Below, piece by piece: positions 1 to 64,000 of a DNA stretch of 64,000 nucleotides (positions are counted from its first letter, which is position 1; each line of letters begins with the position of its first letter). Below the pieces are notes generated by a model. That model did not search any database, was not told where the DNA came from, and saw nothing but the letters and a program-made list of their open reading frames with translations. Both the position numbers and the translations under genes were made by a program. This stretch comes from Salibacterium qingdaonense (GTDB lineage: Bacteria > Bacillota > Bacilli > Bacillales > Marinococcaceae). The stretch lies in assembly GCF_900114715.1 (NCBI RefSeq), contig NZ_FOTY01000002.1:124001-188000 (forward strand), given 5' to 3'.

Positions 1-2
1 AT

Positions 3-575
3 TTTGGGATTAATGGCCAGGTGTTGTGGATGACAGCGAACGGCATTGATTATTCTCCTGTTTCTACAGAATCTTTTCAGGGACAAGAAGCCATTGGGCA
101 CGCTATGACACTACCAAGGGATTATGCCAGCGAGAGTGATATTAAGGTCGTTTTATTAGAGCTTTGTGAAGAGGTGGGTTTCCGTACGAGAAATTCACAT
201 TTGATGGGGATCACCATTTCCGTAAGTATAGTTGGCGCAGATTTTAATTTCCCCACCGGTTTTCATCGACAAACGAAATCCCCGGAACCCACTAACAGTA
301 CGATGGATTTATATCACATAGCGTCTGAATTGCTTCTGAAGTATTGGAACCGAAACCCCATCAGAAAAATCGGCGTCACCTTATCACAGTTAAGTCCAGA
401 CGACATGTGGCAATTGAATCTATTTGCAGACAGAGAGAAGAAATTAAACATTGGCTACACGATGGACGATATCAAAAACCGTTTTGGATCAACTGCTGTT
501 GTACGTGCTTCTTCATTAACGAGTGCCGGACAAGCTCTTGAGAGGTCACAAAAAATTGGGGGACATTACCAATGA
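3..575 (+). CDS. uvrX: UvrX-type Y-family DNA polymerase, C-terminal part (cut by window edge)
   Basis: The open frame runs in from the window start and ends with KIGGHYQ and TGA, the usual tail of UvrX/YqjW lesion-bypass polymerases. The visible part begins with FGINGQVLWMTANGIDYSPV and covers the thumb/little-finger region that contacts DNA; the palm and catalytic residues lie upstream, outside the window. The internal GTG at 21 is not a believable start because the frame is open before it. The gene points toward the recombinase element that starts within about 50 bp. A second, broken uvrX lies on the other side of the element in the opposite orientation, so these are not simply two halves of one gene. 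Family call is firm, completeness unknown. Confidence 0.75.
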   Translation, partial: FGINGQVLWMTANGIDYSPVSTESFQGQEAIGHAMTLPRDYASESDIKVVLLELCEEVGFRTRNSHLMGITISVSIVGADFNFPTGFHRQTKSPEPTNSTMDLYHIASELLLKYWNRNPIRKIGVTLSQLSPDDMWQLNLFADREKKLNIGYTMDDIKNRFGSTAVVRASSLTSAGQALERSQKIGGHYQ

Positions 576-627
576 AATAAATGCCTCCAAAAGGGTGAAG
601 CATGGAGCCTATGCACTATAAACCAAT

Positions 628-1161
628 TCAAGTGAAATCGGGATCCAGATCATCCTTTCCCCCTTCCAATAACTCAGAGGTATCTATACCATGAATATGC
701 AGTTTACGCAAAGCTTTCAAGTGAACATAAAGCAGTTTTTGATGCCGTGCTTTAAGTTCCTCATAGTCCTGTCTATAAACGAGGGACCGACTTTTTTCTT
801 TTTCCAATGCTTTTTCAAGACGTGCCCTTTTGTTTTCACTTTTGTTCCATTGTGTTTCTAAGTGGGTTATTTGATCTTCCAGATATTTTGTTCGCTGTAA
901 ATGTAATTCACACTTATCATTATTTCGTTCTTGTGATGATTCAAGCCAGGCAGGATCCCATAATGAACGAAGGTGTGGTTTATATAATACCGCACGGCTC
1001 AACTCCGAAACCTCGGCTAATTTGGCGGCACTGATTTGAACGTTCACCCCTTCTAAATCCCTGAGGTATTGCAGAGCCCAATTTACACGTTCTATGCTGT
1101 CTTCTCGTTTTTCCTGTTGTAACCGACGCAATCCTTCATTTGCCATCTGAATCACTCCCAA
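628..1161 (-). CDS. tnpC: TnpC-like / DUF6262 coiled-coil transposition protein
   Basis: A 177-residue protein, last of the four element genes, overlapping the preceding recombinase by 10 bp. Residues about 60-145 are charged and heptad-like (YLEDQITHLETQWNKSENKR onward), predicting a long coiled coil; the N-terminal 55 residues look like a small helical DNA-binding region. Proteins of this kind (TnpC of Tn554, DUF6262) sit behind tandem tyrosine recombinases and influence orientation or efficiency of transposition. It is longer than Tn554 TnpC (125 residues). An internal ATG at 1146 (MANEGL) is an alternative start. Role is inferred from context and architecture. Confidence 0.65.
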   Translation of the reverse strand: MGVIQMANEGLRRLQQEKREDSIERVNWALQYLRDLEGVNVQISAAKLAEVSELSRAVLYKPHLRSLWDPAWLESSQERNNDKCELHLQRTKYLEDQITHLETQWNKSENKRARLEKALEKEKSRSLVYRQDYEELKARHQKLLYVHLKALRKLHIHGIDTSELLEGGKDDLDPDFT

Positions 1162-2813
1162 TCTGGAGGAAGATGATAATGGTTAAGTTTCTTTTGAACA
1201 TTTTCCTCTTTAAAGTATTCCATTCCGTTTTCACAAATGGACAGAATGCGTTCAACATAGCTAACATTCCGTATGGCATTTTCAAAATGAGCTGCCCTTC
1301 TAGAATCCTCTGCCGTTCGTTCGACGACATCTTTCCAATAAGCATGCTCGGCTTTGTAATCCTCGTAGTATTCAAGCTTTGGTACAAACCAATCACAGGC
1401 ATAGCACTCAAAATGAATAGAAGTCCCTTTTGGGTTGCAACCAGCAATGTCACTGCAGATGCCAACCCCTTTCTTCCCGTTAGCTTCCCAGGTGAGGTAT
1501 CGTCTTTGATCTTTGGCCAGCTGTTTTGTTGTTCGCTCATCTAAATTCAGAATTTTCCCTCGAAATTCAACAGGACTCTCTTTAGGTTTTCGTAATCCTG
1601 AAATATTTTGATGAATGGTTTTGTGTTGTTCCACTAATTGATGTGTATAATATTTTGTCATGGATTCATTTTTGTGTCCGGTCAAACGTCGAACTTGCTC
1701 CGTGGTATAACCAATCGTATACATGCGGTCGGTTACAGCATGGTGCCGAAACTGGTGAGTGGTGGGGACAACCAGTTTATCTTGTTTACTGCGAAAATCT
1801 AATATCACCGAAAGCTGTTTAAAGAGAGCATTTACTTTTGGTCCTTTCCAATTTATAAGAGAATTTTTTAAATTGCGGCCAATTTGCATTTTTGGACGGC
1901 CACCGTTTTCTTCTACAAAACTCCAATGGCGGACAATGAATAAGTAATCGGATTTGATGTTCTTAGGGATACCATACGTATTAATTAATTCTTCAGTTTG
2001 ACGTTGAAGTTTACGAATCAAATCCACAACATATCTGCCGTGTCCGGCATAAGCAACAGGGATGATTTTTTGTTCTTCGCTTTGATAACCTCCGCTTTGC
2101 TTAAAGGTTGGGATTTGAATCGTATATTCACTATAAAAGGATTTCAGGCAGTCACGTTTCATTGAAAGTACCTCAGAAATCCGGTTGGGATAGGAACGTA
2201 GAAGCCAGTACATGGTGCGAAATTCAAGAGGTATTTGTAGTGTTTCGTCTTTCATAGCTTGGTCCCATGAATGAAGAACTTCTTTAGGCAAGGTTGGCTT
2301 TAGTTGTTTATTTTGGTATTGCTTAAATGGATTGATGTCTTTAGTAGGGACAGTATTAGTCATCTCGGAAAAATCACTTAATTTCATGAAAAAATCTTGG
2401 AGAGCTGCATAAGTTACCTGCTTTGTATTCTCAGACTTATTGGACAACCGTAAATAGTGTTCAAAGCCATTGATGTGAGCACGATTAATCTCTTGTAGGG
2501 GTATGTCAGGATTCATTTGAGATATAAACTGCAGGAAATCTGCGATTTTATAACAATTCTTTTGGGTATGGCTGACTGAACCTCTGGATAACAAAGCATA
2601 ATACTTTACCCAATCTTTATAATAATGTGGCACTTGGTGAAATGGAATCGTATAACTACCCTTTGGTAAAGAATTATTGTGTTTTTTGCTATAGTACCAG
2701 GAGTTATCTTCGAATTGAAAAGAACCGAGTTGACCAATGCTTCTAATCAATAATGTTTTTAAATTCTTTGTATAATCTTTACGGAGATTGTAACCACGCT
2801 TACTAGAATTCAT
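1152..2813 (-). CDS. tyrosine recombinase, third of the trio
   Basis: 553 residues. The catalytic domain shows the arginine in SYPNRISEVLSMKRDCL (near residue 210), the HQFRH box, LTGHKNES and the nucleophile region MTKYYTHQ, in the order expected of phage-integrase family enzymes. An N-terminal SAM-like core-binding domain precedes it. The C-terminal 150 residues carry a cysteine cluster (ICSDIAGCN, then HFECYACDWF) that may bind zinc. The gene overlaps tnpB by 11 bp and the TnpC-like gene by 10 bp, so translation is probably coupled. Classical Tn554 has two recombinases, so this third one makes the element resemble recombinase-in-trio elements. Confidence 0.8.
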   Translation of the reverse strand: MNSSKRGYNLRKDYTKNLKTLLIRSIGQLGSFQFEDNSWYYSKKHNNSLPKGSYTIPFHQVPHYYKDWVKYYALLSRGSVSHTQKNCYKIADFLQFISQMNPDIPLQEINRAHINGFEHYLRLSNKSENTKQVTYAALQDFFMKLSDFSEMTNTVPTKDINPFKQYQNKQLKPTLPKEVLHSWDQAMKDETLQIPLEFRTMYWLLRSYPNRISEVLSMKRDCLKSFYSEYTIQIPTFKQSGGYQSEEQKIIPVAYAGHGRYVVDLIRKLQRQTEELINTYGIPKNIKSDYLFIVRHWSFVEENGGRPKMQIGRNLKNSLINWKGPKVNALFKQLSVILDFRSKQDKLVVPTTHQFRHHAVTDRMYTIGYTTEQVRRLTGHKNESMTKYYTHQLVEQHKTIHQNISGLRKPKESPVEFRGKILNLDERTTKQLAKDQRRYLTWEANGKKGVGICSDIAGCNPKGTSIHFECYACDWFVPKLEYYEDYKAEHAYWKDVVERTAEDSRRAAHFENAIRNVSYVERILSICENGMEYFKEENVQKKLNHYHLPPDWE

Positions 2814-5013
2814 GTTTTGGGATCCTTTCTTTCATAAATTTTTCGAGTTTTGTAATCGTATCATGGTATAGAGATAGAAGGTGATATTCTGATTGGTAGT
2901 CTCGATAACTTTCATAATTTTCTATTCCTTGCTTTTTCATCTGTTCCACCATACTGTTTATATAAATTTGCTGTTCCTCATGAAGTTTGCGCCACATGGG
3001 TAATTTCTGCGGGCCGGTTAAAAGAAGGGAACAACCGACACAGGAACGTTTTTTACAGGGGCCAAAGGAAACGTGTTTTAAACAACTCCCATGCCCTTCA
3101 GGTGTTTCTCGTGAACCCAGCATTATCTCTTTTTTCAATTGATCAATTTCTTGAGGGGTGTAAGATTCTCGAATATCTTTATCAACAGTATCAAAAAGTT
3201 GTTCAAAAAGCTGCTGATCTAATTCGGCAATTTTCAAGGCATCGACATCTTGATAATACTGCCGGGTTGTTTTTTCCACCATGTGCCCCAAAATTTCACC
3301 AACATCGGAAAGATTACTGCCCTCATTTAAAAGCTTGACAGCCAAGGTCTTTCTACATTGATGATTGGAATAATGCCATAACTCGCCTGAGTTATCTGTG
3401 ATTTGATGCCTTCGTATGCAAGAATTTATGGAACTGGAAATAGTTGTGCCAAGAGGCAGGGTAACCTGCTTATCGTGGGTATGACCCTTTTTGGAGAAGG
3501 TAACAAATATATATGGAGTTTTGCCAGCATCTCTTAGATATTCTGTTTCTTTTATTTGATGCTTGATGATATCCACCATTTCGTTACTAAGAACAGGAAT
3601 CTTATGGTGATCTTCTAAGCCGAGACGTCTGCGATGTTTTAAAGTTTTGTGAGTTAAGAAATGGAGATAATAAATATTTTCTTTGTTATTGTAGGTTAGA
3701 CAATCTTCTTTTAGGTGTAATACCTCTGAAGCCCTCATACCAGTGTTCATCATAATAAGCCATATACGCTGGACGGACGGAGAACATTCATGAATTACAC
3801 TGGTTAATTGTTCTGTTACAGCCTCCGGAATATATTGAGCATTTTTTACAAACCTATTGATATTATGGAACCTAAAACGACGGAAAGGATTTTTTAATGT
3901 TTCTTCATCTCTTTTTGACTTTAACCAATCGAAAAGGAGTCTAGATTCAGAGATAGAAGCTTGGATACTTTTAAGGCTATACTTTTTCGTTCCCGATTTT
4001 GTTTTCATCTCTTGTAAGACATCTATAAGTCTGAGGACATCAACATAATTGACTTCTAGGAACGATTTACACTCTGGTAATATCAATTCAAGACCATTTG
4101 CGATACGTCTTATATGATAAAACCTCCGAGATATCGTCTTTGGTGCTTCACCTTTTTTATACCAGTCATGTAGGTATTGTTGGATTTCCAGTTTTATATG
4201 ATGGTTTATATTATTAAAGTCAAGAGAAACGGTGCGTTGGAGCTGGACATCGCGTTGAAACAATATCCATTGGAATTGACCTAGTTTCATATTAAATTGT
4301 TCCTTTTCGCTTTTATACTTGCTTTCCCAGTAATGTAAAACGTTCATAAAAACTTTGCGTTGACTGTCATCTAATAAACGATAAGAGATGGTGGTAGAGA
4401 AGGATTTTCTACAAAGACTACTGTAACTTACTCTCTTACCACCTTGAAATAATTCTCCAGCGCAAAAATGAAGATAGGCTGTAAATGGTTTATCTAATTT
4501 TGACATAGCTAAATGTAAAAAACGGCTTAATGATAGTGTTTTATAAATTTTATGAACTTCATCACAGGAATTTTTGTTAAATGCTCTTGTAAGGTTGGGC
4601 AATAGAACTTTTTTGTATAGATGATTTTCTGCTTCATCAAATAATTTTTTGAATTTTCTTACATATGTTTTATTATTTCTTCGATGAATAAAGTTACAAA
4701 ATCGTTGTTTCGTAAAGTATTTTCCCGAAATCATAAAAGACTGACCACAATGATTAAAGTAATCTAGAAATAATGGACGGTATGCTGTCTCACTTAGGAG
4801 GAACAATATAAAGGGAGTGTTAAGATTGTAATCATCAGCAAGTTTATGAATAGCTGCCGTATCTTTATATAACAATGATTCTTCAAAATCTTCAATCAAT
4901 TGCGAGAGTTGTTTATACCCTTCTTTCCAATTGTTGATTGCAAGAACAGTATTGTTGACGGAAATGATGTAATTTGTAGAACTATTCTGTTCAATGAGTT
5001 TAATTTTCGTCAT
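2803..5013 (-). CDS. tnpB: TnpB-like tyrosine recombinase
   Basis: 736 residues, about 100 more than Tn554 TnpB. The catalytic set is visible: MNTGMRASEVLHLKED (arginine near 430), HQCRKTLAVKLLNEG, ILGHMVEKTT and RQYYQDVD with the likely nucleophilic tyrosine. A C-terminal cysteine-rich stretch (HGSCLKHVSFGPCKKRSC followed by VGC) looks like a zinc-binding module and is typical of this subfamily. It overlaps tnpA by 14 bp and the next recombinase by 11 bp. The enzyme is expected to act with TnpA in site-specific insertion and excision. Confidence 0.85.
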   Translation of the reverse strand: MTKIKLIEQNSSTNYIISVNNTVLAINNWKEGYKQLSQLIEDFEESLLYKDTAAIHKLADDYNLNTPFILFLLSETAYRPLFLDYFNHCGQSFMISGKYFTKQRFCNFIHRRNNKTYVRKFKKLFDEAENHLYKKVLLPNLTRAFNKNSCDEVHKIYKTLSLSRFLHLAMSKLDKPFTAYLHFCAGELFQGGKRVSYSSLCRKSFSTTISYRLLDDSQRKVFMNVLHYWESKYKSEKEQFNMKLGQFQWILFQRDVQLQRTVSLDFNNINHHIKLEIQQYLHDWYKKGEAPKTISRRFYHIRRIANGLELILPECKSFLEVNYVDVLRLIDVLQEMKTKSGTKKYSLKSIQASISESRLLFDWLKSKRDEETLKNPFRRFRFHNINRFVKNAQYIPEAVTEQLTSVIHECSPSVQRIWLIMMNTGMRASEVLHLKEDCLTYNNKENIYYLHFLTHKTLKHRRRLGLEDHHKIPVLSNEMVDIIKHQIKETEYLRDAGKTPYIFVTFSKKGHTHDKQVTLPLGTTISSSINSCIRRHQITDNSGELWHYSNHQCRKTLAVKLLNEGSNLSDVGEILGHMVEKTTRQYYQDVDALKIAELDQQLFEQLFDTVDKDIRESYTPQEIDQLKKEIMLGSRETPEGHGSCLKHVSFGPCKKRSCVGCSLLLTGPQKLPMWRKLHEEQQIYINSMVEQMKKQGIENYESYRDYQSEYHLLSLYHDTITKLEKFMKERIPKHEF

Positions 5014-6163
5014 AATTACATCCTTTCTTTTTTTCTAAAATAACAGGCTCTATTCGATCCATGATTTTCCGTTTTTGTTGCATAGAATACCCTTTTTCAT
5101 AGGGCTGGATGCTTCGTTCACTTTTCCATCCTAATTCCTCATTAATAAATGTTTTTGTTATACCAAGTTCAGGATGATCTCGCATCAATTCAACAAGTTG
5201 TTGAGCCCTGGAGCTTCGTCCACTGTGAGTTCGAATTTCTGATTTTGTTAATCCAGCCTTTTCTCCGGCATTTTTCAAAATACGAAGAAAATTTCTTGGT
5301 TTCAGTGGTTTTCCCATGTGCTTTCCTTTTGAGTTAAGAAATAAATAGTCCAACTCCAGTATGTTTACTTCAGATCGTTCTGTACCCATATATGTTTGAA
5401 TCATTTCAGCAAGAGACTGGTAAATATAGAGAGTACGCTCAGTAGTTTTGGCTTGGGAGCGATTTTCAATATTTTGCTCTCTTACGATTTCAAGGGAGGG
5501 ATTGAAAGGGTCAAAATGATAAATTTTTAATCCAAGAATTTCTCCAATACGCATACCGGTTTCGACACTGAGCACAAAAACAATTTTGTCTCTTAAGGAA
5601 GGCAAATTACTTTGAATGGATTTATACTCTTGTTCAGAATACCACTTGAGATGATTTCGTTTTCTTCGATAAGTGACTCTGGATAGGAGCGTTTCTTCAA
5701 TGTCAAACTGCCATATCTGGCCATAAAGCAGCTTGGTATTAACTAACGGGGCCTGCCTGGTTCTTTTACTACTGTAAAGAACGGGATTAGTGGAAACTTT
5801 TTTTTCATCTTCTAACCAGTGATAAAAAGACTTTAATACAGTAATATAGGTATTTAAGGCTGTAAAAGTCAATCTACTTTCATAGTTGATTACTTTTTCC
5901 CCTAAGCCAAGAAGCTCTTTTATATATTCTTCAATAACACGTTTGCTTGTTACTTGTCTGTAATGTAGCCTATTAGCCTTTAAAAAGCGAAAATATCGTA
6001 GAAGGGCATAAGCATAGCGCTCGCCCGTCAAATAACTATTTACACTAATAAAGTCTAACCAAAGACAAGCGTCTTGAATGGGAATACCATCTTCAGTAAT
6101 CATATATCTTATGTCATTGTTATCCTGAGCTATTTCAACATGAATGCCATAAGTGATCTTCAC
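5000..6163 (-). CDS. tnpA: TnpA-like tyrosine recombinase
   Basis: 387 residues, close to Tn554 TnpA. Signature residues are in SVETGMRIGEILGLK (arginine near 205), IRTHSGRSSRAQQL (HxxR box near 318) and ERSIQPYEKGY (tyrosine near 354); the last motif is highly characteristic of the TnpA branch. GTG is the start, with AAGGAGG 11 bp upstream. It is the first gene of the four-gene element operon, and its 130-bp leader reaches the element end within the broken uvrX gene. It is expected to carry out strand exchange at the attachment core. Confidence 0.88.
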   Translation of the reverse strand: MKITYGIHVEIAQDNNDIRYMITEDGIPIQDACLWLDFISVNSYLTGERYAYALLRYFRFLKANRLHYRQVTSKRVIEEYIKELLGLGEKVINYESRLTFTALNTYITVLKSFYHWLEDEKKVSTNPVLYSSKRTRQAPLVNTKLLYGQIWQFDIEETLLSRVTYRRKRNHLKWYSEQEYKSIQSNLPSLRDKIVFVLSVETGMRIGEILGLKIYHFDPFNPSLEIVREQNIENRSQAKTTERTLYIYQSLAEMIQTYMGTERSEVNILELDYLFLNSKGKHMGKPLKPRNFLRILKNAGEKAGLTKSEIRTHSGRSSRAQQLVELMRDHPELGITKTFINEELGWKSERSIQPYEKGYSMQQKRKIMDRIEPVILEKKKGCNYDEN

Positions 6164-6218
6164 TAATTATAAAACCTCCTTAAATACGTATCGTGTACAA
6201 TCTTTTTTCTGTATACGA

Positions 6219-6611
6219 TTAATATCGACTTGTCTTACAACATATTAAGAAAAAATTGTAAACTATTAGATATCGTTGATGTAATGATAACAGAACATCA
6301 ACGCTGTACGGCTCCACCTGGTCGCTGATAGATTCGAAAACAGCGGCGATTTCGACGGAGGCATCGAGATAAGTCTGCATGCGCGGCTGAATGACGGTAA
6401 GACGCGGGCATTTATTCTCCGCTTCCCACAGAGCCTCTGCTGTCTGCACTCCCCACTTTTTTGCTTCCGGACAGGCGGCCAGAATCACACCGCTTCGAAT
6501 CTCCGGGTCCCCTGCGACCACTACAGGATGTTCCTCCAGATCCGGCCGGAAAACTTTTTCGAGGCTGGCGTAAAAAGACTGCATATCGATAAGAAAAACA
6601 GTACGTTCCAT
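6219..6611 (-). pseudogene. uvrX: 5' fragment of uvrX, interrupted at the catalytic SVDE motif
   Basis: The first about 105 codons encode a normal Y-family polymerase N-terminus: FLIDMQSFYASLEK (metal-binding aspartate), VVVAGDPEIRSGVILAACPE and DQVEPYSVD. Family members continue SVDEAF with the catalytic Asp-Glu pair; here homology ends right after the Asp at 6297 and the frame runs 26 codons into element DNA before a stop. Start is ATG at 6611 with GGAG 8 bp upstream. The product would lack most of the palm, thumb and little finger and must be inactive. The continuation of this gene is not found at the other end of the element. Confidence 0.85.
6275..6302. other. putative recombination core at element/uvrX junction
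   Basis: Perfect 8-bp arms GTTGATGT and ACATCAAC enclose a 12-nt spacer. The right arm overlaps the uvrX codons for S-V-D; the left arm lies inside the element. This is the layout of a tyrosine-recombinase core site in which the element end imitates the target. Tn554 itself uses a GATGTA core, and GATGTA occurs at 6278-6283. Inference from sequence only. Confidence 0.5.
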
Positions 6612-6669
6612 ATTCAACGCTCCATTGTACGTGTTGTACGTTTTAGTATAAGGGAACTTATGTTCTTCA

Positions 6670-7338
6670 TCAAGGAGAAGGTTTTTCTAATGGTGCCAGG
6701 GACCTCCACTCTTCATTCGGCGGCAGCTGCAGCTCCTCAACCGGAGATCCGCTGCGGTTTACCCAGACGGTAGTAAAGCCGAATGCTTCTGCCCCGCTGA
6801 TATCCCACCCGTTACTTGATAAGAAAGTGATATCAGACCGGTGGACGGGGACATTATCAAGAATAAGCTGGTAGGAGGCAGGGGACGGTTTATACTGCTT
6901 CACATCATCCACACTGAGAACAGAATCAATATAGGAACGAATACCGCCGTAACGCAGCAGTGGTTCCAACATGCTCCGTGTACCATTGCTGAATACGATC
7001 ACGGTGCTGCCTTTATTTTTCAGGGTCTGCAGAACACGGCTGCTCTCGGGAAACAGTTCAAGCGATTGGTAGGCTTCCAGCAGCGCAGTTTCCGTGCTGG
7101 CGGACAGTGTAGTACCGGCTGCGGCCGCTGCATAGCGAAGTGCGTCCCGCGTTACGTGTTCAAAGGAGCGGTATTTACCCATAGCCTGGCGGAGAAATGT
7201 GTATTGTATCTGTTTTTCCCTCCAGATTCTGCTTAATGTTTCTCCTTTTTCTGGTACTGCCTGATCGCACGCTGCAGTGATGGAATGAACATCGAACAAA
7301 GTGCCGTATACATCGAACACATACGTAGAAGATGGCAT
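6670..7338 (-). CDS. HAD-superfamily type II haloacid dehalogenase
   Basis: 222 residues. Motif I is YVFDVYGTLFDVHS with the nucleophilic aspartate near residue 9; motif II is VIVFSNGT (Ser-Asn-Gly); the lysine lies in VKQYKPSPASYQ; motif III is FLSSNGWDISGAEAFGF. This order and the SSNxWD motif are those of L-2-haloacid dehalogenases, which hydrolyse 2-haloacids through an aspartyl ester; many chromosomal members have unknown substrates. RBS AAAGGGGGT precedes ATG. It stands alone, downstream-facing the broken uvrX gene 58 bp away and divergent from the small gene at 7556. Confidence 0.85.
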   Translation of the reverse strand: MPSSTYVFDVYGTLFDVHSITAACDQAVPEKGETLSRIWREKQIQYTFLRQAMGKYRSFEHVTRDALRYAAAAAGTTLSASTETALLEAYQSLELFPESSRVLQTLKNKGSTVIVFSNGTRSMLEPLLRYGGIRSYIDSVLSVDDVKQYKPSPASYQLILDNVPVHRSDITFLSSNGWDISGAEAFGFTTVWVNRSGSPVEELQLPPNEEWRSLAPLEKPSP

Positions 7339-7555
7339 TATTTTTTACCCCCTTTTTCTGTACCGTTTCCCGTTTTCTTCTGTAATCATGCATCGAGGTC
7401 GTTTGAACGTGAATCGATCTATAAAGACAAATCCGTTTTACCGGAACCTTTATTTCAGAGTACCGGTGCATGTCTGACATTTAAGATTTAATGTTTAAAA
7501 TTATTTCAGCGGGGAACGCAGATAAAAGGACGCAATCAATTGAAGGAGGCTTACG

Positions 7556-7846
7556 ATGAAGATTGACAAAATATTTTTAGGAAAAGATGAACGAGTTGTA
7601 TTTGATACCGCCGAACTGACGGTTAAAAATAATGATCCGGAGCAGTGGGAAGCAGTCCTTTACGGCGTGGAAAACCAGCGCTTTTTTATGGAAGCGCTCC
7701 GCGACAGCCGTAAAGAACATTTGATTTTTGAAACCGAAAAAGGCACAATGGACGGCATGGTGGCAGTGGAAGGCCTTGATCCCGCCAGTACCGAAAATGT
7801 AGTGACCCTTACCGGTGCCAGTACATTGAATGGCTACAAACAATAA
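7556..7846 (+). CDS. conserved-looking 96-residue protein of unknown function
   Basis: A small acidic soluble protein with no signal peptide or membrane segment; it has regular beta-rich alternation and the short stretch VENQRFFMEALRDSRKEH in the middle. RBS AAGGAGG lies 6 bp before ATG, and a strong terminator follows within 15 bp, so this is a monocistronic gene. I do not recognise a family. It precedes the ATP-grasp pair but is separated from it by the terminator. Confidence 0.7.
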   Translation: MKIDKIFLGKDERVVFDTAELTVKNNDPEQWEAVLYGVENQRFFMEALRDSRKEHLIFETEKGTMDGMVAVEGLDPASTENVVTLTGASTLNGYKQ

Positions 7847-7859
7847 ACAAAAAGAAGTA

Positions 7860-7893
7860 CCCCGGGCTGTTTTTTTACAGCCCGGGGTTTTTT
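7860..7893 (+). terminator. intrinsic terminator
   Basis: Ten-bp GC-rich stem (CCCCGGGCTG with CAGCCCGGGG) and a run of six T directly after, 14 bp beyond the stop of the 96-residue gene. Confidence 0.92.
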
Positions 7894-7916
7894 ATCAGAT
7901 GGAAAAGTATAGAATG

Positions 7917-8027
7917 TCAGCGTTTTGGTTTCAGTTCCAGCATCCAGCTGCCCGAGGTTTCTTCCCGTGTGAATTCGGGCAGCAGACTGCCCTTCGCACC
8001 CGCTCCAGAACCTGTTGCAGCTTTCAA
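7917..8027 (-). CDS. possible 36-residue protein
   Basis: A minus-strand frame starts at TTG with a GAGG-type RBS 8 bp upstream and ends in TGA before the terminator hairpin. The product is MKAATGSGAGAKGSLLPEFT and then 16 more residues ending ELKPKR. The only other structure in this 240-bp gap is a 9-bp inverted repeat (7947-7955 and 7975-7983) that lies inside the frame. Coding potential rests on RBS and composition alone, so this stays tentative. Confidence 0.3.
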   Translation of the reverse strand: MKAATGSGAGAKGSLLPEFTREETSGSWMLELKPKR

Positions 8028-8133
8028 GGGTACTTCCTCTTTTCTTTATAAAAACAACTCATAAAGTTCTGCATTCCCGGTAAAAATAGCATTATGCAAA
8101 CAGCTAAAAGCGATAAAAAGGGGATGCGGAAAT

Positions 8134-9387
8134 ATGACAGGCACAAAGAACGACAACCAGTATAAAACGGCACTTATCGGATGGAGTCTGCCATCCATTG
8201 AGGCAGCGGACGAACTCGGCCGTCCTTTTGTCATTGTAGGGCCGCCGCACTGTGAGCAGTATGCTGAGAAATATGATCTTCCTTTTATTGCGTGGGATTT
8301 TGATCATTATAAAAAAAATTATTCGATGGAAGACGTATGGGAGCAGAGTGAGGAGCTTTATCAGTTACTGAAAGAGGAGAATACAGGCCTTGCGGTTCCA
8401 TTGTTTGAAGATACGGTAGAGTGGGCTGCAGCTGTTAACGGAAGAATTAAAGAAGACCCGAAAATTTTCAAGCATTCTCTGCTCTTCCGTCATAAAGGAA
8501 AAATGAAACGAAGGGCTCTCCTGGGAGGATTGAAAGTCGGTGTTTTTGAAGAAGCCAACAGCAAAGAAGAAGTGAAACAGTTCTTCCGGCGTGTTAACGA
8601 TGCCATGTTGAAAGCCGGGGAAGAAGACCAGGATCCGGTTCACGTAAAGGCATTTGATAAAGCAGGAGACGTAGGCCACAGGATTATCCGCACGGAAGCC
8701 GATATTGATGCTTTGGAGGATGAGGCGTTTCCCAACCTGGTAGAAAGCCATCTCGACGGGGTGGAAGTTTCCTGCGAAGTATTTGTGCATAATGGCAATA
8801 TTCAATTCCTGAATATCACCGAATATATTGTATTCGGATATTCCATGATGGTACCGCCGTCTCCGGAAATCGAGAAACAGCGCAAAAAAATCAGAGGAGC
8901 TGTCCAGTCTCTGATCCGGGCGTTTGATATTCAGTACGGTCTGATTCATCCGGAATTTTTCATTGATGAAGAAGGCAAAATCAGTTTCATCGAAGTGGCC
9001 GCGCGCATTCCAGGTGGCAATATCTTTGATTTAATAAAAAAAACGTACGATTTCAATCCATTTCAGGCACACATCCTTTGTTCCGATCCGAATACGAGCG
9101 AAGAAGATCTGCGGTCATTTTTTCCAAAAGAACGGAAATCCAAAGGACATGCCGGAAGCCTGATGGTGTACCCCAGGGTAAAGAGCATCGAGAAACTGAA
9201 TGTGCCGCAGGAACTGGAAGAACACCCTGGGTTTGACCGTCATACGATGTTCACTCCGGTGCAGCGAAAAGTTCCTGAAATGGAAGGCTTCGGGAACCCG
9301 CAAGGTGTGGTATTTTTCCATCATGACAACCACGACCACGTGAGAGAACCATTACGTGATTATGCTGATTTTGATTTTTACATCTAA
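8134..9387 (+). CDS. ATP-grasp ligase, substrate unknown
   Basis: 417 residues with an ATP-grasp outline. An N-terminal pre-ATP-grasp Rossmann-like part (ALIGWSLPSIEAADELGRPF) is followed by the ATP-grasp region from about residue 130, with ESHLDGVEVSCEVFVHNGN near 210 and the metal/ATP-binding end HPEFFIDEEGKISFIEVAAR followed by IPGGN near 290 (Glu and Asn ligands). Such enzymes join a carboxylate to an amine through an acyl phosphate, as in carnosine, peptide or siderophore-like ligases. RBS AAAAGGGG precedes ATG. The downstream gene begins 25 bp after the stop and is almost certainly cotranscribed. No purine- or D-Ala-ligase-specific signature was seen, so the substrate is open. Confidence 0.8.
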   Translation: MTGTKNDNQYKTALIGWSLPSIEAADELGRPFVIVGPPHCEQYAEKYDLPFIAWDFDHYKKNYSMEDVWEQSEELYQLLKEENTGLAVPLFEDTVEWAAAVNGRIKEDPKIFKHSLLFRHKGKMKRRALLGGLKVGVFEEANSKEEVKQFFRRVNDAMLKAGEEDQDPVHVKAFDKAGDVGHRIIRTEADIDALEDEAFPNLVESHLDGVEVSCEVFVHNGNIQFLNITEYIVFGYSMMVPPSPEIEKQRKKIRGAVQSLIRAFDIQYGLIHPEFFIDEEGKISFIEVAARIPGGNIFDLIKKTYDFNPFQAHILCSDPNTSEEDLRSFFPKERKSKGHAGSLMVYPRVKSIEKLNVPQELEEHPGFDRHTMFTPVQRKVPEMEGFGNPQGVVFFHHDNHDHVREPLRDYADFDFYI

Positions 9388-9411
9388 CGGAAAATGGAAA
9401 GGAGATTGCAC

Positions 9412-11391
9412 ATGGCAGTTCAAATGAACACAGGCGGGGAAGAACAAACGCTCAAACAGGCATTTGAAACATTGAATCAGGCAGCCCCTTATGCCAAGGA
9501 TATGTACCAGAATCACTTTTTCCAGACAGCAAAAAAGATGGCAGAAAAAGAAGAAGGAATACGAAAGCTTTACGAATATGCGCCGCGATTTAATGAGGCA
9601 GGGGTGTTTGAAGGAGGGCCGTGGGAAGAGCCGTCTAAGCTGCAGCCGGCTCTTGTCAACGGATCCCTGCGTTCTGATGGAGTAGAATCCATTGTCGCGC
9701 TCCTTAGTGAACTCAGAATGGTTGCACTGGCCCGGGAAAAACATACCCATCCTGAAGTGAGCGCGTCCGATGCCAAAAAATATCTCCATGAAGTAATGGC
9801 AAATAATCTGGATTTTATTTTTCCGGAGGAAACCGAGGACCCCGCAGAACAGGAGCAGCAGGGGAAAGAAACTGAGCGGGCTCAGCGTCTGTTTGCCTTG
9901 ATGGTGGAAGAATTGTCGCTTCAGTCCATTTCGAGTACGCTGATTGATGAAATCAAGCGGCTGATGGTGCAGCGTCCGATTATGACGGAAAGAGTGCGGT
10001 TAATGATAAGAAAAGCGGAGCAGCTGCTCCATGAAGACGTGGATGAACAGGATAGAAAAGCAATCGAAACGTTTCACAATGCGATTTCCACTGTCACAGA
10101 GCGGGCAAAACGATGCGAAAGTATCAGTGAATACCGCAACAGTCTGCAGGACCTTGATAACGAGGAACTGAGCAAAGAAGCGGCGGCGTTCGGGGAATCG
10201 ATGAGAGAAACCGGACTTGTGTCCGGGTATCATGTGGCGTTGATCCGGCATTTAAATCGCAATGGTGATATAAAGATACTGCAGGAAGCGATGGGATTAA
10301 GCAGCAAAGGCAGTTCCAACCTGAAAGAGCATTATGAAACCGTACAGGAACTCATCAAAGTCTCCATTCACCTGCCGACCCGCCAGTCCCTGTACGGGCT
10401 GGCCCGTATGCTGGAACGCGGGGTTCTCTCCCAGCCGCCGGTACTTCCCGGACTTCGGCGCCTGATTGAACTGGATATCAAACAGGACGTCAGAAAAACG
10501 CTGATGGAAGCTTCAGACAGTGAACAGGAAGGTCTGACAGCAGGTGATGTGCTGACAGCGGGAGTAATTAGTGTACTCGGACAGCCGCTTGGTATAGGTC
10601 AGGGTCTTAATCCGACCTGCCAGAGTGCGAGAGCCCTCAGCCTCTGGTCGATTCATGATCCGGGCTACCTCCTCGAACTTATCCCAAGAGCGGCTCGTGA
10701 CGGTGATATTGATATGGGGTTTGAAGGTCAGACCATTCATTCGAAAGATCTCCCGGGCGGCCTGGCTCCGGAACTTCATAAAGAACTGGACCCGGTTTCT
10801 CTCGTTCTTGTACCCCATCTCGACAGAATTTATGCTGACATGGTCCGACGCGTACAGTTCCGTGGTGATGATCCGCATAAATGGGTGAACCCTGCCTTTT
10901 ACGGGGACTGGATAGCAAAAGCATTCAGCAAAGTATTTCAGCATAACACACAGAATGTCATCGATTATCAAGGATTTGTGCGTCTGTTTTATGCAACACA
11001 TCACCGTGATTATAATGAAGGCCATGAAATGATTTATCCCAATCCTGTCGGTATCTGCGTAACGACGGTGTATGGAAATTTTCTAGGCTTCCACGCCATT
11101 ACGATTCAGCGGATTGCAGATGACCCCGATGATACGTACCGAGTCTATTTCTATAACCCCAATAATGACAGCTCCCAGAACTGGGGTCAGGGGATTGAAC
11201 CAAGCGTCCGTGGACACGGAGAAAAAGAGGGTGAATCCTCCCTTCCTTTTCACGAATTTGTGTCCCGGCTGTATGCTTTTCATTACAATCCTTATGAACA
11301 GGGAGATTCGTTTGCGGTTGAAAAGGAAGTTGTGGAAAAGATTGAACAGCTTGCCAAGGAAAGCTGGGGCCGTAATTTTCAGTGGGTTTAA
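9412..11391 (+). CDS. large protein with a papain-like Cys-His-Asn pattern, partner of the ATP-grasp ligase
   Basis: 659 residues. ATG at 9412 is preferred over 9394 because AAAGGAG lies 8 bp before it. The N-terminal 380 residues are helical and charged. The C-terminal part holds GLNPTCQSARAL (Cys403), NFLGFHAITI (His561) and YRVYFYNPNND (Asn582), which is the order and spacing of a papain-like cysteine peptidase or amidotransferase triad, with the Cys at the start of a helix. No signal peptide is present, so it should be cytosolic. It follows the ATP-grasp gene by 25 bp. Together they could make and trim, or conjugate, an isopeptide. I do not recognise a named family; the catalytic assignment is inference. 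Confidence 0.6.
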   Translation: MAVQMNTGGEEQTLKQAFETLNQAAPYAKDMYQNHFFQTAKKMAEKEEGIRKLYEYAPRFNEAGVFEGGPWEEPSKLQPALVNGSLRSDGVESIVALLSELRMVALAREKHTHPEVSASDAKKYLHEVMANNLDFIFPEETEDPAEQEQQGKETERAQRLFALMVEELSLQSISSTLIDEIKRLMVQRPIMTERVRLMIRKAEQLLHEDVDEQDRKAIETFHNAISTVTERAKRCESISEYRNSLQDLDNEELSKEAAAFGESMRETGLVSGYHVALIRHLNRNGDIKILQEAMGLSSKGSSNLKEHYETVQELIKVSIHLPTRQSLYGLARMLERGVLSQPPVLPGLRRLIELDIKQDVRKTLMEASDSEQEGLTAGDVLTAGVISVLGQPLGIGQGLNPTCQSARALSLWSIHDPGYLLELIPRAARDGDIDMGFEGQTIHSKDLPGGLAPELHKELDPVSLVLVPHLDRIYADMVRRVQFRGDDPHKWVNPAFYGDWIAKAFSKVFQHNTQNVIDYQGFVRLFYATHHRDYNEGHEMIYPNPVGICVTTVYGNFLGFHAITIQRIADDPDDTYRVYFYNPNNDSSQNWGQGIEPSVRGHGEKEGESSLPFHEFVSRLYAFHYNPYEQGDSFAVEKEVVEKIEQLAKESWGRNFQWV

Positions 11392-11437
11392 GATAAGGCT
11401 GGAACCACGGCTGTTGATTATCCAAATATAGGAAACG

Positions 11438-11628
11438 TTTCGTTGGACTCCGCCTTTCCTGCCCGCTTTCCGCGGGCGTCGCCTCAGCTACATCGTAGTA
11501 AAGGAGGATCGGCTAAGTTCGGCACGTCCTGTGCCAACGCCGATCTGACTCACCTCGTATGAGCCTCCGGTGATCTTCGGCTGACGCTTTTCCCGCTGGA
11601 GTCGGGCAGACGGCTCCGTCCAACGAAA
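11438..11628. repeat. intergenic repeat element with inverted termini, MITE-like
   Basis: A GC-rich 191-bp block between A/T-rich flanks. Its ends are the inverted pair TTTCGTTGGA and TCCAACGAAA, followed inward by GACTCCG-like and CGGCTCCG-like words. Inside are GCCCGCTTTCCGCGGGC and further hairpins. Blocks with this look are scattered through genomes of halophilic and alkaliphilic bacilli between convergent genes; only this copy occurs here. It holds no open frame of interest. It could be a non-autonomous mobile repeat or a structured RNA segment. Confidence 0.65.
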
Positions 11629-11744
11629 AAGAAAGAGGGATACATGCTTTGATCACAGATGCACCCTCCTCATAGAATCCTTTTCCATTCCTTTATATGG
11701 TAAATCAACAGGCGTGGGCTGGAACAAAACGAAACTGTTTAGTT

Positions 11745-11790
11745 GAAAAGACGGAGAAAGGGGAAAATCCTGCTCCGTCTTTTCTTTTTT
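11745..11790. terminator. bidirectional terminator
   Basis: Stem AAAAGACGGAG with CTCCGTCTTTT around a 16-nt loop, T-rich on both strands. It lies between the convergent papain-like gene and ablB. The rest of the gap 11392-11866 outside the repeat shows nothing else. A terminator with the same stem sequence occurs at 52249-52284. Confidence 0.85.
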
Positions 11791-11866
11791 GACATGCAGT
11801 TGAAAGCGTTGGGCAGATAAACGCACAAAGGCGGCTGGTACATGCCCTTTTTCAACCTCCGTTGTA

Positions 11867-12718
11867 TCAGCGGATTCGAAGCTGCCGGTACCATATATTC
11901 ATCGATTCAAGCTGTCCTGCTATGTTGCTGTTACGAACCATCGTACCTCCGTACTCAAATCCGTGGTAGACGTTCACCAGGTTCATGCCAAACGACAGGG
12001 AACGCGAATAAGAAAATAGGGACCACAGCCCTTTGCGCTGCATCTGCTGGATCAGGTAGGAAAATTGAGTGCTTAACAGTCCTTGATTTCGGTGATCCGG
12101 ATGGGTGGCGCAGTCGCTCATCTCAGCACTCCGAAAAGATTCAAGGACATCGGCGGAGCAGGCGCTGACGATACTTCCTTCATATTCCATGATGGTGAAA
12201 TACACTTCTTCTTTCATTATATTACGGATAAATTTTGGGTCGTGCATAGGGGTGGGATAGGTTCGAAACACGGAGCGGTAAAGACGCGCCATTTCCTCTG
12301 CGTCGTTTTCGCCCGGGTGGCGCATCGTATAACCTGTTGGAATAAGAGAACGTTCTTTTTCCGAAGGAAAGCTTAGAGCATTTTGCAGCACGAGATCCTC
12401 TTGAAGTTGATCCACGGGATGAGCACGCTGTGGTTCTAGAAACCAGGAATAGATAAAAGCGTCTGCTCCGCGGAAAAAACCTTTGATTTCTCCTTCGCGG
12501 GTGAAGGGAGCTTTTTCAAAACGGGATCGCTCTTTGTTTTTTACGTAAAAAATCAGTTTATCGCAGTTCTGTTCCACCGAAAAGTCGTGAAGCCATGCCA
12601 AAAAAGCATTCCATTGCGAGTAAGGCGGAAGTTTATAAACTTTTATCCGCTCACTGAAGGGTTCAATGACTATATCGTCTTTCAGATGAGTCGACCAACG
12701 CTGTGTGAGGATATTCAT
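11867..12718 (-). CDS. ablB: putative beta-lysine N-acetyltransferase
   Basis: 283 residues with a C-terminal GNAT domain from about residue 130 (HPGENDAEEMARLYRSVF, then SDCATHPDHRNQGLLSTQFS with the acetyl-CoA loop RNQG, and YHGFEYGGTMVRN). The N-terminal half (SQWNAFLAWLHDFSVEQNCD) is specific to AblB, which acetylates beta-lysine to N-epsilon-acetyl-beta-lysine, a compatible solute. GGAGGG precedes ATG. Its usual partner AblA, lysine 2,3-aminomutase, is not next to it and not in the window. The gene is monocistronic, between a terminator downstream and the terminator of the rhodanese gene upstream. Confidence 0.85.
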   Translation of the reverse strand: MNILTQRWSTHLKDDIVIEPFSERIKVYKLPPYSQWNAFLAWLHDFSVEQNCDKLIFYVKNKERSRFEKAPFTREGEIKGFFRGADAFIYSWFLEPQRAHPVDQLQEDLVLQNALSFPSEKERSLIPTGYTMRHPGENDAEEMARLYRSVFRTYPTPMHDPKFIRNIMKEEVYFTIMEYEGSIVSACSADVLESFRSAEMSDCATHPDHRNQGLLSTQFSYLIQQMQRKGLWSLFSYSRSLSFGMNLVNVYHGFEYGGTMVRNSNIAGQLESMNIWYRQLRIR

Positions 12719-12831
12719 GGCGGCCCTCCGTTTTTCTAAAAATCGCCATTATTTCGGCGTACTATACAATAGATACGACCGCAAGACAGAGATTAGAATG
12801 AAATTTTTCAAAACGTGGCGTTTTCTGCCGT

Positions 12832-12870
12832 GAAAAAGCCCCGAAGGCAGGGAAAACCTGCCTCCGGGGC
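12832..12870 (-). terminator. terminator of the rhodanese-like gene
   Basis: A 14-bp stem (GCCCCGAAGGCAGG with one mismatch to its partner) with a short T run on the minus strand, 23 bp after the stop at 12893. Confidence 0.85.
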
Positions 12871-12892
12871 TGGCGGCGTGAAAACCGGGTAT

Positions 12893-13279
12893 TTAACTGC
12901 AGTCGACAGAGGCTTGGGAGCAGTCCGGCTGTCCGGCGCAGACCACTGCAAATCCTGAGACAAAAAATCCGCGTTTATGAAGGAGACGTATGCTTAAATT
13001 ACGCGAAACCTTATCAGGGGTAACAACAAACACCCTGGTTGCATCAATAGTTTGAATATGACGTTTTAAATAAGGATAAGGAAGCAGATGTGCATTCTTT
13101 ACGGGAAAGTGATCGGCCTCCTGGTAGTCACGGACATCCAGAATGATAGTTCCCTCCGGCAGAGACTGCTCGGGGAGTGGCGCACTATTCACACCGGAAA
13201 CCGGCATCCATCGCTGATAAAAAAAGATAATAAGACCAAGACTGATAATTCCAAGCAGCAAAGCTGGCCACAGCATCAT
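12893..13279 (-). CDS. membrane-anchored rhodanese-like protein lacking the usual active-site cysteine
   Basis: 128 residues: one N-terminal membrane helix (about 3-22) and a rhodanese fold with the CDC25/rhodanese signature IILDVRDYQEADHFPVKNAHLLPY. The active-site loop, normally Cys-x-x-Gly-x-Arg after a hydrophobic strand, reads VFVVTPDKVSRN here, with no cysteine. Three cysteines occur instead in the C-terminal 17 residues. GGAGG lies 9 bp before ATG. Sulfur transfer by the standard mechanism is therefore unlikely; a binding or scaffolding role is possible. Confidence 0.75.
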   Translation of the reverse strand: MMLWPALLLGIISLGLIIFFYQRWMPVSGVNSAPLPEQSLPEGTIILDVRDYQEADHFPVKNAHLLPYPYLKRHIQTIDATRVFVVTPDKVSRNLSIRLLHKRGFFVSGFAVVCAGQPDCSQASVDCS

Positions 13280-13498
13280 TCTGTAATACCTCCACTAGGT
13301 TATTAGGAAAAGACTATACCATGCAGAATTGTATCGGCACCTTTATCGTGAATCAAACGGAATGCATGAGGTTAAACCGTAAATAGTATACTATATATAC
13401 AAGCTTTACGGATAGACCCTCATCACGAAAAGACAAATTTATTTTTTTAATAGCAGATGTTTGTTAAAGTGGGAATAAGGAAAAAAGGAGGTGTCTGC

Positions 13499-13828
13499 AT
13501 GGCCGAAGAAATGACGGAGCTCGAAGAACGAGTAATGGCTGAACTGGAAAACGTAACAGACCCGGAACTTGGCATTGATATTGTAAATCTGGGCCTTGTT
13601 TACGGAGTCGATGTAGGGGAAGAGAATAATGTTAAAATCACCATGACACTTACAGCAATGGGCTGTCCTCTTGCTGAAACCATCGTCAGTGATATAAAGT
13701 ACTCCCTGCAGGATCTGCAGGAGTTTGGCGAAATTAACGAAATTGACGTAGATATCGTTTGGACCCCGCCATGGACGAAAGATAAAATGTCCCGTTACGC
13801 CAAGATTGCTCTTGGAGTGTCGGATTAA
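13499..13828 (+). CDS. MIP18/SufT-family iron-sulfur cluster assembly factor
   Basis: 109 residues from ATG at 13499, which has AAGGAGG 7 bp upstream. The family signature is DPELGIDIVNLGLVYGV and the conserved cysteine sits in LTAMGCPLAETI; the end DIVWTPPWTKDKMSRYAK is also typical (PaaD, YitW, SufT). These proteins help mature Fe-S proteins. The gene is monocistronic, ended by a strong terminator, and convergent with the alcohol dehydrogenase gene. Confidence 0.88.
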   Translation: MAEEMTELEERVMAELENVTDPELGIDIVNLGLVYGVDVGEENNVKITMTLTAMGCPLAETIVSDIKYSLQDLQEFGEINEIDVDIVWTPPWTKDKMSRYAKIALGVSD

Positions 13829-13830
13829 TA

Positions 13831-13879
13831 AACAAACCCCGGAATGCCGAGCTGCTGCGCGGAACCGGGGTTGTTTTTT
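13831..13879 (+). terminator. intrinsic terminator
   Basis: Stem AACAAACCCCGG with CCGGGGTTGTT and a T run, directly after the MIP18 gene. The symmetrical A/T flanks suggest it may also stop transcription from the dehydrogenase operon. Confidence 0.88.
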
Positions 13880-13912
13880 CACGATGCTTGTGTAGTAGAC
13901 AAAACAGCCCTT

Positions 13913-14956
13913 TCAGGGTTTCTGCGGCTGTACGACGCATTTCAGCCCCTCTTTTCCATCGGCTGTATGGAAAGCCATATCTGTTTCATACAGGGCAAAC
14001 GTATGCGTAATAAAAAAGTCAAAATCAATCAAGCCTTCGTCAATCCATTTGACAGCTTCCATATGAAGATCTCTCGGGGCCCCGTGGGTCCCGGTGACGC
14101 GAAGCTGTTTATAAATGATTTTATCCGTATCAAAGGGTGGTGGTTCGTCAGATTTAATTCCGGCAAAAAGAAGAATGCTGCCGGTTTTTTTTACGACATT
14201 CAGTGCTTCATTCTGCAAGCCTGAAGAGGGAGCGGTAACAATAACACAGTCCGCGCCCAAACCGCCTGTTTCTCCGGCAATAATGTCAGACGTATTGTTT
14301 GAAGAAGGATCAACAACAATATCGGCACCGGCCTCCGCCGCTTTCTGCCTGCGTGGAGCGGAGCGCTGGACGGCAATGACACGCGCGGCTCCCAATCGTT
14401 TAAGAGCCGCGATATACATACAGCCGATTGCGCCGGCGCCGTACACAACGACGGTGTCACCAGCTCGTGCTCCCACTTCACGGAGGCCGCTTAATACGCA
14501 GGAGAAAGGTTCTGACAAACAGGCCTGTTCAAAACTGGTCGTGCCGGCAATCTTTTGAATGGATCCAAAACGAACAAACTCACGAGGGAGAACAATGTAT
14601 TCCGCAAAGCCTCCATCCACCTGATAGCCGATAGAATGCTTTTTCACACATTGGTGTCCCATATTTATTTGACAGTAATGACAGATGCCGCATGGAATGT
14701 GCGCGCCGAGCGTGACACGATCCCCTTCCTGAAAACCAGAAACTGAACTTCCTGTCTGTACAATTTCACCTGCAATTTCATGGCCGGTAACCCTTGGCAT
14801 ATCAATTCTGGAATCCCCCTGTTTAAAAATCCGGAGATCCGATCCACAGATTCCGACGGCGTAGACTTTTATTGTTATTTCTTCTGCTCCACAAGGGGGT
14901 ACTATCATTTCCCGGTACTCAAGCTGCTGTTTTCCGGTTAATGCTACTGCGTGCAT
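13913..14956 (-). CDS. zinc-dependent alcohol/polyol dehydrogenase (MDR family)
   Basis: 347 residues from ATG at 14956, placed by AAAGGAGG 7 bp upstream. Catalytic zinc ligands appear in VGICGSDLRIF and VTGHEIAGE; the structural zinc site has four cysteines in PCGICHYCQINMGHQC. The NAD-binding glycine motif is VVYGAGAIGCMYIAALKRLG. The profile is that of sorbitol/threonine-type dehydrogenases. It lies 26 bp behind the GlpD-family gene in one operon whose promoter carries the 31-bp operator shared with the PTS and Aco operons, so its likely substrate is the polyol or an intermediate of that pathway. Confidence 0.85.
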   Translation of the reverse strand: MHAVALTGKQQLEYREMIVPPCGAEEITIKVYAVGICGSDLRIFKQGDSRIDMPRVTGHEIAGEIVQTGSSVSGFQEGDRVTLGAHIPCGICHYCQINMGHQCVKKHSIGYQVDGGFAEYIVLPREFVRFGSIQKIAGTTSFEQACLSEPFSCVLSGLREVGARAGDTVVVYGAGAIGCMYIAALKRLGAARVIAVQRSAPRRQKAAEAGADIVVDPSSNNTSDIIAGETGGLGADCVIVTAPSSGLQNEALNVVKKTGSILLFAGIKSDEPPPFDTDKIIYKQLRVTGTHGAPRDLHMEAVKWIDEGLIDFDFFITHTFALYETDMAFHTADGKEGLKCVVQPQKP

Positions 14957-14982
14957 GCCATGCCCTCCTTTCAAAGGATGTA

Positions 14983-16635
14983 TTAGGATGAAGGAAGAAA
15001 AGTTACAGTTTTCTGTAAAAGATAACGTATTCTTTCTTTTTCCCGTTCTACACGCGGAGGATCCCAGCCAAGCACTCCTCCCATCGCGCTGCTCACGGAT
15101 TCGAGTGTTGCTGTTACCTTTTCCGGTTGAAATAATAGATAACTGGTGCGGCGGTCATAAAAATCTTCGAGGGAAGCGGCCATTTCCTGTTTCACTGTGT
15201 AGATGGCTTCTCCTGCTGTGTTGCGTGTCACCGGGTGTTCATACAAATGACGCACCGACTCAATCTGCTGTAACAGTGCATTCGTGTTTGACCCATAACG
15301 AAATACGTATTCTTCGACTTCCTGAAAGGTCAGTTTCAAGTGGTCATACGAACGGGTCAGCCTGTGAATAAAGGCTGTCATATCTTCTTCCGATGCAAAA
15401 TGCCCGCCGCTTAATCTAATATCATCGGTGCGGGAAGATGATAATTTAAGATTTTCACGTTTGGCGGCATAAGCCAGCACTCGCTCCGCCATTTTACGAT
15501 AGCCGGTCAGTTTGCCCCCGGCAATCGTAATAAGACCCGAATCGGATTCAAAAATCTCGTCGTGCCGGGACAGTTCCGAAGGTTCACTGTCGTCGTAACC
15601 GATAAGGGGGCGGACCCCGGCCCAGCTGGAAATAATATCGTCCCGAGTAAGAGTAAGAGAAGGAAACATGTCATGCAGACAGCCGATTAAATAGTCACAT
15701 TCGGACTGATAAACATGCATGTCATCCAGGTCATTGTAATAGAGCGATTCTGTTGAACCGACATACGTTGTGTTTCCTTTTGGAATAACGGCAATCATCC
15801 GGCCATGATGCTGAAAGTAAATCGAAGACTGCACCGGCAGTGTTTCATAAGAAAAAACGAGATGAACCCCTTTGGCATGAACCATATGCTTTCCGGACAC
15901 CGGCTCGTCTTTTTTTCGTACTTCATCCACCCATGGTCCCCCTGCATTGACCACTATGCGACCCGAAACCGTGAATGTTTCTCCGGTTACATGATCTTCC
16001 ACAGTAATCCCGCTGATCCTGCCGTTATCATCGAACGTAAAACCATCCACTTCAGCATAATTTAAAACCGAAGCATCCATTTCAGAAGCCGTTTTGGCGG
16101 TTTCCATTGTCAGCCTGCTGTCATCGGTGCGGTATTCTACATACTCTCCACTCCCTTCTACCGTATTTTTGTTGAATAAGGGTTCTTTTTGAAGGGTTTG
16201 TTTCTTCGAATGCAGACGGTGTCGTTCTTCTTTTTTTACACCAGCGAGCCTATCGTACGTGGAGAGACCTATTTTCAATGTAAAGGGATTGAATGATTCT
16301 CCCTTAATCAGAGGAAAAAGCATCTGAATAGGGTAAACAAGGTGTCTGGCATTCCGGTACACGATATCACGTTCTGTACCGACTTCACGTACGATGGAAA
16401 ATTCGTAATTTTTCAGGTACTTCAACCCGCCGTGAATCAGCTTCCCGGAACGGCTGCTAGTCCCGGAAGCAAAGTCTTTTCTTTCAATTAAAGCTGTCTT
16501 CAATCCCCGTGCGGCAGCATCCAGAGCTATACCACTGCCTGTAATACCGCCGCCGATGACAATCATGTCGAATGTCACGTCTGTCATGTACCGGCGGAGG
16601 GCGTCGCGGTGAACAGTAGAAAAAGTATGACTCAA
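14983..16635 (-). CDS. GlpD-family FAD-dependent polyol-phosphate dehydrogenase
   Basis: 550 residues from TTG at 16635, with AAAGGAGAG upstream; this gives MSHTFSTVHRDAL, like GlpD N-termini. FAD motif is VIGGGITGSGIALDAAARGL; GTSSRSGKLIHGGLKYL, EYRTDDSRL and TIAGGKLTGYRKMAE follow the glycerol-3-phosphate dehydrogenase pattern. There is no glpK or glpF nearby. Instead its promoter carries the operator shared with the glucitol-type PTS. It could be ordinary GlpD, or a paralogue that oxidises the polyol phosphate delivered by the PTS, as EryB does for erythritol phosphate. The family is certain; the substrate is inference. Confidence 0.85.
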   Translation of the reverse strand: MSHTFSTVHRDALRRYMTDVTFDMIVIGGGITGSGIALDAAARGLKTALIERKDFASGTSSRSGKLIHGGLKYLKNYEFSIVREVGTERDIVYRNARHLVYPIQMLFPLIKGESFNPFTLKIGLSTYDRLAGVKKEERHRLHSKKQTLQKEPLFNKNTVEGSGEYVEYRTDDSRLTMETAKTASEMDASVLNYAEVDGFTFDDNGRISGITVEDHVTGETFTVSGRIVVNAGGPWVDEVRKKDEPVSGKHMVHAKGVHLVFSYETLPVQSSIYFQHHGRMIAVIPKGNTTYVGSTESLYYNDLDDMHVYQSECDYLIGCLHDMFPSLTLTRDDIISSWAGVRPLIGYDDSEPSELSRHDEIFESDSGLITIAGGKLTGYRKMAERVLAYAAKRENLKLSSSRTDDIRLSGGHFASEEDMTAFIHRLTRSYDHLKLTFQEVEEYVFRYGSNTNALLQQIESVRHLYEHPVTRNTAGEAIYTVKQEMAASLEDFYDRRTSYLLFQPEKVTATLESVSSAMGGVLGWDPPRVEREKERIRYLLQKTVTFLPSS

Positions 16636-16649
16636 AGACTCTCTCTCCT

Positions 16650-16680
16650 TTACAAAAGTTCTTTGTAACATCATTTGTAA
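16650..16680. promoter_or_regulatory. shared 31-bp operator, copy 1 (glpD-like operon)
   Basis: TTACAAAAGTT, a 10-nt spacer, then TCATTTGTAA. Same length and same end sequences as copies at 17856-17886 and 20060-20090. It lies just downstream of the likely -10 and ends 15 bp before the TTG start, a position suited to repression. Candidate ligand is one of the two SorC-family regulators. Confidence 0.75.
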
Positions 16681-16693
16681 ATATGGTAGTCTC

Positions 16694-16722
16694 AGCATAG
16701 CGTACTATCCATTGTTCGTCAA
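16694..16722 (-). promoter_or_regulatory. sigma-A promoter of the glpD-like/dehydrogenase operon
   Basis: Read on the minus strand: TTGACG, 17-nt spacer, TATGCT. It is followed by the 31-bp operator and then the RBS of the GlpD-family gene. Confidence 0.6.
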
Positions 16723-16846
16723 TAAAGGGCTTACATTTTATAAAGAAACTATTTTAGAAACAGGCAGGTCGTTCTACAACGGAGAAAATTCCTGCTATGA
16801 TGTACATGATCAATATTGTGACAATTGTTAAAAGGAGGCGTTGCAC

Positions 16847-17794
16847 ATGGACTGGAAAGAGCGCAGACAAATGGTTCGAATAGCGAAACTATATCATCTG
16901 GAAAATTGGACACAAACAGAAATAGCCAAAAAAGTAGAACTCTCCCGTCCCATCATTTCCAAACTGCTGCAAAGAGCAAAGGAAATGGGGATTGTGGAAA
17001 TTTATATCAACGATGAAACGCTCCATACGGTAAAACTCGAAAATGAAATAGAAAAAAAGTATAACTTGAAGGATGTTGTCGTTGCTGCTTCTGGTACCCA
17101 TGGAACAGAAGTGGTCAAACGCCGGGTAGGACAAGCAGCAGCTTCCTATGTTTCTAAAAAGATAGACTCTCTGAACAGGATCGGTATTTCCTGGGGGAAG
17201 TCGATGCATGCTTTTATCGATGAATTTCCGGCACGGGCTGGAAAACATGTACATCTGGTGCCTTTGATCGGCGGGATGGGAAGCAATGATGTTCATCTTC
17301 ATTCCAATCATCTGACCTTTCATCTTGCGCAGAAACTGAACACGACTTCTTCTTATCTTCATGCGCCGGCTATGGTAGAAACCGAGGATTTGAAGAACAG
17401 CCTGATGCAGTCCAAAGATATTGCCGAAGTGATAGAAGAGGGCAGAACAGTGGATCTTGCGGTGGTGGGGGTCGGTATTCCCTCGGAGAAGGCAACCATG
17501 GCGGAAATGGGATATTTCAGCCCGGATGATATCGAGTCATTAAGAGAGGCAGAAGCCATCGGGGATATGAACTCGCAGTTTTACAATAAAGACGGCATGG
17601 AAATTGTGCACACCTTAAACAATCGAACGATTGCTTTAACGATGGAGGATTTAAAGCACATTCCGGAAGTAGTCGCGGTAACCGATGGTGTAGAAAAAGT
17701 GGAAAGTCTTCATGCTGCATTGAAAAGCGGATGTATCGATGTGCTGGTAACAGACTATAACATGGCAGGGATACTGCTGGAGCAGACATTTTAA
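16847..17794 (+). CDS. SorC/DeoR-family sugar-binding transcriptional regulator 1
   Basis: 315 residues, ATG at 16847 with AAAGGAGG 8 bp before it. N-terminal helix-turn-helix: WTQTEIAKKVELSRPIISKL (about residues 21-40). The remaining part is the SorC sugar-phosphate sensor, with GISWGKSMHAFIDEF, VPLIGGMGSND and the C-terminal LVTDYNMAGILLEQ. It is divergent from the GlpD-family gene and directly upstream of the PTS operon. A paralogue lies at 24925. These proteins release or bind DNA when a phosphorylated sugar is present; the shared operator nearby is the obvious target. Confidence 0.88.
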   Translation: MDWKERRQMVRIAKLYHLENWTQTEIAKKVELSRPIISKLLQRAKEMGIVEIYINDETLHTVKLENEIEKKYNLKDVVVAASGTHGTEVVKRRVGQAAASYVSKKIDSLNRIGISWGKSMHAFIDEFPARAGKHVHLVPLIGGMGSNDVHLHSNHLTFHLAQKLNTTSSYLHAPAMVETEDLKNSLMQSKDIAEVIEEGRTVDLAVVGVGIPSEKATMAEMGYFSPDDIESLREAEAIGDMNSQFYNKDGMEIVHTLNNRTIALTMEDLKHIPEVVAVTDGVEKVESLHAALKSGCIDVLVTDYNMAGILLEQTF

Positions 17795-17824
17795 CTATGA
17801 TGAATAAATCTTTCTGTAGAAAGG

Positions 17825-17853
17825 TTGACAAAACAATGAAAGCGTTTTATTAT
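17825..17853 (+). promoter_or_regulatory. promoter of the glucitol-type PTS operon with an overlapping cre-like site
   Basis: TTGACA at 17825-17830, 17-nt spacer, TATTAT at 17848-17853. TGAAAGCGTTTTAT at 17837-17850 fits the CcpA cre consensus (central AAnCGnT) except for its last two bases. Binding there would block the promoter. The 31-bp operator begins 3 bp further on. Confidence 0.6.
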
Positions 17854-17855
17854 TT

Positions 17856-17886
17856 TTACAAAAGTTAAGACATTATACATTTGTAA
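17856..17886. promoter_or_regulatory. shared 31-bp operator, copy 2 (PTS operon)
   Basis: TTACAAAAGTT, 10-nt spacer, ACATTTGTAA, directly before the RBS of gutM. The first 11 bp are identical in all three copies. Confidence 0.78.
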
Positions 17887-17902
17887 AAAGGAGGGAAAAG
17901 AG

Positions 17903-18304
17903 ATGTGGGGTACCTTTTTTATTATCTTTGCTGCCATCTGGACATTACAATTTTTATTGACCCACCTGCAGGTGAAACATTACCAGGGCAAAATCAGGGA
18001 AATGAGCCGAAAACACAAAGGTTATCTTGGGACAGGATTTTTTAAAAAAAGATTCGGAAACGGTGCGGTGATGCTGCTGGTTTGTGATGATGAAACCAAA
18101 ATCAAGGAAGCAAAAGTGATGAAAGGCTTAACTGTATTTGCAAGATTTCGAACGGTAAAAAAATTAATTGGTCTGACACTGGAGGAGAGCAGAGACCTTG
18201 ATACGTTGACGGTAAAAGAAAGCAGCGCTCTGGCTGATGCTGCCGGTATGATTGAAAAAGAAATGAAAAAGAAAAGAGAGGGGAATGAAGCATGGATTTC
18301 TTAA
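17903..18304 (+). CDS. gutM: GutM-family protein of the glucitol PTS operon
   Basis: 133 residues with one N-terminal membrane helix (about 2-22) and the GutM pattern HYQGKIREMSRKHKGYLGTG, then MKGLTVFARFR. GutM (SrlM) is named glucitol operon activator in enteric bacteria and always accompanies SrlA/SrlE-type PTS genes. RBS AAAAGGAGGG precedes ATG. The stop overlaps the start of srlA by 13 bp, so expression is coupled. In bacilli its biochemical role is not established; membrane anchoring suggests an accessory PTS subunit. Confidence 0.85.
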   Translation: MWGTFFIIFAAIWTLQFLLTHLQVKHYQGKIREMSRKHKGYLGTGFFKKRFGNGAVMLLVCDDETKIKEAKVMKGLTVFARFRTVKKLIGLTLEESRDLDTLTVKESSALADAAGMIEKEMKKKREGNEAWIS

Positions 18305-18834
18305 TTACACTAGCTGAAGGCTTTATCGGCATGTTTGAAGCAGGCGGTGAGACGTTTACCGGCCTGGTGACAGATATTATTCCTTTATTAATTGTTTTGA
18401 TTACAGCTGTAAACGCTGTCATTAAATTCGTCGGTGAGGAACGGGTGAACCGTTTTGCCCAGAAATGTACGAAATACTTTATTCTACGTTATACTATCTT
18501 TCCATTTATGGCCGTGTTCTTTCTCACCAACCCGATGTGTTACACGTTCGGCCGTTTTCTTCCGGAACGCCAAAAGCCGGCCTTTTATGATTCGGCCGTA
18601 TCGTTTGTACACCCTGTTACAGGGCTTTTCCCTCACGCCAACGCAGCAGAATTGTTCGTCTATACAGGGGTTGCAGCGGGGATTTCGGATATCGGTTTAT
18701 CCCAGGGGCCGCTCGCTTTGAGATTTCTGCTTGTTGGTATTGCTGTTATGCTTCTCCGGGGTGTTGTTACGGAAATAATCACCAATTATATGATTAAAAA
18801 CAATAAAAGAAAATCAGAAGCCGCGGCTGAATAA
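18292..18834 (+). CDS. srlA: PTS glucitol/sorbitol-type EIIC component
   Basis: 180 residues with four or more hydrophobic segments. Family words are KFVGEERVNRFAQKCTKYF, RYTIFPFMAVFFLTNPMCYT and GRFLPERQKPAFYDS, all typical of SrlA/GutA. It forms the membrane channel together with SrlE and transports a hexitol-like polyol with phosphorylation. It starts inside gutM and is followed 47 bp later by srlE. Confidence 0.9.
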   Translation: MDFLITLAEGFIGMFEAGGETFTGLVTDIIPLLIVLITAVNAVIKFVGEERVNRFAQKCTKYFILRYTIFPFMAVFFLTNPMCYTFGRFLPERQKPAFYDSAVSFVHPVTGLFPHANAAELFVYTGVAAGISDIGLSQGPLALRFLLVGIAVMLLRGVVTEIITNYMIKNNKRKSEAAAE

Positions 18835-18881
18835 AAAACAGCAAGTCGAAAAATTGCAGGAAAACGGAGGAGGTTAAATAA

Positions 18882-19928
18882 ATGAGTGAATATCATGCAG
18901 TAAAAGTACACAAAGGCGCGTCCGGTTGGGGTGGCCCGCTTGTTATTCAGCCGGATGAAGACAAAAAATATGTCGTATCAGTCACCGGAGGCGGAATCCA
19001 CCCAGTTGCCCGGGAAATCGCCGACCGCACCGGTGCAACAGCTGTAGATGGCTTTGAACAATCCGTGGAAAAAGAAGAAATGATTTGTGCGGTTATCAAC
19101 TGCGGCGGCACGGCAAGAAGTGGTGTGTATCCGCGGATGGGAGTATTGACCATCAATGTGTTCAGTAACTCTCCGTCCGGTCCGCTGATGAAATTTATCA
19201 AAGAAACGAACTTTGTTTCCGGTGTTGGAACCGATAATATTGAAGATGTGGAAGGCGGATCAGTTGAGAAAAGTGTGGAAGAAGCCAATGAAGAAATAGA
19301 AAATAAAGAATCTTCAAAAGACGAAACGCAGAAAGTAACGAAAGAGGCTGCCAAAGAACAGGTAGCAGAACAGGGGTACAACGGCAAAGAAAAAAGCAAA
19401 ATCGGCCAGTTTATTGACACCCTTGGTAATAAAATCGGGAATGTCGTCAGCATTTTTTTCCAGTCCGGACGGGAAACCGTCGACACTGTTATTAAGAATA
19501 TTCTGCCATTTATGGCGTTTGTCAGTATGCTTATCGGTATTATTAACTATACAGGAATCGGCGATTTAATTGCTAACTATGTTTCCCCGCTTGCTGGTTC
19601 ACTCACCGGTATGTTAATTCTTTCGCTCCTTGGAGCCATACCGCTTATTTCTCCGATTCTCGCACCCGGGGCGGTTATCGCCCAGGTTGTCGGCGTGCTG
19701 ATCGGTGTAGAAATCGGGAATGGTAACATTCCGCCGCAGATGGCGCTGCCTGCCTTGTTTGCGATTAACCCTCAGGTAGGAATGGACTTTATCCCTGTAG
19801 GTTTGACGCTCGGGGAAGCAGAGCCGGAAACGGTGGAAGTCGGTATACCGGCTGTTCTTTTCTCCCGTTTAATCACAGGACCAATCGCTGTTGTCATTGC
19901 GTATTTCGCTAGTTTCGGTCTTTATTAG
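18882..19928 (+). CDS. srlE: PTS glucitol/sorbitol-type EIIB(C) component
   Basis: 348 residues. The N-terminal EIIB domain (about 1-115) has the phosphocysteine loop [17 protein letters not shown] charged linker ([16 protein letters not shown] and on) leads to the membrane part from about residue 190 ([20 protein letters not shown], then [18 protein letters not shown]), as in SrlE. Phosphate passes from SrlB to this cysteine and then to the polyol. RBS GGAGGAGG is 9 bp upstream. No clear terminator separates it from the next operon; a T-rich stretch follows at 19970-19985. Confidence 0.9.
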
Positions 19929-20059
19929 TTGGATGGTCTTCCCTTTGCAGTCTGAGGGGGGACTTTCCCTTCTTTTTTTCTCTTTTTCATAACATTTGTA
20001 AAAATAAAGAACAAAAGAAAAAGAGAGATTGACATTAAATCTGTAGTAGATTACTATAA

Positions 20060-20090
20060 TTACAAAAGTTATATTAATGAACAAATGTAA
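20060..20090. promoter_or_regulatory. shared 31-bp operator, copy 3 (aco-type operon)
   Basis: TTACAAAAGTT, 10-nt spacer, ACAAATGTAA, immediately before the RBS of the E1-alpha gene and overlapping the last T of a TATAAT hexamer (20055-20060). A TTGACA lies 20 nt before that hexamer, a spacing longer than optimal. One further half-site, ACATTTGTAA, occurs alone at 19992-20001. Confidence 0.78.
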
Positions 20091-20102
20091 TGGAGGTGCA
20101 TC

Positions 20103-21086
20103 ATGCTTAAATCTGTGGAACTTCTTCCGGAAAAATCAAGCGATGAATTGATTGGTCTGTTGAAGGAAATGTGGACAATCCGTTATTTCGATGAAAAAGT
20201 AGACGAATTTTTTGCCAAGGGAATGATTCACGGGACTACGCATCTTTGTGTCGGCCAGGAACCGACAGCTTCCGGACCGTGCTCGGTGCTGCGCAGCGAT
20301 GACAAAATAACCAGTACGCACCGCGGCCACGGCCATTGTATTGCTAAAGGGGCGGACATCAATCTGATGATGGCGGAGCTTTTTGGACGCTCCACCGGCT
20401 ACTGCAAAGGAAAAGGCGGTTCCATGCACATTGCTGATGTAGAAAAAGGAAACCTTGGCGCCAATGGCATTGTCGGAGGAGGTATTCCGCTTGCCACCGG
20501 CGCAGCACTGACATCCAAAATGAAAAACCAGGAAGATGTCATTCTCAGCTATTTCGGAGACGGCGCCGCCAATGAGGGAAGTTTTCATGAATCACTTAAC
20601 CTTGCCTCCATCTGGGATCTTCCGGTCGTGTTTATCTGCGAAAATAATCAGTACGGGATGTCCGGTTCCGTCAAGGAAATGGTAAACATCGAAGATATTG
20701 CCGAACGTGCTTCGTCTTACGGCATCCCCGGAGTTGTTGTAGATGGTAACGACCTTGTTGAAATAATGAATGAAACCGATAAGGCCGTGCAGCATGCCCG
20801 GCAAGGCAAAGGTCCTGTTTTGATTGAAGCAAAAACGTACCGCTGGAAAGGGCACTCGAAATCAGATGCCCGTAAGTACCGGACCCGGGAAGAAGAACAG
20901 ACCTGGAAAGAGAAAGACGGTATTAAGCGCTTTCGGGAGCTTTTGATCCATGAAGAAATTCTGACTGAAGACGATGCAGAAAATATACGTAAAGAAGCCA
21001 AACAAAACGTTGAAGAAGCAGTTCAATTCGCGGAAGAAAGTCCGGAACCTGGACTGGATACACTGCTTGAAGATGTCTACGCCTGA
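20103..21086 (+). CDS. acoA: acetoin-dehydrogenase-type E1 alpha subunit (TPP-dependent)
   Basis: 327 residues. The thiamine diphosphate motif is GDGAANEGSFHESLNLASIW followed by VFICENN; STHRGHGHCIAKGAD and GYCKGKGGSMHIAD place it in the AcoA branch rather than with PdhA. With the beta subunit it would decarboxylate or cleave acetoin or a related alpha-hydroxyketone or 2-oxo acid, and pass the acyl group to E2. RBS TGGAGGTG lies 4 bp after the operator. It is the first gene of a four-gene operon. The true substrate is uncertain since the operon shares its operator with a polyol PTS. Confidence 0.85.
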   Translation: MLKSVELLPEKSSDELIGLLKEMWTIRYFDEKVDEFFAKGMIHGTTHLCVGQEPTASGPCSVLRSDDKITSTHRGHGHCIAKGADINLMMAELFGRSTGYCKGKGGSMHIADVEKGNLGANGIVGGGIPLATGAALTSKMKNQEDVILSYFGDGAANEGSFHESLNLASIWDLPVVFICENNQYGMSGSVKEMVNIEDIAERASSYGIPGVVVDGNDLVEIMNETDKAVQHARQGKGPVLIEAKTYRWKGHSKSDARKYRTREEEQTWKEKDGIKRFRELLIHEEILTEDDAENIRKEAKQNVEEAVQFAEESPEPGLDTLLEDVYA

Positions 21087-21116
21087 AATACCGCTTAGGA
21101 ACAGGAGGGGAAACCA

Positions 21117-22103
21117 GTGAGAGAATTAACGTATGTAGAAGCATTACGCGAATGTATGTCACAGGAAATGAGAGAAAATGAAAATGTTTTTCTGATGGGA
21201 GAGGACATCGGTGTATACGGTGGAGCCTTTGGAGTCACCCGCGGAATGATTGAAGAGTTCGGTTCAAAGAGAGTGCGTAACACGCCAATATCGGAAGCCG
21301 GAATTACCGGATCAGCGATTGGATCAGCACTTACCGGCATGCAGCCGATTGTGGAGCTGCAATTCTCCGATTTTATTACCATTGCGATGGATCAACTTGC
21401 CAACCAGGCGGCAAAACTGCGTTACATGTACGGAGGAAAAGGCAACGTTCCGATGGTGCTGCGGACCCCTGCGGGCTCCGGTACAGGCGCAGCCGCTCAG
21501 CATTCACAGAGCCTGGAAGCGTGGGTTGCTCATGTTCCGGGGCTGAAAGTGGTACAGCCATCTACCGCCTATGATGCAAAAGGTCTTTTGAAAGCAGCGA
21601 TAGATGATCCAAATCCGGTTATCTTTTACGAACACAAACTGCTGTATAAAACGAGCAGTGACGATGTTCCGGAAGAATCATATCGTATTCCACTCGGTCA
21701 GGCCGACGTCAAGAAAGAAGGAACAGACGTCACGATTGTGGCGACGTCCGTGATGGTCCACCGGGCGCTGGATGCGGCGGAAAAGCTTTCTGAAGAAGGA
21801 ATCAGCGTGGAAGTCATTGATCCCCGTTCCATCGTTCCGCTGGATGAAGAAACCATCGTGCAGTCGGTCATTAAAACGAACCGCGTCGTTGTTGTTCACG
21901 AAGCGGTGAAGCGCGGCGGTTACGGCGCGGAAATAGCGAGTATGATTACAGAAAGCGAAGCGTTTGATTTTCTGGATGCACCGGTGAAACGGCTTGGCGC
22001 CTCGCCGGTGCCGGTCCCTTATAATCCGGAGCTTGAAAAAGCGATGACGCCCCAGACCGACGATTTGATTCAGACATGCAGAGAAACCCTGCAGCGCACG
22101 TAA
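21117..22103 (+). CDS. acoB: acetoin-dehydrogenase-type E1 beta subunit
   Basis: 328 residues, GTG start with AGGAGGGG upstream. Transketolase-like pyrimidine-binding motifs are present: [38 protein letters not shown] and [20 protein letters not shown], and the C-terminal domain has [16 protein letters not shown]. It is the partner of the alpha subunit, 30 bp downstream of it. Composition and codon use match its neighbours. Confidence 0.87.
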
Positions 22104-22117
22104 GGAGGTGAATCCCT

Positions 22118-23455
22118 GTGGCAAAAGAAGTTTTCATGCCGAAACTGAGCAGTACGATGGAAACCGGTACGATCCTGCAATGGATGAAAAATGAAGGAGA
22201 CCCGGTGGAAATGGGTGAACCGGTTTTTGAAGTCATGAGTGACAAAATAAACATTGAAGTGGAAGCCTACGAAGAAGGTTTTATGCTGAAAAAATATTAC
22301 AATGTTGATGATGTGGTGCCTGTAAATACGGTAGTCGGCTATATCGGTGAAAAAGAGGAGAATGTACCGGACACTCCTCCGGAAAGTACAGAGGACTCCG
22401 AATCCGATGCTGCATCGGAACCTGAACAAAACGAACCAGCCGCACATGGCACTGAGTCTTCTTCGGTTAGACAGGTCGAACGGGGACAGATTCGCGCAAC
22501 ACCGGCGGCCAGACGTGTGGCAAGAGAGGAAGAAGTGAGCCTTTCTGACGTAACAGGGAGCGGTCCGAAGCAGCGGGTTCAGCAGCAGGATGTGCGTGAT
22601 TTCCTCCAGAATGCTCCGAAACCTCCGAAAGCAACACCGCTTGCCCGTAAGTGGGCCGAGGATCAGAACGTTGATTTAAACACGGTGGAAGGTTCCGGCC
22701 CTGTAAACAAAATTTATACAAAAGATTTATCCGCAGCACAAGAAGAGACGGTTTCATCCGAACCGGACCGGATTCCGGTGAAAGGCGTCCGCAAAGTAGT
22801 TGCCGATCGTATGGCAGAAAGTGCATCCACCGTTCCACATGTCACGCTCAACTCTGATGTTGATATGACCGAAGCTATCCGGCTGCGGAGCCAGATTCAG
22901 GATAAAGTCGTCGAACAGACCGGTTCGAAGTTGTCCTATACTGAAATTATAATGAAAGCTGTGGCTGCAGCCCTGAAACGGCATCCATCCATCAATGCTT
23001 CCCTGTCTTCCGATCAGCAGGAAATCCTGCTGCACCGAGACATCAATATCGGGCTTGCAGTTGCGACAGAGCAGGGTCTTGTCGTTCCTGTGGTTCCGAG
23101 TGCCGGAGAGAAAGGATTGACAGCTCTCGTCAAGGAAAGCAAACAGCTCGCGGCTGACGCACGAAACCAGCAGCTGAATCCTCAGCAGATGCAGGGAGGA
23201 ACATTCACCATCAGCAATCTTGGCATGTATGCTGTAGACGGGTTCACTCCGATCATCAACCAGCCTGAAGCTGCTATTCTCGGTGTTGGACAGATGAAAG
23301 AAACACCAACTGCTCGTAATGGAAATGTGGAACTGCGCCCGCTGACTACATTCAGCCTTTCCTTTGATCATCGGATTGTAGATGGAGCACCGGCTGCTGC
23401 GTTTTTGACAGAATTGAAACAGATGCTCGAAGCTCCCTATGAATTGTTGATGTAA
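22118..23455 (+). CDS. acoC: E2 dihydrolipoamide acyltransferase with two tandem subunit-binding domains
   Basis: 445 residues, GTG start with AAGGAGGTG. Lipoyl domain at 1-75 with the lipoyl lysine in VMSDKINIEVEAY (Lys43). After an acidic linker come two peripheral-subunit-binding domains, IRATPAARRVAREEEVSLSD (125-163) and KATPLARKWAEDQNVDLNTV (170-206), where one is usual. The catalytic domain follows from about 218 and ends with FSLSFDHRIVDGAPAAAFL (His near 417). It forms the core of the complex and hands the acyl group to CoA. Confidence 0.88.
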   Translation: MAKEVFMPKLSSTMETGTILQWMKNEGDPVEMGEPVFEVMSDKINIEVEAYEEGFMLKKYYNVDDVVPVNTVVGYIGEKEENVPDTPPESTEDSESDAASEPEQNEPAAHGTESSSVRQVERGQIRATPAARRVAREEEVSLSDVTGSGPKQRVQQQDVRDFLQNAPKPPKATPLARKWAEDQNVDLNTVEGSGPVNKIYTKDLSAAQEETVSSEPDRIPVKGVRKVVADRMAESASTVPHVTLNSDVDMTEAIRLRSQIQDKVVEQTGSKLSYTEIIMKAVAAALKRHPSINASLSSDQQEILLHRDINIGLAVATEQGLVVPVVPSAGEKGLTALVKESKQLAADARNQQLNPQQMQGGTFTISNLGMYAVDGFTPIINQPEAAILGVGQMKETPTARNGNVELRPLTTFSLSFDHRIVDGAPAAAFLTELKQMLEAPYELLM

Positions 23456-23471
23456 GGAAGGAGGCGCCCTG

Positions 23472-24860
23472 ATGCATAATTATGATATCATCATTATCGG
23501 AAGCGGTCCGGGGGGCTATACAGCTGCTCTCCGGGCTGCCAATGAAGGAAAGAAAACTGCGGTGGTGGAAGACCGTAAAATAGGGGGAACGTGCCTGCAC
23601 CGCGGCTGTATTCCTTCCAAGACAATGCTGCAGCACGCTGAAGTCCTTCATCAGGTGGAAGGTTCAGCTGCCTGGGGGATAGAAACAGGAGACGTTTCTT
23701 TTTCCTACACCGCGATGCTGGAACGAAAAGAGAAGGTTGTTTCCCAGCTCGAGGCTGGAATCACAGCACTGATGAAAAAAGGGAAAATTGATGTTTTTCC
23801 CGGACGTGGCAGTGTAAATAATGAAAAGGAAGTTACCGTGGAAAAAGAAGGGCAGACTGAACGTCTGCAAGCACCTGCGGTTATTGCCGCTGCAGGGACC
23901 AGTCCGTTTGTGCCGCCTGTGAGCGGACTTCGCGAAACGGCACACTTCACCAGTGATACTATTTTTGAGAAACGAGAACTTCCCTCGTCCCTGCTTATTG
24001 TAGGAGGCGGGATCGTAGGAGTAGAATATGCCTGTCTTTTTGCCGGACTGCATGTAGACGTTACGATTGTGGAAATGCAGGAAGATATTCTAACAGGCGA
24101 AGATAAAGATGCTTCCGCCTTACTGCGGCGTTCCCTGGAAAAGCAGGGAGTTACCGTGGAAACCGGTGCGGCCCTCCATGATGTCCAAACCAAAAAGCAA
24201 AAAGCGGTAACTGTCGTATATACACGGAAGGATGGATCCAGAGAGGAAATAGATGTAGATGACGTCCTCGTGACAGCCGGCCGCAAACCGAACAATGCTG
24301 TGCTCGAAGATACATCTGTCCAGTACGTGGACGGGTTTGTCCGGGTGAATGAAAATATGGAAACCAGTGTTACCGGCTTATATACAATCGGTGATCTTGC
24401 AGCAGGAGGCTGGAAACTCGCTCATGCTGCAAGTGCAGAAGGCATTACCGCGGTGGAGCACGCCTGCGGTCTGAAGCCTTCCATTCACAAGTCCCTGATT
24501 CCAAGGTGTATTTATACGTTCCCGGAGATTGCCGCGGTTGGAATGACAGAAGAGGAAGTGCAGCAGCGTGGTTATGATTATAAAACAGAACTCATTCCAT
24601 TGCAGGGAAACGGCAAGGCGATGGCAATGGAAGTGTCAGATGGATTTACCAAGATCATTGTAGAGAAAAAGCATGGCGAGATTCTGGGTGCCGTTCTTGC
24701 AGGGCCCCACGTTACTGAAATGATTGGAGAACCTGCTGCCTACATCCATCTGGAAGGGACCGTCGACGAACTTGCTTCTATGGTGCACCCGCATCCGACT
24801 TTGCTGGAGAGCTTGTATGAAGCAGCACGCTCCTGGATCGGCAAAGGAATTCATCATTAA
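23472..24860 (+). CDS. acoL: E3 dihydrolipoamide dehydrogenase
   Basis: 462 residues. FAD motif IIIIGSGPGGYTAALRAANE, redox-active disulfide GGTCLHRGCIPSK (Cys41 and Cys46), NAD motif LLIVGGGIVGVEYACLFAGL, and the C-terminal catalytic His-Pro HPHPTLLESLYEA. It reoxidises the lipoyl groups of E2 with NAD. RBS AAGGAGG, 17 bp after acoC. Having a dedicated E3 in the operon is typical of Aco and Bkd complexes. Confidence 0.92.
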   Translation: MHNYDIIIIGSGPGGYTAALRAANEGKKTAVVEDRKIGGTCLHRGCIPSKTMLQHAEVLHQVEGSAAWGIETGDVSFSYTAMLERKEKVVSQLEAGITALMKKGKIDVFPGRGSVNNEKEVTVEKEGQTERLQAPAVIAAAGTSPFVPPVSGLRETAHFTSDTIFEKRELPSSLLIVGGGIVGVEYACLFAGLHVDVTIVEMQEDILTGEDKDASALLRRSLEKQGVTVETGAALHDVQTKKQKAVTVVYTRKDGSREEIDVDDVLVTAGRKPNNAVLEDTSVQYVDGFVRVNENMETSVTGLYTIGDLAAGGWKLAHAASAEGITAVEHACGLKPSIHKSLIPRCIYTFPEIAAVGMTEEEVQQRGYDYKTELIPLQGNGKAMAMEVSDGFTKIIVEKKHGEILGAVLAGPHVTEMIGEPAAYIHLEGTVDELASMVHPHPTLLESLYEAARSWIGKGIHH

Positions 24861-24924
24861 TGATTCCTGCCGCCGCCGATGGTATCATCGAAGGAAATAA
24901 TACTTGTGAGTAAAGGAGATTGCT

Positions 24925-25869
24925 ATGCTCAGTTGGGAAGAACGCCGCCAGATCGTGAAAGTAGCCAACCTATATTACTTTGACGGCTGGACGCAGGCCC
25001 GGATTGCAAAAAAAATGAATGTATCACGACCGGTGATATCCAAATTGCTTCATAAAGCAAAAGAGGACGGTATTGTAGAGGTTTACATTAAAGATGAAAG
25101 CGCTCAAACGGTAGATCTCGAACAAAAGCTGGAAAAAAAGTTCGATCTTGATGAAGCCATTGTGTTATCAACGAGCGGATTTACACCGGAGATGACGAAA
25201 CGCTTTCTGGGAAAAGTCGGTGCTTCCTATCTGTCGCGCCAGCTGGATGATAATAAAACACTCGGCTTGTCGTGGGGGACGACTATTGCTTCTCTCGTCG
25301 ATGAATACCCTTACGAACGCCGTGACAATGTCCAAATTGTACCGCTCGTCGGCGGGATGGGGCGTTCTCATGTCAACATTCATTCCAATTCGCTGGCATT
25401 TAATCTGGCAAAAAAAATGAATGCAGCCTGCTCTTATCTTTACGCTCCAGCCATCGTAGAAACAGAAGATTTAAGAGATCGTCTGATTCAGTCCAAGGAT
25501 GTAGCCCATGTTCTGGAATTGGGTAAGAATGTAGATATAGCCGTTGTAGGTATGGGGGACCCGTTTAAGAATTCGACGATGGAAGAAATCGGCTATCTCC
25601 ATCCAGAGGATCTCCACTCTCTGAGAAAAGCAGGAGTGGTAGGCGATATCAGTTCCAAATTTTTTGATGCCGTTGGTCAGGAAGTCGATCATCCTCTTAA
25701 TCACCGCGTCATAGGACTGGGATTGCAGGATTTGAAGAAAATACCAAAAGTCATCGGAATTGTGGAAAGTCTGTACAAACTCGAAAGCATTGAAGCGGCG
25801 CTGAGAGGTGGTTACCTCGACGTTCTTATCATTGATGACCGGACAGCGCAGGAATTAGTGGAAAATTAA
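24925..25869 (+). CDS. SorC/DeoR-family sugar-binding transcriptional regulator 2
   Basis: 314 residues, a clear paralogue of the regulator at 16847: N-terminal MLSWEERRQIVKVANLYYFD, helix-turn-helix WTQARIAKKMNVSRPVISKL, sensor motifs LGLSWGTTIASLVDEY and VPLVGGMGRSHVN. RBS AAAGGAG. It begins 64 bp after acoL and is followed at 18 bp by srlB, so it is probably in the same or an adjoining transcript. Two such regulators in one locus could sense two different phosphorylated intermediates, or form mixed oligomers. Confidence 0.88.
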   Translation: MLSWEERRQIVKVANLYYFDGWTQARIAKKMNVSRPVISKLLHKAKEDGIVEVYIKDESAQTVDLEQKLEKKFDLDEAIVLSTSGFTPEMTKRFLGKVGASYLSRQLDDNKTLGLSWGTTIASLVDEYPYERRDNVQIVPLVGGMGRSHVNIHSNSLAFNLAKKMNAACSYLYAPAIVETEDLRDRLIQSKDVAHVLELGKNVDIAVVGMGDPFKNSTMEEIGYLHPEDLHSLRKAGVVGDISSKFFDAVGQEVDHPLNHRVIGLGLQDLKKIPKVIGIVESLYKLESIEAALRGGYLDVLIIDDRTAQELVEN

Positions 25870-25887
25870 AAAGGAGGCAGCGGCAGC

Positions 25888-26256
25888 ATGTCCGTATACT
25901 TTGAAGCAGATGTAACAACCATTGGTCCGGAAGTGGAGCTTATGCTTGAGGATAACATTTTGATTTTGTTTAACGAGTCCGCGACAGAGGATCTTAAAGA
26001 AATATCCGTTATTCACAACGGCACAACCGTTTCGGAAATGATTGAAACCGGAGATGAATTTGTGATTGATGGAACCCCTTATAAGATCCTGTTTGTGGGA
26101 AGTAAAGTAAATGAAACAATGAATGATTTAGGTCATGCCACCCTTCAGTTCAACGGGGAATCAGAATCGGACATGCCGGGCACTGTGTGTCTGGAAGACG
26201 GTATTCGCAATGAAATAGCATCCAGTTCGAAATTACAGTTTCGCAAAAACAGCTGA
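25888..26256 (+). CDS. srlB: PTS glucitol/sorbitol-type EIIA component
   Basis: 122 residues with the SrlB outline: VTTIGPEVELMLEDNILILF, EISVIHNGTTV, YKILFVGSKVNETMNDLGHA (with a histidine suited for phosphorylation near residue 80) and HATLQFNGESESDMPGTVCL. It passes phosphate from HPr to SrlE. It sits 6 kb away from srlA and srlE, beyond the aco genes, which ties the two operons into one functional locus. RBS AAAGGAGG, ATG start. Confidence 0.88.
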   Translation: MSVYFEADVTTIGPEVELMLEDNILILFNESATEDLKEISVIHNGTTVSEMIETGDEFVIDGTPYKILFVGSKVNETMNDLGHATLQFNGESESDMPGTVCLEDGIRNEIASSSKLQFRKNS

Positions 26257-26270
26257 AGGAGGCAGAAAAA

Positions 26271-27554
26271 ATGCTCGGAATGAATAGAAAACTATCAGCA
26301 TTTGAAACCGAGGGGAAGTATATCAAAGTAGGGTTAATCGGCGCTGGGCAGATGGGCCGCGGTATGATATCCCAAATTGAGGGAATGAAAGGGATGAAGG
26401 TGGTAGCAACAGCTGATATAAATATTTCTAATGTTATCAATGCGTATAAGTATGCCGGCATCCCTGAAGAAAACATTATTCAGACAGAGAAAGAAGAAGA
26501 GGCTGTACGCGCCGTGGAAGAAGGGAAAGTCACAGCTTTTTCCGAGGCAGAAAAAGTGGCTTCCCTCCCTTCTGTAGATGTGGTCGTGGATGCGACCGGC
26601 ATTCCGAATGTCGGAGCGGCAATCGCCTGGGAGGCCATCCTGAACCGAAAGCACATTGTTATGCTGAATGTGGAAGCAGATGTGACAGTCGGCCCGGTTC
26701 TGAAAAAACTGGCGGACAGCGCTGGAGTCGTTTATACCGGATCGGCCGGGGATGAGCCGGGAGCGGTAATGGAACTTTTTGATTTTGCGGACGCCCTTGG
26801 ATTTGAAGTAATAGCGCTTGGTAAAGGAAAAAACAATCCATTGAATCTCGAAGCGAATCCATCAACGGCGGCGCAGGAGGCAGAAGAAAAAGGAGCCAGC
26901 CCGAAAATGCTTGCTTCCTTCCAGGACGGTACGAAAACGATGGTGGAAATGAATGCGGTGGCAAACGCAACCGGTTTCATTCCGGATCAGACAGGAATGC
27001 ATGGATTCAGCGCAACAGTGGATGAGCTGGCGGACATTTTTCAACTGAAGGACAATGGCGGACAGCTCCATCATAAAGGTATTGTAGAGTACGTACAGGG
27101 AGTGGCTCCCGGCGTTTTTGCCATTATTACATCTCATAATGAAGAAGTTCATGAAGAACTCCAATATGTAAAGCTTGGAAACGGCCCTCATTATACGCTC
27201 TACAGACCTTACCATCTGACTAGTCTGGAGACACCGCTTACAGTGGCACGTGCCTTTTTTGACAAGGAACCGACCATTGCACCAAATTATGATCGTCAGG
27301 CTGAAACTGTGGCCACCGCGAAAAAAGATTTGAAAGAGGGAGAATTCCTCGACAGTATCGGCGGGTACAGTGTATATGGTACGTTGATGGAAAAATCAGA
27401 AGCCGATGGTGCTGAAGCATTTCCTATTGGTCTGGTGGATGCCAATGTAAAAGTAATGCGTGATGTACAAAAAGGAGAAACATTGACGTATAATGATATT
27501 GAGCAGACAAAAGAATCCACCATCTGGAGACTCCGCCGTCTCCAGGAACAGTAA
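26271..27554 (+). CDS. NAD(P)-dependent homoserine-dehydrogenase-like oxidoreductase with C-terminal SAF domain
   Basis: 427 residues. Rossmann motif VGLIGAGQMGRGMISQIEGM near residue 25; VDVVVDATGIPNVGAAIAWE and MLNVEADVTVGP continue the dehydrogenase fold; GSAGDEPGAVMELFDFAD and ALGKGKNNPLN are characteristic. The C-terminal 80 residues, with FPIGLVDANVKVMRDVQKGE, form an SAF domain. The family corresponds to the predicted homoserine dehydrogenases with SAF domain; substrates are mostly unassigned. It follows srlB by 14 bp, so it should act on the imported polyol or a derivative. It is not a housekeeping homoserine dehydrogenase. Confidence 0.8.
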   Translation: MLGMNRKLSAFETEGKYIKVGLIGAGQMGRGMISQIEGMKGMKVVATADINISNVINAYKYAGIPEENIIQTEKEEEAVRAVEEGKVTAFSEAEKVASLPSVDVVVDATGIPNVGAAIAWEAILNRKHIVMLNVEADVTVGPVLKKLADSAGVVYTGSAGDEPGAVMELFDFADALGFEVIALGKGKNNPLNLEANPSTAAQEAEEKGASPKMLASFQDGTKTMVEMNAVANATGFIPDQTGMHGFSATVDELADIFQLKDNGGQLHHKGIVEYVQGVAPGVFAIITSHNEEVHEELQYVKLGNGPHYTLYRPYHLTSLETPLTVARAFFDKEPTIAPNYDRQAETVATAKKDLKEGEFLDSIGGYSVYGTLMEKSEADGAEAFPIGLVDANVKVMRDVQKGETLTYNDIEQTKESTIWRLRRLQEQ

Positions 27555-27608
27555 GCGGACTGCTCCATGATGGCGGGGGATCTGATGCATGAAGAAGAGG
27601 TGAGTAAC

Positions 27609-27938
27609 GTGAAAACGCACGAAATGCAGGCGGACCTTTACTGTATTCAATGCAGAGAAGAGACTCCTCACGTCATTCAGTATATAAATGAAGAAATATC
27701 GACTATCACCTGCCGCCGGTGCAGCCGGGTTGTGGACATCGACATTGATATTATGAACGAACTGTACGATGAGGTGTATCAGCGTATCACGACAAAGCCG
27801 GCCCGGCTTTCAAAAGAATCCCGGGAGGATTTGAGTCACTTCTTTTTTTCCCTGCCAAGCCGTGTCATCAGTAAACCGTACAGGTTGTTCAGGGACGCAA
27901 ATGACACCCAGAAAGCGATACGGCGTTACCGAAAATAA
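27609..27938 (+). CDS. zinc-ribbon protein of unknown function, end of the polyol locus
   Basis: 109 residues from GTG at 27609, chosen for the upstream GAGGTGA 5 bp away; ATG at 27585 is an alternative. Two cysteine pairs, LYCIQCREET and TCRRCSRV, form a likely zinc ribbon in the first half. The rest is helical and basic (RLFRDANDTQKAIRRYRK). It follows the SAF oxidoreductase closely and is ended by a terminator, but similar proteins occur elsewhere in bacilli, so a link to the pathway is not shown. Confidence 0.7.
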   Translation: MKTHEMQADLYCIQCREETPHVIQYINEEISTITCRRCSRVVDIDIDIMNELYDEVYQRITTKPARLSKESREDLSHFFFSLPSRVISKPYRLFRDANDTQKAIRRYRK

Positions 27939-27943
27939 TGAAG

Positions 27944-27974
27944 AAGGCGCTGCCGGAGTGAGGCGGCGCCTTTC
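27944..27974 (+). terminator. intrinsic terminator of the polyol locus
   Basis: GGCGC-GCC stem paired with GGC-GCGCC around a 7-nt loop, then a TTT-containing tail, six bp after the zinc-ribbon gene. Confidence 0.75.
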
Positions 27975-28028
27975 TTACGTTTGAAAGGCTGAAAGAAAAG
28001 GAAAGAATGGATGAAAGGAGGTAAAACG

Positions 28029-28112
28029 ATGATAAAAAAAGTTATAAAATCCATTGTTCTCGGGTTTTTATTAAAGAAAGGGAAACAGATGATTTTCAGG
28101 CGGAAGTCATGA
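28029..28112 (+). CDS. 27-residue basic small protein
   Basis: ATG has AAAGGAGGT 5 bp upstream. The product starts MIKKVIKSIVLGFLLKKGKQ and ends MIFRRKS: a short amphipathic or membrane-binding helix with basic ends. No terminator was found right behind it. The strong RBS is the main support; no family recognised. The following 120 bp up to 28235 show no other feature. Confidence 0.45.
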   Translation: MIKKVIKSIVLGFLLKKGKQMIFRRKS

Positions 28113-28235
28113 TCTCCGGATAACTAATGAATCGTTTCTATGTGTCTGATTAGAGGCCTATTGGTGATTACTCAGATTGGAAAACTGTGTTTTCACCCCT
28201 GACATGCTAAAATAGGGAAAAAGGGGTGATGTACA

Positions 28236-28892
28236 ATGGATTCTCAAGCTCCGGTTATTCATCATCTGGCTGCCGGACGTCCACAGGACATTCAGGATCA
28301 ACAAGGACATGCTTTCCGAACAGGTATAAGGAAACAGAAGGCAGACAACATGGTGTTGAAAAAATCAGGCATTACAGGTAATGATGTGGCGGATAAAAAA
28401 AATCATGGCGGCACAGACAGAGCGGTCTGTATCTATCCTTTGGAACACTACGGCAAATGGGAAGAAGAATTTGAGAGGAAACTTGATCAGGCGGCGTTCG
28501 GAGAGAATATGACCGTGGCAGGCATGACGGAGGACATGGTGTATATCGGCAATACATACCAAGTCGGCAGCTCCGTCATTCAAGTGACCCAGGGGCGGGT
28601 GCCTTGTCTTAAAATCGACAGGCGTACCGGATGCGATGGTCTGATGAAAAGGTTTATCGCAACCGGATTTACCGGTTTTTTCTGCAGAGTACTGCAGGAA
28701 GGGGTGATACAGGCAGACTCACGCATCGAATTAGTGAAAGAAGACGCACGCCGTATCAGTGTTCTGTATGCCAACAACATTTATTTCCACGAGCGCGGCA
28801 ATGTGGATGCAATGAAACGTATTCTCAACGTTCCCCCGTTGGCAGAGCAGTGGCGTAGTAAACTTGAAAAAAGGATACAAAACCTCAAGTAG
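28236..28892 (+). CDS. MOSC-domain protein, YiiM-like
   Basis: 218 residues. MOSC features are KSGITGNDVADKKNHGGTDR and the sulfur-carrier cysteine in VTQGRVPCLKIDRR (near residue 128), with AFGENMTVAGM between them; the tail is the 3-alpha domain (RILNVPPLAEQWRSKLEKRI). Such proteins reduce N-hydroxylated or S-oxide compounds with a molybdenum cofactor. RBS AAAGGGGTG before ATG. Its end overlaps by 8 bp the end of the convergent YihY gene. Confidence 0.88.
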   Translation: MDSQAPVIHHLAAGRPQDIQDQQGHAFRTGIRKQKADNMVLKKSGITGNDVADKKNHGGTDRAVCIYPLEHYGKWEEEFERKLDQAAFGENMTVAGMTEDMVYIGNTYQVGSSVIQVTQGRVPCLKIDRRTGCDGLMKRFIATGFTGFFCRVLQEGVIQADSRIELVKEDARRISVLYANNIYFHERGNVDAMKRILNVPPLAEQWRSKLEKRIQNLK

Positions 28893-29712
28893 TATTTTTG
28901 CGCTGATGCAGCACGGCATTGATTTCCCCGCCGATAACAAGTGTGAGCCCCGTGAGAAACAGCCACAGCATCAAAACAATGACACCCCCGAGGCTTCCGT
29001 AAGTTGCCGAATAGTTGCCAAACTGCTGTACATAAAAAGAAAATCCGGCGGAAATCAACTGCCACATCAAAGTCGCTGCTGCTGCACCGGGAAGGACGTA
29101 TTTCATCGGAACCCGGGTGTTAGGGCCGAAATAATACAGGCTGCAGAGCAGTGCAATCATGACGAGGACACTTAACAGGCGGCGGACCATCTGGAGAAGA
29201 ACCTCTGTGTGTTCCTGCACCGGGAGGTACGAGGTTACCGTTTGTAGAATCACATTTCCAAAAATGGATAAAACAAAAATAAGGATAAGAACGACCAGCA
29301 GCGCGAACGTTAAGAGAATGGATAACAGCCTGGTCTGCCAGAAAGCCCGTGGTGTTTTCACATTGAAAGCCTGATTCATGGCTTTTATAAATGCATTGAG
29401 ACCGGTGGAGGCAGACCAGATTGTACCGATAATACCGAATGTAAGCAGCCCGGTGTTCTCATTTTGAACAATGCTGAAGACATTCTCTTCAAGCATTGCA
29501 GCTGTCCCGTCAGGCAGCGCTGACTGCAGGAGACTCATGACTTCTCCTGCTTCTATGGAAAAGTAGGGGAGTATCGAAAGGGATAAAATAAGCAGCGGAA
29601 ACAAAGACAGCATATAATAAAAAGCCTGTTCTGCCGCAAGACCGAAAGCCCTGTCTTCATTCATTTCCCGAAGCAGCGTTTTAAAAAAATGATTCACGGT
29701 ATGTATTCCCAT
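28885..29712 (-). CDS. YihY/BrkB-family integral membrane protein
   Basis: 275 residues, about six membrane helices. Family words are DRAFGLAAEQAFYYMLSLFP, GTIWSASTGLNAFIKAMNQA, YYFGPNTRVPMKYVLPGAAA and YGSLGGVIVLMLWLFLTG. The family was once called ribonuclease BN by mistake; transport or envelope roles are suspected. RBS AGGAGGATG is near the ATG. It is convergent with the MOSC gene. Confidence 0.88.
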   Translation of the reverse strand: MGIHTVNHFFKTLLREMNEDRAFGLAAEQAFYYMLSLFPLLILSLSILPYFSIEAGEVMSLLQSALPDGTAAMLEENVFSIVQNENTGLLTFGIIGTIWSASTGLNAFIKAMNQAFNVKTPRAFWQTRLLSILLTFALLVVLILIFVLSIFGNVILQTVTSYLPVQEHTEVLLQMVRRLLSVLVMIALLCSLYYFGPNTRVPMKYVLPGAAAATLMWQLISAGFSFYVQQFGNYSATYGSLGGVIVLMLWLFLTGLTLVIGGEINAVLHQRKNTT

Positions 29713-29843
29713 AGCAGCATCCTCCTTTTCTCATGCCATTCCCCGTCTTGTCCTTTATTAACCTCTTTGTTCATAGGGAGGTGTTTGCATATAGGGGTGA
29801 CCGGGAAAGCTGATATTAAAACAGAAGAGAGGGTGTCACAGAA

Positions 29844-29915
29844 ATGATTCGAACTATACTTATGATAATCGGTCTTATTGTTGTTATCAGCGCTTTATGG
29901 AATATCTTGTTTTAA
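29844..29915 (+). CDS. 23-residue single-helix membrane peptide
   Basis: ATG with a GAGAGGGTG RBS 8 bp upstream, product MIRTILMIIGLIVVISALWN and ILF: one hydrophobic helix with a single basic residue at the N-terminus. A strong terminator follows within a few bases, which supports an independent short transcript. This may be a regulatory membrane peptide or a sporulation-type small protein. No named family recognised. Confidence 0.5.
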   Translation: MIRTILMIIGLIVVISALWNILF

Positions 29916-29918
29916 AAA

Positions 29919-29957
29919 GGAGGGAGTTCCCCCTGTAAAGGGACTCCCTCTTTTTGC
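29919..29957 (+). terminator. intrinsic terminator
   Basis: Stem GGGAGTTCCCC region paired with GGGACTCCC, then CTTTTT, right after the 23-codon frame. Confidence 0.88.
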
Positions 29958-29988
29958 ATACCGCTGTGAAATACATATGCTTTAGTGA

Positions 29989-30150
29989 TTAATGAGCTTT
30001 TTCAAACGTTTTGCAGTCGGTTTCCTGTTCATTTGAAGCCTGGCTGCCTTTGTGGCTGACTACATAAATCTGATCAGCACTGCAGCGATTCCCTTCCTCC
30101 CAGTAATCACAATTGTGAACTTCGCAAAGTACGTCCTGTGCTATGCTCAT
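29989..30150 (-). CDS. DUF1540 small cysteine-containing protein
   Basis: 53 residues on the minus strand with the full DUF1540 pattern: VLCEVHNCDYWEEGNRCSAD, then QIYVVSHKGSQASNEQETDC and KTFEKAH. Four cysteines are spaced as in the family, which is common in spore-formers and probably binds metal. The start ATG lies in an AAGGGGGTGATG context with the purine run very close to it. The gene was too short for a 60-residue ORF cutoff. Confidence 0.85.
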   Translation of the reverse strand: MSIAQDVLCEVHNCDYWEEGNRCSADQIYVVSHKGSQASNEQETDCKTFEKAH

Positions 30151-30264
30151 CACCCCCTTACTCTACTATGCGGGAAAAACAAACAAATTAAACATGAAAA
30201 AAATGCATGAAATTCCCCGCTATTCACAAACTAGGCATAGCAGCTGAAAAGGAGGAAATTGTGG

Positions 30265-30588
30265 ATGAGACAAAAATGGATGTTAATACCTGCGGCAGCA
30301 GCTGCGCTTTTTCTCTCGGGAGTCCCTGCAGGAGTGAGCGCAGAAGAACAACAGGAAGAGCGGCAGATTGAGTTGACAGAAGCCCAGCAAAAAGAACTGG
30401 CTGAGATTCATTCCAGTATTCTGGAGAAAAGGAAAACATTAATTGACAAATATACCGAATTCGGCGTCGTACCGGAAGAAAAACGGGAACAAATGAAAGA
30501 ACAGCTGGAGGAAGGTTATGCCAAACTGGAAGAGCGTCAGTTTATTCCCCCGCACCCCCATCACTGGAAAAAAGAAAAGGAAGAGTAA
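30265..30588 (+). CDS. secreted DUF2680 (YckD-like) protein
   Basis: 107 residues from ATG at 30265, AAAGGAGG 9 bp upstream. Signal peptide MRQKWMLIPAAAAALFLSGV with a likely AxA cleavage site at GVSA. The mature part is the DUF2680 helix pair LTEAQQKELAEIHSSILEKR and TLIDKYTEFGVVPEEKREQM, ending in a His-rich segment HPHHW. Function unknown; extracellular or wall-located. A terminator follows. Confidence 0.82.
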   Translation: MRQKWMLIPAAAAALFLSGVPAGVSAEEQQEERQIELTEAQQKELAEIHSSILEKRKTLIDKYTEFGVVPEEKREQMKEQLEEGYAKLEERQFIPPHPHHWKKEKEE

Positions 30589-30589
30589 A

Positions 30590-30626
30590 AAGCCTTTCCC
30601 CTCTGAAGCAGGGGAAAGGCTTTTTA
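30590..30626 (+). terminator. intrinsic terminator
   Basis: AAGCCTTTCCCCT paired with AGGGGAAAGGCTT and T-rich tail, immediately after the DUF2680 gene. Confidence 0.9.
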
Positions 30627-30748
30627 CTGATAGGAATGAAATAAAACGACGAAAAAAAGAAGTTTAAAAAAATACTGAAAGAGAAATGAAGAAAGCAGAA
30701 CGAATTGTTAAGATTGTAAATGTATCTTTAAGAAAGGACAGGATACCA

Positions 30749-30970
30749 ATGCAGCAGGAGATTCAGGATTTTGTTAATAATATAAAGGTGGAAGAGCAGG
30801 CAAACCGCGTTTTCACGCCCGCGGAAATTAACGAAGAATTGTATGACGGGGAAAAGGCGCTTGAAGATGTGCTCGCCGCCTGTGAAAAGCTGGCTGAGGA
30901 CGGAAAGTTAGCCAGAGCGGAAGGGAAAACCGAAGACGGATATAAAGGACAGCTTTTCACTACAAAATAA
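30749..30970 (+). CDS. 73-residue protein of unknown function
   Basis: ATG at 30749 has GAAAGGACAGG upstream and is preferred over 30686, which lacks an RBS. The acidic helical product contains FTPAEINEELYDGEKALEDV and ACEKLAEDGKLARAEGK, a pattern like a small winged-helix without basic residues. A terminator follows within 6 bp. No family recognised. Confidence 0.65.
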   Translation: MQQEIQDFVNNIKVEEQANRVFTPAEINEELYDGEKALEDVLAACEKLAEDGKLARAEGKTEDGYKGQLFTTK

Positions 30971-30975
30971 ATCAG

Positions 30976-31011
30976 GCAAAGGCGGCAATCCAATAAAGGT
31001 TGCCGCCTTTC
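30976..31011 (+). terminator. intrinsic terminator
   Basis: AAAGGCGGCAA paired with TTGCCGCCTTT around an 11-nt loop. Confidence 0.85.
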
Positions 31012-31233
31012 ACATAAATGAGCGATTTTGAGATTTTCACATATTTTTTTATACTATTATGCCTATATTTGAGGAAATGAACATAGTCCATTTGTGACAT
31101 GTATGATATAATTCTGAAAGTCAATAAAAAGAGGTTAATTTTTTCGTTAAGATTGTAAAAATAATTGTAAGAGAAAAAACATTTAAGAATCAATAAGAAC
31201 TATCATGTTTGTCTCAAACTAGGAGGATTACAC

Positions 31234-31632
31234 ATGAAAAAAGTAATTACGTACGGCACCTTCGATTTACTGCACTGGGGCCATATAAATCTACTGAAAC
31301 GCGCCAAGGATCTGGGAGATTATCTAATTGTAGCGATTTCTACAGATGAATTTAACGCCATAAAAAATAAAAAAGCGTATTATCCTTATGAACAGCGCAA
31401 GTTAATTCTTGAAGCTGTCCGGTATGTAGATGAGGTCATTCCGGAAAATGAATGGAATCAAAAAAAGAAAGATCTCCTGCATCATGATGTGGATTTACTC
31501 GTGATGGGGGATGACTGGAAAGGAAGCTTTGATCATCTGGCTCCTTTCTGTGATGTCATATATCTCCCAAGAACCGCCAATATTTCGACTACAAAGATTA
31601 AAAATGAACTGCTTCTTGCGAATGCTTATTAA
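31234..31632 (+). CDS. tagD: glycerol-3-phosphate cytidylyltransferase
   Basis: 132 residues, the usual length. Nucleotidyl transferase motifs: TYGTFDLLHWGHINLLKRA (HWGH) and the ISTTKIK end motif RTANISTTKIKNEL. It makes CDP-glycerol for wall teichoic acid. AGGAGG lies 8 bp before ATG; the 220-bp leader is A/T-rich with a TATAAT at about 31108. It heads a series of teichoic acid genes that continues to 34668. Confidence 0.95.
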   Translation: MKKVITYGTFDLLHWGHINLLKRAKDLGDYLIVAISTDEFNAIKNKKAYYPYEQRKLILEAVRYVDEVIPENEWNQKKKDLLHHDVDLLVMGDDWKGSFDHLAPFCDVIYLPRTANISTTKIKNELLLANAY

Positions 31633-31662
31633 AAAAGAGGGATTTTTTTCTCTCTTTTTTTG
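31632..31662 (+). terminator. terminator after tagD
   Basis: AAAAAAGAGGGA paired with CTCTCTTTTTT around a T-rich loop. Weak stem but long T run; it may only partly separate tagD from the next genes. Confidence 0.6.
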
Positions 31663-31741
31663 TTTTTTCCCTCCTGAACATTATATAATGAACCGAGTGG
31701 AAAAAAAGCACCGGTATGAATAAAGAGGGGTAAAGAGTTGT

Positions 31742-33001
31742 ATGAATAACCGCCTGAAAAAAAAGTTCAACAAACGAGTGAAAAAGCCGTTAAATCAACG
31801 GAAAAAGAAGTATCTGAAGAAATGGAAGAAGTTTAAAAAGTCCAAAACAATCAGAAGCATGTACCGGAAGGTTTTCGGTTTAATTGGAAAGCTGCCGAAA
31901 AAAGAAAACATTATCGTTTTTGAAAGTTTTCTCGGCAAGCAGTACAGCTGTAATCCGCGTGCTGTGTATGAAGAACTGAAGCAGGAGGATCGTAACTTCA
32001 CGTATTACTGGAGCATCGATCACCGGTTCCGGCACTATTTTGAAAAACACGGCGTGCGTACAATACATCGTTTTTCACTGCGTTGGTTTATCGTGATGAT
32101 GAGAGCGAAATACTGGGTTTTTAACAGCAGGCTTCCGAAATGGATTCCAAAACCTGCCGACACTGTTTACCTTCAGACCTGGCACGGCACTCCGCTGAAA
32201 AGGCTGGCACTTGACATGGAAGAGGTCTATATGCCCGGCACGTCAACGGAAACGTACAAGAAAAATTTCGTAGCTGAGGCCGGGAGATGGAGTTACCTCG
32301 TGGCACCAAACGAGTATTCTGCTCAAATATTTGAAAGGGCCTTTGCCTTTGACCAGACAATGCTGAAGACCGGTTATCCGAGAAATGATTACCTGTTCCA
32401 TTACAAGCAGGAGGACGTCGATGCTGTAAAGGAACGGCTTGGTGTGCCAAAAGGCAAAAAAGTGGTATTATACGCTCCGACGTGGAGGGATAACGAGTAC
32501 CATTTTATCGGAAAATATAAGTTCAACGTGCAGCTGGATATGGAGAGGATGAAAGAAGAACTCGGAGAAGAGTACTTCCTGATTTTCCGTCTTCACTATT
32601 TGATTGCCGATCATCTTGACCTCAGAGGCTGGGAAGATTTCGCAGTGGATGCGTCCCGTTATGAAGATATCCGTGATTTATATATCATCAGTGATATGCT
32701 GATTACAGACTATTCTTCTGTCATGTTTGATTACGGGGTGCTGCAGCGTCCGATGATTTTTTATGTATATGATATCGATAATTACCGGGATACGCTGCGT
32801 GGTTTTTATTTCGATTTTGAAAATGAAGCCCCGGGACCGCTTGTGAAAACGACAGAGTCGCTGGTGGAAGAAATTAAACACGCCGATACCATCCGCTCGA
32901 GGTACGCGGAACCTATCCGACACTTTGAAGACTCTTTTCACGCGCTGGAAGACGGGAATGCTGCCAAGAGAGTGGTAGAAACTGTTTTTCCAGAGGATTA
33001 A
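31742..33001 (+). CDS. CDP-glycerol glycerophosphotransferase family protein (TagB/TagF type)
   Basis: 419 residues. A very basic N-terminus (first 35 residues mostly Lys/Arg) suits binding to the membrane. The glycerophosphotransferase motifs follow: TVYLQTWHGTPLKRLALDME, KTGYPRNDYLF, VVLYAPTWRDNEYHF, LLITDYSSVMFDYGVLQRP-like MLITDYSSVMFDYGV, and YPRNDY. It adds glycerol phosphate to the linkage unit or to the polymer. The length suits a TagB-type primase or a short TagF. It is followed by tagG at 25 bp. Confidence 0.88.
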   Translation: MNNRLKKKFNKRVKKPLNQRKKKYLKKWKKFKKSKTIRSMYRKVFGLIGKLPKKENIIVFESFLGKQYSCNPRAVYEELKQEDRNFTYYWSIDHRFRHYFEKHGVRTIHRFSLRWFIVMMRAKYWVFNSRLPKWIPKPADTVYLQTWHGTPLKRLALDMEEVYMPGTSTETYKKNFVAEAGRWSYLVAPNEYSAQIFERAFAFDQTMLKTGYPRNDYLFHYKQEDVDAVKERLGVPKGKKVVLYAPTWRDNEYHFIGKYKFNVQLDMERMKEELGEEYFLIFRLHYLIADHLDLRGWEDFAVDASRYEDIRDLYIISDMLITDYSSVMFDYGVLQRPMIFYVYDIDNYRDTLRGFYFDFENEAPGPLVKTTESLVEEIKHADTIRSRYAEPIRHFEDSFHALEDGNAAKRVVETVFPED

Positions 33002-33025
33002 GCAGTTGAAAAAGAGGGGATTAAA

Positions 33026-33835
33026 ATGAAAGCAATCCTGAAGATTGCAAAAGAACTCTGGGAGAATATAAGATTAATCAATCGTCTCGCTCTTTATGAA
33101 GTAAAAATAAAAAACAACAACAATTATCTGGGGGAAGCCTGGGAACTGATTACCCCCCTCTTTTTTATGGCGATTTACTGGTTCGTGTTCGGTTTTGGTA
33201 TCAGAGGGGAAAACAGTGCTGTAGGCGGCATTCCTTACTTGAGCTGGATGTCGGCGGGCATTACGATCTGGTTTTTTGTTCATCCCGCCGTGACACAGGG
33301 GTCCAAAGCTATTTATACAAAGATACGTCTCGTGTCAAAAATGAATTTTCCATCCAGTATCATTCCGGTGTACGTCATGATTTCAAGACTCTATCCGCAT
33401 CTTTTGATACTGCTTTTGGTCGTGATCTACATGCAGTTCACAGACTATAAGGTATCGATTTATTATCTTCAGTTTCCGTATTTTATCGTAAGTATGCTGA
33501 TGCTCATTACATCAGTTCTGTTGATAACGTCGACACTTACAACCGTCATCCGCGATATCCAAATGTTTATTCAGTCGACGATACGTGTGTTTTTATATAT
33601 CAGCCCTTTTCTCTGGGTATCGGATACACTTCCTGCCTTTGTTCAGGATCTGATGAAGCTCAATCCTCTGTATTATCTGGCCGAAGGGTACCGGGCCGCT
33701 TTTTTCGGAGGGTCCTGGTACATGGTGGAGCACTGGCAGTACAGCCTTTATTTCTGGGCGGTTGTCGTTGTGTTATTCGCGGCGGGGGCGCTTCTTCACA
33801 CCCGTTTTCGAAAGCATTTTATTGATTTTCTGTAG
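33026..33835 (+). CDS. tagG: teichoic acid ABC transporter, permease
   Basis: 269 residues with six membrane helices and the ABC-2 pattern: LALYEVKIKNNNNYLGEAWE, LITPLFFMAIYWFVFGFGIR and LNPLYYLAEGYRAAFFG. TagG with TagH exports undecaprenyl-linked teichoic acid. RBS GAGGGG, ATG start. It lies between the glycerophosphotransferase and tagH with short gaps. Confidence 0.92.
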   Translation: MKAILKIAKELWENIRLINRLALYEVKIKNNNNYLGEAWELITPLFFMAIYWFVFGFGIRGENSAVGGIPYLSWMSAGITIWFFVHPAVTQGSKAIYTKIRLVSKMNFPSSIIPVYVMISRLYPHLLILLLVVIYMQFTDYKVSIYYLQFPYFIVSMLMLITSVLLITSTLTTVIRDIQMFIQSTIRVFLYISPFLWVSDTLPAFVQDLMKLNPLYYLAEGYRAAFFGGSWYMVEHWQYSLYFWAVVVVLFAAGALLHTRFRKHFIDFL

Positions 33836-33852
33836 ACAGGGAGGCTGGTCTT

Positions 33853-34668
33853 ATGCAGTCCGCGGTATCGGCGAAAAACATTACAAAAACATTCAAGTTA
33901 TATGCCGGCCAGTCGGAGCGTTTGAAAGATCTCGTACTCCCCGGGGAGTACGGGGAAGCATTCTATGCGCTCCGGGATGTTTCCTTTGAAGCAGAAGAAG
34001 GAGATATTATTGGTCTGCTCGGAGTGAATGGATCCGGAAAATCCACGTTGTCCAATATTATCGCGGGAATCGTACCACAGACGAGTGGAGAACTCACTAT
34101 TCACGGGGAGCCGGCCATTATCGATGTCTCTTCCGGATTGAACAATAAACTGACCGGAAGGGAAAATATCGAAATGAAATGTTTAATGCTTGGCTTCACC
34201 CGTAAAGAAATTAAAAAGCTGGAGCCGGAGATCATTGAATTTGCTGAAATGGATAAATTTATCGATCAACCGGTGAAATCGTATTCCAAAGGTATGAAGT
34301 CAAGGCTTGGATTTTCGATTAACGTCAGTATTGACCCGGAGATTTTAATTGTCGATGAAGCGTTATCGGTCGGGGATAAAGCTTTTGCCAAAAAAAGTCT
34401 TGATAAAATGCAGGAATTCAAATCACGCGGCAAAACGATGTTTTTTGTGAGCCATTCTCTTACGCAGATGAAAGAATTCTGCACGAAAGCGATTTGGCTG
34501 GAATTCGGAGAAATAAAAAAATCCGGGACGCTGCAGGAAGTGGCGGAGGACTATGAAGCGTTTCTGCAGGATTATAACACCTGGTCTAAAAAAAAGCGCA
34601 AAGAGTTCCGTCAGCAGGGGTTTGCCAGACAGAGCAATCCAAAAAACGGGCGGAAGACGGCAGAGTAG
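33853..34668 (+). CDS. tagH: teichoic acid ABC transporter, ATP-binding subunit
   Basis: 271 residues. Walker A LLGVNGSGKSTLSNIIAG, signature YSKGMKSRLGFSINV, Walker B PEILIVDEALSVGDKAF and the switch His in FFVSHSLTQMKEFC. The N-terminal FKLYAGQSERLKDLVLPGEY is specific to polysaccharide/teichoic acid exporters. It is about half as long as B. subtilis TagH (527 residues), which has an extra C-terminal extension; here only a basic tail is left after the ATPase. Confidence 0.92.
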   Translation: MQSAVSAKNITKTFKLYAGQSERLKDLVLPGEYGEAFYALRDVSFEAEEGDIIGLLGVNGSGKSTLSNIIAGIVPQTSGELTIHGEPAIIDVSSGLNNKLTGRENIEMKCLMLGFTRKEIKKLEPEIIEFAEMDKFIDQPVKSYSKGMKSRLGFSINVSIDPEILIVDEALSVGDKAFAKKSLDKMQEFKSRGKTMFFVSHSLTQMKEFCTKAIWLEFGEIKKSGTLQEVAEDYEAFLQDYNTWSKKKRKEFRQQGFARQSNPKNGRKTAE

Positions 34669-34680
34669 ACACACTCACAA

Positions 34681-34710
34681 ATGTCAACTTACAATATGGT
34701 AGGTTGACAT
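34681..34710. promoter_or_regulatory. candidate BirA operator
   Basis: Perfect 8-bp inverted arms ATGTCAAC and GTTGACAT with a 14-nt spacer, overlapping the -35 hexamer of the bioY promoter. Arm sequence, spacer and position agree with biotin repressor sites in Firmicutes. Confidence 0.75.
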
Positions 34711-34732
34711 TTATTTTTTTCTCGTTTACATT
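34704..34732 (+). promoter_or_regulatory. sigma-A promoter of the bioY operon
   Basis: TTGACA, 17-nt T-rich spacer, TACATT; transcription would begin about 25 bp before ATG at 34764. Confidence 0.78.
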
Positions 34733-34763
34733 GTGTTTTATAGATGGACAGGAGGAGTTTACA

Positions 34764-35336
34764 ATGAATACGAGAAATATGATGTATATGGCTATGTTTG
34801 CTGCAGTCGTTGGAGTGCTGGGTCTGCTTCCGCCGATACCGATTCCTATGACCCCGGTTCCTGTTACAGCTCAGACACTAGGTGTCATGCTCACCGGTTC
34901 GCTGCTTGGTGCCAAGCTGGGAGGAGGAAGCATGCTTCTTGTGGTTGCTTTAATTGCGGTCGGCATGCCGATACTCTCCGGCGGAAGGGGAGGTCTTGGC
35001 GTTTTGCTCGGACCTAGCGGCGGCTATATATTGTCCTGGCCGGCAGCTGCGTTTGTAACGGGGTGGATTACGGAAAAGATGCTTCCTCATCTCCGGATGC
35101 CCGGTGCATTGGCTGCGAATATAGTGGGAGGACTTCTGCTCATACATATATCCGGTACACTGTATCAGACTTTTATTTCGGATCTTTCCTATCAGGGCGC
35201 TCTAATTGGCACTCTTGGATTTCTCCCGGGAGACACCCTGAAAGCAGTTGTGGCTTCTTATGTGGCAGTCCACATTGCCCGGCGCCAACCCTTCCTATTG
35301 AAAGAGAAAGAGTACAGGAACAAAAAAGCAGGTTAG
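34764..35336 (+). CDS. bioY: biotin transporter BioY
   Basis: 190 residues from ATG at 34764, GGAGGAG 7 bp upstream. Six hydrophobic segments with BioY landmarks PIPMTPVPVTAQTLGVMLTG, GRGGLGVLLGPSGGYILSWP and GFLPGDTLKAVVASYVAVHI. It is the S-component of a biotin ECF transporter. It lies first in an operon with an acyl-CoA ligase, a thiolase and a MaoC protein, the same order as B. subtilis yhfU-yhfT-yhfS plus one gene. Confidence 0.93.
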   Translation: MNTRNMMYMAMFAAVVGVLGLLPPIPIPMTPVPVTAQTLGVMLTGSLLGAKLGGGSMLLVVALIAVGMPILSGGRGGLGVLLGPSGGYILSWPAAAFVTGWITEKMLPHLRMPGALAANIVGGLLLIHISGTLYQTFISDLSYQGALIGTLGFLPGDTLKAVVASYVAVHIARRQPFLLKEKEYRNKKAG

Positions 35337-35346
35337 GGGGACAGTC

Positions 35347-36867
35347 ATGTCCATTGCTGCTTCCATCAGAGAAAACGCCAAATACTACCCGGATAAAACA
35401 GCCGTCTTCTGTGACGGCAGAGCCATTTCCTATCAAGAGCTGGAGGATACCACAAACTGTATGGCGCAATGGATGCACCAGAAAGAACGGAAAGCCGGAA
35501 ACGGGTATTCGAAAGCGGCGGTCCTTCTGCCAAACAGTCCGGAATTTCTCGAGATTGTTCTCGGCACAGCAAAAGCAGGCTGGATGGTGGTCACGCTGGA
35601 TCCTAAATGGAGCAGCGAAGAAATAACAGCCGTACTTAAACAGACAGAACCGGACTATTTGTTTCTGGACAGTACATATGACGCCTATTTCAGCGAGTGG
35701 CAAAAGGTCACCCGGATCATATCGCTGCATGTCGGGGTCAAAGAAGTCCCAACTGATGAAAGACCGTGGGACGCTGCCGAAAATATAGACGTTCCCCTTT
35801 CCGAAGAATTGCCTATGTCCCTGTTTTATATGGGATTTACCTCCGGCTCTACAGGCATGCCAAAAGGGTTTATTCGAACACAGCAATCATGGATGACAAG
35901 TTTTCAGGAAGGGGACAGGGAACTGAAAATTCGGAGGCTGGACAAGGTAGTTGTTCCCGGTCCGCTCGTCCATTCTCTCTTTTTGTTTGCCGCGCTCCAC
36001 ACCCTTCACGCCGGGGCAGTCTGTTACATCGAATCATCTTTTCAGGCAGAGAGGCTTCTTGAACGCTGCCGGCAGGAATCCATCACGGTTATGTACGGGG
36101 TGCCGACGATGTATGAGGCTTTGGGTCAAATCGTAGAGCGGGAACATAGCCAAAACATGCCGCTCTATAAATGCATCATTTCCGGAGATCGGTGCTCCCC
36201 TGCTGCACTGGAGAAGCTGCGTTCGCTTTTTCCCGGAGCGGAGTGGATGTCGTTTTACGGTTCTTCCGAACTCAGCTTTGTTGCCATCTGTAAAGGGGAG
36301 GATGTAATGAAGCGGACGTCCGCTCTTGGGTACCCCTTTTCCACGGTGGAATTTTCGATACGGGATGAAAGAGGCCGGGAGGTTCAGCCGGGAGAAGCCG
36401 GAGAATTATTTGTCAAAAGTCCGATGGTATTTTCCGGCTATGAGCATGAACCTTTCCCTGTTCCGAAGAAATGGATTCCATCAGGTGATATCGTCCGGGA
36501 GGAAAAGGACGGCCTGTTATGTCTGGTTGGCCGTCGTAAAAATAAAATCATCAGCGGAGGTCTGAATATATTTCCAGAGGAAGTTGAAACGCTGCTCAAC
36601 TCCCATCCGTCTGTGAAAGAAACAGCGGTGACAGGGCTGACAGATGAGTATTGGGGGGAAATAGCAGCAGCGTGCATCGAACCTTCATCAGGCGTCCGGA
36701 CGGAAACGCTTCATCTGGAATTAAAACATTACTGCCGGAAGTACACGGCTTCCTATAAATGCCCGAAACAATGGGTGATGATTGAGGAAATGCCGCTTAC
36801 AACCAGTGGGAAACCGGCAAGGAAAAAGGCAGCCGCCCTCATTAAAAAGAAAGGGGTAAAGATATGA
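35347..36867 (+). CDS. acyl-CoA synthetase (AMP-forming), YhfT-like
   Basis: 506 residues. ANL superfamily motifs: MGFTSGSTGMPKGFIRTQ (P-loop, about 160), FYGSSELSFVAICKGED, PSGDIVREEKDGLLCLVGRR and the lysine motif TTSGKPARKKAA near the end. It activates a carboxylic acid to its CoA thioester; chain length is not evident. It begins 11 bp after bioY and overlaps the thiolase gene by 4 bp. The BirA-like site upstream of the operon suggests a biotin-linked role such as handling pimelate-like or fatty acids. Confidence 0.87.
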   Translation: MSIAASIRENAKYYPDKTAVFCDGRAISYQELEDTTNCMAQWMHQKERKAGNGYSKAAVLLPNSPEFLEIVLGTAKAGWMVVTLDPKWSSEEITAVLKQTEPDYLFLDSTYDAYFSEWQKVTRIISLHVGVKEVPTDERPWDAAENIDVPLSEELPMSLFYMGFTSGSTGMPKGFIRTQQSWMTSFQEGDRELKIRRLDKVVVPGPLVHSLFLFAALHTLHAGAVCYIESSFQAERLLERCRQESITVMYGVPTMYEALGQIVEREHSQNMPLYKCIISGDRCSPAALEKLRSLFPGAEWMSFYGSSELSFVAICKGEDVMKRTSALGYPFSTVEFSIRDERGREVQPGEAGELFVKSPMVFSGYEHEPFPVPKKWIPSGDIVREEKDGLLCLVGRRKNKIISGGLNIFPEEVETLLNSHPSVKETAVTGLTDEYWGEIAAACIEPSSGVRTETLHLELKHYCRKYTASYKCPKQWVMIEEMPLTTSGKPARKKAAALIKKKGVKI

Positions 36868-38030
36868 GCCGCAAACCTGTTATTGTATGCTGCGGACGTA
36901 CACCGATAGGAAAAGCAGGAGGAAGTCTCCGTCAGATCGCACCGGAACGGATGGCGGCTGCTGTGTTTTGCCATCTGCTGGAGGAAACCGGAGTTCCGGC
37001 TGAAGACATCAATGATGTGGTGCTCGGAAACGTGATTGGTCCAGGAGGTAACCTTGCCCGTCTTTCCGCACTTGCCGCCGGTTTTCCGGTGAGTGTGCCG
37101 GGAGTGACCGTCGATCGTCAATGCGGTTCAGGAATGGAAGCCGTCTCACTTGCTTCCCGCCTGATACAAGCCGGAGCAGGAGATGTATATATAGCAGGCG
37201 GTGTGGAAAGTGTAAGCCTCGCTCCATGGAAAATGGAAAAGCCGGGTAATCACTATAAGGAATATCCCCGCTTTTATGAAAGGGCTCGTTTTTCACCGGA
37301 AGAAATCGGAGATCCGAATATGGGCACAGCAGCTGAACGAACGGCTGAAGTATACGGGATTTCAAGGCAGGATCAGGATGCTTTTGCTGCAGAAAGCCAC
37401 CGTAAGGCTGTCCATGCACGGGAGCAGGGTTGGTACAACGAAGAAATCGTTCCTCTCCCGGGAAGCGGCGAGGATGAAGGCCCCCGTACCAATATCAGCC
37501 CTTCCCTGCTTCAAAGGATGCCGCCGGCTTTTGTCGAGAAAGGCACCGTTACAGCGGGTAATTCCTGTCCGGTTAATGACGGAGCAGCCGCTGTCCTGCT
37601 TATGAGTGAAGAAAAAGCAGAGGAATACGGACTGGCTCCTGAACTGGAGGTTGTCGATACCGCTGCTGCCGGTGTCGATCCAAATATTCCGGGACTCGGG
37701 GCAGTACCGGCCGTTAAACAGTGCCTTGCAGACAACGGACTGCACATAAATGACATCAGCCAAATGGAGTTTAATGAAGCGTTTGCTTCCCAGACACTCG
37801 CCTGCCTGCGCGAACTTTCCATGCCGCTGGATAACGTAAATACCGGCGGTGGAGCGATTGCGCTTGGACATCCTTACGGGGCATCCGGTGCGGTTAATAT
37901 TACAAGACTCTGGTCGGAAATGAAAAGAAGGCAGACAAAGATCGGGATTGCGGTTATGGGAATCGGAGGAGGAATGGGAACGGCTGTCCTGTGCAGGAAC
38001 AGAACGGTAGCAGAAGGAGAAAAACGATGA
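36864..38030 (+). CDS. thiolase family acyl-CoA acyltransferase, YhfS-like
   Basis: 388 residues, full length. The acylated cysteine is in VTVDRQCGSGMEAVSLASRL (near 90); GGGAIALGHPYGASGAVN holds the catalytic histidine, and VMGIGGGMGTAVLCRN replaces the common second cysteine motif (CIGGGxG) with G-I-G, although a downstream cysteine is present in VLCRN. RBS AAAGGGG. Overlaps its neighbours on both sides by 4 bp. The altered C-terminal motif suggests specialised condensation rather than ordinary beta-oxidation. Confidence 0.87.
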   Translation: MSRKPVIVCCGRTPIGKAGGSLRQIAPERMAAAVFCHLLEETGVPAEDINDVVLGNVIGPGGNLARLSALAAGFPVSVPGVTVDRQCGSGMEAVSLASRLIQAGAGDVYIAGGVESVSLAPWKMEKPGNHYKEYPRFYERARFSPEEIGDPNMGTAAERTAEVYGISRQDQDAFAAESHRKAVHAREQGWYNEEIVPLPGSGEDEGPRTNISPSLLQRMPPAFVEKGTVTAGNSCPVNDGAAAVLLMSEEKAEEYGLAPELEVVDTAAAGVDPNIPGLGAVPAVKQCLADNGLHINDISQMEFNEAFASQTLACLRELSMPLDNVNTGGGAIALGHPYGASGAVNITRLWSEMKRRQTKIGIAVMGIGGGMGTAVLCRNRTVAEGEKR

Positions 38031-38830
38031 TCTCCCCGGCAAAAGTAGGGAAGGCTGTCCGTGAATCTTTTATGATAACCGATTTCGACATCAAAGCCTG
38101 GGCTTCCTGTCTTAGAGACACGCATCCGCTCTATCATAATCCGTATGCAGCGAGGTCTTACGGTTATGCTGATGTTCTCATGCCCCCGACATTTCCGATG
38201 TATTTATGGAACAGGATAGTGAAACCGTGGGATCAGATATCAAATCGAATAATACTTGAAAAACAGGATTTTCGTTTCGGCAGCCCAATTACAGCAGGCA
38301 TGATGACCGATGTTTCCATTACATTATCAAGTGTGGAAGAGGTGTCTCTTTTTTCCGGAACGTTTCAGCGTGTAACGGAGACCTTGCGTATGACGACAAA
38401 GAACCGGATCAGGCTGGAAGCAAATACCGTTACGCTGCGGCCGCTCGATGAACGACGTCAGCAGAATAACAAATCCCGGACATACAGGCAACGTATAGAG
38501 AGGGATGCTGTTCCCCTTGTTTTTTCGAAGCCGTGGATTACCGAATATGCACAATGTTCCGGCGATGACCAGCCTGTCCATACGGACAGAAAAGCAGCGG
38601 AGGGCGCCGGTTATCCAGCCGAAATTGTGCAGGGAATGTTGATCATGGGGGCTTCTGCGTGCTGCATGCACGAACGGCTGGAGCAAAAGGGATATATCCA
38701 ACGGTATTGGCATCGTTTCCTTTCTCCGTTAACAGCAGGAGAAACACTTTATGTGCAGGCATCTTCGTCAGGAAGCATAACATCACGGACACTGGATGGA
38801 AAACCGGTCGCCCGGGGAGGGTTTCAATAA
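38027..38830 (+). CDS. MaoC-family double hot-dog hydratase/dehydratase
   Basis: 267 residues from ATG at 38027, inside an ATGA overlap with the thiolase and with GAAGGAG upstream. Two hot-dog units: an N-terminal FAS1-type region (about 1-130, YGYADVLMPPTFPMYLW) and a C-terminal MaoC unit with CSGDDQPVHTDRKAAEGAGY and PAEIVQGMLIMG. The Asp-x-x-x-x-His hydratase pattern is visible in the latter. It would hydrate an enoyl-CoA or dehydrate a 3-hydroxyacyl thioester. Such a gene is absent from the three-gene B. subtilis operon. Confidence 0.82.
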   Translation: MISPAKVGKAVRESFMITDFDIKAWASCLRDTHPLYHNPYAARSYGYADVLMPPTFPMYLWNRIVKPWDQISNRIILEKQDFRFGSPITAGMMTDVSITLSSVEEVSLFSGTFQRVTETLRMTTKNRIRLEANTVTLRPLDERRQQNNKSRTYRQRIERDAVPLVFSKPWITEYAQCSGDDQPVHTDRKAAEGAGYPAEIVQGMLIMGASACCMHERLEQKGYIQRYWHRFLSPLTAGETLYVQASSSGSITSRTLDGKPVARGGFQ

Positions 38831-39030
38831 GAGCGGGAGGCCCAGTCGGAATACTGCCCGCTGCCGTCGCACCCCGGGCAGTAAAGAGGATCCGTGTAAT
38901 AATATTCATTCGGCATCAGGTGAATCCCCCGTCCCCGGCAATCCGGACATTTCCCCTGCTGTTCCATTTCAGAGATTCGTTTTTGTTTAGACTTTTCTCT
39001 CCATTCCGTCCATTTGCTCCAAAGATTCAT
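38824..39030 (-). CDS. small protein with two CxxCxGxG zinc motifs
   Basis: 68 residues from ATG at 39030 with AAGGAGGTGAG upstream. After a basic helical start (WSKWTEWREKSKQKRISEME) come CPDCRGRG and CPGCDGSG, the DnaJ-type cysteine repeat pair that binds one zinc. Stop overlaps by 7 bp the end of the convergent MaoC gene. Function unknown; it may be a metal-binding accessory protein. Confidence 0.78.
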   Translation of the reverse strand: MNLWSKWTEWREKSKQKRISEMEQQGKCPDCRGRGIHLMPNEYYYTDPLYCPGCDGSGQYSDWASRSY

Positions 39031-39206
39031 GCAGCTCACCTCCTTTTCACCCGGATTGCACTATTTCAAGGCGCCATGCGCTTTTGTTAATTAGTATGCT
39101 TTTTTTGCAGTGTATGTATACGCGGAGAAAAAGGAGATTTTTCTGTATGGAAAAAGGGTAATAGAAAAAATGATGATATATATAAATTCATGCTGGAGGG
39201 AATACG

Positions 39207-40193
39207 ATGAAACGAACAGGTATGGCGGTGGCTTTGACAGCAGGGCTGTTTATCTCAGCCACCGGGTCTGCGCTTGCGCAGTCTTTTGATGATGTATCAC
39301 AGACCTTTTGGGCGGAAAGTGAAATCACCTATCTATCGGATCAGGGAATCATTTCCGGATACGAAGACGGAGATTTTCACCCTAATGAGCCGGTGAAGCG
39401 CAGTCAGGCTGCGGCAATGATAGTGAAGGCTCTGGATTTGGAAACAGGAAATCGGCCGTCTCCCGGTTTCTCGGACATAACCCGGGATTTTCACGCCTTT
39501 GAAGAAGCGGCGGCTGTGAAAGATGAAGAAATAATTACAGGGAACGATGGCAGGTTTCTACCGAATAACTCATTGAAAAGAGGACAGATGGCTGCCGTAC
39601 TGAACCGTTCTTTTGATTTTTCGGATGGAGAGGGTTCGAATTATTTCCGGGATGTTGAAGAAGGTGATGTGTTTTTCCATGATATTCAGGCTATTGCCCA
39701 GGCGGATATAACCACGGGATATCAAGATGGAACATTCGGGCCGAATGAAAATGTCACTAGAGCACAGTTTTCTGTGTTTCTCGCAAGGGCTCTTAGTCCG
39801 GAGCAGTTCGTGGAGCCGGACCGGACAACATATATAAATGAACGTTTTAGTTATGAAGTGACCTATCCGGATGACTGGACTGCCGCTCAGGAAGCTGATA
39901 ATGGAGATGGAAAAGTTCTGCACAACGATACAGCTTCCACCATCCGTGCTTACGGAACACACCATATGGAAAGTACTGCACCGGACCTTTCGAACTATCA
40001 GGAAGTCACTCTCCAAAATGGAGATAAAGCGCATTATCAGTCGAAAAGGGAAGATAATACGATCACATTTGATCTCGTCCGCATTGAAGACGATATAGAG
40101 TACCATGTGAGTGGAGAAGTATCCGAAGCATTTTATTCCACAAATAGTAACGAAATCCGGGATACGATCTATAGCTTGAAAACGGTAGATTAA
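39207..40193 (+). CDS. secreted protein with three SLH repeats
   Basis: 328 residues. Signal peptide MKRTGMAVALTAGLFISATG to ALAQ. Three S-layer homology repeats: FDDVSQTFWAESEITYLSDQ, FSDITRDFHAFEEAAAVKDE and FRDVEEGDVFFHDIQAIAQA (through residue 200), each with its G-x-F-x-P-N element (DFHPNEPVKR, RFLPNNSLKR, TFGPNENVTR). These attach proteins to wall polysaccharide. The C-terminal 120 residues (YEVTYPDDWTAAQEADNGDG) resemble a PsbP/DUF1795-like fold. RBS GGAGGG. A terminator follows. Confidence 0.88.
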   Translation: MKRTGMAVALTAGLFISATGSALAQSFDDVSQTFWAESEITYLSDQGIISGYEDGDFHPNEPVKRSQAAAMIVKALDLETGNRPSPGFSDITRDFHAFEEAAAVKDEEIITGNDGRFLPNNSLKRGQMAAVLNRSFDFSDGEGSNYFRDVEEGDVFFHDIQAIAQADITTGYQDGTFGPNENVTRAQFSVFLARALSPEQFVEPDRTTYINERFSYEVTYPDDWTAAQEADNGDGKVLHNDTASTIRAYGTHHMESTAPDLSNYQEVTLQNGDKAHYQSKREDNTITFDLVRIEDDIEYHVSGEVSEAFYSTNSNEIRDTIYSLKTVD

Positions 40194-40198
40194 ACAGT

Positions 40199-40232
40199 TC
40201 AGGACCGTTTTCACGCGGTCCTGATTTTTATG
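40199..40232 (+). terminator. intrinsic terminator
   Basis: CAGGACCG paired with CGGTCCTG and ATTTTT, just after the SLH gene. Confidence 0.88.
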
Positions 40233-40354
40233 GCCGGCTTGTTGGTTTGCAGAAGAATTGTGTTATAATAACAAAGAAGCAAACGTGTAAAATGAATGAA
40301 CATGACTTTTACCACAAAAATGAATACCCAAGGACATGAAGGAGGAACAACATC

Positions 40355-40609
40355 GTGATGGACAAAGATGCAGTACAACAGGTCGTTGAAACTCTTCCGG
40401 AACTGGATCGGGACGTATACACATTCATGCAGGAGAAATACGATGAACTCGAACAGGCCGGAGAAAAATATGATGTAGCTGCTAATGATACGTATGTAGA
40501 AAAAAAAGCAGCAGAGAATTTCAGCGTTTCTGAAGAAGAAGCGGGTACCATTTTTGCTAGAACAGAATCGCAGATAAGACGTCTGCAGGAGGAAAGAGCA
40601 TCCAGATAA
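40355..40609 (+). CDS. 84-residue helical protein of unknown function
   Basis: GTG at 40355 or ATG at 40358, with AAGGAGG upstream. The acidic product is mostly helical (VVETLPELDRDVYTFMQEKY, then DELEQAGEKYDVAANDTYVE) and has no cysteines or membrane segment. The end of the gene forms part of its own terminator hairpin. No family recognised. Confidence 0.65.
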   Translation: MMDKDAVQQVVETLPELDRDVYTFMQEKYDELEQAGEKYDVAANDTYVEKKAAENFSVSEEEAGTIFARTESQIRRLQEERASR

Positions 40610-40624
40610 TGGATGCTCTTTCCT
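40594..40624 (+). terminator. terminator overlapping the gene end
   Basis: AGAGCATCC paired with GGATGCTCT around a 7-nt loop that contains the stop codon; short T-rich tail. Confidence 0.75.
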
Positions 40625-40699
40625 GTAGAACGGCGCTTGAAAGGGGCAGGTAGAACGGCGCTTGAAAGGGGCAGGTAGAACGGCGCTTGAAAGGGGCAG
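40625..40699 (+). repeat. three exact 25-bp tandem copies
   Basis: Units start at 40625, 40650 and 40675 and are identical. Each begins GTAGAACGGCG and ends GAAAGGGGCAG. The last unit supplies the AAAGGGG Shine-Dalgarno of the thioesterase gene 13 bp on, so the ribosome binding site is present three times. No spacers, so it is not a CRISPR. Confidence 0.95.
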
Positions 40700-40705
40700 G
40701 TCTAT

Positions 40706-41179
40706 ATGAAAACAGAGCAGCGGATGGAAGAATCAAGAACAATACAGACACGGCTTGTGCTGCCGCCGGATACCAATCATCTGCAGACCATTTTCGGAGG
40801 AAAGGTTATGGGTTATATTGACGAGATTGCAGCACTGTCCGCTATGAAACACTGCAGCAGTATCGTTGTTACCGCTTCAATGGATTCGGTGGATTTTCTT
40901 TCCTCGGCGAAAGCGGGAGAAGCACTTGAACTGGAAGCCTTTGTGACATCCACCGGACGGACATCGATGGAAGTGTTTGTACGGGTATATTCCCATGATT
41001 TGTTGACAAATGAAAAACGCTTGACTACTCAGTCGTTTTTGACGATGGTGGCTGTGAACGAAGAAGGACGCCCTATCGAAGTGCCGGGTGTCATCCCCGT
41101 TACAGAGGAAGAAAAACGGCTCCATGAATCAGCTGCTGCGCGCAAAGAGTACAGAAAGAAGCGCAGTGATGTGCTGTAA
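40706..41179 (+). CDS. acyl-CoA thioesterase, YkhA-like hot-dog protein
   Basis: 157 residues with the hot-dog thioesterase hallmark DTNHLQTIFGGKVMGYIDEI, ASMDSVDFLSSAKAGEALEL and STGRTSMEVFVRVYSHDL. It hydrolyses medium- to long-chain acyl-CoA. The RBS is the AGGGG in the last copy of the 25-bp tandem repeat. No terminator seen behind it; the next gene begins 77 bp later. Confidence 0.9.
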   Translation: MKTEQRMEESRTIQTRLVLPPDTNHLQTIFGGKVMGYIDEIAALSAMKHCSSIVVTASMDSVDFLSSAKAGEALELEAFVTSTGRTSMEVFVRVYSHDLLTNEKRLTTQSFLTMVAVNEEGRPIEVPGVIPVTEEEKRLHESAAARKEYRKKRSDVL

Positions 41180-41255
41180 GCAGAATATTTCCTTAATCTA
41201 GCTGACATTTGGGATAATACCTTTTGTGCAGCACTTAAGGTAAAGGAGATAAACG

Positions 41256-42365
41256 ATGAAAAACTTAACAGAACATACAACCGTTCAACCATTATTTCAG
41301 CCATTTCAACTAGGGGCACTTGCGCTTTCCAACCGGATTGTAATGGCACCGATGACACGCGGGTTTTCACCTGGAGGAATTCCAACAGAAGATGTTGCCT
41401 CCTACTACCGCAGACGTGCTGAGCATGATGTCGGACTGATTGTGACAGAAGGAACCGGCATTAATCATCCAGCATCGGTATCCGGGTCATCCATCCCGCT
41501 TTTTTACGGAGAAAAAGCACTGCAGGGCTGGGAGCAGGTAGTAAAAGAAGTACATACAGCCGGAGGGAAGATTGCACCGCAGCTCTGGCACGTCGGCATG
41601 ACCCGCAGTCCGGGAGATGAGCCGAATACCGAGGCCATGCCTGTTGGTCCATCCGGACTGGCCCTGACAGGTGAAAAAGTATCGGAACCCTTAACAACAA
41701 AAGAAATTCATGATTTGGTGTCCGCTTATGCTCAGGGCGCTGCCGATGCAAAACGGCTTGGTTTTGATGCGGTTGAAATCCACGGTGCCCATGGTTATCT
41801 AATCGATCAGTTTATCTGGAGCCATACGAATCATCGTACCGATGAGTACGGGGGAGACCTAAAGGGCAGAACACGGTTTGCTGTGGAAATCGTGGAAGCC
41901 TGCCGGGAAGCGGTTGGTCCGGACTTTCCGATCATCTTCCGTTTTTCCCAGTGGAAGATGTCTGATTATAAGGCAAAAATCGCGGAAACGCCGGAAGAAC
42001 TGGAAGAATTTCTGACTCCACTGGTTGAGGCCGGAGTAGATATCTTCCATACTTCCACGCGTCGGTTCTGGGAACCTGAATTTGAAGGATCCGATCTTAA
42101 TCTGGCCGGCTGGACGAAGAAAATCTCCGGCAAACCGACGATCATCGTTGGATCTATCGGCTTGAACGGAGAGTTCACAAGCGGTGCCGGAGCAGAAACC
42201 ACGAGCCTGGACGGTCTTATGGAAAGATTTCAACATGATGAATTCGACATGGCTGCTGTCGGACGTTCTCTCTTAATGGACCCCGCCTGGGCTGAAAAAG
42301 TCCGGGACGGTCGTGCTGATGAGCTGCAGGCCTACAGCCGTGAGTCGTTAAATAACCTATATTAA
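41256..42365 (+). CDS. NADH:flavin oxidoreductase, old yellow enzyme family
   Basis: 369 residues, a single FMN TIM barrel. LSNRIVMAPMTRGFSPGGIP binds FMN; EIHGAHGYLIDQFIWSHTNH with RTDEYGG holds the active-site histidine pair; the C-terminal MAAVGRSLLMDPAWAEKVRD binds phosphate. It reduces activated C=C bonds or nitro-compounds. AAAGGAG precedes ATG. The internal stretch HTSTRRFWEPEFEGSDLNLA is characteristic of a bacterial subgroup. A terminator follows. Confidence 0.9.
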   Translation: MKNLTEHTTVQPLFQPFQLGALALSNRIVMAPMTRGFSPGGIPTEDVASYYRRRAEHDVGLIVTEGTGINHPASVSGSSIPLFYGEKALQGWEQVVKEVHTAGGKIAPQLWHVGMTRSPGDEPNTEAMPVGPSGLALTGEKVSEPLTTKEIHDLVSAYAQGAADAKRLGFDAVEIHGAHGYLIDQFIWSHTNHRTDEYGGDLKGRTRFAVEIVEACREAVGPDFPIIFRFSQWKMSDYKAKIAETPEELEEFLTPLVEAGVDIFHTSTRRFWEPEFEGSDLNLAGWTKKISGKPTIIVGSIGLNGEFTSGAGAETTSLDGLMERFQHDEFDMAAVGRSLLMDPAWAEKVRDGRADELQAYSRESLNNLY

Positions 42366-42372
42366 ACACTAC

Positions 42373-42408
42373 CTGAGCCGTTCCTTTCATGGGAGCGGCT
42401 TTTTTTCG
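42373..42408 (+). terminator. intrinsic terminator
   Basis: AGCCGTTCC paired with GGGAGCGGCT and seven T, 8 bp after the oxidoreductase. Confidence 0.88.
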
Positions 42409-42532
42409 GTGGATTGCTGCAGAAAGCCGGTCTGATAAAAAATCCATGTGTTCATTAAGCTTCCTGTCCATCCATTTTGTTCGATGCGGCATATTTTAGT
42501 AGTGAGGTTCTAAAGCGAAAGGAGGCAGAGTG

Positions 42533-43402
42533 ATGCCGCAGGTTGAAGATCTTCGGAGCCATGTACCAAAGCGTGATGAAACGAGAAAGGAAAGCAGCAT
42601 TCGCAAGATCATCCGCCATCATTCCGCGACAACAAGCGGAGATTTCTGGTCGTTTTGGCATCAGACGTGGAGTCAGTTCACCCCGGCATGGCAGACAGGT
42701 GGATATCACGAAATTATTCTCCGCGATGGCACGGTGCAGGTCTGCTACGCACCTTCCATGGTCACAAACGGAGTATCCGGCCACAATTCCTATACGTACC
42801 ATATCTGCCTTGTCGGGGATGGTTCGTTTACCGATGTCCAGGAAAAGTCATGGCATGAAAGGGTAGAGCGAGCGATGAAGAACCTTCAGTTAAGTGTCTC
42901 GGATGTTCTCGGACACAGAGAACTTCCGGGGACATCTACACTATGTCCCGGTATCGAGATGAACGAGGTAAGGGCAGCATTATGGTCCGGAGAACCTCTA
43001 ACAGGTAGTGAGTCCATTATCCTTAATATGGGAGACGCCGGGCAGCAGGTACAGCAGCTTCAGGCTGATCTGATGCAGGCCGGAGAAAATCTGTCGATAT
43101 ACGGTGCAGACGGACAGTTCGGTACAGAAACACAGGCTGCGGTGGAAGCATTTCAGAGAAAACATGGATTGAAAGAAGACGGAATCGCAGGTCCCCGCAC
43201 GATGGAAAAACTGGAGGAAGTTCTGTCCGAAGGGGGTGATACAGTGGACGATCATACGCCGAATCCTTCCCACCAGAGCGCGTGGAAATGGGCGGAAGAG
43301 CAGGGTCTGTTGAATGGAAAATACCCAAGAGAACCTGTCTCAAGAGAGCAGCTGGCAACCGTGCTTCATCGTTATCATCAAATGATAAAAGGAGAATCAT
43401 AG
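42533..43402 (+). CDS. N-acetylmuramoyl-L-alanine amidase with peptidoglycan-binding domain
   Basis: 289 residues from ATG at 42533, GGAGG 7 bp upstream. Amidase_2/PGRP-type catalytic domain (about 20-150) with zinc ligands in IIRHHSATTSGDFW, NSYTYHICLVGDG and GHRELPGTSTLCPG. A peptidoglycan-binding-1 domain follows (GDAGQQVQQLQADLMQAGEN to GIAGPRTMEKLEE), and the last 45 residues, HQSAWKWAEEQGLLNGKYPR, form a short SLH-like or wall-binding helix pair seen in phage lysins. No signal peptide, so a lysin of phage origin is likely. Confidence 0.88.
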   Translation: MPQVEDLRSHVPKRDETRKESSIRKIIRHHSATTSGDFWSFWHQTWSQFTPAWQTGGYHEIILRDGTVQVCYAPSMVTNGVSGHNSYTYHICLVGDGSFTDVQEKSWHERVERAMKNLQLSVSDVLGHRELPGTSTLCPGIEMNEVRAALWSGEPLTGSESIILNMGDAGQQVQQLQADLMQAGENLSIYGADGQFGTETQAAVEAFQRKHGLKEDGIAGPRTMEKLEEVLSEGGDTVDDHTPNPSHQSAWKWAEEQGLLNGKYPREPVSREQLATVLHRYHQMIKGES

Positions 43403-43403
43403 G

Positions 43404-43514
43404 ATGTGGAAAAAACTAAAACAGATGTGGAAGTCTTTGTTTACCAAGGACAAGCGTCCACAGAAGCCGGAAGAGGGCGAAGGCGACACCGAGACCGAAA
43501 AGAACGAAATTTAA
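43404..43514 (+). CDS. 36-residue small charged protein behind the amidase
   Basis: ATG starts 2 bp after the amidase stop, with AAAAGGAGAA 7 bp upstream. The product begins MWKKLKQMWKSLFTKDKRPQ and ends in an acidic tail (KPEEGEGDTETEKNEI). An amphipathic start followed by a charged tail resembles small phage lysis or membrane-associated proteins, and coupling with the amidase supports that idea. No family recognised. Confidence 0.55.
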   Translation: MWKKLKQMWKSLFTKDKRPQKPEEGEGDTETEKNEI

Positions 43515-43519
43515 TGGAT

Positions 43520-43543
43520 TTCAGGTTCCTGAGGGAACCTGAA
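43520..43543. other. perfect hairpin after the 36-codon gene
   Basis: TTCAGGTTCC and GGAACCTGAA around a 4-nt loop. On the + strand it is followed by A residues, not T, so it is not a standard terminator; it may protect the 3' end of the message. Confidence 0.5.
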
Positions 43544-43618
43544 AAAATAATGAATATCCCTTGCGTCTTTGCTCTTTCCGTCTTATAATAAAGAATGTCG
43601 TTGATTTGAAGATAACAT

Positions 43619-43693
43619 GAGCCGTTAGTTCAGTGGGAGAACGCCTGCTTGACAGGCAGGAGGTCACTGGTTCGAATCCAGTACGGCTCACCA
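43619..43693 (+). tRNA. tRNA-Val (anticodon GAC)
   Basis: 75 nt including the encoded CCA. Acceptor stem GAGCCGT with ACGGCTC, D-arm with TAGTTCAGTGGGAGA, anticodon stem CCTGC and GCAGG around loop TTGACAG, TpsiC arm GGTTCGAATCC. Anticodon GAC reads GUC valine codons. It is a solitary tRNA followed by its own terminator. Confidence 0.96.
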
Positions 43694-43708
43694 TACATAA
43701 TACGCAGG

Positions 43709-43750
43709 TGGCGCCGGTTCGAGGATACCCTCGGCCCGGCGTCATTTTTT
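43709..43750 (+). terminator. terminator of tRNA-Val
   Basis: Long stem TGGCGCCGG..CGAGG paired with CCTCG..CCGGCGTCA, then six T. Confidence 0.88.
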
Positions 43751-44076
43751 AACTGAACGCGATTTTCAAACAAATTGCAAACCTTTACCCGAATAAAGTG
43801 TTATTGATTTTATCAGCTATAACAGAGTGTATTGAGGTGGAAGACGGGGTGAGGTAATAGGCGGGCGGCCCGGACTTGCGATGAAAAATTCAGAGGAGGC
43901 TGAACCGGGGGAGGAAGAAATAGCTGCGCATGTGGACAGGTTACACTTAGCTGGACAGATTCGTTAAGGTTATATAGACTTAAATCAAATAAACGCTGGG
44001 GAGAATCAATAGGGTCGGACGAACAAGAAGAAGCTTTACGAAAGAATGTAAAGAACAAAAGGAAGGAGGAGTTTAC
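43751..44076. other. gene-poor gap upstream of the LysR gene
   Basis: 326 bp. It holds only a short frame (ATG near 43880, about 28 codons, MKNSEEAEPGEEEIAAHVDR) behind no convincing RBS. Composition is purine-rich. It could be a decayed gene; I see no clear promoter, repeat or RNA element. Confidence 0.4.
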
Positions 44077-44997
44077 GTGACATTGCAGCAATTGAGATAT
44101 GTGATTGAAGTGGCGAAGCAGCGATCAATTAGTAAAGCTGCCCATCAATTGTTTATCAGCCAGCCAAGTCTGTCGAATGCGATTAAAGAATTGGAGAGTG
44201 AACTGGGGATTTCGATTTTTTCCCGTACGAACAAGGGAATTGTTATTACGTCAGAGGGTTCGGAGTTTTTAGGTTACGCCAGGCAGGTAATGGAACAGAC
44301 AGAATTGCTTGAAAACCGCTATGCCAATACGGCTCAACCCCCGCAGCAGCACTTCTCTGTATCGGCCCAGCATTATGCCTTTGCGGTCAGTGCGTTTGTG
44401 AAACTGTTGAAAAATTACGATCGCGACGAATATGAGTTTACGTTACGAGAAACGAGGACCTATGAAATCATTGAGGATGTAAAGAACCTTCGTAGTGAAA
44501 TTGGGATTTTGTATCTAAATGATTTTAACCAACAGGTCATTCGAAAGTTTCTGAGAGAGGGAAATTTAACGTTTCATGAGCTGTTTCAGGCCAGACCGCA
44601 TGTGTTCATCAGTTCAACGAATCCACTCGCAGCTGAGAAATATGTTACCTTAGCTGATTTGGATCCTTACCCATATTTGTCTTTTGAACAAGGGGACTAT
44701 AATTCGTTTCATTTCTCCGAGGAGATATTAAGCACCATCTCAAGGCGCAAAAATATTCGTGTCAGTGACCGGGCCACGTTGTTTAACCTGCTGATAGGAT
44801 TGAATGGATACACGATTTCCACAGGTATAATCAGTTATGACATCAACGACGATGATATTGTGGCGGTGCCGCTTAACGTGGATGAGAGCATTACAGTCGG
44901 GTATATTCAACATAAGAATGCAGCAAACAGCCCGCTGGCAGCGATTTATATCAATTTCTTAAAGGAAACGATTACCGAAGAATTAACTTTGCTATAG
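44077..44997 (+). CDS. LysR-family transcriptional regulator
   Basis: 306 residues. N-terminal helix-turn-helix MTLQQLRYVIEVAKQRSISK to PSLSNAIKELESELG; the effector domain (90-300) has FHELFQARPHVFISSTNPLA and LLIGLNGYTISTGIISYDIN, resembling the CmbR/MetR-like regulators of sulfur amino acid genes in Firmicutes. GTG start behind GGAAGGAGG. It is followed at 94 bp by a homocysteine methyltransferase gene in the same direction, which is the likely target. Confidence 0.88.
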   Translation: MTLQQLRYVIEVAKQRSISKAAHQLFISQPSLSNAIKELESELGISIFSRTNKGIVITSEGSEFLGYARQVMEQTELLENRYANTAQPPQQHFSVSAQHYAFAVSAFVKLLKNYDRDEYEFTLRETRTYEIIEDVKNLRSEIGILYLNDFNQQVIRKFLREGNLTFHELFQARPHVFISSTNPLAAEKYVTLADLDPYPYLSFEQGDYNSFHFSEEILSTISRRKNIRVSDRATLFNLLIGLNGYTISTGIISYDINDDDIVAVPLNVDESITVGYIQHKNAANSPLAAIYINFLKETITEELTLL

Positions 44998-45013
44998 GTT
45001 GAAACTATGACAA

Positions 45014-45037
45014 AGCATAGGCTTTACGTGTTATGCT
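45014..45037. promoter_or_regulatory. candidate LysR operator
   Basis: AGCATA, 12-nt spacer, TATGCT between the regulator and the methyltransferase gene. The inverted repeat lies where a LysR activator would bind. Only a candidate. Confidence 0.4.
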
Positions 45038-45091
45038 ATACCATTATTCAATGCTACACTGACCCTACATTACTAAAGGAGAGGGTTAGCA

Positions 45092-46144
45092 GTGGGGAAA
45101 AGAAGTTTAGAACAAAGATTAAATGAAGGCACAGTCGTTGCAGCCGAAGGATATTTATTTGAAATGGAGCGCAGAGGTTACTTACAGGCTGGATCGTTTG
45201 TACCAGAAGTAGCGCTGGAGCACCCGGAGGTGTTAAAGCAGGTATATCGAGATTACATGAATGCCGGTTCAGATGTGGTTTTAGCTTTCACCTATAATGC
45301 CCACCGTGAAAAAATGAGAATTATAGGGAAAGAACATTTACATGAGCCGTTAAACCGAAATGCAATTCGTTTGGCGAAAGAAGTGGCAAAAGAACATCCT
45401 GTAGAAGAAGCGTTAGTTGCAGGCAACATTTCGAATACGAATATTTTTGATCCGGAAGATGCTGATTCTGCGGAAGAAGTGAGAAGTATATTTGCAGAAA
45501 TGGCCGCGTGGTGCAAAGAAGAAGGCGTCGATTTTATAAACGGAGAAACGTTTTACTACCATGAAGAGGCTGTTATTGCGCTGGAGGAAATTCAAAAGCA
45601 GGGTCTGCCGGCAGTCGTTACATTGGGGCTGATGGGCGAAAATATAATGCGGGATGGTTATACCGTTGAACAATCCTGTAACATTCTTTCTGAAAAAGGC
45701 GCGTTAGTGGTTGGGATGAACTGTTTCCGCGGACCAGATACGATGCAGCCATACCTGAAGGGAATTAGAAATGAGGTAGAAGGGCATGTCGGTGGATTGC
45801 CCATTCCATATCGCACGACAGAAGAACACCCGACGTTCTTCAACCTGCCTGATGGAGGATGCAGCTGTTCCCTGCCGACCGAAACCACGTTCCCGACATC
45901 CTTGGACCCGCTTTATCACAATCGGTACGAATTAGCAGAATGGGCGAAAGAAGCAAAAGATATAGGCATTCATTATATTGGTCTTTGCTGCGGGGCCTCC
46001 CCTGCGATGATCAGAGCAATAGCAGAAGCAATAGGATACGAAACCATTAATTCCAAATATTCACCGGATATGGAGAAACACTTCTTATTCGGCAAAGATG
46101 AAACACTGAAGGATCATAATCTAAACTACAGTAAAAAAGCATAA
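45092..46144 (+). CDS. homocysteine S-methyltransferase family protein, betaine-homocysteine type
   Basis: 350 residues, GTG start with GGAGAGGG. TIM-barrel Hcy-binding domain with VVAAEGYLFEMERRGYLQAG, LAFTYNAHREKMRIIGKEHL, and zinc ligands in VVGMNCFRGPD and HYIGLCCGASPAMIRA (Cys and Cys-Cys). The length and sequence resemble BHMT rather than the shorter YitJ or MmuM enzymes. It would pass a methyl group from betaine or S-methylmethionine to homocysteine. In a betaine-accumulating halophile this links osmolyte turnover with methionine formation. Confidence 0.83.
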   Translation: MGKRSLEQRLNEGTVVAAEGYLFEMERRGYLQAGSFVPEVALEHPEVLKQVYRDYMNAGSDVVLAFTYNAHREKMRIIGKEHLHEPLNRNAIRLAKEVAKEHPVEEALVAGNISNTNIFDPEDADSAEEVRSIFAEMAAWCKEEGVDFINGETFYYHEEAVIALEEIQKQGLPAVVTLGLMGENIMRDGYTVEQSCNILSEKGALVVGMNCFRGPDTMQPYLKGIRNEVEGHVGGLPIPYRTTEEHPTFFNLPDGGCSCSLPTETTFPTSLDPLYHNRYELAEWAKEAKDIGIHYIGLCCGASPAMIRAIAEAIGYETINSKYSPDMEKHFLFGKDETLKDHNLNYSKKA

Positions 46145-46212
46145 GTCATATGGGGAGAGGGGAAGCAGGAAAGCGATAATAAATATAGCTTTAATCGGGC
46201 GCTTATGAACAA

Positions 46213-46255
46213 GATGGATGCATTCTTCATGAACGGAAGCTGCATCCATTTTTAA
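46213..46255 (+). terminator. intrinsic terminator
   Basis: ATGGATGCA paired with TGCATCCAT and TTTTTAA. It lies 70 bp past the methyltransferase. The rest of 46145-46421 shows nothing else. Confidence 0.8.
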
Positions 46256-46421
46256 TACTGGTGTAACTGCTGGATTAGAGTTAACACTTTTGCTTGATAA
46301 GATTGATCACTTTGTGTATTACGAATTCCTCTCTGCCCCTTTTCTTGAAGAGAAACAGCAACTTTCTGTCTTTTTATGAACATGTGTGGAATTTTTTATG
46401 GATTATGCAATTTCAGAGTAA

Positions 46422-46916
46422 TTACTTGTAAACGTTAAATTTTGAGTATATGAATTCAAAATAAAGAATGGTGATGCTTTGGATCGTTAAAAAAACGGCA
46501 AATGAAAACAACGGTTGATATCCATTTTTAAAGTTTATAATTTCAAGCCAAGTGAATGCGGTCTGCACCCCAACACCAACTAAAGAAAAGATTGCAATAT
46601 ACCATAAAAAAACATTCTTATAAGATCTAAACACTTCATAAAAGTATATAAAGATGTAACTCGAAGGAGCAAATAACAGATAATACAAAATATCAAATAA
46701 TTCATAATCAGGTGAATCATTAATTATATAGAAATTAATGATTCCGCCGCCGATCGTAAAATCAAATAAAAATCCAAAGGAGACTCCCCATACTGAAAAC
46801 AATAGAGTTATGTCTCTTGTGAATTTTTTGGGAAGCAGGAATAAAGCACCGTAAGCCAGTAAAAGCATTATCAATAGACATATTTCGTTTGTATCAAAGC
46901 CTGCCCATAACGTCAC
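46422..46916 (-). CDS. CBO0543-like integral membrane protein, second of a pair
   Basis: 164 residues with five hydrophobic segments and the words LFLLPKKFTRDITLLFSVWG, FLFDFTIGGGIINFYIINDS and LFAPSSYIFIYFYEVFRSYK, which match a family of spore-former membrane proteins of unknown function. Its start overlaps by 4 bp the stop of the gene before it, so both are made from one transcript. Composition is A/T-rich. Confidence 0.7.
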   Translation of the reverse strand: MTLWAGFDTNEICLLIMLLLAYGALFLLPKKFTRDITLLFSVWGVSFGFLFDFTIGGGIINFYIINDSPDYELFDILYYLLFAPSSYIFIYFYEVFRSYKNVFLWYIAIFSLVGVGVQTAFTWLEIINFKNGYQPLFSFAVFLTIQSITILYFEFIYSKFNVYK

Positions 46917-47383
46917 GTGTATGTCACCTCTCTATCTGCAATCTTTCGTATCAACAGAAGCGAGTAATAGGCAATGACATGTAGCAGCAAATAGTAAATG
47001 GCATCAAATCCCAAGTTCCATTTTACATAATCCGCTATGTTTAAAATGGCGGACAAACTTGATAAAAACAGCAGTATGATTAAAGATACCAAAACAACGA
47101 ATATCATGTTTGATTTATGAACCAGATTTAATTGAGTGATTAGGATTACTGGAATGATTACACTTCTAAGTAATAAAAAAGCTGTATAAATCATACCTTC
47201 TTCTGTTAATTCAATCCGTTCCATGCTCTCATATACAATCCAACCCCAGTTAATATTGATAATAAGAATAACCATAAATACAAATGTATTTTCTATAATC
47301 GATAATTTCTTTGGCATCATCAAAAATGCTGTTGTTATAAACCATGCAGCAAAGAAAAATGAGGCAAAAGCCATATAGATCAC
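46913..47383 (-). CDS. integral membrane protein of unknown function, first of a pair
   Basis: 156 residues, five hydrophobic segments, with MPKKLSIIENTFVFMVILII, INWGWIVYESMERIELTEEG and YYLLLHVIAYYSLLLIRKIA. It resembles its downstream partner in size and topology (PKKL/PKKF motif after the first helix). AAGGAGTG precedes ATG. No named function. Confidence 0.7.
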   Translation of the reverse strand: MIYMAFASFFFAAWFITTAFLMMPKKLSIIENTFVFMVILIININWGWIVYESMERIELTEEGMIYTAFLLLRSVIIPVILITQLNLVHKSNMIFVVLVSLIILLFLSSLSAILNIADYVKWNLGFDAIYYLLLHVIAYYSLLLIRKIADREVTYT

Positions 47384-47701
47384 ACTCCTTATCCATATTG
47401 ATATTATGTGTGTTTCAGGTAACAGGTATTCAAAAAAGAGGATGCTCTATATGTCATTTGCAGATACATTGTAAACTTTGACAAAAATAAGTTTGCCGGT
47501 CGATTAATATATAATGTATTTTTTCGATACCGACGGAGACAGCCTGCTTTTAGTTGGAATACGTGGAGAAAATATGTGATATGCAAACGGGCCGGATGAC
47601 GTTGTTGACTGCAAAAGATGCTGGCGGAGAAGCTATTCCTTCAAGAGTATCGGATTGTACTTTCCTTTATATAGAGAAAAAACCCAATTTTTGTGCAGCC
47701 T
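47384..47701. other. 318-bp gap without a supported gene
   Basis: A/T-rich stretch containing the promoter region of the membrane gene pair. Short frames on either strand lack an RBS and look like chance. A T-tract near 47680-47697 precedes the end of the next minus-strand gene. Nothing else recognised. Confidence 0.5.
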
Positions 47702-48157
47702 TCATTTTTGAATTATGACCGTCTCCTGCCATTTTTGAAAACTGTAAATTAACAGTGCGATCACAGTGGTTAATGCATAAACGCCGAAAGAATTAATGTT
47801 TATTAATTCATAAATACCTAAGTGTTCGTACCATGTACTTACCATAAAAGAAAGAAAGGCATCGATGATCAGGTTCGTGGTCATATACAGCCAAAAATGG
47901 TGATGCGTGAAATATAGAATGATGATGGTCCCGGCAAAAAACAAGCCGTAAACAAAAGACGTGATATTTGTCAGTAAAAAAATATTTTCTTCTATCTGCC
48001 ACCATTCAAACCGGTCCGCCACCTGAAAGACAAACGTAAGAATGAGCGTGCCGAACAAAGCCGACGGGAACACTTTTTTTATACGGGTATTGTTCAGGGG
48101 GATTAGTGCGAACCAGGGGAGGATAAAGGTCGCCCATAACAGCAGTTGATTAAACAA
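47702..48157 (-). CDS. CBO0543-family membrane protein
   Basis: 151 residues, five hydrophobic segments. TTG start at 48157 with AAAAGGACGG upstream. Family features are FNQLLLWATFILPWFALIPL, IKKVFPSALFGTLILTFVFQ, FEWWQIEENIFLLTNITSFV and ID-A-F in TTNLIIDAFLSFMVSTWYEH. The family is found in spore-formers and has no known role. It is separate from the related pair at 46422-47383. Confidence 0.72.
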   Translation of the reverse strand: MFNQLLLWATFILPWFALIPLNNTRIKKVFPSALFGTLILTFVFQVADRFEWWQIEENIFLLTNITSFVYGLFFAGTIIILYFTHHHFWLYMTTNLIIDAFLSFMVSTWYEHLGIYELININSFGVYALTTVIALLIYSFQKWQETVIIQK

Positions 48158-48286
48158 AAGATTACCGTCCTTTTAACCATTTTTCTTTACTCATTTCTTC
48201 TATCATGCCCAATTCATAAATATACAAACAGGAGAGGGAATGGCAGTAAGAAAATAACAAGATGATGGAAGAACGAGGAGACCGTG

Positions 48287-48745
48287 ATGGAAGAACGGGC
48301 AGGATTCGGGCTCAGATTGGGTGCATCTATTTTAGATTTCTTCATTACAGGGGCTGTGTTCAGTATGATGACATGGCTGATATACGGGGAGATTTACCGG
48401 GAGGAATGGAATATCACCGATTTTATCAGCTTGTCCTATCTTATTTTACTGCCGGTGTTCTGGCACGGCTATGTGATCGGCAAACGGATTGTCGGGATCC
48501 GGATCGTGAAGGATTCCGGGAAGGATGTCACGCTTGGTACGATGCTGATGCGGGTGCTCGTGGCAGGCCTTGTTTACGTAGGGACGCTTGGGATCGGAGT
48601 GATCGTGAGCGCGTTTATGGTCGGGCTCCGCGAAGACCGCAAAGCGATTCATGACTTCATCGCCGGAACGTACGTAGTGAAGACATCGGCAAGAATCCGC
48701 AAAGAAGCCGAACAATCCCAGCCGCCGGCCGATACGATCCGGTAG
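48287..48745 (+). CDS. RDD-family membrane protein
   Basis: 152 residues from ATG at 48287. RDD signature: ERAGFGLRLGASILDFFITG (the Arg and Asp pair), KRIVGIRIVKDSGKDVTLGT and REDRKAIHDFIAGTYVVKTS. Three membrane helices. Some members are Na+/H+ antiporters, others have no known role. The 12-bp word GATGGAAGAACG occurs at 48263 and again over the start codon, with the GAGGAG RBS between the copies, probably a recent duplication. Confidence 0.85.
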   Translation: MEERAGFGLRLGASILDFFITGAVFSMMTWLIYGEIYREEWNITDFISLSYLILLPVFWHGYVIGKRIVGIRIVKDSGKDVTLGTMLMRVLVAGLVYVGTLGIGVIVSAFMVGLREDRKAIHDFIAGTYVVKTSARIRKEAEQSQPPADTIR

Positions 48746-48820
48746 AATCCATAGGCAGAAAAGTTTCTACCCGGCACAATGGCCGGCCAGAAGGTGAAAA
48801 GTGTATTTAAGCGCGACTCT

Positions 48821-48929
48821 AAGATGTACTTTAAGCATTCCGGCACTGGATTGTGTCCCTTAGACGCCGGCTAACGGTCACAATCTCATCCGCCGAGAGG
48901 AATTGTGACCCGCAGGCTGCCGATCTGCT
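48821..48929. repeat. 109-bp repeat unit, copy A
   Basis: Aligns without gaps to 49192-49300 at an offset of 371 bp. Carries the inverted pair GGTCACAAT (48876-48884) and ATTGTGACC (48902-48910). Confidence 0.9.
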
Positions 48930-49040
48930 TGATGCTGCGGTGAAACACGGCTGCTTTCTATGCAGCCTCCAGCGGTTACGGACACTTTGGATGCCAAAAT
49001 GGCTCTAACCGGAGTTTTACAGACATTTTCATACCTGATA

Positions 49041-49066
49041 TGTCCAGTAAATCATTTTACTGGACA
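49041..49066. other. perfect 11-bp hairpin
   Basis: TGTCCAGTAAA and TTTACTGGACA around the loop TCAT, without a T run, so not a terminator. Confidence 0.8.
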
Positions 49067-49191
49067 CCTTCGATAGAAAAAACGATGAAAGAGTCCGTAA
49101 CCCCCCTTTTAGAGACATTCCGCCGCGCAAAATGTCTCTAACCGACACACTTCCAGCCCGGACAGCACATTGTGCCCTTCAGCTTCCCTAT

Positions 49192-49300
49192 AAAATGCCC
49201 TTCAGCCATTCCGGAACTGAATTGTGTCTTTTAGACGCCGGCTAACGGTCACAATCTCAGCCGTCGGGAGGAATTGTGACCCGCAGGCTGCCAATCTGCT
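49192..49300. repeat. 109-bp repeat unit, copy B
   Basis: Second copy of the unit at 48821-48929, roughly 85-90 percent identical by eye. The GGTCACAAT/ATTGTGACC hairpin arms are conserved exactly while loop bases differ, suggesting that the hairpin matters. Confidence 0.9.
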
Positions 49301-49318
49301 ACATTACTAATAATCGAA

Positions 49319-49540
49319 TCACACAATCTGGCATCCTGCATCATACAAAAAACAAAATAGCAAAAATAAACATAATGACAACAGACATGACCGAATCAAT
49401 ACCGTTCTGAAAATATGTGGTGAACTCTTCAAACCCGCTGCCGCAGGAATTAGTGTCATCCCGATAATGGGAGATAACTTTTTTGTGATCAACAGTGTTA
49501 CAATAGCAATGATTGTAAAAAAACTTATAAAGCGCACCAT
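49319..49540 (-). pseudogene. remnant of a CitMHS-type citrate/metal transporter
   Basis: 73 codons: the N-terminus MVRFISFFTIIAIVTLLITK followed by KLSPIIGMTLIPAAAGL resembles the first helix and loop of CitMHS transporters, and FLLFCFLYDAGCQIV resembles their later F-G-x-x-x-DAG segment, but the part between is scrambled and the protein then stops. Normal members have more than 400 residues. It is best read as a decayed gene; a real small membrane protein cannot be excluded. Confidence 0.45.
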
Positions 49541-49867
49541 CGGAATCTTGGTTATTCAGTTTTTGAACGCTTTCATTACATGTACCACAGCTGTTATTTC
49601 TTTTGATGTTTTGTATGTATTGATCATCTTTTCAATATATATTGGTTGTTCTATTCATAAAGTTTATGGAAGAAAATCTGTGCTTTCCGATTCAGCGCAG
49701 AGGTGGTAAGCGGAAGGACGGATATACACAGCGGCGGCCCTTTTAGTAAAATAAGAGAGGCATCTAAGGATATGAAAAAGAGGGATGTTGTCAATTGTCA
49801 TCCGGTCCGGAATAACACAGAATATGGGCAGCAGCGATCCGGAACCAGTGCGCATGGAGGGAAAACA

Positions 49868-50998
49868 ATGGATATCGTAATAAATATCATAAAAGAGTGG
49901 TGGGAGGCCTTTCTAGGCCTGCCATGGCTGAAAATAGGGATTGCATGTCTTATCTTCCTCGTGATTTTCACTTTCCGCAAAGTGTTCACGCGTTACATTT
50001 TTAAGATTGTGATGAGGTTTGCGCAAAAGTCGCCTGCCTCCTTTTTTACTAATATGCTGACTGCATTTGAGAAGCCGGTCCGTTTCTTTATCGGAGTACT
50101 TGGTGTGTACCTTGCCCTTCTCTATCTTCCTATACCTGCAGAGTCGATGAGTGTAATCAATACAGTGTACCGATCTATAGTCATTGTGGTGATCGGCTGG
50201 GGGCTGTTCAATTTCTCTTCATCGAGCTCCAATTTGTTTCACCGCTTCTCTCACAAAATGGAAGACGGAGCCGACAGTATGGTGATTCCATTTCTGTCGA
50301 AACTCACCCGATTTGCCATTGTACTGCTGACTATCACCCTGGTTGCCTACGAGTGGGGATATAATATTAATGGGCTGGTGGCCGGGCTCGGGCTCGGAGG
50401 TCTTGCTGTTGCACTTGCCGCCCAGGAAACGCTTAGTAACTTTCTCGGCGGTGTCATTATTGTGACGGAACGCCCTTTTAAAAGCGGTGACTGGATTGAG
50501 ACACCGACTGTTGAAGGCATGGTGGAGGATATCAGCTTTCGAAGTACGGAAGTCCGGACGTTTGCAGATTCGCTTGTCACGGTCCCGAATAAAGTTCTTG
50601 CCAATGAGGCAATAACCAACTGGTCGGAAATGAGTGTCCGCCGTATTATGTTTACAGTGGGAGTGGAATACGGCACAGCACCGGAAAAAATCGAAACCGT
50701 CGTACAGCGGGTGGATCAGCTGCTGCGTGATCATGAAGAGGTGGATAACGAATTGATTCTCGTTCGATTCAGCGAAATGAGTGAATCGTCTTACGATATT
50801 TTCGTCTATTTCTTCACAAAATCCACGGATTGGCTGAAATGGTATAAAGTAAAAGAAGAAATCAATCTGACCATTATCCGGATTCTCGAAGAAGAAGGGG
50901 TGAATGCGGCCTTTCCTTCCCGTTCGCTGTATGTGGAGAAGGTACCAAAAGACTGGCAGAATATCGCTGGGGATACATCCGGTCCGCAGGAAGAATAG
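49868..50998 (+). CDS. mechanosensitive ion channel, MscS family
   Basis: 376 residues from ATG at 49868, TGGAGGG 7 bp upstream; the longer open frame has no RBS. Four N-terminal helices, then the pore helix and hinge GLGLGGLAVALAAQETLSNF and LGGVIIVTERPFKSGDWIE, the beta domain EDISFRSTEVRTFADSLVTV, and the C-terminal vestibule. It opens under hypoosmotic shock to release solutes. One of two MscS genes in the window. Confidence 0.92.
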   Translation: MDIVINIIKEWWEAFLGLPWLKIGIACLIFLVIFTFRKVFTRYIFKIVMRFAQKSPASFFTNMLTAFEKPVRFFIGVLGVYLALLYLPIPAESMSVINTVYRSIVIVVIGWGLFNFSSSSSNLFHRFSHKMEDGADSMVIPFLSKLTRFAIVLLTITLVAYEWGYNINGLVAGLGLGGLAVALAAQETLSNFLGGVIIVTERPFKSGDWIETPTVEGMVEDISFRSTEVRTFADSLVTVPNKVLANEAITNWSEMSVRRIMFTVGVEYGTAPEKIETVVQRVDQLLRDHEEVDNELILVRFSEMSESSYDIFVYFFTKSTDWLKWYKVKEEINLTIIRILEEEGVNAAFPSRSLYVEKVPKDWQNIAGDTSGPQEE

Positions 50999-51101
50999 AT
51001 ATTGTGCGACATTTCTGTGACACCTTACCGCCAAGCGGTGGAAAATGCGCTCTGCTCCCTTTATAATAGCCAAGGATTCCATTGGAAAAGGGGGAGGCAT
51101 T

Positions 51102-51497
51102 TTGGAACAGACGGCTGTGTTTTCTTTGTTTAAAGGACTGTCTGTACAGAAAGTGATGGAGCTTGTTCATCATTTGGAACGATATGACAGCGACGTGTTT
51201 TTTGAAAAAAAACAGACATCCGCAAACGGTAAAAGCATGCTTGGGATGATGTCGGTCTTTACAACCATACGTATCGGTGACAAGGTTCATGTCCGCGCCA
51301 GAGGGACGGATGCATCAACACTGATATCAAGTGTCCACTCCTTTCTTGAAGACGCTGAAGCAGCAGAGGAAACGTTTGGGTACTGGGAAGAAGAAGGCAT
51401 GGAAACCGTTGAAAAAGCAATGACGGCATCTCTTCACAACTGGACTCCTGAAGTACGAAACGTAGCCAAATCTTATTTAAAAACGACCAGGCATTAA
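51102..51497 (+). CDS. HPr/Crh-like protein lacking the active-site histidine
   Basis: 131 residues from TTG at 51102, preferred for the GGGGGAGG just upstream. Residues 10-90 align with HPr: YDSDVFFEKK matches the YDADV segment and ANGKSMLGMMSVFTTIRIGD matches the regulatory-serine loop (Ser45). At the position of HPr His15 the residue is Ser14, so it cannot carry PTS phosphate, while the HPr-kinase serine is kept, as in Crh. About 40 extra C-terminal residues are predicted helical. It stands alone between MscS and a lipoprotein gene. Confidence 0.6.
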   Translation: MEQTAVFSLFKGLSVQKVMELVHHLERYDSDVFFEKKQTSANGKSMLGMMSVFTTIRIGDKVHVRARGTDASTLISSVHSFLEDAEAAEETFGYWEEEGMETVEKAMTASLHNWTPEVRNVAKSYLKTTRH

Positions 51498-51504
51498 TAT
51501 AAAA

Positions 51505-51557
51505 GTGGAACTGTTTTTCTCTGAAACCATGCAGGAAAAGCAGTTCTTTTTTTGTCA
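51505..51557 (+). terminator. intrinsic terminator
   Basis: GGAACTGTTTTTC paired with GAAAAGCAGTTC around a long loop, followed by seven T. Confidence 0.8.
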
Positions 51558-51672
51558 AAAACGTTCCGGTATTAAGACAAAAGTTTGATTTTTCGGTTTG
51601 GAGGAAATCGTAGTGTAAATTCGCGGAGAAGGGGAAATACAAGTAGTAAAGAAACGAAAGGAGGGGGCCGAA

Positions 51673-52236
51673 TTGATAAAGGCAGGCACCGCTTTTTTGT
51701 TCATGAGCGCAGCATTGCTGGCATCGTGCGGACAATCAGATAGTGAAGAAACTGATACAACACAGGGGGCTGCGTCATCTGCTGCTGTTCAATTGGAAGA
51801 AAAACAGCCTCTCTCCGACGTGAAGAGTGTCACTGATCAAAAAGGAGAAGGGGAAACGCAGTTTAACCGCCTGCTTCAGGAGCAGAAGGCTGTTTCCTTG
51901 TTTTCCTTTCTGCATCGTGACAGAGAACAGATAAAACAGAAAGCCGGTATGCCGCAGGAGAAAGGTTCTTTTGAAGGAGCACCGTTTATGCGTTACGACA
52001 GCGGAACGTTCTTCTTTCCCGGCGGATCGGAACAGGCGGAAGTATTTGCTGTACAGAATCCTGAAATAACGGCCGGACGAGTGACAAAACAGGCAGGTTC
52101 TCCGGATGAGGCATACGAGAATAAAATGGAAGGGCTCTGGACGGAAGAATATAAGTATAAAGACGGCACGATTCTTATAGAAAAACAAGCCGAAAACGCA
52201 GAGGAAATCAGCACGCTATGGTTTGAATCATCATAA
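51673..52236 (+). CDS. lipoprotein of unknown function
   Basis: 187 residues from TTG at 51673, with GGAGG 8 bp upstream. Lipoprotein signal MIKAGTAFLFMSAALLASCG with the lipobox LLASC; a low-complexity Ser/Glu/Gln linker follows, then an extracellular domain with MPQEKGSFEGAPFMRYDSGT and FFPGGSEQAEVFAVQNPEIT, which resembles DUF4309-like lipoproteins that bear a repeated G-x-P-x-x-Y pattern. Monocistronic. Confidence 0.75.
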   Translation: MIKAGTAFLFMSAALLASCGQSDSEETDTTQGAASSAAVQLEEKQPLSDVKSVTDQKGEGETQFNRLLQEQKAVSLFSFLHRDREQIKQKAGMPQEKGSFEGAPFMRYDSGTFFFPGGSEQAEVFAVQNPEITAGRVTKQAGSPDEAYENKMEGLWTEEYKYKDGTILIEKQAENAEEISTLWFESS

Positions 52237-52248
52237 ATACAGAACAAG

Positions 52249-52284
52249 ACGGAGTGGGGAAAAGATCCTTACTCCGTCTTTTTT
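52249..52284. terminator. bidirectional terminator
   Basis: AAGACGGAGTA-type arms paired around GGGGAAAAGATCC, T-rich on both sides, between the convergent lipoprotein and MFS genes. Confidence 0.88.
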
Positions 52285-52285
52285 A

Positions 52286-53503
52286 TCAGCGGCTGGAAGA
52301 TTCAGCTCCCTGCTGCATCCAACGTTTGGCAGCGGATGATTTCTTCTTTTCGAGCATGAAATGAAAGAGACCGCAGAGCAATATGACAAACACCGCACTT
52401 CCTGCAAAGAGCATAGAAAATCCGGTATAGGTGACGACAATACCGAGAAGAAAGGAACCGGCTGCAATGCCCAAATCGAACATCATAAAAAACGTAGCGG
52501 TCGCATAACTGTTCCGCTCAGGTGAGGCGGCCTGCACAGAAAGCGACAGCAGCGAGGGAAGCAGCGTTCCATATCCGATACCGATTAAACCGGCGGATAT
52601 AAGAAAGGAAACCGTGCTTTCGGAAAAGCTGAGAAGCCCAAGCCCGGCCGCAAAGATAAACAGACACGGAATAATGACAATTCTCGGACCGCGTGCGTCA
52701 AACAAGCGGCCGAGATATGGACGGCTGAGAAGCATGGTCACTGCAAAAACAAGGAAAAAATAACTGGATACAGACGCCAGCCCAAGTTCCTCCGCATAAA
52801 CAGAAATAAACGAAATGACGCCGGAGTAGGAAAAAGCGACAAGACTGCTGACTGCAGCAATCGGCAGTGCTCTTTTCTCGATGAGATCCTGCACTTTCAT
52901 TTTACTACGCTCACCGGCGGAAGCTTTTGGTACTTCTTTTGGACGCACGAGGAGCGCGGACAGTGTGCCGGCGGCCATAATACAACTTAACAGAACGAAT
53001 AAGAACTGGTAGGACACGAATTGGGTCAGGGTGAGGCCGAGAAAAGGACCGGCCACAACGGCCAGATTCATCGACATGGTGAAATAGCCCAGTCCTTCTC
53101 CGCGTCTTGCATCAGGGACAACATCTGCTGCAATTGCTGACGTAGCGGTTGTTAATATACCAAACGACAGGCCGTGAAAAATGCGGAGCAGAATGAGTGG
53201 CACGAAAGCATCAACCCATATATACCCGAAGGTCGAAATAGTAAAGACAACCACGGTAACAAGCAGTATGTTTTTCTTCCCGCCCTGTTCCAGTATCTTT
53301 CCGGAAAACGGCCGGATAATAATGGCGGTGATAAACATCGCAGTAACAACCAGGCCTCCTTTGGATTCGGAGCCGCCCAGTTCGTTAATAACATAAAGCG
53401 GGAGGGTGGTAAGCAGTGTGTAAAATATAACAAAGACGATGAAATGAACGAGAGAAATACTGAGAAAGTCTTTCGTCCAGATCGGCTGTTTCGGTTGATT
53501 CAA
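52286..53503 (-). CDS. MFS transporter, drug-efflux type
   Basis: 405 residues, 12 hydrophobic segments. The loop 2-3 motif is FITAIIIRPFSGKILEQGGK, helix 4-5 AIAADVVPDARRGEGLGYFT contains the RGxGxG-type motif of 12-helix exporters (motif D/B). It lies 2 bp behind a MarR-type regulator and is likely controlled by it. The substrate is unknown; relatives export antibiotics or sugars. Confidence 0.88.
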   Translation of the reverse strand: MNQPKQPIWTKDFLSISLVHFIVFVIFYTLLTTLPLYVINELGGSESKGGLVVTAMFITAIIIRPFSGKILEQGGKKNILLVTVVVFTISTFGYIWVDAFVPLILLRIFHGLSFGILTTATSAIAADVVPDARRGEGLGYFTMSMNLAVVAGPFLGLTLTQFVSYQFLFVLLSCIMAAGTLSALLVRPKEVPKASAGERSKMKVQDLIEKRALPIAAVSSLVAFSYSGVISFISVYAEELGLASVSSYFFLVFAVTMLLSRPYLGRLFDARGPRIVIIPCLFIFAAGLGLLSFSESTVSFLISAGLIGIGYGTLLPSLLSLSVQAASPERNSYATATFFMMFDLGIAAGSFLLGIVVTYTGFSMLFAGSAVFVILLCGLFHFMLEKKKSSAAKRWMQQGAESSSR

Positions 53504-53504
53504 G

Positions 53505-53924
53505 TTAATCCCTTCTTTCTTCTGTTCCGAGTTTCTGCAGCAGCATGTAAAGTTGATCTGCTTCTTCCCGGGTTAACGAGCCGGTAAAGTGGTGTTCCAT
53601 CTGTTCGACACTTTCTTTCACCTTTGGCAGCTGCTTCTTTGCTTGATCCGTTATGACCGCGATACGTTCCCGGCGGTCCCGCCCGTACTGCCTGATGACC
53701 CAGCCGTTTTCTTCCATTTTGGCAAGGGTGCGGGTAACCGTCGGTGCTTCCACCTGAAGGTATTTCCAGATCGCAGTCTGGGTCATCGGACCATTTTTCA
53801 TCAGAATATATAAAATCGTCCACTGGGAGGCATACAGGCCGTGCGGCTGTACCTGGTCATTCAGCTCTTTTGAGAAATTCCGGGCTTTCTGATTCAGTAA
53901 ATGGATGAGTCCGCTTGTATCCAT
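53505..53924 (-). CDS. MarR-family transcriptional regulator
   Basis: 139 residues. Winged helix: QWTILYILMKNGPMTQTAIW, then LQVEAPTVTRTLAKMEENGW and IRQYGRDRRERIAVITDQAK with the wing arginines. The last 40 residues form the dimer helices (VEQMEHHFTGSLTREEADQL). It sits upstream of the MFS gene in one operon, a common self-regulating arrangement, with a palindrome in front of its start. Confidence 0.92.
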   Translation of the reverse strand: MDTSGLIHLLNQKARNFSKELNDQVQPHGLYASQWTILYILMKNGPMTQTAIWKYLQVEAPTVTRTLAKMEENGWVIRQYGRDRRERIAVITDQAKKQLPKVKESVEQMEHHFTGSLTREEADQLYMLLQKLGTEERRD

Positions 53925-53941
53925 GACAAACTCCTTATTAT

Positions 53942-53953
53942 TTACTTAAGTAA
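53942..53953. promoter_or_regulatory. candidate MarR operator
   Basis: Perfect 12-bp palindrome TTACTTAAGTAA, 17 bp upstream of the regulator's ATG, within an A/T-rich region; typical length and place for an autoregulatory MarR site. Confidence 0.6.
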
Positions 53954-54102
53954 TTAATAACAGACCTGCTAAGTATAACGACCATACACACCCCTGTAAA
54001 CCGGGGTTTTTCATGTAAGGGGATACAAAAGAGACAGAATGGTTTCTTTCGCCTGTGACGTATGATAATCTATGAAGGAGAATACTTGAGGAGGCACGTG
54101 TT

Positions 54103-54828
54103 ATGAATCAAATGGATGCCAATGAAATTATTTCGTTTATTTCGGAAAGTGAAAAAACGACACCGGTGAAAGTACATATCAAAGGAGACGGTTTGGAACT
54201 GATTGGTTTCGGTAATGATACGAAGCGTTTTATTACTGGAAATACAGGCGTTCTTTTCGGAGAATGGAAAGATATTCAAAAAGGGATCGAAGAAAACCCG
54301 GACAAAATTGAAGACTATGTTATCGAGAATGACCGCCGCAACAGTGCCATTCCGCTGCTTGACCTGAAGGACGTACAGGCCCGTATCGAACCGGGTGCTG
54401 TCATCCGCGACCAGGTGGATATCGGCAAAAACGCGGTTATCATGATGGGTGCGACCATCAACATCGGCGCTGTTGTCGGGGAGAATACGATGATAGATAT
54501 GAACGTTGCCCTTGGCGGACGAGCCACCGTTGGAAGCAACTGTCATATCGGTGCCGGTTCGATTCTTGCAGGCGTCATAGAGCCGCCTTCCGCGCAGCCG
54601 GTCGTTATCGAAGACGGTGTTGTCGTCGGTGCGAACTGCGTCATCCTCGAAGGTGTCACCGTCGGCGAAGGTGCTGTTGTTGCCGCAGGAGCTGTCGTCA
54701 CCGAAGATGTACCGGCCAATACCGTTGCTGCCGGCACCCCGGCCCGGATTATTAAAGAAATTGACGATCAGACAAAAGGCAAAACAGAAATGAAGCAGGA
54801 ACTGCGCCGCTTAAACGAAGACGAATAA
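54103..54828 (+). CDS. dapH: 2,3,4,5-tetrahydropyridine-2,6-dicarboxylate N-acetyltransferase
   Basis: 241 residues. N-terminal DapH-specific part ([20 protein letters not shown]) and a left-handed beta-helix from hexapeptide repeats ([20 protein letters not shown], then [20 protein letters not shown]). It acetylates tetrahydrodipicolinate in the acetyl branch of lysine/diaminopimelate synthesis. AGGAGG precedes ATG. The order dapH, aminotransferase, dapL differs from B. subtilis ykuQ-ykuR, where the two are adjacent. Confidence 0.95.
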
Positions 54829-54841
54829 TACGTCATATTCT

Positions 54842-54880
54842 GCCCGGTCTGAAACACTGTTTTCAGCCGGGTATTTTTCC
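54842..54880 (+). terminator. terminator or attenuator inside the dap operon
   Basis: CCCGG-CTGAAA paired with TTTTCAG-CCGGG and ATTTTT, 13 bp after dapH and only 24 bp before the aminotransferase start. It would reduce expression of the distal genes. Confidence 0.7.
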
Positions 54881-54903
54881 ATCAAAAGAAGGGACGAATC
54901 ACA

Positions 54904-56112
54904 ATGAACTGGATGAACAGGGATCAGCAGTACATCATGAATACCTACCAGCGTCTTCCCATCGCTGTAACAAAAGGAGAGGGAAATTACCTTTATGATG
55001 AAGAAGGGAACAGCTACCTCGATTTATTCACAGGGCTTGCTGTAAACATTTTAGGTCACTCCCATCCTTATTTGGTGCAGAAACTTGAAGAACAGGCAGG
55101 GAAATTTCTGCATATTTCGAACGTGTTCCTGAATACGCCGGCTATTACACTGGCCGAACGGCTTGTGAAAGAGACCTTTCCGGGAAAGGTTTTTTTTGCA
55201 AATTCCGGCACAGAGGCTGTTGAAGCGGCGGTTAAACTGATTCATAAATGGAAAAAGGAAGAGGCGGGTAATAAGGAGGGCATTGCTGTCCTTGAAAACA
55301 GTTTTCACGGGCGGACGCTCGGCGCGGTTCAACTGACGCGTCAGGAAAATGTGTATCAGGACTTCCCGGCTGCCGATTACCCGGTCTATGAAACGGTTCC
55401 GGAAGACCTGGAGGCGCTGGAACGCCTTTTTCAGGAAAAGAACCCGGCGGCCTTTATGATGGAGCCGGTCCTTGGTTCAGGAGGTATCATGCCTTTATCG
55501 CGCTCGTTTATTGAAGGAGCGGCTGCTCTGTGCCGCCGGTACCGTGTACTGTTTTGTCTGGATGAGATACAAACCGGAATGGGGAGGACTGGAAAGATGT
55601 TCTCCTATCAACATACGGATATAACACCTGATCTGCTTCTTTTTGCGAAAGGAGTAGGAGGAGGCCTGCCGCTTGGAGGAATGGTTGCACGTGAAGGACT
55701 GGATACTCTGTTTGTGGCGGGGGATCACGGTGCGACGTTTGCGCCAAGCCCGCTCAGTGCCTCACTGGGAAATGCAGTGCTTGATGTCCTGCTTGACCAG
55801 GAAGGACTGGAAAGAGGAATAGAAAACGCCTCCTATTTATGGAATAGTCTCGAATACCTCAAAGTAACAAGCGGTGGACTACTTCGCGAAGTCCGTGGAC
55901 AGGGTATGATGCTTGGACTTCGTCTTCAGGCACTTCCTGAAGATGTCCAGCGTATTCAAAAGCAGCTGCTCCGCCGAGGCTTTATGGTCAATGTTACCCA
56001 GCAGACAATTATACGACTCCTGCCTCCGCTCACATTGAGACCGCAGGACACCGATGCTTTTGTTGGAGCACTTGAAGAAGAACTCTTGAAGGAGGTATCC
56101 ATTCATGACTGA
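54904..56112 (+). CDS. class III (ArgD-like) aminotransferase, probable N-acetyl-diaminopimelate aminotransferase
   Basis: 402 residues. PLP-enzyme motifs: [56 protein letters not shown] and the Schiff-base lysine in [16 protein letters not shown]. It is of the acetylornithine aminotransferase type. It lies between dapH and dapL and overlaps dapL by 8 bp, so the natural reading is that it performs the transamination step between them, which in B. subtilis is done by PatA, a class I enzyme encoded elsewhere. RBS AGAAGGGA. Confidence 0.85.
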
Positions 56113-57226
56113 AGAAGAACTGATTACACTCCGGAGGCAGCTGCACCAGATTCCGGAACCGGGTTTTGAAGAATGGAAGACACAAGAGCTGCTGCTTGAA
56201 AAAATCAACGCGATGCCGCAGGAATATCTCACTGTGCGGACGTGGCGGAGTGGTATATTTGTTTTCGTGGAAGGAATGGCTCCGGAAAAAACGATAGGCT
56301 ACCGGACTGACATGGACGGCCTGCCGATTGAGGAGCAGACGACTCTCTCGTTTCCTTCCACGCATGAAGGTTACATGCATGCGTGTGGTCATGATTTACA
56401 TATGACTATTGCGGTCGGCATTCTGTCGTACTTTGCCGGGAACCAGCCCAGTAACAATCTGTTGTTTTTGTTTCAGCCGGCAGAGGAAGGACCGGGGGGC
56501 GCGCTGCCGATGCTTCGTTCCCAGCCGTTTCAGGAATGGAAACCGGATGAAATGTATGCTCTTCACGTTGCACCGGAATATCCGAGCGGCACTGCAGCAC
56601 TAAAGCCCGGTCTGCTGTTTGCCAATACGTCGGAACTGTTTATGGACCTGAAAGGAAAAGGGGGACACGGAGCAAGACCCCACATGGCCAACGATATGGT
56701 AGCAGCGGCTTCACACCTTGTTACGCAGCTCCAGACTATTGTTTCGCGCAATGTGAACCCGATGGATGCAGCCGTTGTGACTGTCGGTACCATTTCCGGC
56801 GGAACGAAACAAAATATTATTGCAGAAACGGCACGTCTGGAAGGAACGGTACGCACCCTTTCTGTGGAGAGCATGAAACAAGTGAAAGAACGGATCAAAT
56901 CACTGGCTGCAGGCATCGAAACCGGTTTTGACTGCGAGATTTCCATTGATTGGGGTTCAGCTTACTGTCAGGTTAACAACGACAAGGCATTGACCGATGA
57001 ATTTATGCGGTTTACCTCGGAAGAAAGTGACATGAAACTGGTGGAATGCGGGGAAGCCATGACCGGCGAGGACTTTGGTTATTTTCTGGAAGAAGTGCCG
57101 GGTGTGATGTTCTGGCTTGGCGTCGACACACCTTACGGACTGCATGATGCCCGTATTGAACCAAAAGAAGAAGCTATCACACAGGCTGTCAATCATATGA
57201 CGTCCTTCTTGTCCCGTTCTTCGTAA
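56105..57226 (+). CDS. dapL: N-acetyl-diaminopimelate deacetylase
   Basis: 373 residues, M20 peptidase family. Motifs [40 protein letters not shown] (metal site), [16 protein letters not shown], and the dimerisation domain [16 protein letters not shown]. It releases acetate to give LL-diaminopimelate (YkuR in B. subtilis). Start ATG inside the upstream gene, with AAGGAGG 7 bp before. Ended by a strong bidirectional terminator. Confidence 0.9.
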
Positions 57227-57271
57227 CAAGAGTGATTTACATATCGTTCTCCCTGGTGGTACTTACAGAGT

Positions 57272-57315
57272 TAAAAAAGCCGCGGGAAAGCTTCTGCTTT
57301 TCCGCGGCTTTTTTG
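57272..57315. terminator. bidirectional terminator
   Basis: AAAAAAGCCGCGGGAAAGC paired with GCTTTTCCGCGGCTTTTTT, between the convergent dapL and mscS-type genes. Confidence 0.93.
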
Positions 57316-57321
57316 TACTTT

Positions 57322-58143
57322 TTACTTCTCCTGGCGTTTGTCCACGTAAACCTGGTGGGGATAAGGGATGTCGATGCCGTTTTTATCGAGTGCTTCTTTG
57401 CAGGCTTTTCGCAGTTTCCGTTCAATGCCCCACTGTTCCATGTTCTCGGTTTTACCGAGAATGCGGATGACAACGTCCGATTCTCCGATTCCCTGAACGC
57501 CCAGAACGTCCGGTCCTTCTTTGATGGCAGGTTCTTCTGCGGCGAGCTGATCGCACACGTCCTGCAGCACCCGGACGGCTTCATCAATATTGTCATCATA
57601 CGAGATGCCGATATCAATCATCGCTCTCATGTTGCCGCGGGAATGGTTATCCACGTTGCTGATGTTACGGTTCGGGATGAAATGGAGCGTCCCGTCAAAG
57701 CCGCGGATCTGGGTGGTTCGAAGGCCCACTTCTTCCACCACTCCGCCCACACCGGCAGCCGAAACGTAATCTTCTACATCGATCTGTTTTTCAAGCAGAA
57801 TAAAAAATCCTGTGACCACATCGCTTACGAGCCCTTGAGCTCCGAAACCGATGGCGAGTCCAATCACACCGGCACCAGCGATAATAGGCGCGATGTCGAG
57901 CCCGAAAATCCCGATCAGTATTGTGATGAAAATAAAAATCAGAATATAAGAGAATACATTGACCGACAACTTATATAAGGTTTGTACCCGGCCGGCATGC
58001 ATATTCCTCTGTTCCTTCATGCGCGAGAACGTACGGTTGATAATATTCTTCCCAACAGCACGCACGATAAGGAAAGCAATGACCAGAATTATTATTCTGG
58101 ATGTCCCTTTGATTAAACTGGATATGTCTAAGAATTCACCCAC
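57322..58143 (-). CDS. ykuT: small-conductance mechanosensitive channel, YkuT-like
   Basis: 273 residues, three membrane helices and an MscS beta domain: APIIAGAGVIGLAIGFGAQG (pore helix), LVSDVVTGFFILLEKQIDVE, and VGLRTTQIRGFDGTLHFIPN with NRNISNVDNHSRG. Its position between dapL and the YkuU peroxiredoxin matches B. subtilis ykuR-ykuT-ykuU. It protects against hypoosmotic shock. Confidence 0.92.
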   Translation of the reverse strand: MGEFLDISSLIKGTSRIIILVIAFLIVRAVGKNIINRTFSRMKEQRNMHAGRVQTLYKLSVNVFSYILIFIFITILIGIFGLDIAPIIAGAGVIGLAIGFGAQGLVSDVVTGFFILLEKQIDVEDYVSAAGVGGVVEEVGLRTTQIRGFDGTLHFIPNRNISNVDNHSRGNMRAMIDIGISYDDNIDEAVRVLQDVCDQLAAEEPAIKEGPDVLGVQGIGESDVVIRILGKTENMEQWGIERKLRKACKEALDKNGIDIPYPHQVYVDKRQEK

Positions 58144-58307
58144 ATGACATCACTCCTTCTTTATGTAATTCAAACGAACTATACCCCGGTGGTTATCTGA
58201 CGAAACGTATCATGTTTTGTCAGGAAAACTCATTATAACATAATAACGATCGATGTATAAGATAACAGGGAGAACCTGATTACAGTATAAAGAAAGGAGT
58301 ATGCACG

Positions 58308-58862
58308 ATGACAACGCATCACCTTGTCGGTAGTCCCGCTCCGCTTTTCAAAGCGAATGCTCTGTTCCCGGATCAGTCAGAGCACCTCATTCATCTGTCT
58401 TCCTCACAAAATAATGAAAGATGGGTCGTGTTATTCTTTTATCCTATGGATTTTTCCGTTGTCTGTCCAACGGAAATAACAGCCCTTCATAGTCATTTTG
58501 AGGACTTTGAAGATCTGGACACGGATGTTCTTGGCGTTTCAACAGACTCCATTTATGTTCATAAAGCGTGGACGAACACGCCGAGAGAGGATAATGGGAT
58601 AGGACGTATCGCATTTCCACTCATTTCAGACAGCAGTCATCATATATCTAAAGATTACGGCGTACTACAGGAAACAGAAGGAACGGCAGCAAGAGCTGTG
58701 TTTATTATCAGTCCGGAGGGAATCGTCGTGTATTCGTTGATACATCATGACAGCATCGGAAGAGATGTAGGGGAAACACTGCGCGTGCTCGAAGCTTTGC
58801 AGACAGGAAAACCCTGCCCGGCGGACTGGAAACCGGGAGCGCAGTCACTCGAATGGAATTAG
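58308..58862 (+). CDS. ykuU: 2-Cys peroxiredoxin, YkuU-like
   Basis: 184 residues. Peroxidatic cysteine in FFYPMDFSVVCPTEITALHS (near 57); resolving cysteine in GKPCPADWKPGAQSLEW at the end. It reduces peroxides with electrons from thioredoxin. AAAGGAG before ATG. It forms a pair with the thioredoxin-like gene 25 bp downstream, which is the likely reductant. Confidence 0.93.
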   Translation: MTTHHLVGSPAPLFKANALFPDQSEHLIHLSSSQNNERWVVLFFYPMDFSVVCPTEITALHSHFEDFEDLDTDVLGVSTDSIYVHKAWTNTPREDNGIGRIAFPLISDSSHHISKDYGVLQETEGTAARAVFIISPEGIVVYSLIHHDSIGRDVGETLRVLEALQTGKPCPADWKPGAQSLEWN

Positions 58863-58886
58863 ACGTGGAACGAGGGAGGTTTTAAA

Positions 58887-59333
58887 GTGAATAACGATTG
58901 GAAACGTCCTGCTTTCAACAAAGATGAATACTGGATCAACGAATCCTGGGCGGAGGAAAACGCAGAAGATGGCTGCCCTGTGCTTGTTCATTTCTGGTCG
59001 CTCAGCTGTAGTCACTGTGAGAAAGCGATGCCCGCGTTAAACCGCCTTTTAAGCCGGTACAAAACGAAGATTCATGTATTATCCGTACACATGCCCCGGT
59101 CATCTAAAGATCAGGATATGAATAAAGTGAAACAAAAAGCGGCTGATTTAAATATTATCCATCCTCTGGTTGTGGATAACGATAATCGGATATCCGATGA
59201 ATTCCAAAATGACTATGTCCCTTCCTATTACTTGTTTCATCCAAACAAAACTCTGTTTCATACACAATCAGGAGACAGCGGCATGAAACTCCTACGCAAA
59301 AAAATCGACCGGCTGCTGGGACAGGTGGAATAG
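58887..59333 (+). CDS. ykuV: thioredoxin-like thiol-disulfide oxidoreductase, YkuV-like
   Basis: 148 residues with the active site FWSLSCSHCEKAMPALNRLL (CSHC) and the cis-proline in NDYVPSYYLFHPNK. No signal peptide, so it is cytosolic, as is YkuV. It is coexpressed with the peroxiredoxin and may reduce it. GGGAGG precedes GTG at 58887. Confidence 0.9.
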   Translation: MNNDWKRPAFNKDEYWINESWAEENAEDGCPVLVHFWSLSCSHCEKAMPALNRLLSRYKTKIHVLSVHMPRSSKDQDMNKVKQKAADLNIIHPLVVDNDNRISDEFQNDYVPSYYLFHPNKTLFHTQSGDSGMKLLRKKIDRLLGQVE

Positions 59334-59434
59334 GAGGAAGCAGCAGGGGGGAATCCTGCTTTTGCGCCGAAACGTTTCATCGTTTAAAATATAGGAAGCT
59401 GTAGAAATTGAACGAACGTTCGGAGGATGAAGCC

Positions 59435-60100
59435 ATGAAAAAACAATTTGCGGTGATTGGTCTCGGCCGTTTCGGCGGAAGTATCTGCAAATCTCTTGTG
59501 GATGAGGGAAGTGAAGTGCTTGCAATCGATCAGGATGAAGACAAAGTCAATGAATTTTCTTCCCTTGTGACTCAGGCAGCAATCGCAGATTCAACGGATG
59601 AAAAAGCGTTAAAGGGGCTGGGAATTGGTAATTTCGATCATGTTATCGTTGCGATTGGAGACGATATCCAATCAAGTATTCTGACCACTCTGATTCTCGT
59701 GGAGATGAATGTGAAGCACGTAACCGTAAAAGCGCAGAATGATTATCATGAAAAAGTATTGAATCGTATAGGAGCGGATGAAATCATTCATCCCGAGCGG
59801 GACATTGGTGTGCGGATTGCACACAACGTCGTATCCAACAGTGTATTGGATTATCTCGAAATCTCCGATGAGTACAGTATAGTGGAACTGGCAGCGGGGC
59901 CGACCATTGACGGAGAAACGATTGTGAATCTAGATCTTCGTGCCAGATACGGGTGTAATATTCTTGCGGTAAAAAGGGATGAAGATATTCATGTATCTCC
60001 AAGACCGGATAAAAAAATAGAAGAAGGAGATATTTTAATTGTAATAGGGGCGGATGATGATATTACCCGCCTGGAAAGACGCTGGATTGACGAAACATAA
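59435..60100 (+). CDS. ktrC: K+ uptake regulatory subunit
   Basis: 221 residues from ATG at 59435, GGAGG 8 bp before it; the longer frame has no support. RCK/TrkA-N domain with FAVIGLGRFGGSICKSLVDE and ALAID-like LAIDQDEDKVNEF, then the TrkA-C domain (DILIVIGADDDITRLERRWI). It gates a KtrD-type membrane subunit, encoded elsewhere, in response to ATP and c-di-AMP. The gene is convergent with rnjA, as in B. subtilis (ykqB, ykqC). Confidence 0.93.
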   Translation: MKKQFAVIGLGRFGGSICKSLVDEGSEVLAIDQDEDKVNEFSSLVTQAAIADSTDEKALKGLGIGNFDHVIVAIGDDIQSSILTTLILVEMNVKHVTVKAQNDYHEKVLNRIGADEIIHPERDIGVRIAHNVVSNSVLDYLEISDEYSIVELAAGPTIDGETIVNLDLRARYGCNILAVKRDEDIHVSPRPDKKIEEGDILIVIGADDDITRLERRWIDET

Positions 60101-60137
60101 GAAAGAGGCTGTCCAATTAAAAGACAGCCTCTTTCTT
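60100..60137. terminator. bidirectional terminator
   Basis: AAGAAAGAGGCTGTC paired with GACAGCCTCTTTCTT, between the convergent ktrC and rnjA. Confidence 0.92.
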
Positions 60138-60141
60138 CATG

Positions 60142-61809
60142 TCATACTTCCATGATGATTGGAAGTATCATCGGCTTTCGTTTTGTCTTTTCATAAAGAT
60201 ACGGGGAAAGCTGATCGATGACTTCATTTTTGATTTCCGACCACTGGGTGGTCTTTCGTTTCATCACTTCTTCAAGATGTTTGGTCAGTTTTGCCTGTGC
60301 ATCGTTGATAAGGTCACTGGATTCACGCATGTATACGAATCCACGGGAAATAATATCCGGTCCGGCAGAGACTTTGAAATTTTTCATGTCTATGCTGACC
60401 ACGACGACAACAAGCCCTTCTTCTGACAAAATGCGGCGGTCACGGAGTACGATGTTTCCGATATCTCCGATGCCGTTTCCGTCCACATAAACGGAGCCGG
60501 ATGGAACTTTTCCCAGCGGCGAAGCGCTTTTTCTGGTGAGGGCAAGGACTTCGCCGTTTTCCATCACAAATGAATTCTCTTCCGGCACACCGCAGTCTTT
60601 AGCCAGTTTGGTATGCATTGTCAACATCCGGTATTCCCCGTGAATCGGCATGAAATACTGCGGTTTTAAGAGCCGGAGCATTAACTTCTGCTCTTCCTGG
60701 CTGCCGTGGCCGGAAGTGTGGATATTGTTCAGGGAACCATGAATGACTCTTGCCCCGGCTCTTGACAGCTGATTGATAATCTTATTTACCGACAACGTGT
60801 TGCCGGGGATTGGGGAGCTTGAGAAAACCACGGTGTCTCCAGGGATAATCTGAATCTGGCGGTGGGTTCCGTGTGCGACACGGGAAAGAGCCGCCATTGG
60901 TTCCCCTTGACTGCCTGTACATAAAATGGCAGCCTGATTGTCCGGAATCCGATTTAGCTGTGCTGCGTCGATAAACGTGCCTTTTGGTGCTTTAATATAA
61001 CCGAGTTCCTGTCCGATTGTAATGGAAGATTCCATACTGCGTCCGAAAACAGCAATCTTACGGCCGTCCTGAACGGCAGCTTCCACTGCCTGCTGCAGCC
61101 GGTAAATATTAGATGCAAAGGTGGCGAAAATCAGCCGCCCTTCCGCCTGGCGGAAGATATTGTCGATACTTTTCCCGACAGTCCGTTCCGACATGGTAAA
61201 TCCCGAAACCTCACTGTTTGTGCTGTCCGACAGCAGGCATAGAACACCCTCTTCTCCAATTTGAGCCATCTTCGAAAGGTTTGCAGGTTCCCCGACCGGC
61301 GTGAAATCGAATTTGAAATCTCCTGTGTGTACAATATTTCCTTCCGGCGTGTTTACAACGATTCCGAAAGAATCAGGAATACTGTGTGTTGTCCGGAAGA
61401 AAGAAACTTTGGTTTTTTTAAATTTAATAACCTGATCCTCATTAATCACATTCAGTTTGGCTTTTCTCAGCAGGCCGTGTTCTTCCAGTTTTCCTTTCAG
61501 AAGGCCGATGGAGAGTTTTCCGCCGTAGATCGGGACATTCAATTCCCGGAGAAGATAGGGAATGCCGCCAATATGGTCTTCGTGACCGTGCGTGACAAAG
61601 AGACCCTTGATTTTGTCTTTATTGCGGGTCAGATAGGTATAATCAGGTATTACATAGTCGATCCCCAGTAGTTCGTCTTCTGGAAACATAATTCCGGCGT
61701 CTATGAGAATAATCTCATCCTGGTATTGTATGGCATACGTATTTTTGCCGATTTCGCCAAGACCTCCGAGGGCGAAAACAGCAACCTGATTTTTTTTCAT
61801 CTGTTTCAT
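60142..61809 (-). CDS. rnjA: ribonuclease J1
   Basis: 555 residues, the exact length of B. subtilis RNase J1. Metallo-beta-lactamase motif [20 protein letters not shown], beta-CASP region [40 protein letters not shown] and the C-terminal domain ending [10 protein letters not shown]. It is a 5' exonuclease and endonuclease of mRNA and rRNA processing. It starts 4 bp after rpoY in the same operon. Confidence 0.97.
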
Positions 61810-61812
61810 GCT

Positions 61813-62022
61813 TTATAGATTCTCCACTTTAAAATCTTCTTTTTTCTGTTCATGCTTCAACAAGTCCTCGGAAACCGGTTGAATGAATTCAATATTGTAA
61901 TGTCTATCTGCTAATTTGCGCCGTACTTCCCGTTCTGATTCCGCTTCAACAAACATGGTATCTGTATTTTCACGTACAGGAATCTGGCTGAAGTCTTTCT
62001 GGTAAAACACTTTAAAAATCAT
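61813..62022 (-). CDS. rpoY: RNA polymerase epsilon subunit
   Basis: 69 residues from ATG at 62022 with AAAGGAGAG upstream. MIFKVFYQKDFSQIPVREN, MFVEAESEREVRRKLADRHY and NIEFIQPVSEDLLKHEQ are typical of RpoY (YkzG), a small Firmicutes-specific RNA polymerase subunit. It is always next to rnjA. The gap 62023-62364 holds the divergent promoter region and nothing else I can support. Confidence 0.95.
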   Translation of the reverse strand: MIFKVFYQKDFSQIPVRENTDTMFVEAESEREVRRKLADRHYNIEFIQPVSEDLLKHEQKKEDFKVENL

Positions 62023-62364
62023 ATTGTTATCTCTCCTTTTCAGTATATGGGTCAGGACGTGCAGGGTGCGCCGGCTCCGGTTCCGGCAGGTCGGCACGCC
62101 TGTAAAACGAACTTGAATGGCATCTATTCCTCATTATAAATCAAATTGGAGGAAGTAACCATAAAGAACTTTTCAATGTTCCTCCGCACCGCAAGTGTTC
62201 AATTATCAAATTGTAATGGAAATCTTTTCGTTTTTCAATAGACCATCCATCGGCTGCGGGAGTAAATAATGAATACGTGAAGCGCCGTGTTCGATATGTT
62301 ACGATAAATGTTGGACATAGAGACACGTTTAATTAAACATAGAAAGTTGCAAGGTGATGCAGAC

Positions 62365-63141
62365 ATGAAAAAACCTTCCATTGTTTTTTTTGACATCGAT
62401 GGGACACTCTATACCAAAGAAATGACACTTCCCCCTTCGGCCAAAAAAGCAATTCAGGATTTGAAGGAAAACGGGGTGTATGTGGCCATTGCTACCGGAA
62501 GGGCGCCATTTATGTTTGAAACGCTCCGCCAGGAACTTGGAATTGAAACATTTGTCAGTTTCAACGGGTCTTACGTAGTGGCTGAGGGAGAAGTGATTGA
62601 GAAAAAACCGCTTGAACCAAATAAAGTGGCAGCTCTTCATTCGGAAGCTGGAATGCTGGAGCACCCGATGGTGTTTATGGATCATGAGCAGGCAGCGGCG
62701 GATTCGGATCAGAATCATTACATTTCCCAGGGTCTGGGTGATTTAAAAATGCCTTACCCTCCTACGAACCAGGAATTTTATAAAACCCATGAAATTTACC
62801 AGTGTCTCTTGTTCTGCGGTCCAGAGGCCGAACAAAACTACCGTGATACCTTCGACACGTTTCGTTTTGTACGCTGGCACCAACTGGCCGTTGATGTGGT
62901 ACCTTTTGGTGGTTCTAAAGCGGAAGGCATTCAGGCCGCAGCTGCTCACCTTGGTTTCTCCATGGATGATACGGCGGCCTTTGGAGATGCTTTGAATGAC
63001 ATGGAAATGTTGAAAGAAGTCGGTGTCGGTATCGCAATGGGCAACGCGTTGGAAGAAGTGAAACAGGCCGCGGATTTCGTAACCTCCCCGGTTCATGAAG
63101 ATGGAGTGAAACAGGGACTGGAGCGAATCGGGCTGCTTTAA
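62365..63141 (+). CDS. ykrA: Cof-type HAD-superfamily phosphatase, YkrA-like
   Basis: 258 residues from ATG at 62365, behind AAGGTGAT. HAD motif I IVFFDIDGTLYTKEMTLPPS, motif II VAIATGRAPF, motif III lysine in GGSKAEGIQAAAAHLG and motif IV AAFGDALNDMEMLKEVGVGI; C2-type cap. It hydrolyses sugar phosphates or nucleotides. Its place between rnjA-rpoY and the deformylase equals that of B. subtilis ykrA. Confidence 0.9.
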   Translation: MKKPSIVFFDIDGTLYTKEMTLPPSAKKAIQDLKENGVYVAIATGRAPFMFETLRQELGIETFVSFNGSYVVAEGEVIEKKPLEPNKVAALHSEAGMLEHPMVFMDHEQAAADSDQNHYISQGLGDLKMPYPPTNQEFYKTHEIYQCLLFCGPEAEQNYRDTFDTFRFVRWHQLAVDVVPFGGSKAEGIQAAAAHLGFSMDDTAAFGDALNDMEMLKEVGVGIAMGNALEEVKQAADFVTSPVHEDGVKQGLERIGLL

Positions 63142-63183
63142 AAAAGGACAACGGAGAGTTACAGCGCTCCGTCGTCCTTTTTA
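63141..63183. terminator. bidirectional terminator
   Basis: AAAAAGGAC-ACGGAG paired with CTCCGT-GTCCTTTTT, between convergent ykrA and def genes; it overlaps the last codons of def. Confidence 0.9.
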
Positions 63184-63707
63184 TTTGTTTCCGGAATTTC
63201 TTCTTCTATCCGATCATAAAACATAACACCATTTAAATGGTCCAGTTCATGTTGAAACACAATAGCCGGCAGATCCCGGAGCCGCAGCCGCACCTTTTCG
63301 CCTTCCAGAGTTGTTCCCTCCAGGGTGATGCGTTTATAACGCGGAACATTTCCGGGAACTTCCCTGTCCACCGAAAGACAGCCTTCCCCGCCTTCAAGAT
63401 GGGTCATTTCCACAGAATGTCTCGTGATCTTCGGGTTGAACAATCCGTAACTGTACAAGCGGTCTTTTTCATCTGTTACGTGTACGGCAAACATCCGCTT
63501 GTTAATGCCAAGCTGCGGGGCGGCCAGTCCGACACCGGAACGAAGTTCATACTTCTCTGCGGTTTCAGGATCCTGACTGTTCTGCAGAAATTCCAGCATT
63601 TCTTTTAATGTGTTTTTATCTTCCTCGGAAGGAGGCATCGGCACCTCTTCGGTAACTTGTCGAAGTGCTGGGTGACCCTCCCGGACAATATCATCCATCG
63701 TCAGCAA
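63159..63707 (-). CDS. defB: peptide deformylase, DefB/YkrB type
   Basis: 182 residues from TTG at 63707, which has GGAGG 8 bp upstream and gives [20 protein letters not shown] as in related proteins. Motif 1 [11 protein letters not shown], motif 2 EGCLSV (zinc/iron cysteine) and motif 3 [12 protein letters not shown]. It removes the formyl group from nascent proteins. Gram-positive type 2 deformylase. Confidence 0.95.
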
Positions 63708-63828
63708 AATTAATCCCTCCGGTTGCATCATAACATACAGTTGCTGCACCATAATATTTTCTTAGTATAACAGAAAAAAGAAAGAGGCAAAAGCCGCCTG
63801 TTTTGTCGAAATGTTTCTGTCTGTTTCA

Positions 63829-63860
63829 AAAAAAGGAGCTATCCTTTAGAATAGCTCCAT
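63829..63860 (-). terminator. terminator of the YjcZ-like gene
   Basis: GGAGCTAT paired with ATAGCTCC and a run of seven T on the minus strand, 13 bp after the stop at 63873. Confidence 0.88.
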
Positions 63861-63872
63861 CAAAGTCTGTTA

Positions 63873-64000
63873 TTAGTCTTTATAGCTGCAGTCGTTTTTG
63901 GAAGCTCCGACGATAATGAGCAGAATGAAAAGCACCACAATCAGTGCGAATGCTTTACCTGCGCCGCTTCCTCCGTTGCTGTAACCTGCTGTCTGATTTT
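63873..64000 (-). CDS. YjcZ-family small membrane protein (cut by window edge)
   Basis: The last 41 residues are visible: NQTAGYSNGGSGAGKAFALI followed by VVLFILLIIVGAS and a short tail KNDCSYKD. The glycine/serine-rich start and the FALIVVLFILLIIVGA helix are the trademark of YjcZ-type small proteins of sporulating bacilli. The start lies beyond the window end. Strong terminator downstream. Confidence 0.85.
   Translation of the reverse strand, partial: NQTAGYSNGGSGAGKAFALIVVLFILLIIVGASKNDCSYKD

Follow-up and report, generated by a model that had tools for sequence, protein, structure and literature searches.

Why three copies of one 31-bp dyad stand before a GlpD-like oxidase operon, a sorbitol-type PTS and an operon for an acetoin-dehydrogenase-type complex in Salibacterium qingdaonense, which protein reads them and what the genes have in common were examined in a window of 64,000 nucleotides (positions 124,001 to 188,000 of contig NZ_FOTY01000002.1). 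The features of the locus are listed in Table 1, in window coordinates.

Table 1. Genes, operators and predicted promoter elements of the locus.
Feature	Position	Strand	Basis or remark
Zn-dependent alcohol dehydrogenase family protein	13913..14974	-	Pfam ADH_N/ADH_zinc_N; every NCBIfam match below cut-off
GlpD/GlpO-like FAD-dependent oxidoreductase	14983..16635	-	Pfam DAO, DAO_C; inferred TTG start after SD abutting operator 1
Operator 1	16650..16680	-	Precedes GlpD-like/Zn-alcohol-dehydrogenase operon; T22 variant; exact genome match
Predicted sigma-A promoter, GlpD-like operon	16694..16722	-	TTGACG-17-TATGCT; operator 1 begins 13 bp past -10
SorC1, SorC-family regulator	16847..17794	+	PF04198; in tree, paralogue clade adjoining GlpD-like gene
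Predicted sigma-A promoter 2	17825..17853	+	TTGACA-17-TATTAT; operator 2 begins 2 bp past -10
CcpA cre-like site	17837..17850	+	2 mismatches; overlaps promoter 2
Operator 2	17856..17886	+	Precedes gutM-srlA-srlE (PTS glucitol type); exact match; kept before GutM in related loci
GutM	17903..18304	+	PF06923
SrlA, PTS glucitol-type IIC	18292..18834	+	NF049923 above cut-off
SrlE, PTS glucitol-type IIB(C)	18882..19928	+	NF049924 above cut-off
Auxiliary degenerate operator	19990..20020	+	3 mismatches; lies before predicted -35, 70 bp upstream of operator 3
Predicted sigma-A promoter 3	20029..20057	+	TTGACA-17-TACTAT; operator 3 begins 2 bp past -10
Operator 3	20060..20090	+	Precedes E1a-E1b-E2-E3-SorC2-IIA-DRL; exact match; kept before E1a in related loci
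E1 alpha, acetoin/pyruvate-dehydrogenase type	20103..21086	+	TIGR03182 390.3 bits, cut-off 393.85
E1 beta	21117..22103	+	ORF; 75% identity to annotated L067 subunit
E2, lipoyl acyltransferase	22118..23455	+	ORF; 53% identity to annotated L067 E2
E3, dihydrolipoyl dehydrogenase	23472..24860	+	ORF; 46% identity to annotated L067 LpdA
SorC2, SorC-family regulator	24925..25869	+	PF04198; relatives track operator across genomes; nearest solved relative Lmo0547 effector domain 4r9n
PTS glucitol-type IIA	25888..26256	+	PF03829
DRL, DXR-II-like oxidoreductase	26271..27554	+	PF21135 DRL_cat; 45.0% identity to Brucella DXR-II 3upy

The initial annotation had described the three sites as members of one regulon, each before the ribosome-binding site of a separate transcription unit. 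Their coordinates and letters were confirmed, and each was found to separate the predicted sigma-A promoter of an operon from its Shine-Dalgarno sequence, with a different operon in every case. All three fit the dyad TTACAWWWG-N13-CWWWTGTAA, for which a scan of the 3,516,738-bp genome returned exactly three matches without mismatch against a chance expectation of about 0.0076 per genome (window base composition, bases independent). These matches are confined to the locus rather than scattered at random, and the sites behave as a single regulon. When up to three mismatches were allowed, the motif was not enriched (54 places versus 86 for the reversed control), and therefore only near-exact sites are meaningful. 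Off-locus matches comprised one with one mismatch and three with two. The former (contig C62) is GC-rich, has the look of a hairpin and falls inside no stop-to-stop span of more than 100 codons; a 186-codon span starts 65 bp downstream of it, and the site may have a function. The element annotated as a lone half-site at 19992-20001 is present but not lone, being half of the auxiliary 31-bp copy. Counterparts of this copy precede the main site by 69 bp in both L017 and L018 (two mismatches), and a more degenerate one is present in L016. Among sites of related loci, dyad positions 1-5, 9-10, 22-23 and 27-31 are nearly fixed. Position 22 is T in 11/13 GPD-linked sites and in 0/75 others (sites with at most one mismatch; Fisher p 2.4e-12). 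The initial annotation had made no mention of this variant before the GlpD-like gene, of the auxiliary operator or the cre site of CcpA type, or of the DXR-II-like enzyme's place in the regulon.

SorC proteins had been put forward as the likely binders, and on co-occurrence in sequence they are by far the best candidates. Of 51 loci found through DRL, mostly from related Bacillales and so not independent events, 43 carry the operator with two mismatches or fewer (120 places, 85 of them with at most one). A SorC1/SorC2-type regulator accompanies all 43, in 39 within locus DNA (at least 44% identity) and in four elsewhere in the genome (61% identity in L036, 62% in L037, 49% in L049 and 51% in L058). 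In 159 genomes sampled from the order, the strict operator was found in nine (reversed control, one), a SorC2 relative (E <= 1e-75) in 11 and DRL (E <= 1e-100) in ten; all nine operator-bearing genomes fall among the 11 with SorC2 (hypergeometric p 4e-13). The two remaining SorC2-bearing genomes (G058 and G163) have sites with one or two mismatches. G164 combines the operator, SorC2 and E1-E3 with no DRL at E <= 1e-100, and in G052 DRL lies ~240 kb away from the operator.

Both regulators have the PF04198 Sugar-bind effector domain (243.8 and 264.8 bits, cut-off 27). A DeoR-type N-terminal helix-turn-helix was recognized in SorC2 by full-length matches to DeoR and SorC structures and in SorC1 by a match to NF053881 over 3-313. 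Each paralogue lineage is found alone with the operator, and therefore both probably bind it: G036 (outside the SorC1-side clade) and G144 (inside, with operators identical to those of L044) each have one SorC1/SorC2-type protein at E <= 1e-75, and G005 (L058, inside) has the operator and one such protein besides a 29% match. SorC1 thus very probably reads the same operator class as SorC2, to judge from these sequences, and it may have a preference for the T22 variant found before the GlpD-like operon. Binding by only one of the two, the other reading something else or acting as a co-sensor, would accord with the small share of tree rows (17/93) in the SorC1 clade that adjoins the GlpD-like gene and with the difference at position 22; we consider it rather unlikely, since either lineage is found with this operator in the absence of the other and the recognition helices (SRPIISKLL and SRPVISKLL) are near-identical. 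As one part of the whole reading of the regulon and of methylerythritol use, the three sites likely form a single class of 31-bp palindromic operators to which both SorC proteins bind.

The DXR-II-like enzyme within the regulon points to the pathway that is controlled. The genes look like an undescribed pathway that uses 2-C-methylerythritol, which derives from isoprenoid metabolism, and the best reading, by which we infer substrate, inducer and chemistry, is catabolism of 2-C-methyl-D-erythritol via MEP and DXP. PTS-Gut, for which the full subunit set (GutM, SrlA, SrlE and IIA) was identified with Pfam and NCBIfam, would import and phosphorylate 2-C-methyl-D-erythritol; DRL run backwards would oxidize MEP to DXP; and cleavage of DXP, which is analogous to acetoin, by E1-E2-E3 would give acetyl-CoA and glyceraldehyde 3-phosphate. 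Since MEP formation is the favoured direction of DXR-type reactions, the reverse would need pull from the next step. The genome has a separate DXR-I. The best model for E1 alpha of the locus is of the PDH type, with a score just under the cut-off; three further E1 alphas are encoded in the genome, two of them scoring above the PDH_E1_alph_x cut-off, and the protein of the locus is 29-33% identical to these three, its operon being distinct from them. E1 beta, E2 and E3 were assigned by ORF and identity to the L067 annotation. The GlpD-like and alcohol dehydrogenases fall outside the proposed steps. Formation of 1-deoxy-D-xylulose by pyruvate dehydrogenase, with pyruvate and D-glyceraldehyde as substrates, is reported, as is a rise in DXP of about 20-fold with mutant AceE (PMC3424233).

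An ordinary locus for a sorbitol PTS and acetoin dehydrogenase, in which DRL would be a spare enzyme of isoprenoid metabolism, would explain why SrlA and SrlE exceed the cut-offs of glucitol models, why E1 is a member of the acetoin/pyruvate dehydrogenase family and why some plasmid loci have an E2 partner with the annotation acetoin dehydrogenase E2; MEP can, moreover, be made by DXR-II enzymes (PMC3847144). We regard this as unlikely. No sorbitol-6-phosphate dehydrogenase was found by Pfam and NCBIfam among the ten locus products scanned, the genome already owns DXR-I, a single operator class covers the PTS and E1-DRL together, and DRL and E1-E2(-E3) stay linked in distant lineages while uptake genes vary. 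E1 genes occur within locus DNA in 40/51 DRL loci. Linked E1 genes are missing at some DRL loci (Listeria L068 and Phyllobacterium H39), and the Salinicoccus sediminis genome gave no E1a match at E <= 1e-60. There were 111 plasmid records with a match; in eight of the nine alphaproteobacterial plasmid loci viewed E1a-E1b-E2 directly follow DRL, with uptake by ABC plus sugar kinase in three of these eight and by PTS-Gut in four. In Priestia, Metabacillus and Ectobacillus, DRL has an MFS transporter and an FGGY kinase as neighbours, which is no clean replacement of the PTS: PTS-Gut is still complete in L067, and genes for SrlE and IIA lie at the edge of L038. The regulon set (PTS-Gut, GlpD-like oxidase, DXR-II-like oxidoreductase and acetoin-dehydrogenase-type E1-E2-E3) recurs with other uptake systems, alphaproteobacterial plasmids included.

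For the methylerythritol reading in its widest form we see about an even chance: a dedicated route in several phyla that runs the first steps of the MEP pathway backwards, from 2-C-methyl-D-erythritol to MEP (PTS-Gut, FGGY or other sugar kinase), to DXP (DXR-II) and to acetyl-CoA and glyceraldehyde 3-phosphate (acetoin-dehydrogenase-type TPP/lipoamide complex), with SorC repressors sensing MEP or DXP. If true, it would define a bacterial sink for methylerythritol and give DXR-II a physiological role in organisms already owning DXR-I, explaining why many bacteria keep both; in a survey of DXR-II its presence beside DXR-I is described as redundant gene functions (PMC3847144). The operator itself is a specific, searchable signature of the SorC regulon in Bacillales, linking genes usually annotated apart (sorbitol PTS, acetoin/pyruvate dehydrogenase and NAD(P)H-dependent SAF-domain oxidoreductase).

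Recognition of the operators by GutM or a PRD-type regulator, with SorC a mere neighbour, is very unlikely. GutM, from a Pfam family described as glucitol operon activator, is present in most loci (39 ORFs in 51 loci) and PRD regulators in some; but the L099 and L100 stretches have the operator and SorC2 with no GutM detected there (GutM of G052 lies elsewhere, in L101), PRD proteins occur in only three of the scanned loci, and TAACA operator variants accompany a distinct SorC clade in four genomes.

Promoters scoring at least 9 of 12 were predicted for 83/97 operator-gene pairs (shuffled control 24.9%), and for 75/97 such a promoter had the operator at -1 to +14 from its -10 box (control 4.7%). 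The dyad abuts the Shine-Dalgarno sequence and the site 2 leader folds better than shuffles (z -2.58; 6/200 as good), but action as a leader RNA hairpin instead of a DNA operator is hardly credible, as no such advantage over shuffles is seen at sites 1 and 3 (z 0.03 and 0.13) and arm positions 6-8 pair near independence (0.57/0.43/0.39 observed versus 0.48/0.47/0.42 predicted; 76 distinct sites). As a DNA operator, the dyad would be occupied without inducer by a SorC oligomer, which would cover the transcription start in the interval from the -10 box to the Shine-Dalgarno sequence and block initiation at the three promoters together. The weaker second operator upstream of -35 of the E1-DRL operon would probably add a repressing contact. 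Upstream of GutM operators a cre-like site occurs in 32/37 cases (9.5% in the shuffled control across all classes), through which CcpA would probably exert glucose repression of the PTS promoter.

Bacillus subtilis DeoR, of the SorC family, shares its domain plan with SorC1 and SorC2, and also the conserved SRP that opens the recognition helix. Its operator at dra-nupC-pdp is a 39-bp asymmetric element at -60 to -21 with TTGAA/TTCAA elements (PMC11229326), whereas the sites described here are 31-bp dyads that are bounded by TTACA/TGTAA and lie past the predicted -10, where transcription is predicted to start. SorC1 and SorC2 score 253.4 and 263.3 bits with the NCBIfam DeoR model NF053881, below its equivalog cut-off of 420, and the operator is without the 39-bp TTGAA/TTCAA upstream form; identity as a DeoR orthologue was rejected. 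CggR at the B. subtilis gapA operator is likewise a SorC-family protein with a downstream repressing site. It binds as tetramers to two half-operators, through a DNA-binding domain of the other subfamily, on a 45-bp operator at +32 to +77 with CGGGAC repeats (PMC11229326). No such operator is present here, and CggR identity was also rejected.

The closest solved relative of SorC2 is Listeria Lmo0547 (248.5 bits; effector domain 4r9n). In Listeria L068 a SorC gene (48% identity to SorC2), which appears from the neighbouring 'lmo0549 family' label to be lmo0547, adjoins DRL, GutM, SrlA, SrlE and IIA; no E1-E2-E3 genes were seen within the 19 kb viewed. The dyad before its DRL has ACATTTGT/ACAAATGT arms at the same spacing, with outer bases other than TTACA/TGTAA.

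DRL is 45.0% identical to Brucella DXR-II (3upy) over 424 positions. Ten residues named for DXR-II function and divergence (PMC3847144) were checked, and nine are kept (G121, E174, F178, K191, K193, T229, H250, R320 and Y322), with V351 replaced by Q. Unlike the Brucella enzyme, DRL is encoded within an operon of catabolic type, and DXR-I is present in the same genome. The E1a, E1b, E2, E3 gene order is common to the locus and to AcoABCL and pyruvate dehydrogenase complexes. Acetoin and pyruvate dehydrogenase E1-E2-E3 complexes, like that of the locus, use TPP and lipoamide chemistry; the complex described here differs from them in its linkage to DRL and a sugar uptake system, a context from which DXP is proposed as its substrate.

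The three 31 bp operators were confirmed by re-reading the sequence at the positions given in the initial annotation and are listed with the other features in the table below. The motif TTACAWWWG-N13-CWWWTGTAA is not scattered at random: a scan of the whole 3.5 Mb genome returned exact matches in this locus only (n = 3), against 0.0076 expected at the composition of the window. With up to three mismatches no enrichment over the reversed control was seen in the whole genome (54 versus 86 matches); a scan at this threshold is noise and only near-exact sites were therefore used. A single match with one mismatch lies outside the locus, on contig C62 of the same genome; it is hairpin-like and an open span of 186 codons starts 65 bp downstream. 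The half-site that had been described as lone is present but is not lone, as it belongs to a degenerate 31 bp copy with three mismatches. This auxiliary operator is placed 70 bp upstream of operator 3 and upstream of the predicted −35 element of the promoter that serves the E1 (acetoin-/pyruvate-dehydrogenase-type) genes and DRL, the DXR-II-like oxidoreductase gene. Three other Salibacterium loci were compared (L016, L017 and L018; DRL 81–92% identical to that of the window). Counterparts of the auxiliary site occur 69 bp upstream of the E1a operator in L017 and L018 (two mismatches each), and that of L016 is more degenerate.

Features of the locus and of related loci
Feature	Position	Remarks
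Operator 1	16650-16680	before the GlpD-like operon
Operator 2	17856-17886	before the GutM operon
Operator 3	20060-20090	before the E1a operon
Auxiliary operator	19990-20020	degenerate
Zn-alcohol dehydrogenase and GlpD-like oxidoreductase		minus strand
SorC1, GutM-SrlA-SrlE, then E1a-E1b-E2-E3-SorC2-IIA-DRL		gene order after the two preceding genes
Off-locus match	C62:14925-14955	window's own genome (G000)
Ornithinibacillus bavariensis operator	L028:16386-16416	
Listeria dyad	L068:8884-8910	before DRL
L. salivarius locus	L071:9004-16575	
TAACA-type sites	L101:6480, L101:7790, L102:1671, L103:2, L104:9836, L071:8960	DRL/PTS promoters (one SorC promoter)
Alphaproteobacterial DRL-E1a-E1b-E2 plasmid loci	L069, L070, L112-L116, L118	

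A scan with DRL gathered 51 loci, which are phylogenetically clustered. Operators with at most two mismatches were found in 43 of them, at 120 places (85 with at most one mismatch); the list of 120 includes a few overlapping or chance sites with two mismatches. The genome of the window contains four sites of this quality outside the locus in 3.5 Mb; at that density the 51 loci, roughly 1 Mb in all, would contain about one by chance. Positions 1–5, 9–10, 22–23 and 27–31 are nearly fixed in the 85 sites with at most one mismatch. In related loci the sites precede the genes for GutM, E1a, the GlpD-like protein and IIA; some genera also have one before the gene of the SorC-family regulator SorC2 itself. 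In O. bavariensis a one-mismatch operator stands 99 bp before an ORF downstream of the E3 gene, possibly an extra member of the regulon.

No site with at most two mismatches was present in the remaining eight DRL loci (L040 and L059–L065). L040 ends at a contig end, and its genome has a SorC2 relative at 63% identity. The genomes of L059, L061, L064 and L065 contain no SorC2-like protein above 35% identity over most of its length, and L060 and L063 have SorCs at 36–38%. Five promoter stretches (L060, L063, two of L069, L070) held no dyad with at least 10 of 11 arm bases paired. L059 (Salinicoccus sediminis) has DRL without PTS-Gut (the GutM-SrlA-SrlE-IIA uptake system) or an operator within the surrounding 21 kb; SorC2-like proteins in its genome do not exceed 29%.

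A protein of the SorC1/SorC2 type accompanies all 43 operator-bearing loci. It is encoded in the locus in 39 of them (at least 44% identity) and elsewhere in the genome in the other four (L036, 61%; L037, 62%; L049, 49%; L058, 51%). Co-occurrence was counted in 159 genomes of the order, with thresholds of E ≤ 1e-75 for SorC2 relatives and E ≤ 1e-100 for DRL. The strict operator was found in nine genomes (reversed control, one), a SorC2 relative in 11 and DRL in ten. All nine operator genomes fall within the 11 SorC2 genomes (p = 4e-13), and the other two of these, G058 and G163, carry sites with one or two mismatches. The operator tracks SorC2 rather than DRL, because genome G164 has the operator, SorC2 and E1–E3 but no DRL at E ≤ 1e-100 and in G052 about 240 kb separate DRL from the operator.

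The SorC tree was built by a quick method without bootstrapping, omitting six rows (five duplicates under another name and L097_7063, the helix of which does not align). One group, named by hand, consists of 17 SorCs adjoining the GlpD-like gene (support 94, not a bootstrap value). A 24-row set (97, starred) joins to these the proteins from Salinicoccus, Alkalicoccus, Salimicrobium and Sinobaca. The set does not include SorC2 of the window, Planococcus or Marinococcus. A single such SorC at E ≤ 1e-75 was found together with the operator both in G036, outside the set, and in G144, assigned to the set by operators equal to those of Sinobaca locus L044. The genome of L058 has one SorC1/SorC2-type protein besides a 29% match. 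As each side occurs alone with the operator, SorC1-side and SorC2-side proteins probably both bind this operator class. At GlpD-like promoters, 11 of the 13 sites have T at position 22, versus 0 of 75 other sites, counting sites with at most one mismatch and with four assigned to that promoter by synteny (L017 and L018, where the DNA ends before the gene) or gene order (L016:393 and L044:1507). This T is possibly a SorC1 preference. Four GlpD-linked sites with two mismatches fall outside the count (T in L020 and L034, A in L021 and L028).

DRL (PF21135) is 45.0% identical to Brucella DXR-II and keeps nine of the ten residues checked. It is not the sole reductoisomerase of the genome, which also encodes an ordinary DXR-I. 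The locus E1 is a separate paralogue, since the three other E1 alphas of the genome are 29–33% identical to E1a (a fifth match is weak and short). E1 genes lie within the locus stretch in 40 of the 51 DRL loci. For ten of the 11 others (nine genomes; L062 left out) the genome was searched for E1a at E ≤ 1e-60. Matches at 68–74% were obtained in four genomes (those of L032/L037, L036, L040 and L049) and none in that of L059; the best matches for L060, L061, L064 and L065, at 52–58%, may represent an acetoin dehydrogenase of the ordinary kind.

In Priestia, Metabacillus and Ectobacillus DRL is flanked by genes for an MFS transporter and a kinase of the FGGY family. The claim that these replace the PTS is weakened, as PTS-Gut is not simply lost with them (L067 has the full set, L038 SrlE and IIA at its edge). 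The likelihood given to the pathway reading is unchanged by this, because the argument from differing uptake systems rests on the alphaproteobacterial loci. Among 111 plasmid records with a DRL match, twelve were examined, nine of them alphaproteobacterial. E1a-E1b-E2 directly follow DRL in eight of these nine and are absent there in one; the uptake genes in the eight are those of an ABC transporter with a sugar kinase (three) or PTS-Gut (four), with no sugar uptake in the stretch examined in one. A SorC gene lies within the stretch examined in six of the nine, and L069 and L070 also contain lipA. The order in Hakubella is SorC-DRL-E1a-E1b-E2-E3. Listeria has SorC-DRL-PTS-Gut, E1 not being found in the stretch examined. 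The L. salivarius locus combines DRL, PTS-Gut and SorC with a fructose-6-phosphate aldolase and a transketolase, and E1–E3 were not found there. FSA-type aldolases act on deoxyxylulose phosphate (DXP), and this set is possibly another way to split it.

The chemistry of acetoin dehydrogenase and the equilibrium constant of DXR served as background for the proposed route. A polyol would be converted to its phosphate, then to DXP and finally to acetyl-CoA and glyceraldehyde 3-phosphate; this would be the simplest chemistry common to the DRL loci, because DXP carries the CH3-CO-CHOH group of acetoin. We favour 2-C-methyl-D-erythritol over deoxyxylulose as the food, as the latter would make DRL needless. 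Pyruvate dehydrogenase chemistry with deoxyxylulose is on record in an excerpt of PMC3424233. Among the matches listed from the open-access PMC literature, a scope outside which subscription papers and preprints fall, there was no account of methylerythritol catabolism.

TAACA-type sites stand at DRL or PTS promoters in four further genomes (L101–L104). They occur with a separate SorC clade (36–39% identical to SorC2) with the helix SRSLISK; the E1 operons of the same genomes have TTACA sites (one mismatch in G163) and SorC2. The operator may thus change in step with its regulator. That a P-to-S substitution in the recognition helix caused the TTACA-to-TAACA switch is, like the co-change, a lead only, because TAACA left arms also occur near SorCs with SRP helices (L021, L028, L031, L038, L039 and L067). 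The SRS helix is found in five rows of a single clade; L071 has a TAACA site, yet its SorC keeps SRP.

Promoter geometry was analysed in 97 operator–gene pairs, defined as sites at most 60 bases from one of five gene classes and including the three of the window, using the sigma-A and cre consensus sequences. A sigma-A-like promoter scoring at least 9/12 was found in 83 pairs (shuffled control, 24.9%), and 75 had such a promoter with the operator starting −1 to +14 bases from the −10 element (control, 4.7%). Cre-like sites accompany 53 pairs (control, 9.5%), including 32 of the 37 at GutM. An RNA-hairpin reading of the dyad was unsupported by arm-pairing and leader-folding tests; the leader of site 2, alone of the sites, folds well. 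The window operators abut the Shine–Dalgarno sequence and would cover or closely follow the predicted start site, a placement suggestive of a repressor.

In Listeria DRL is preceded by a perfect dyad whose arms are the same and equally spaced, which suggests that Lmo0547, of solved structure, would regulate the SorC/DRL locus there. SorC proteins work as tetramers on two half-operators, according to PMC11229326, and both the length of the dyad and the presence of an auxiliary operator would fit such a tetramer.
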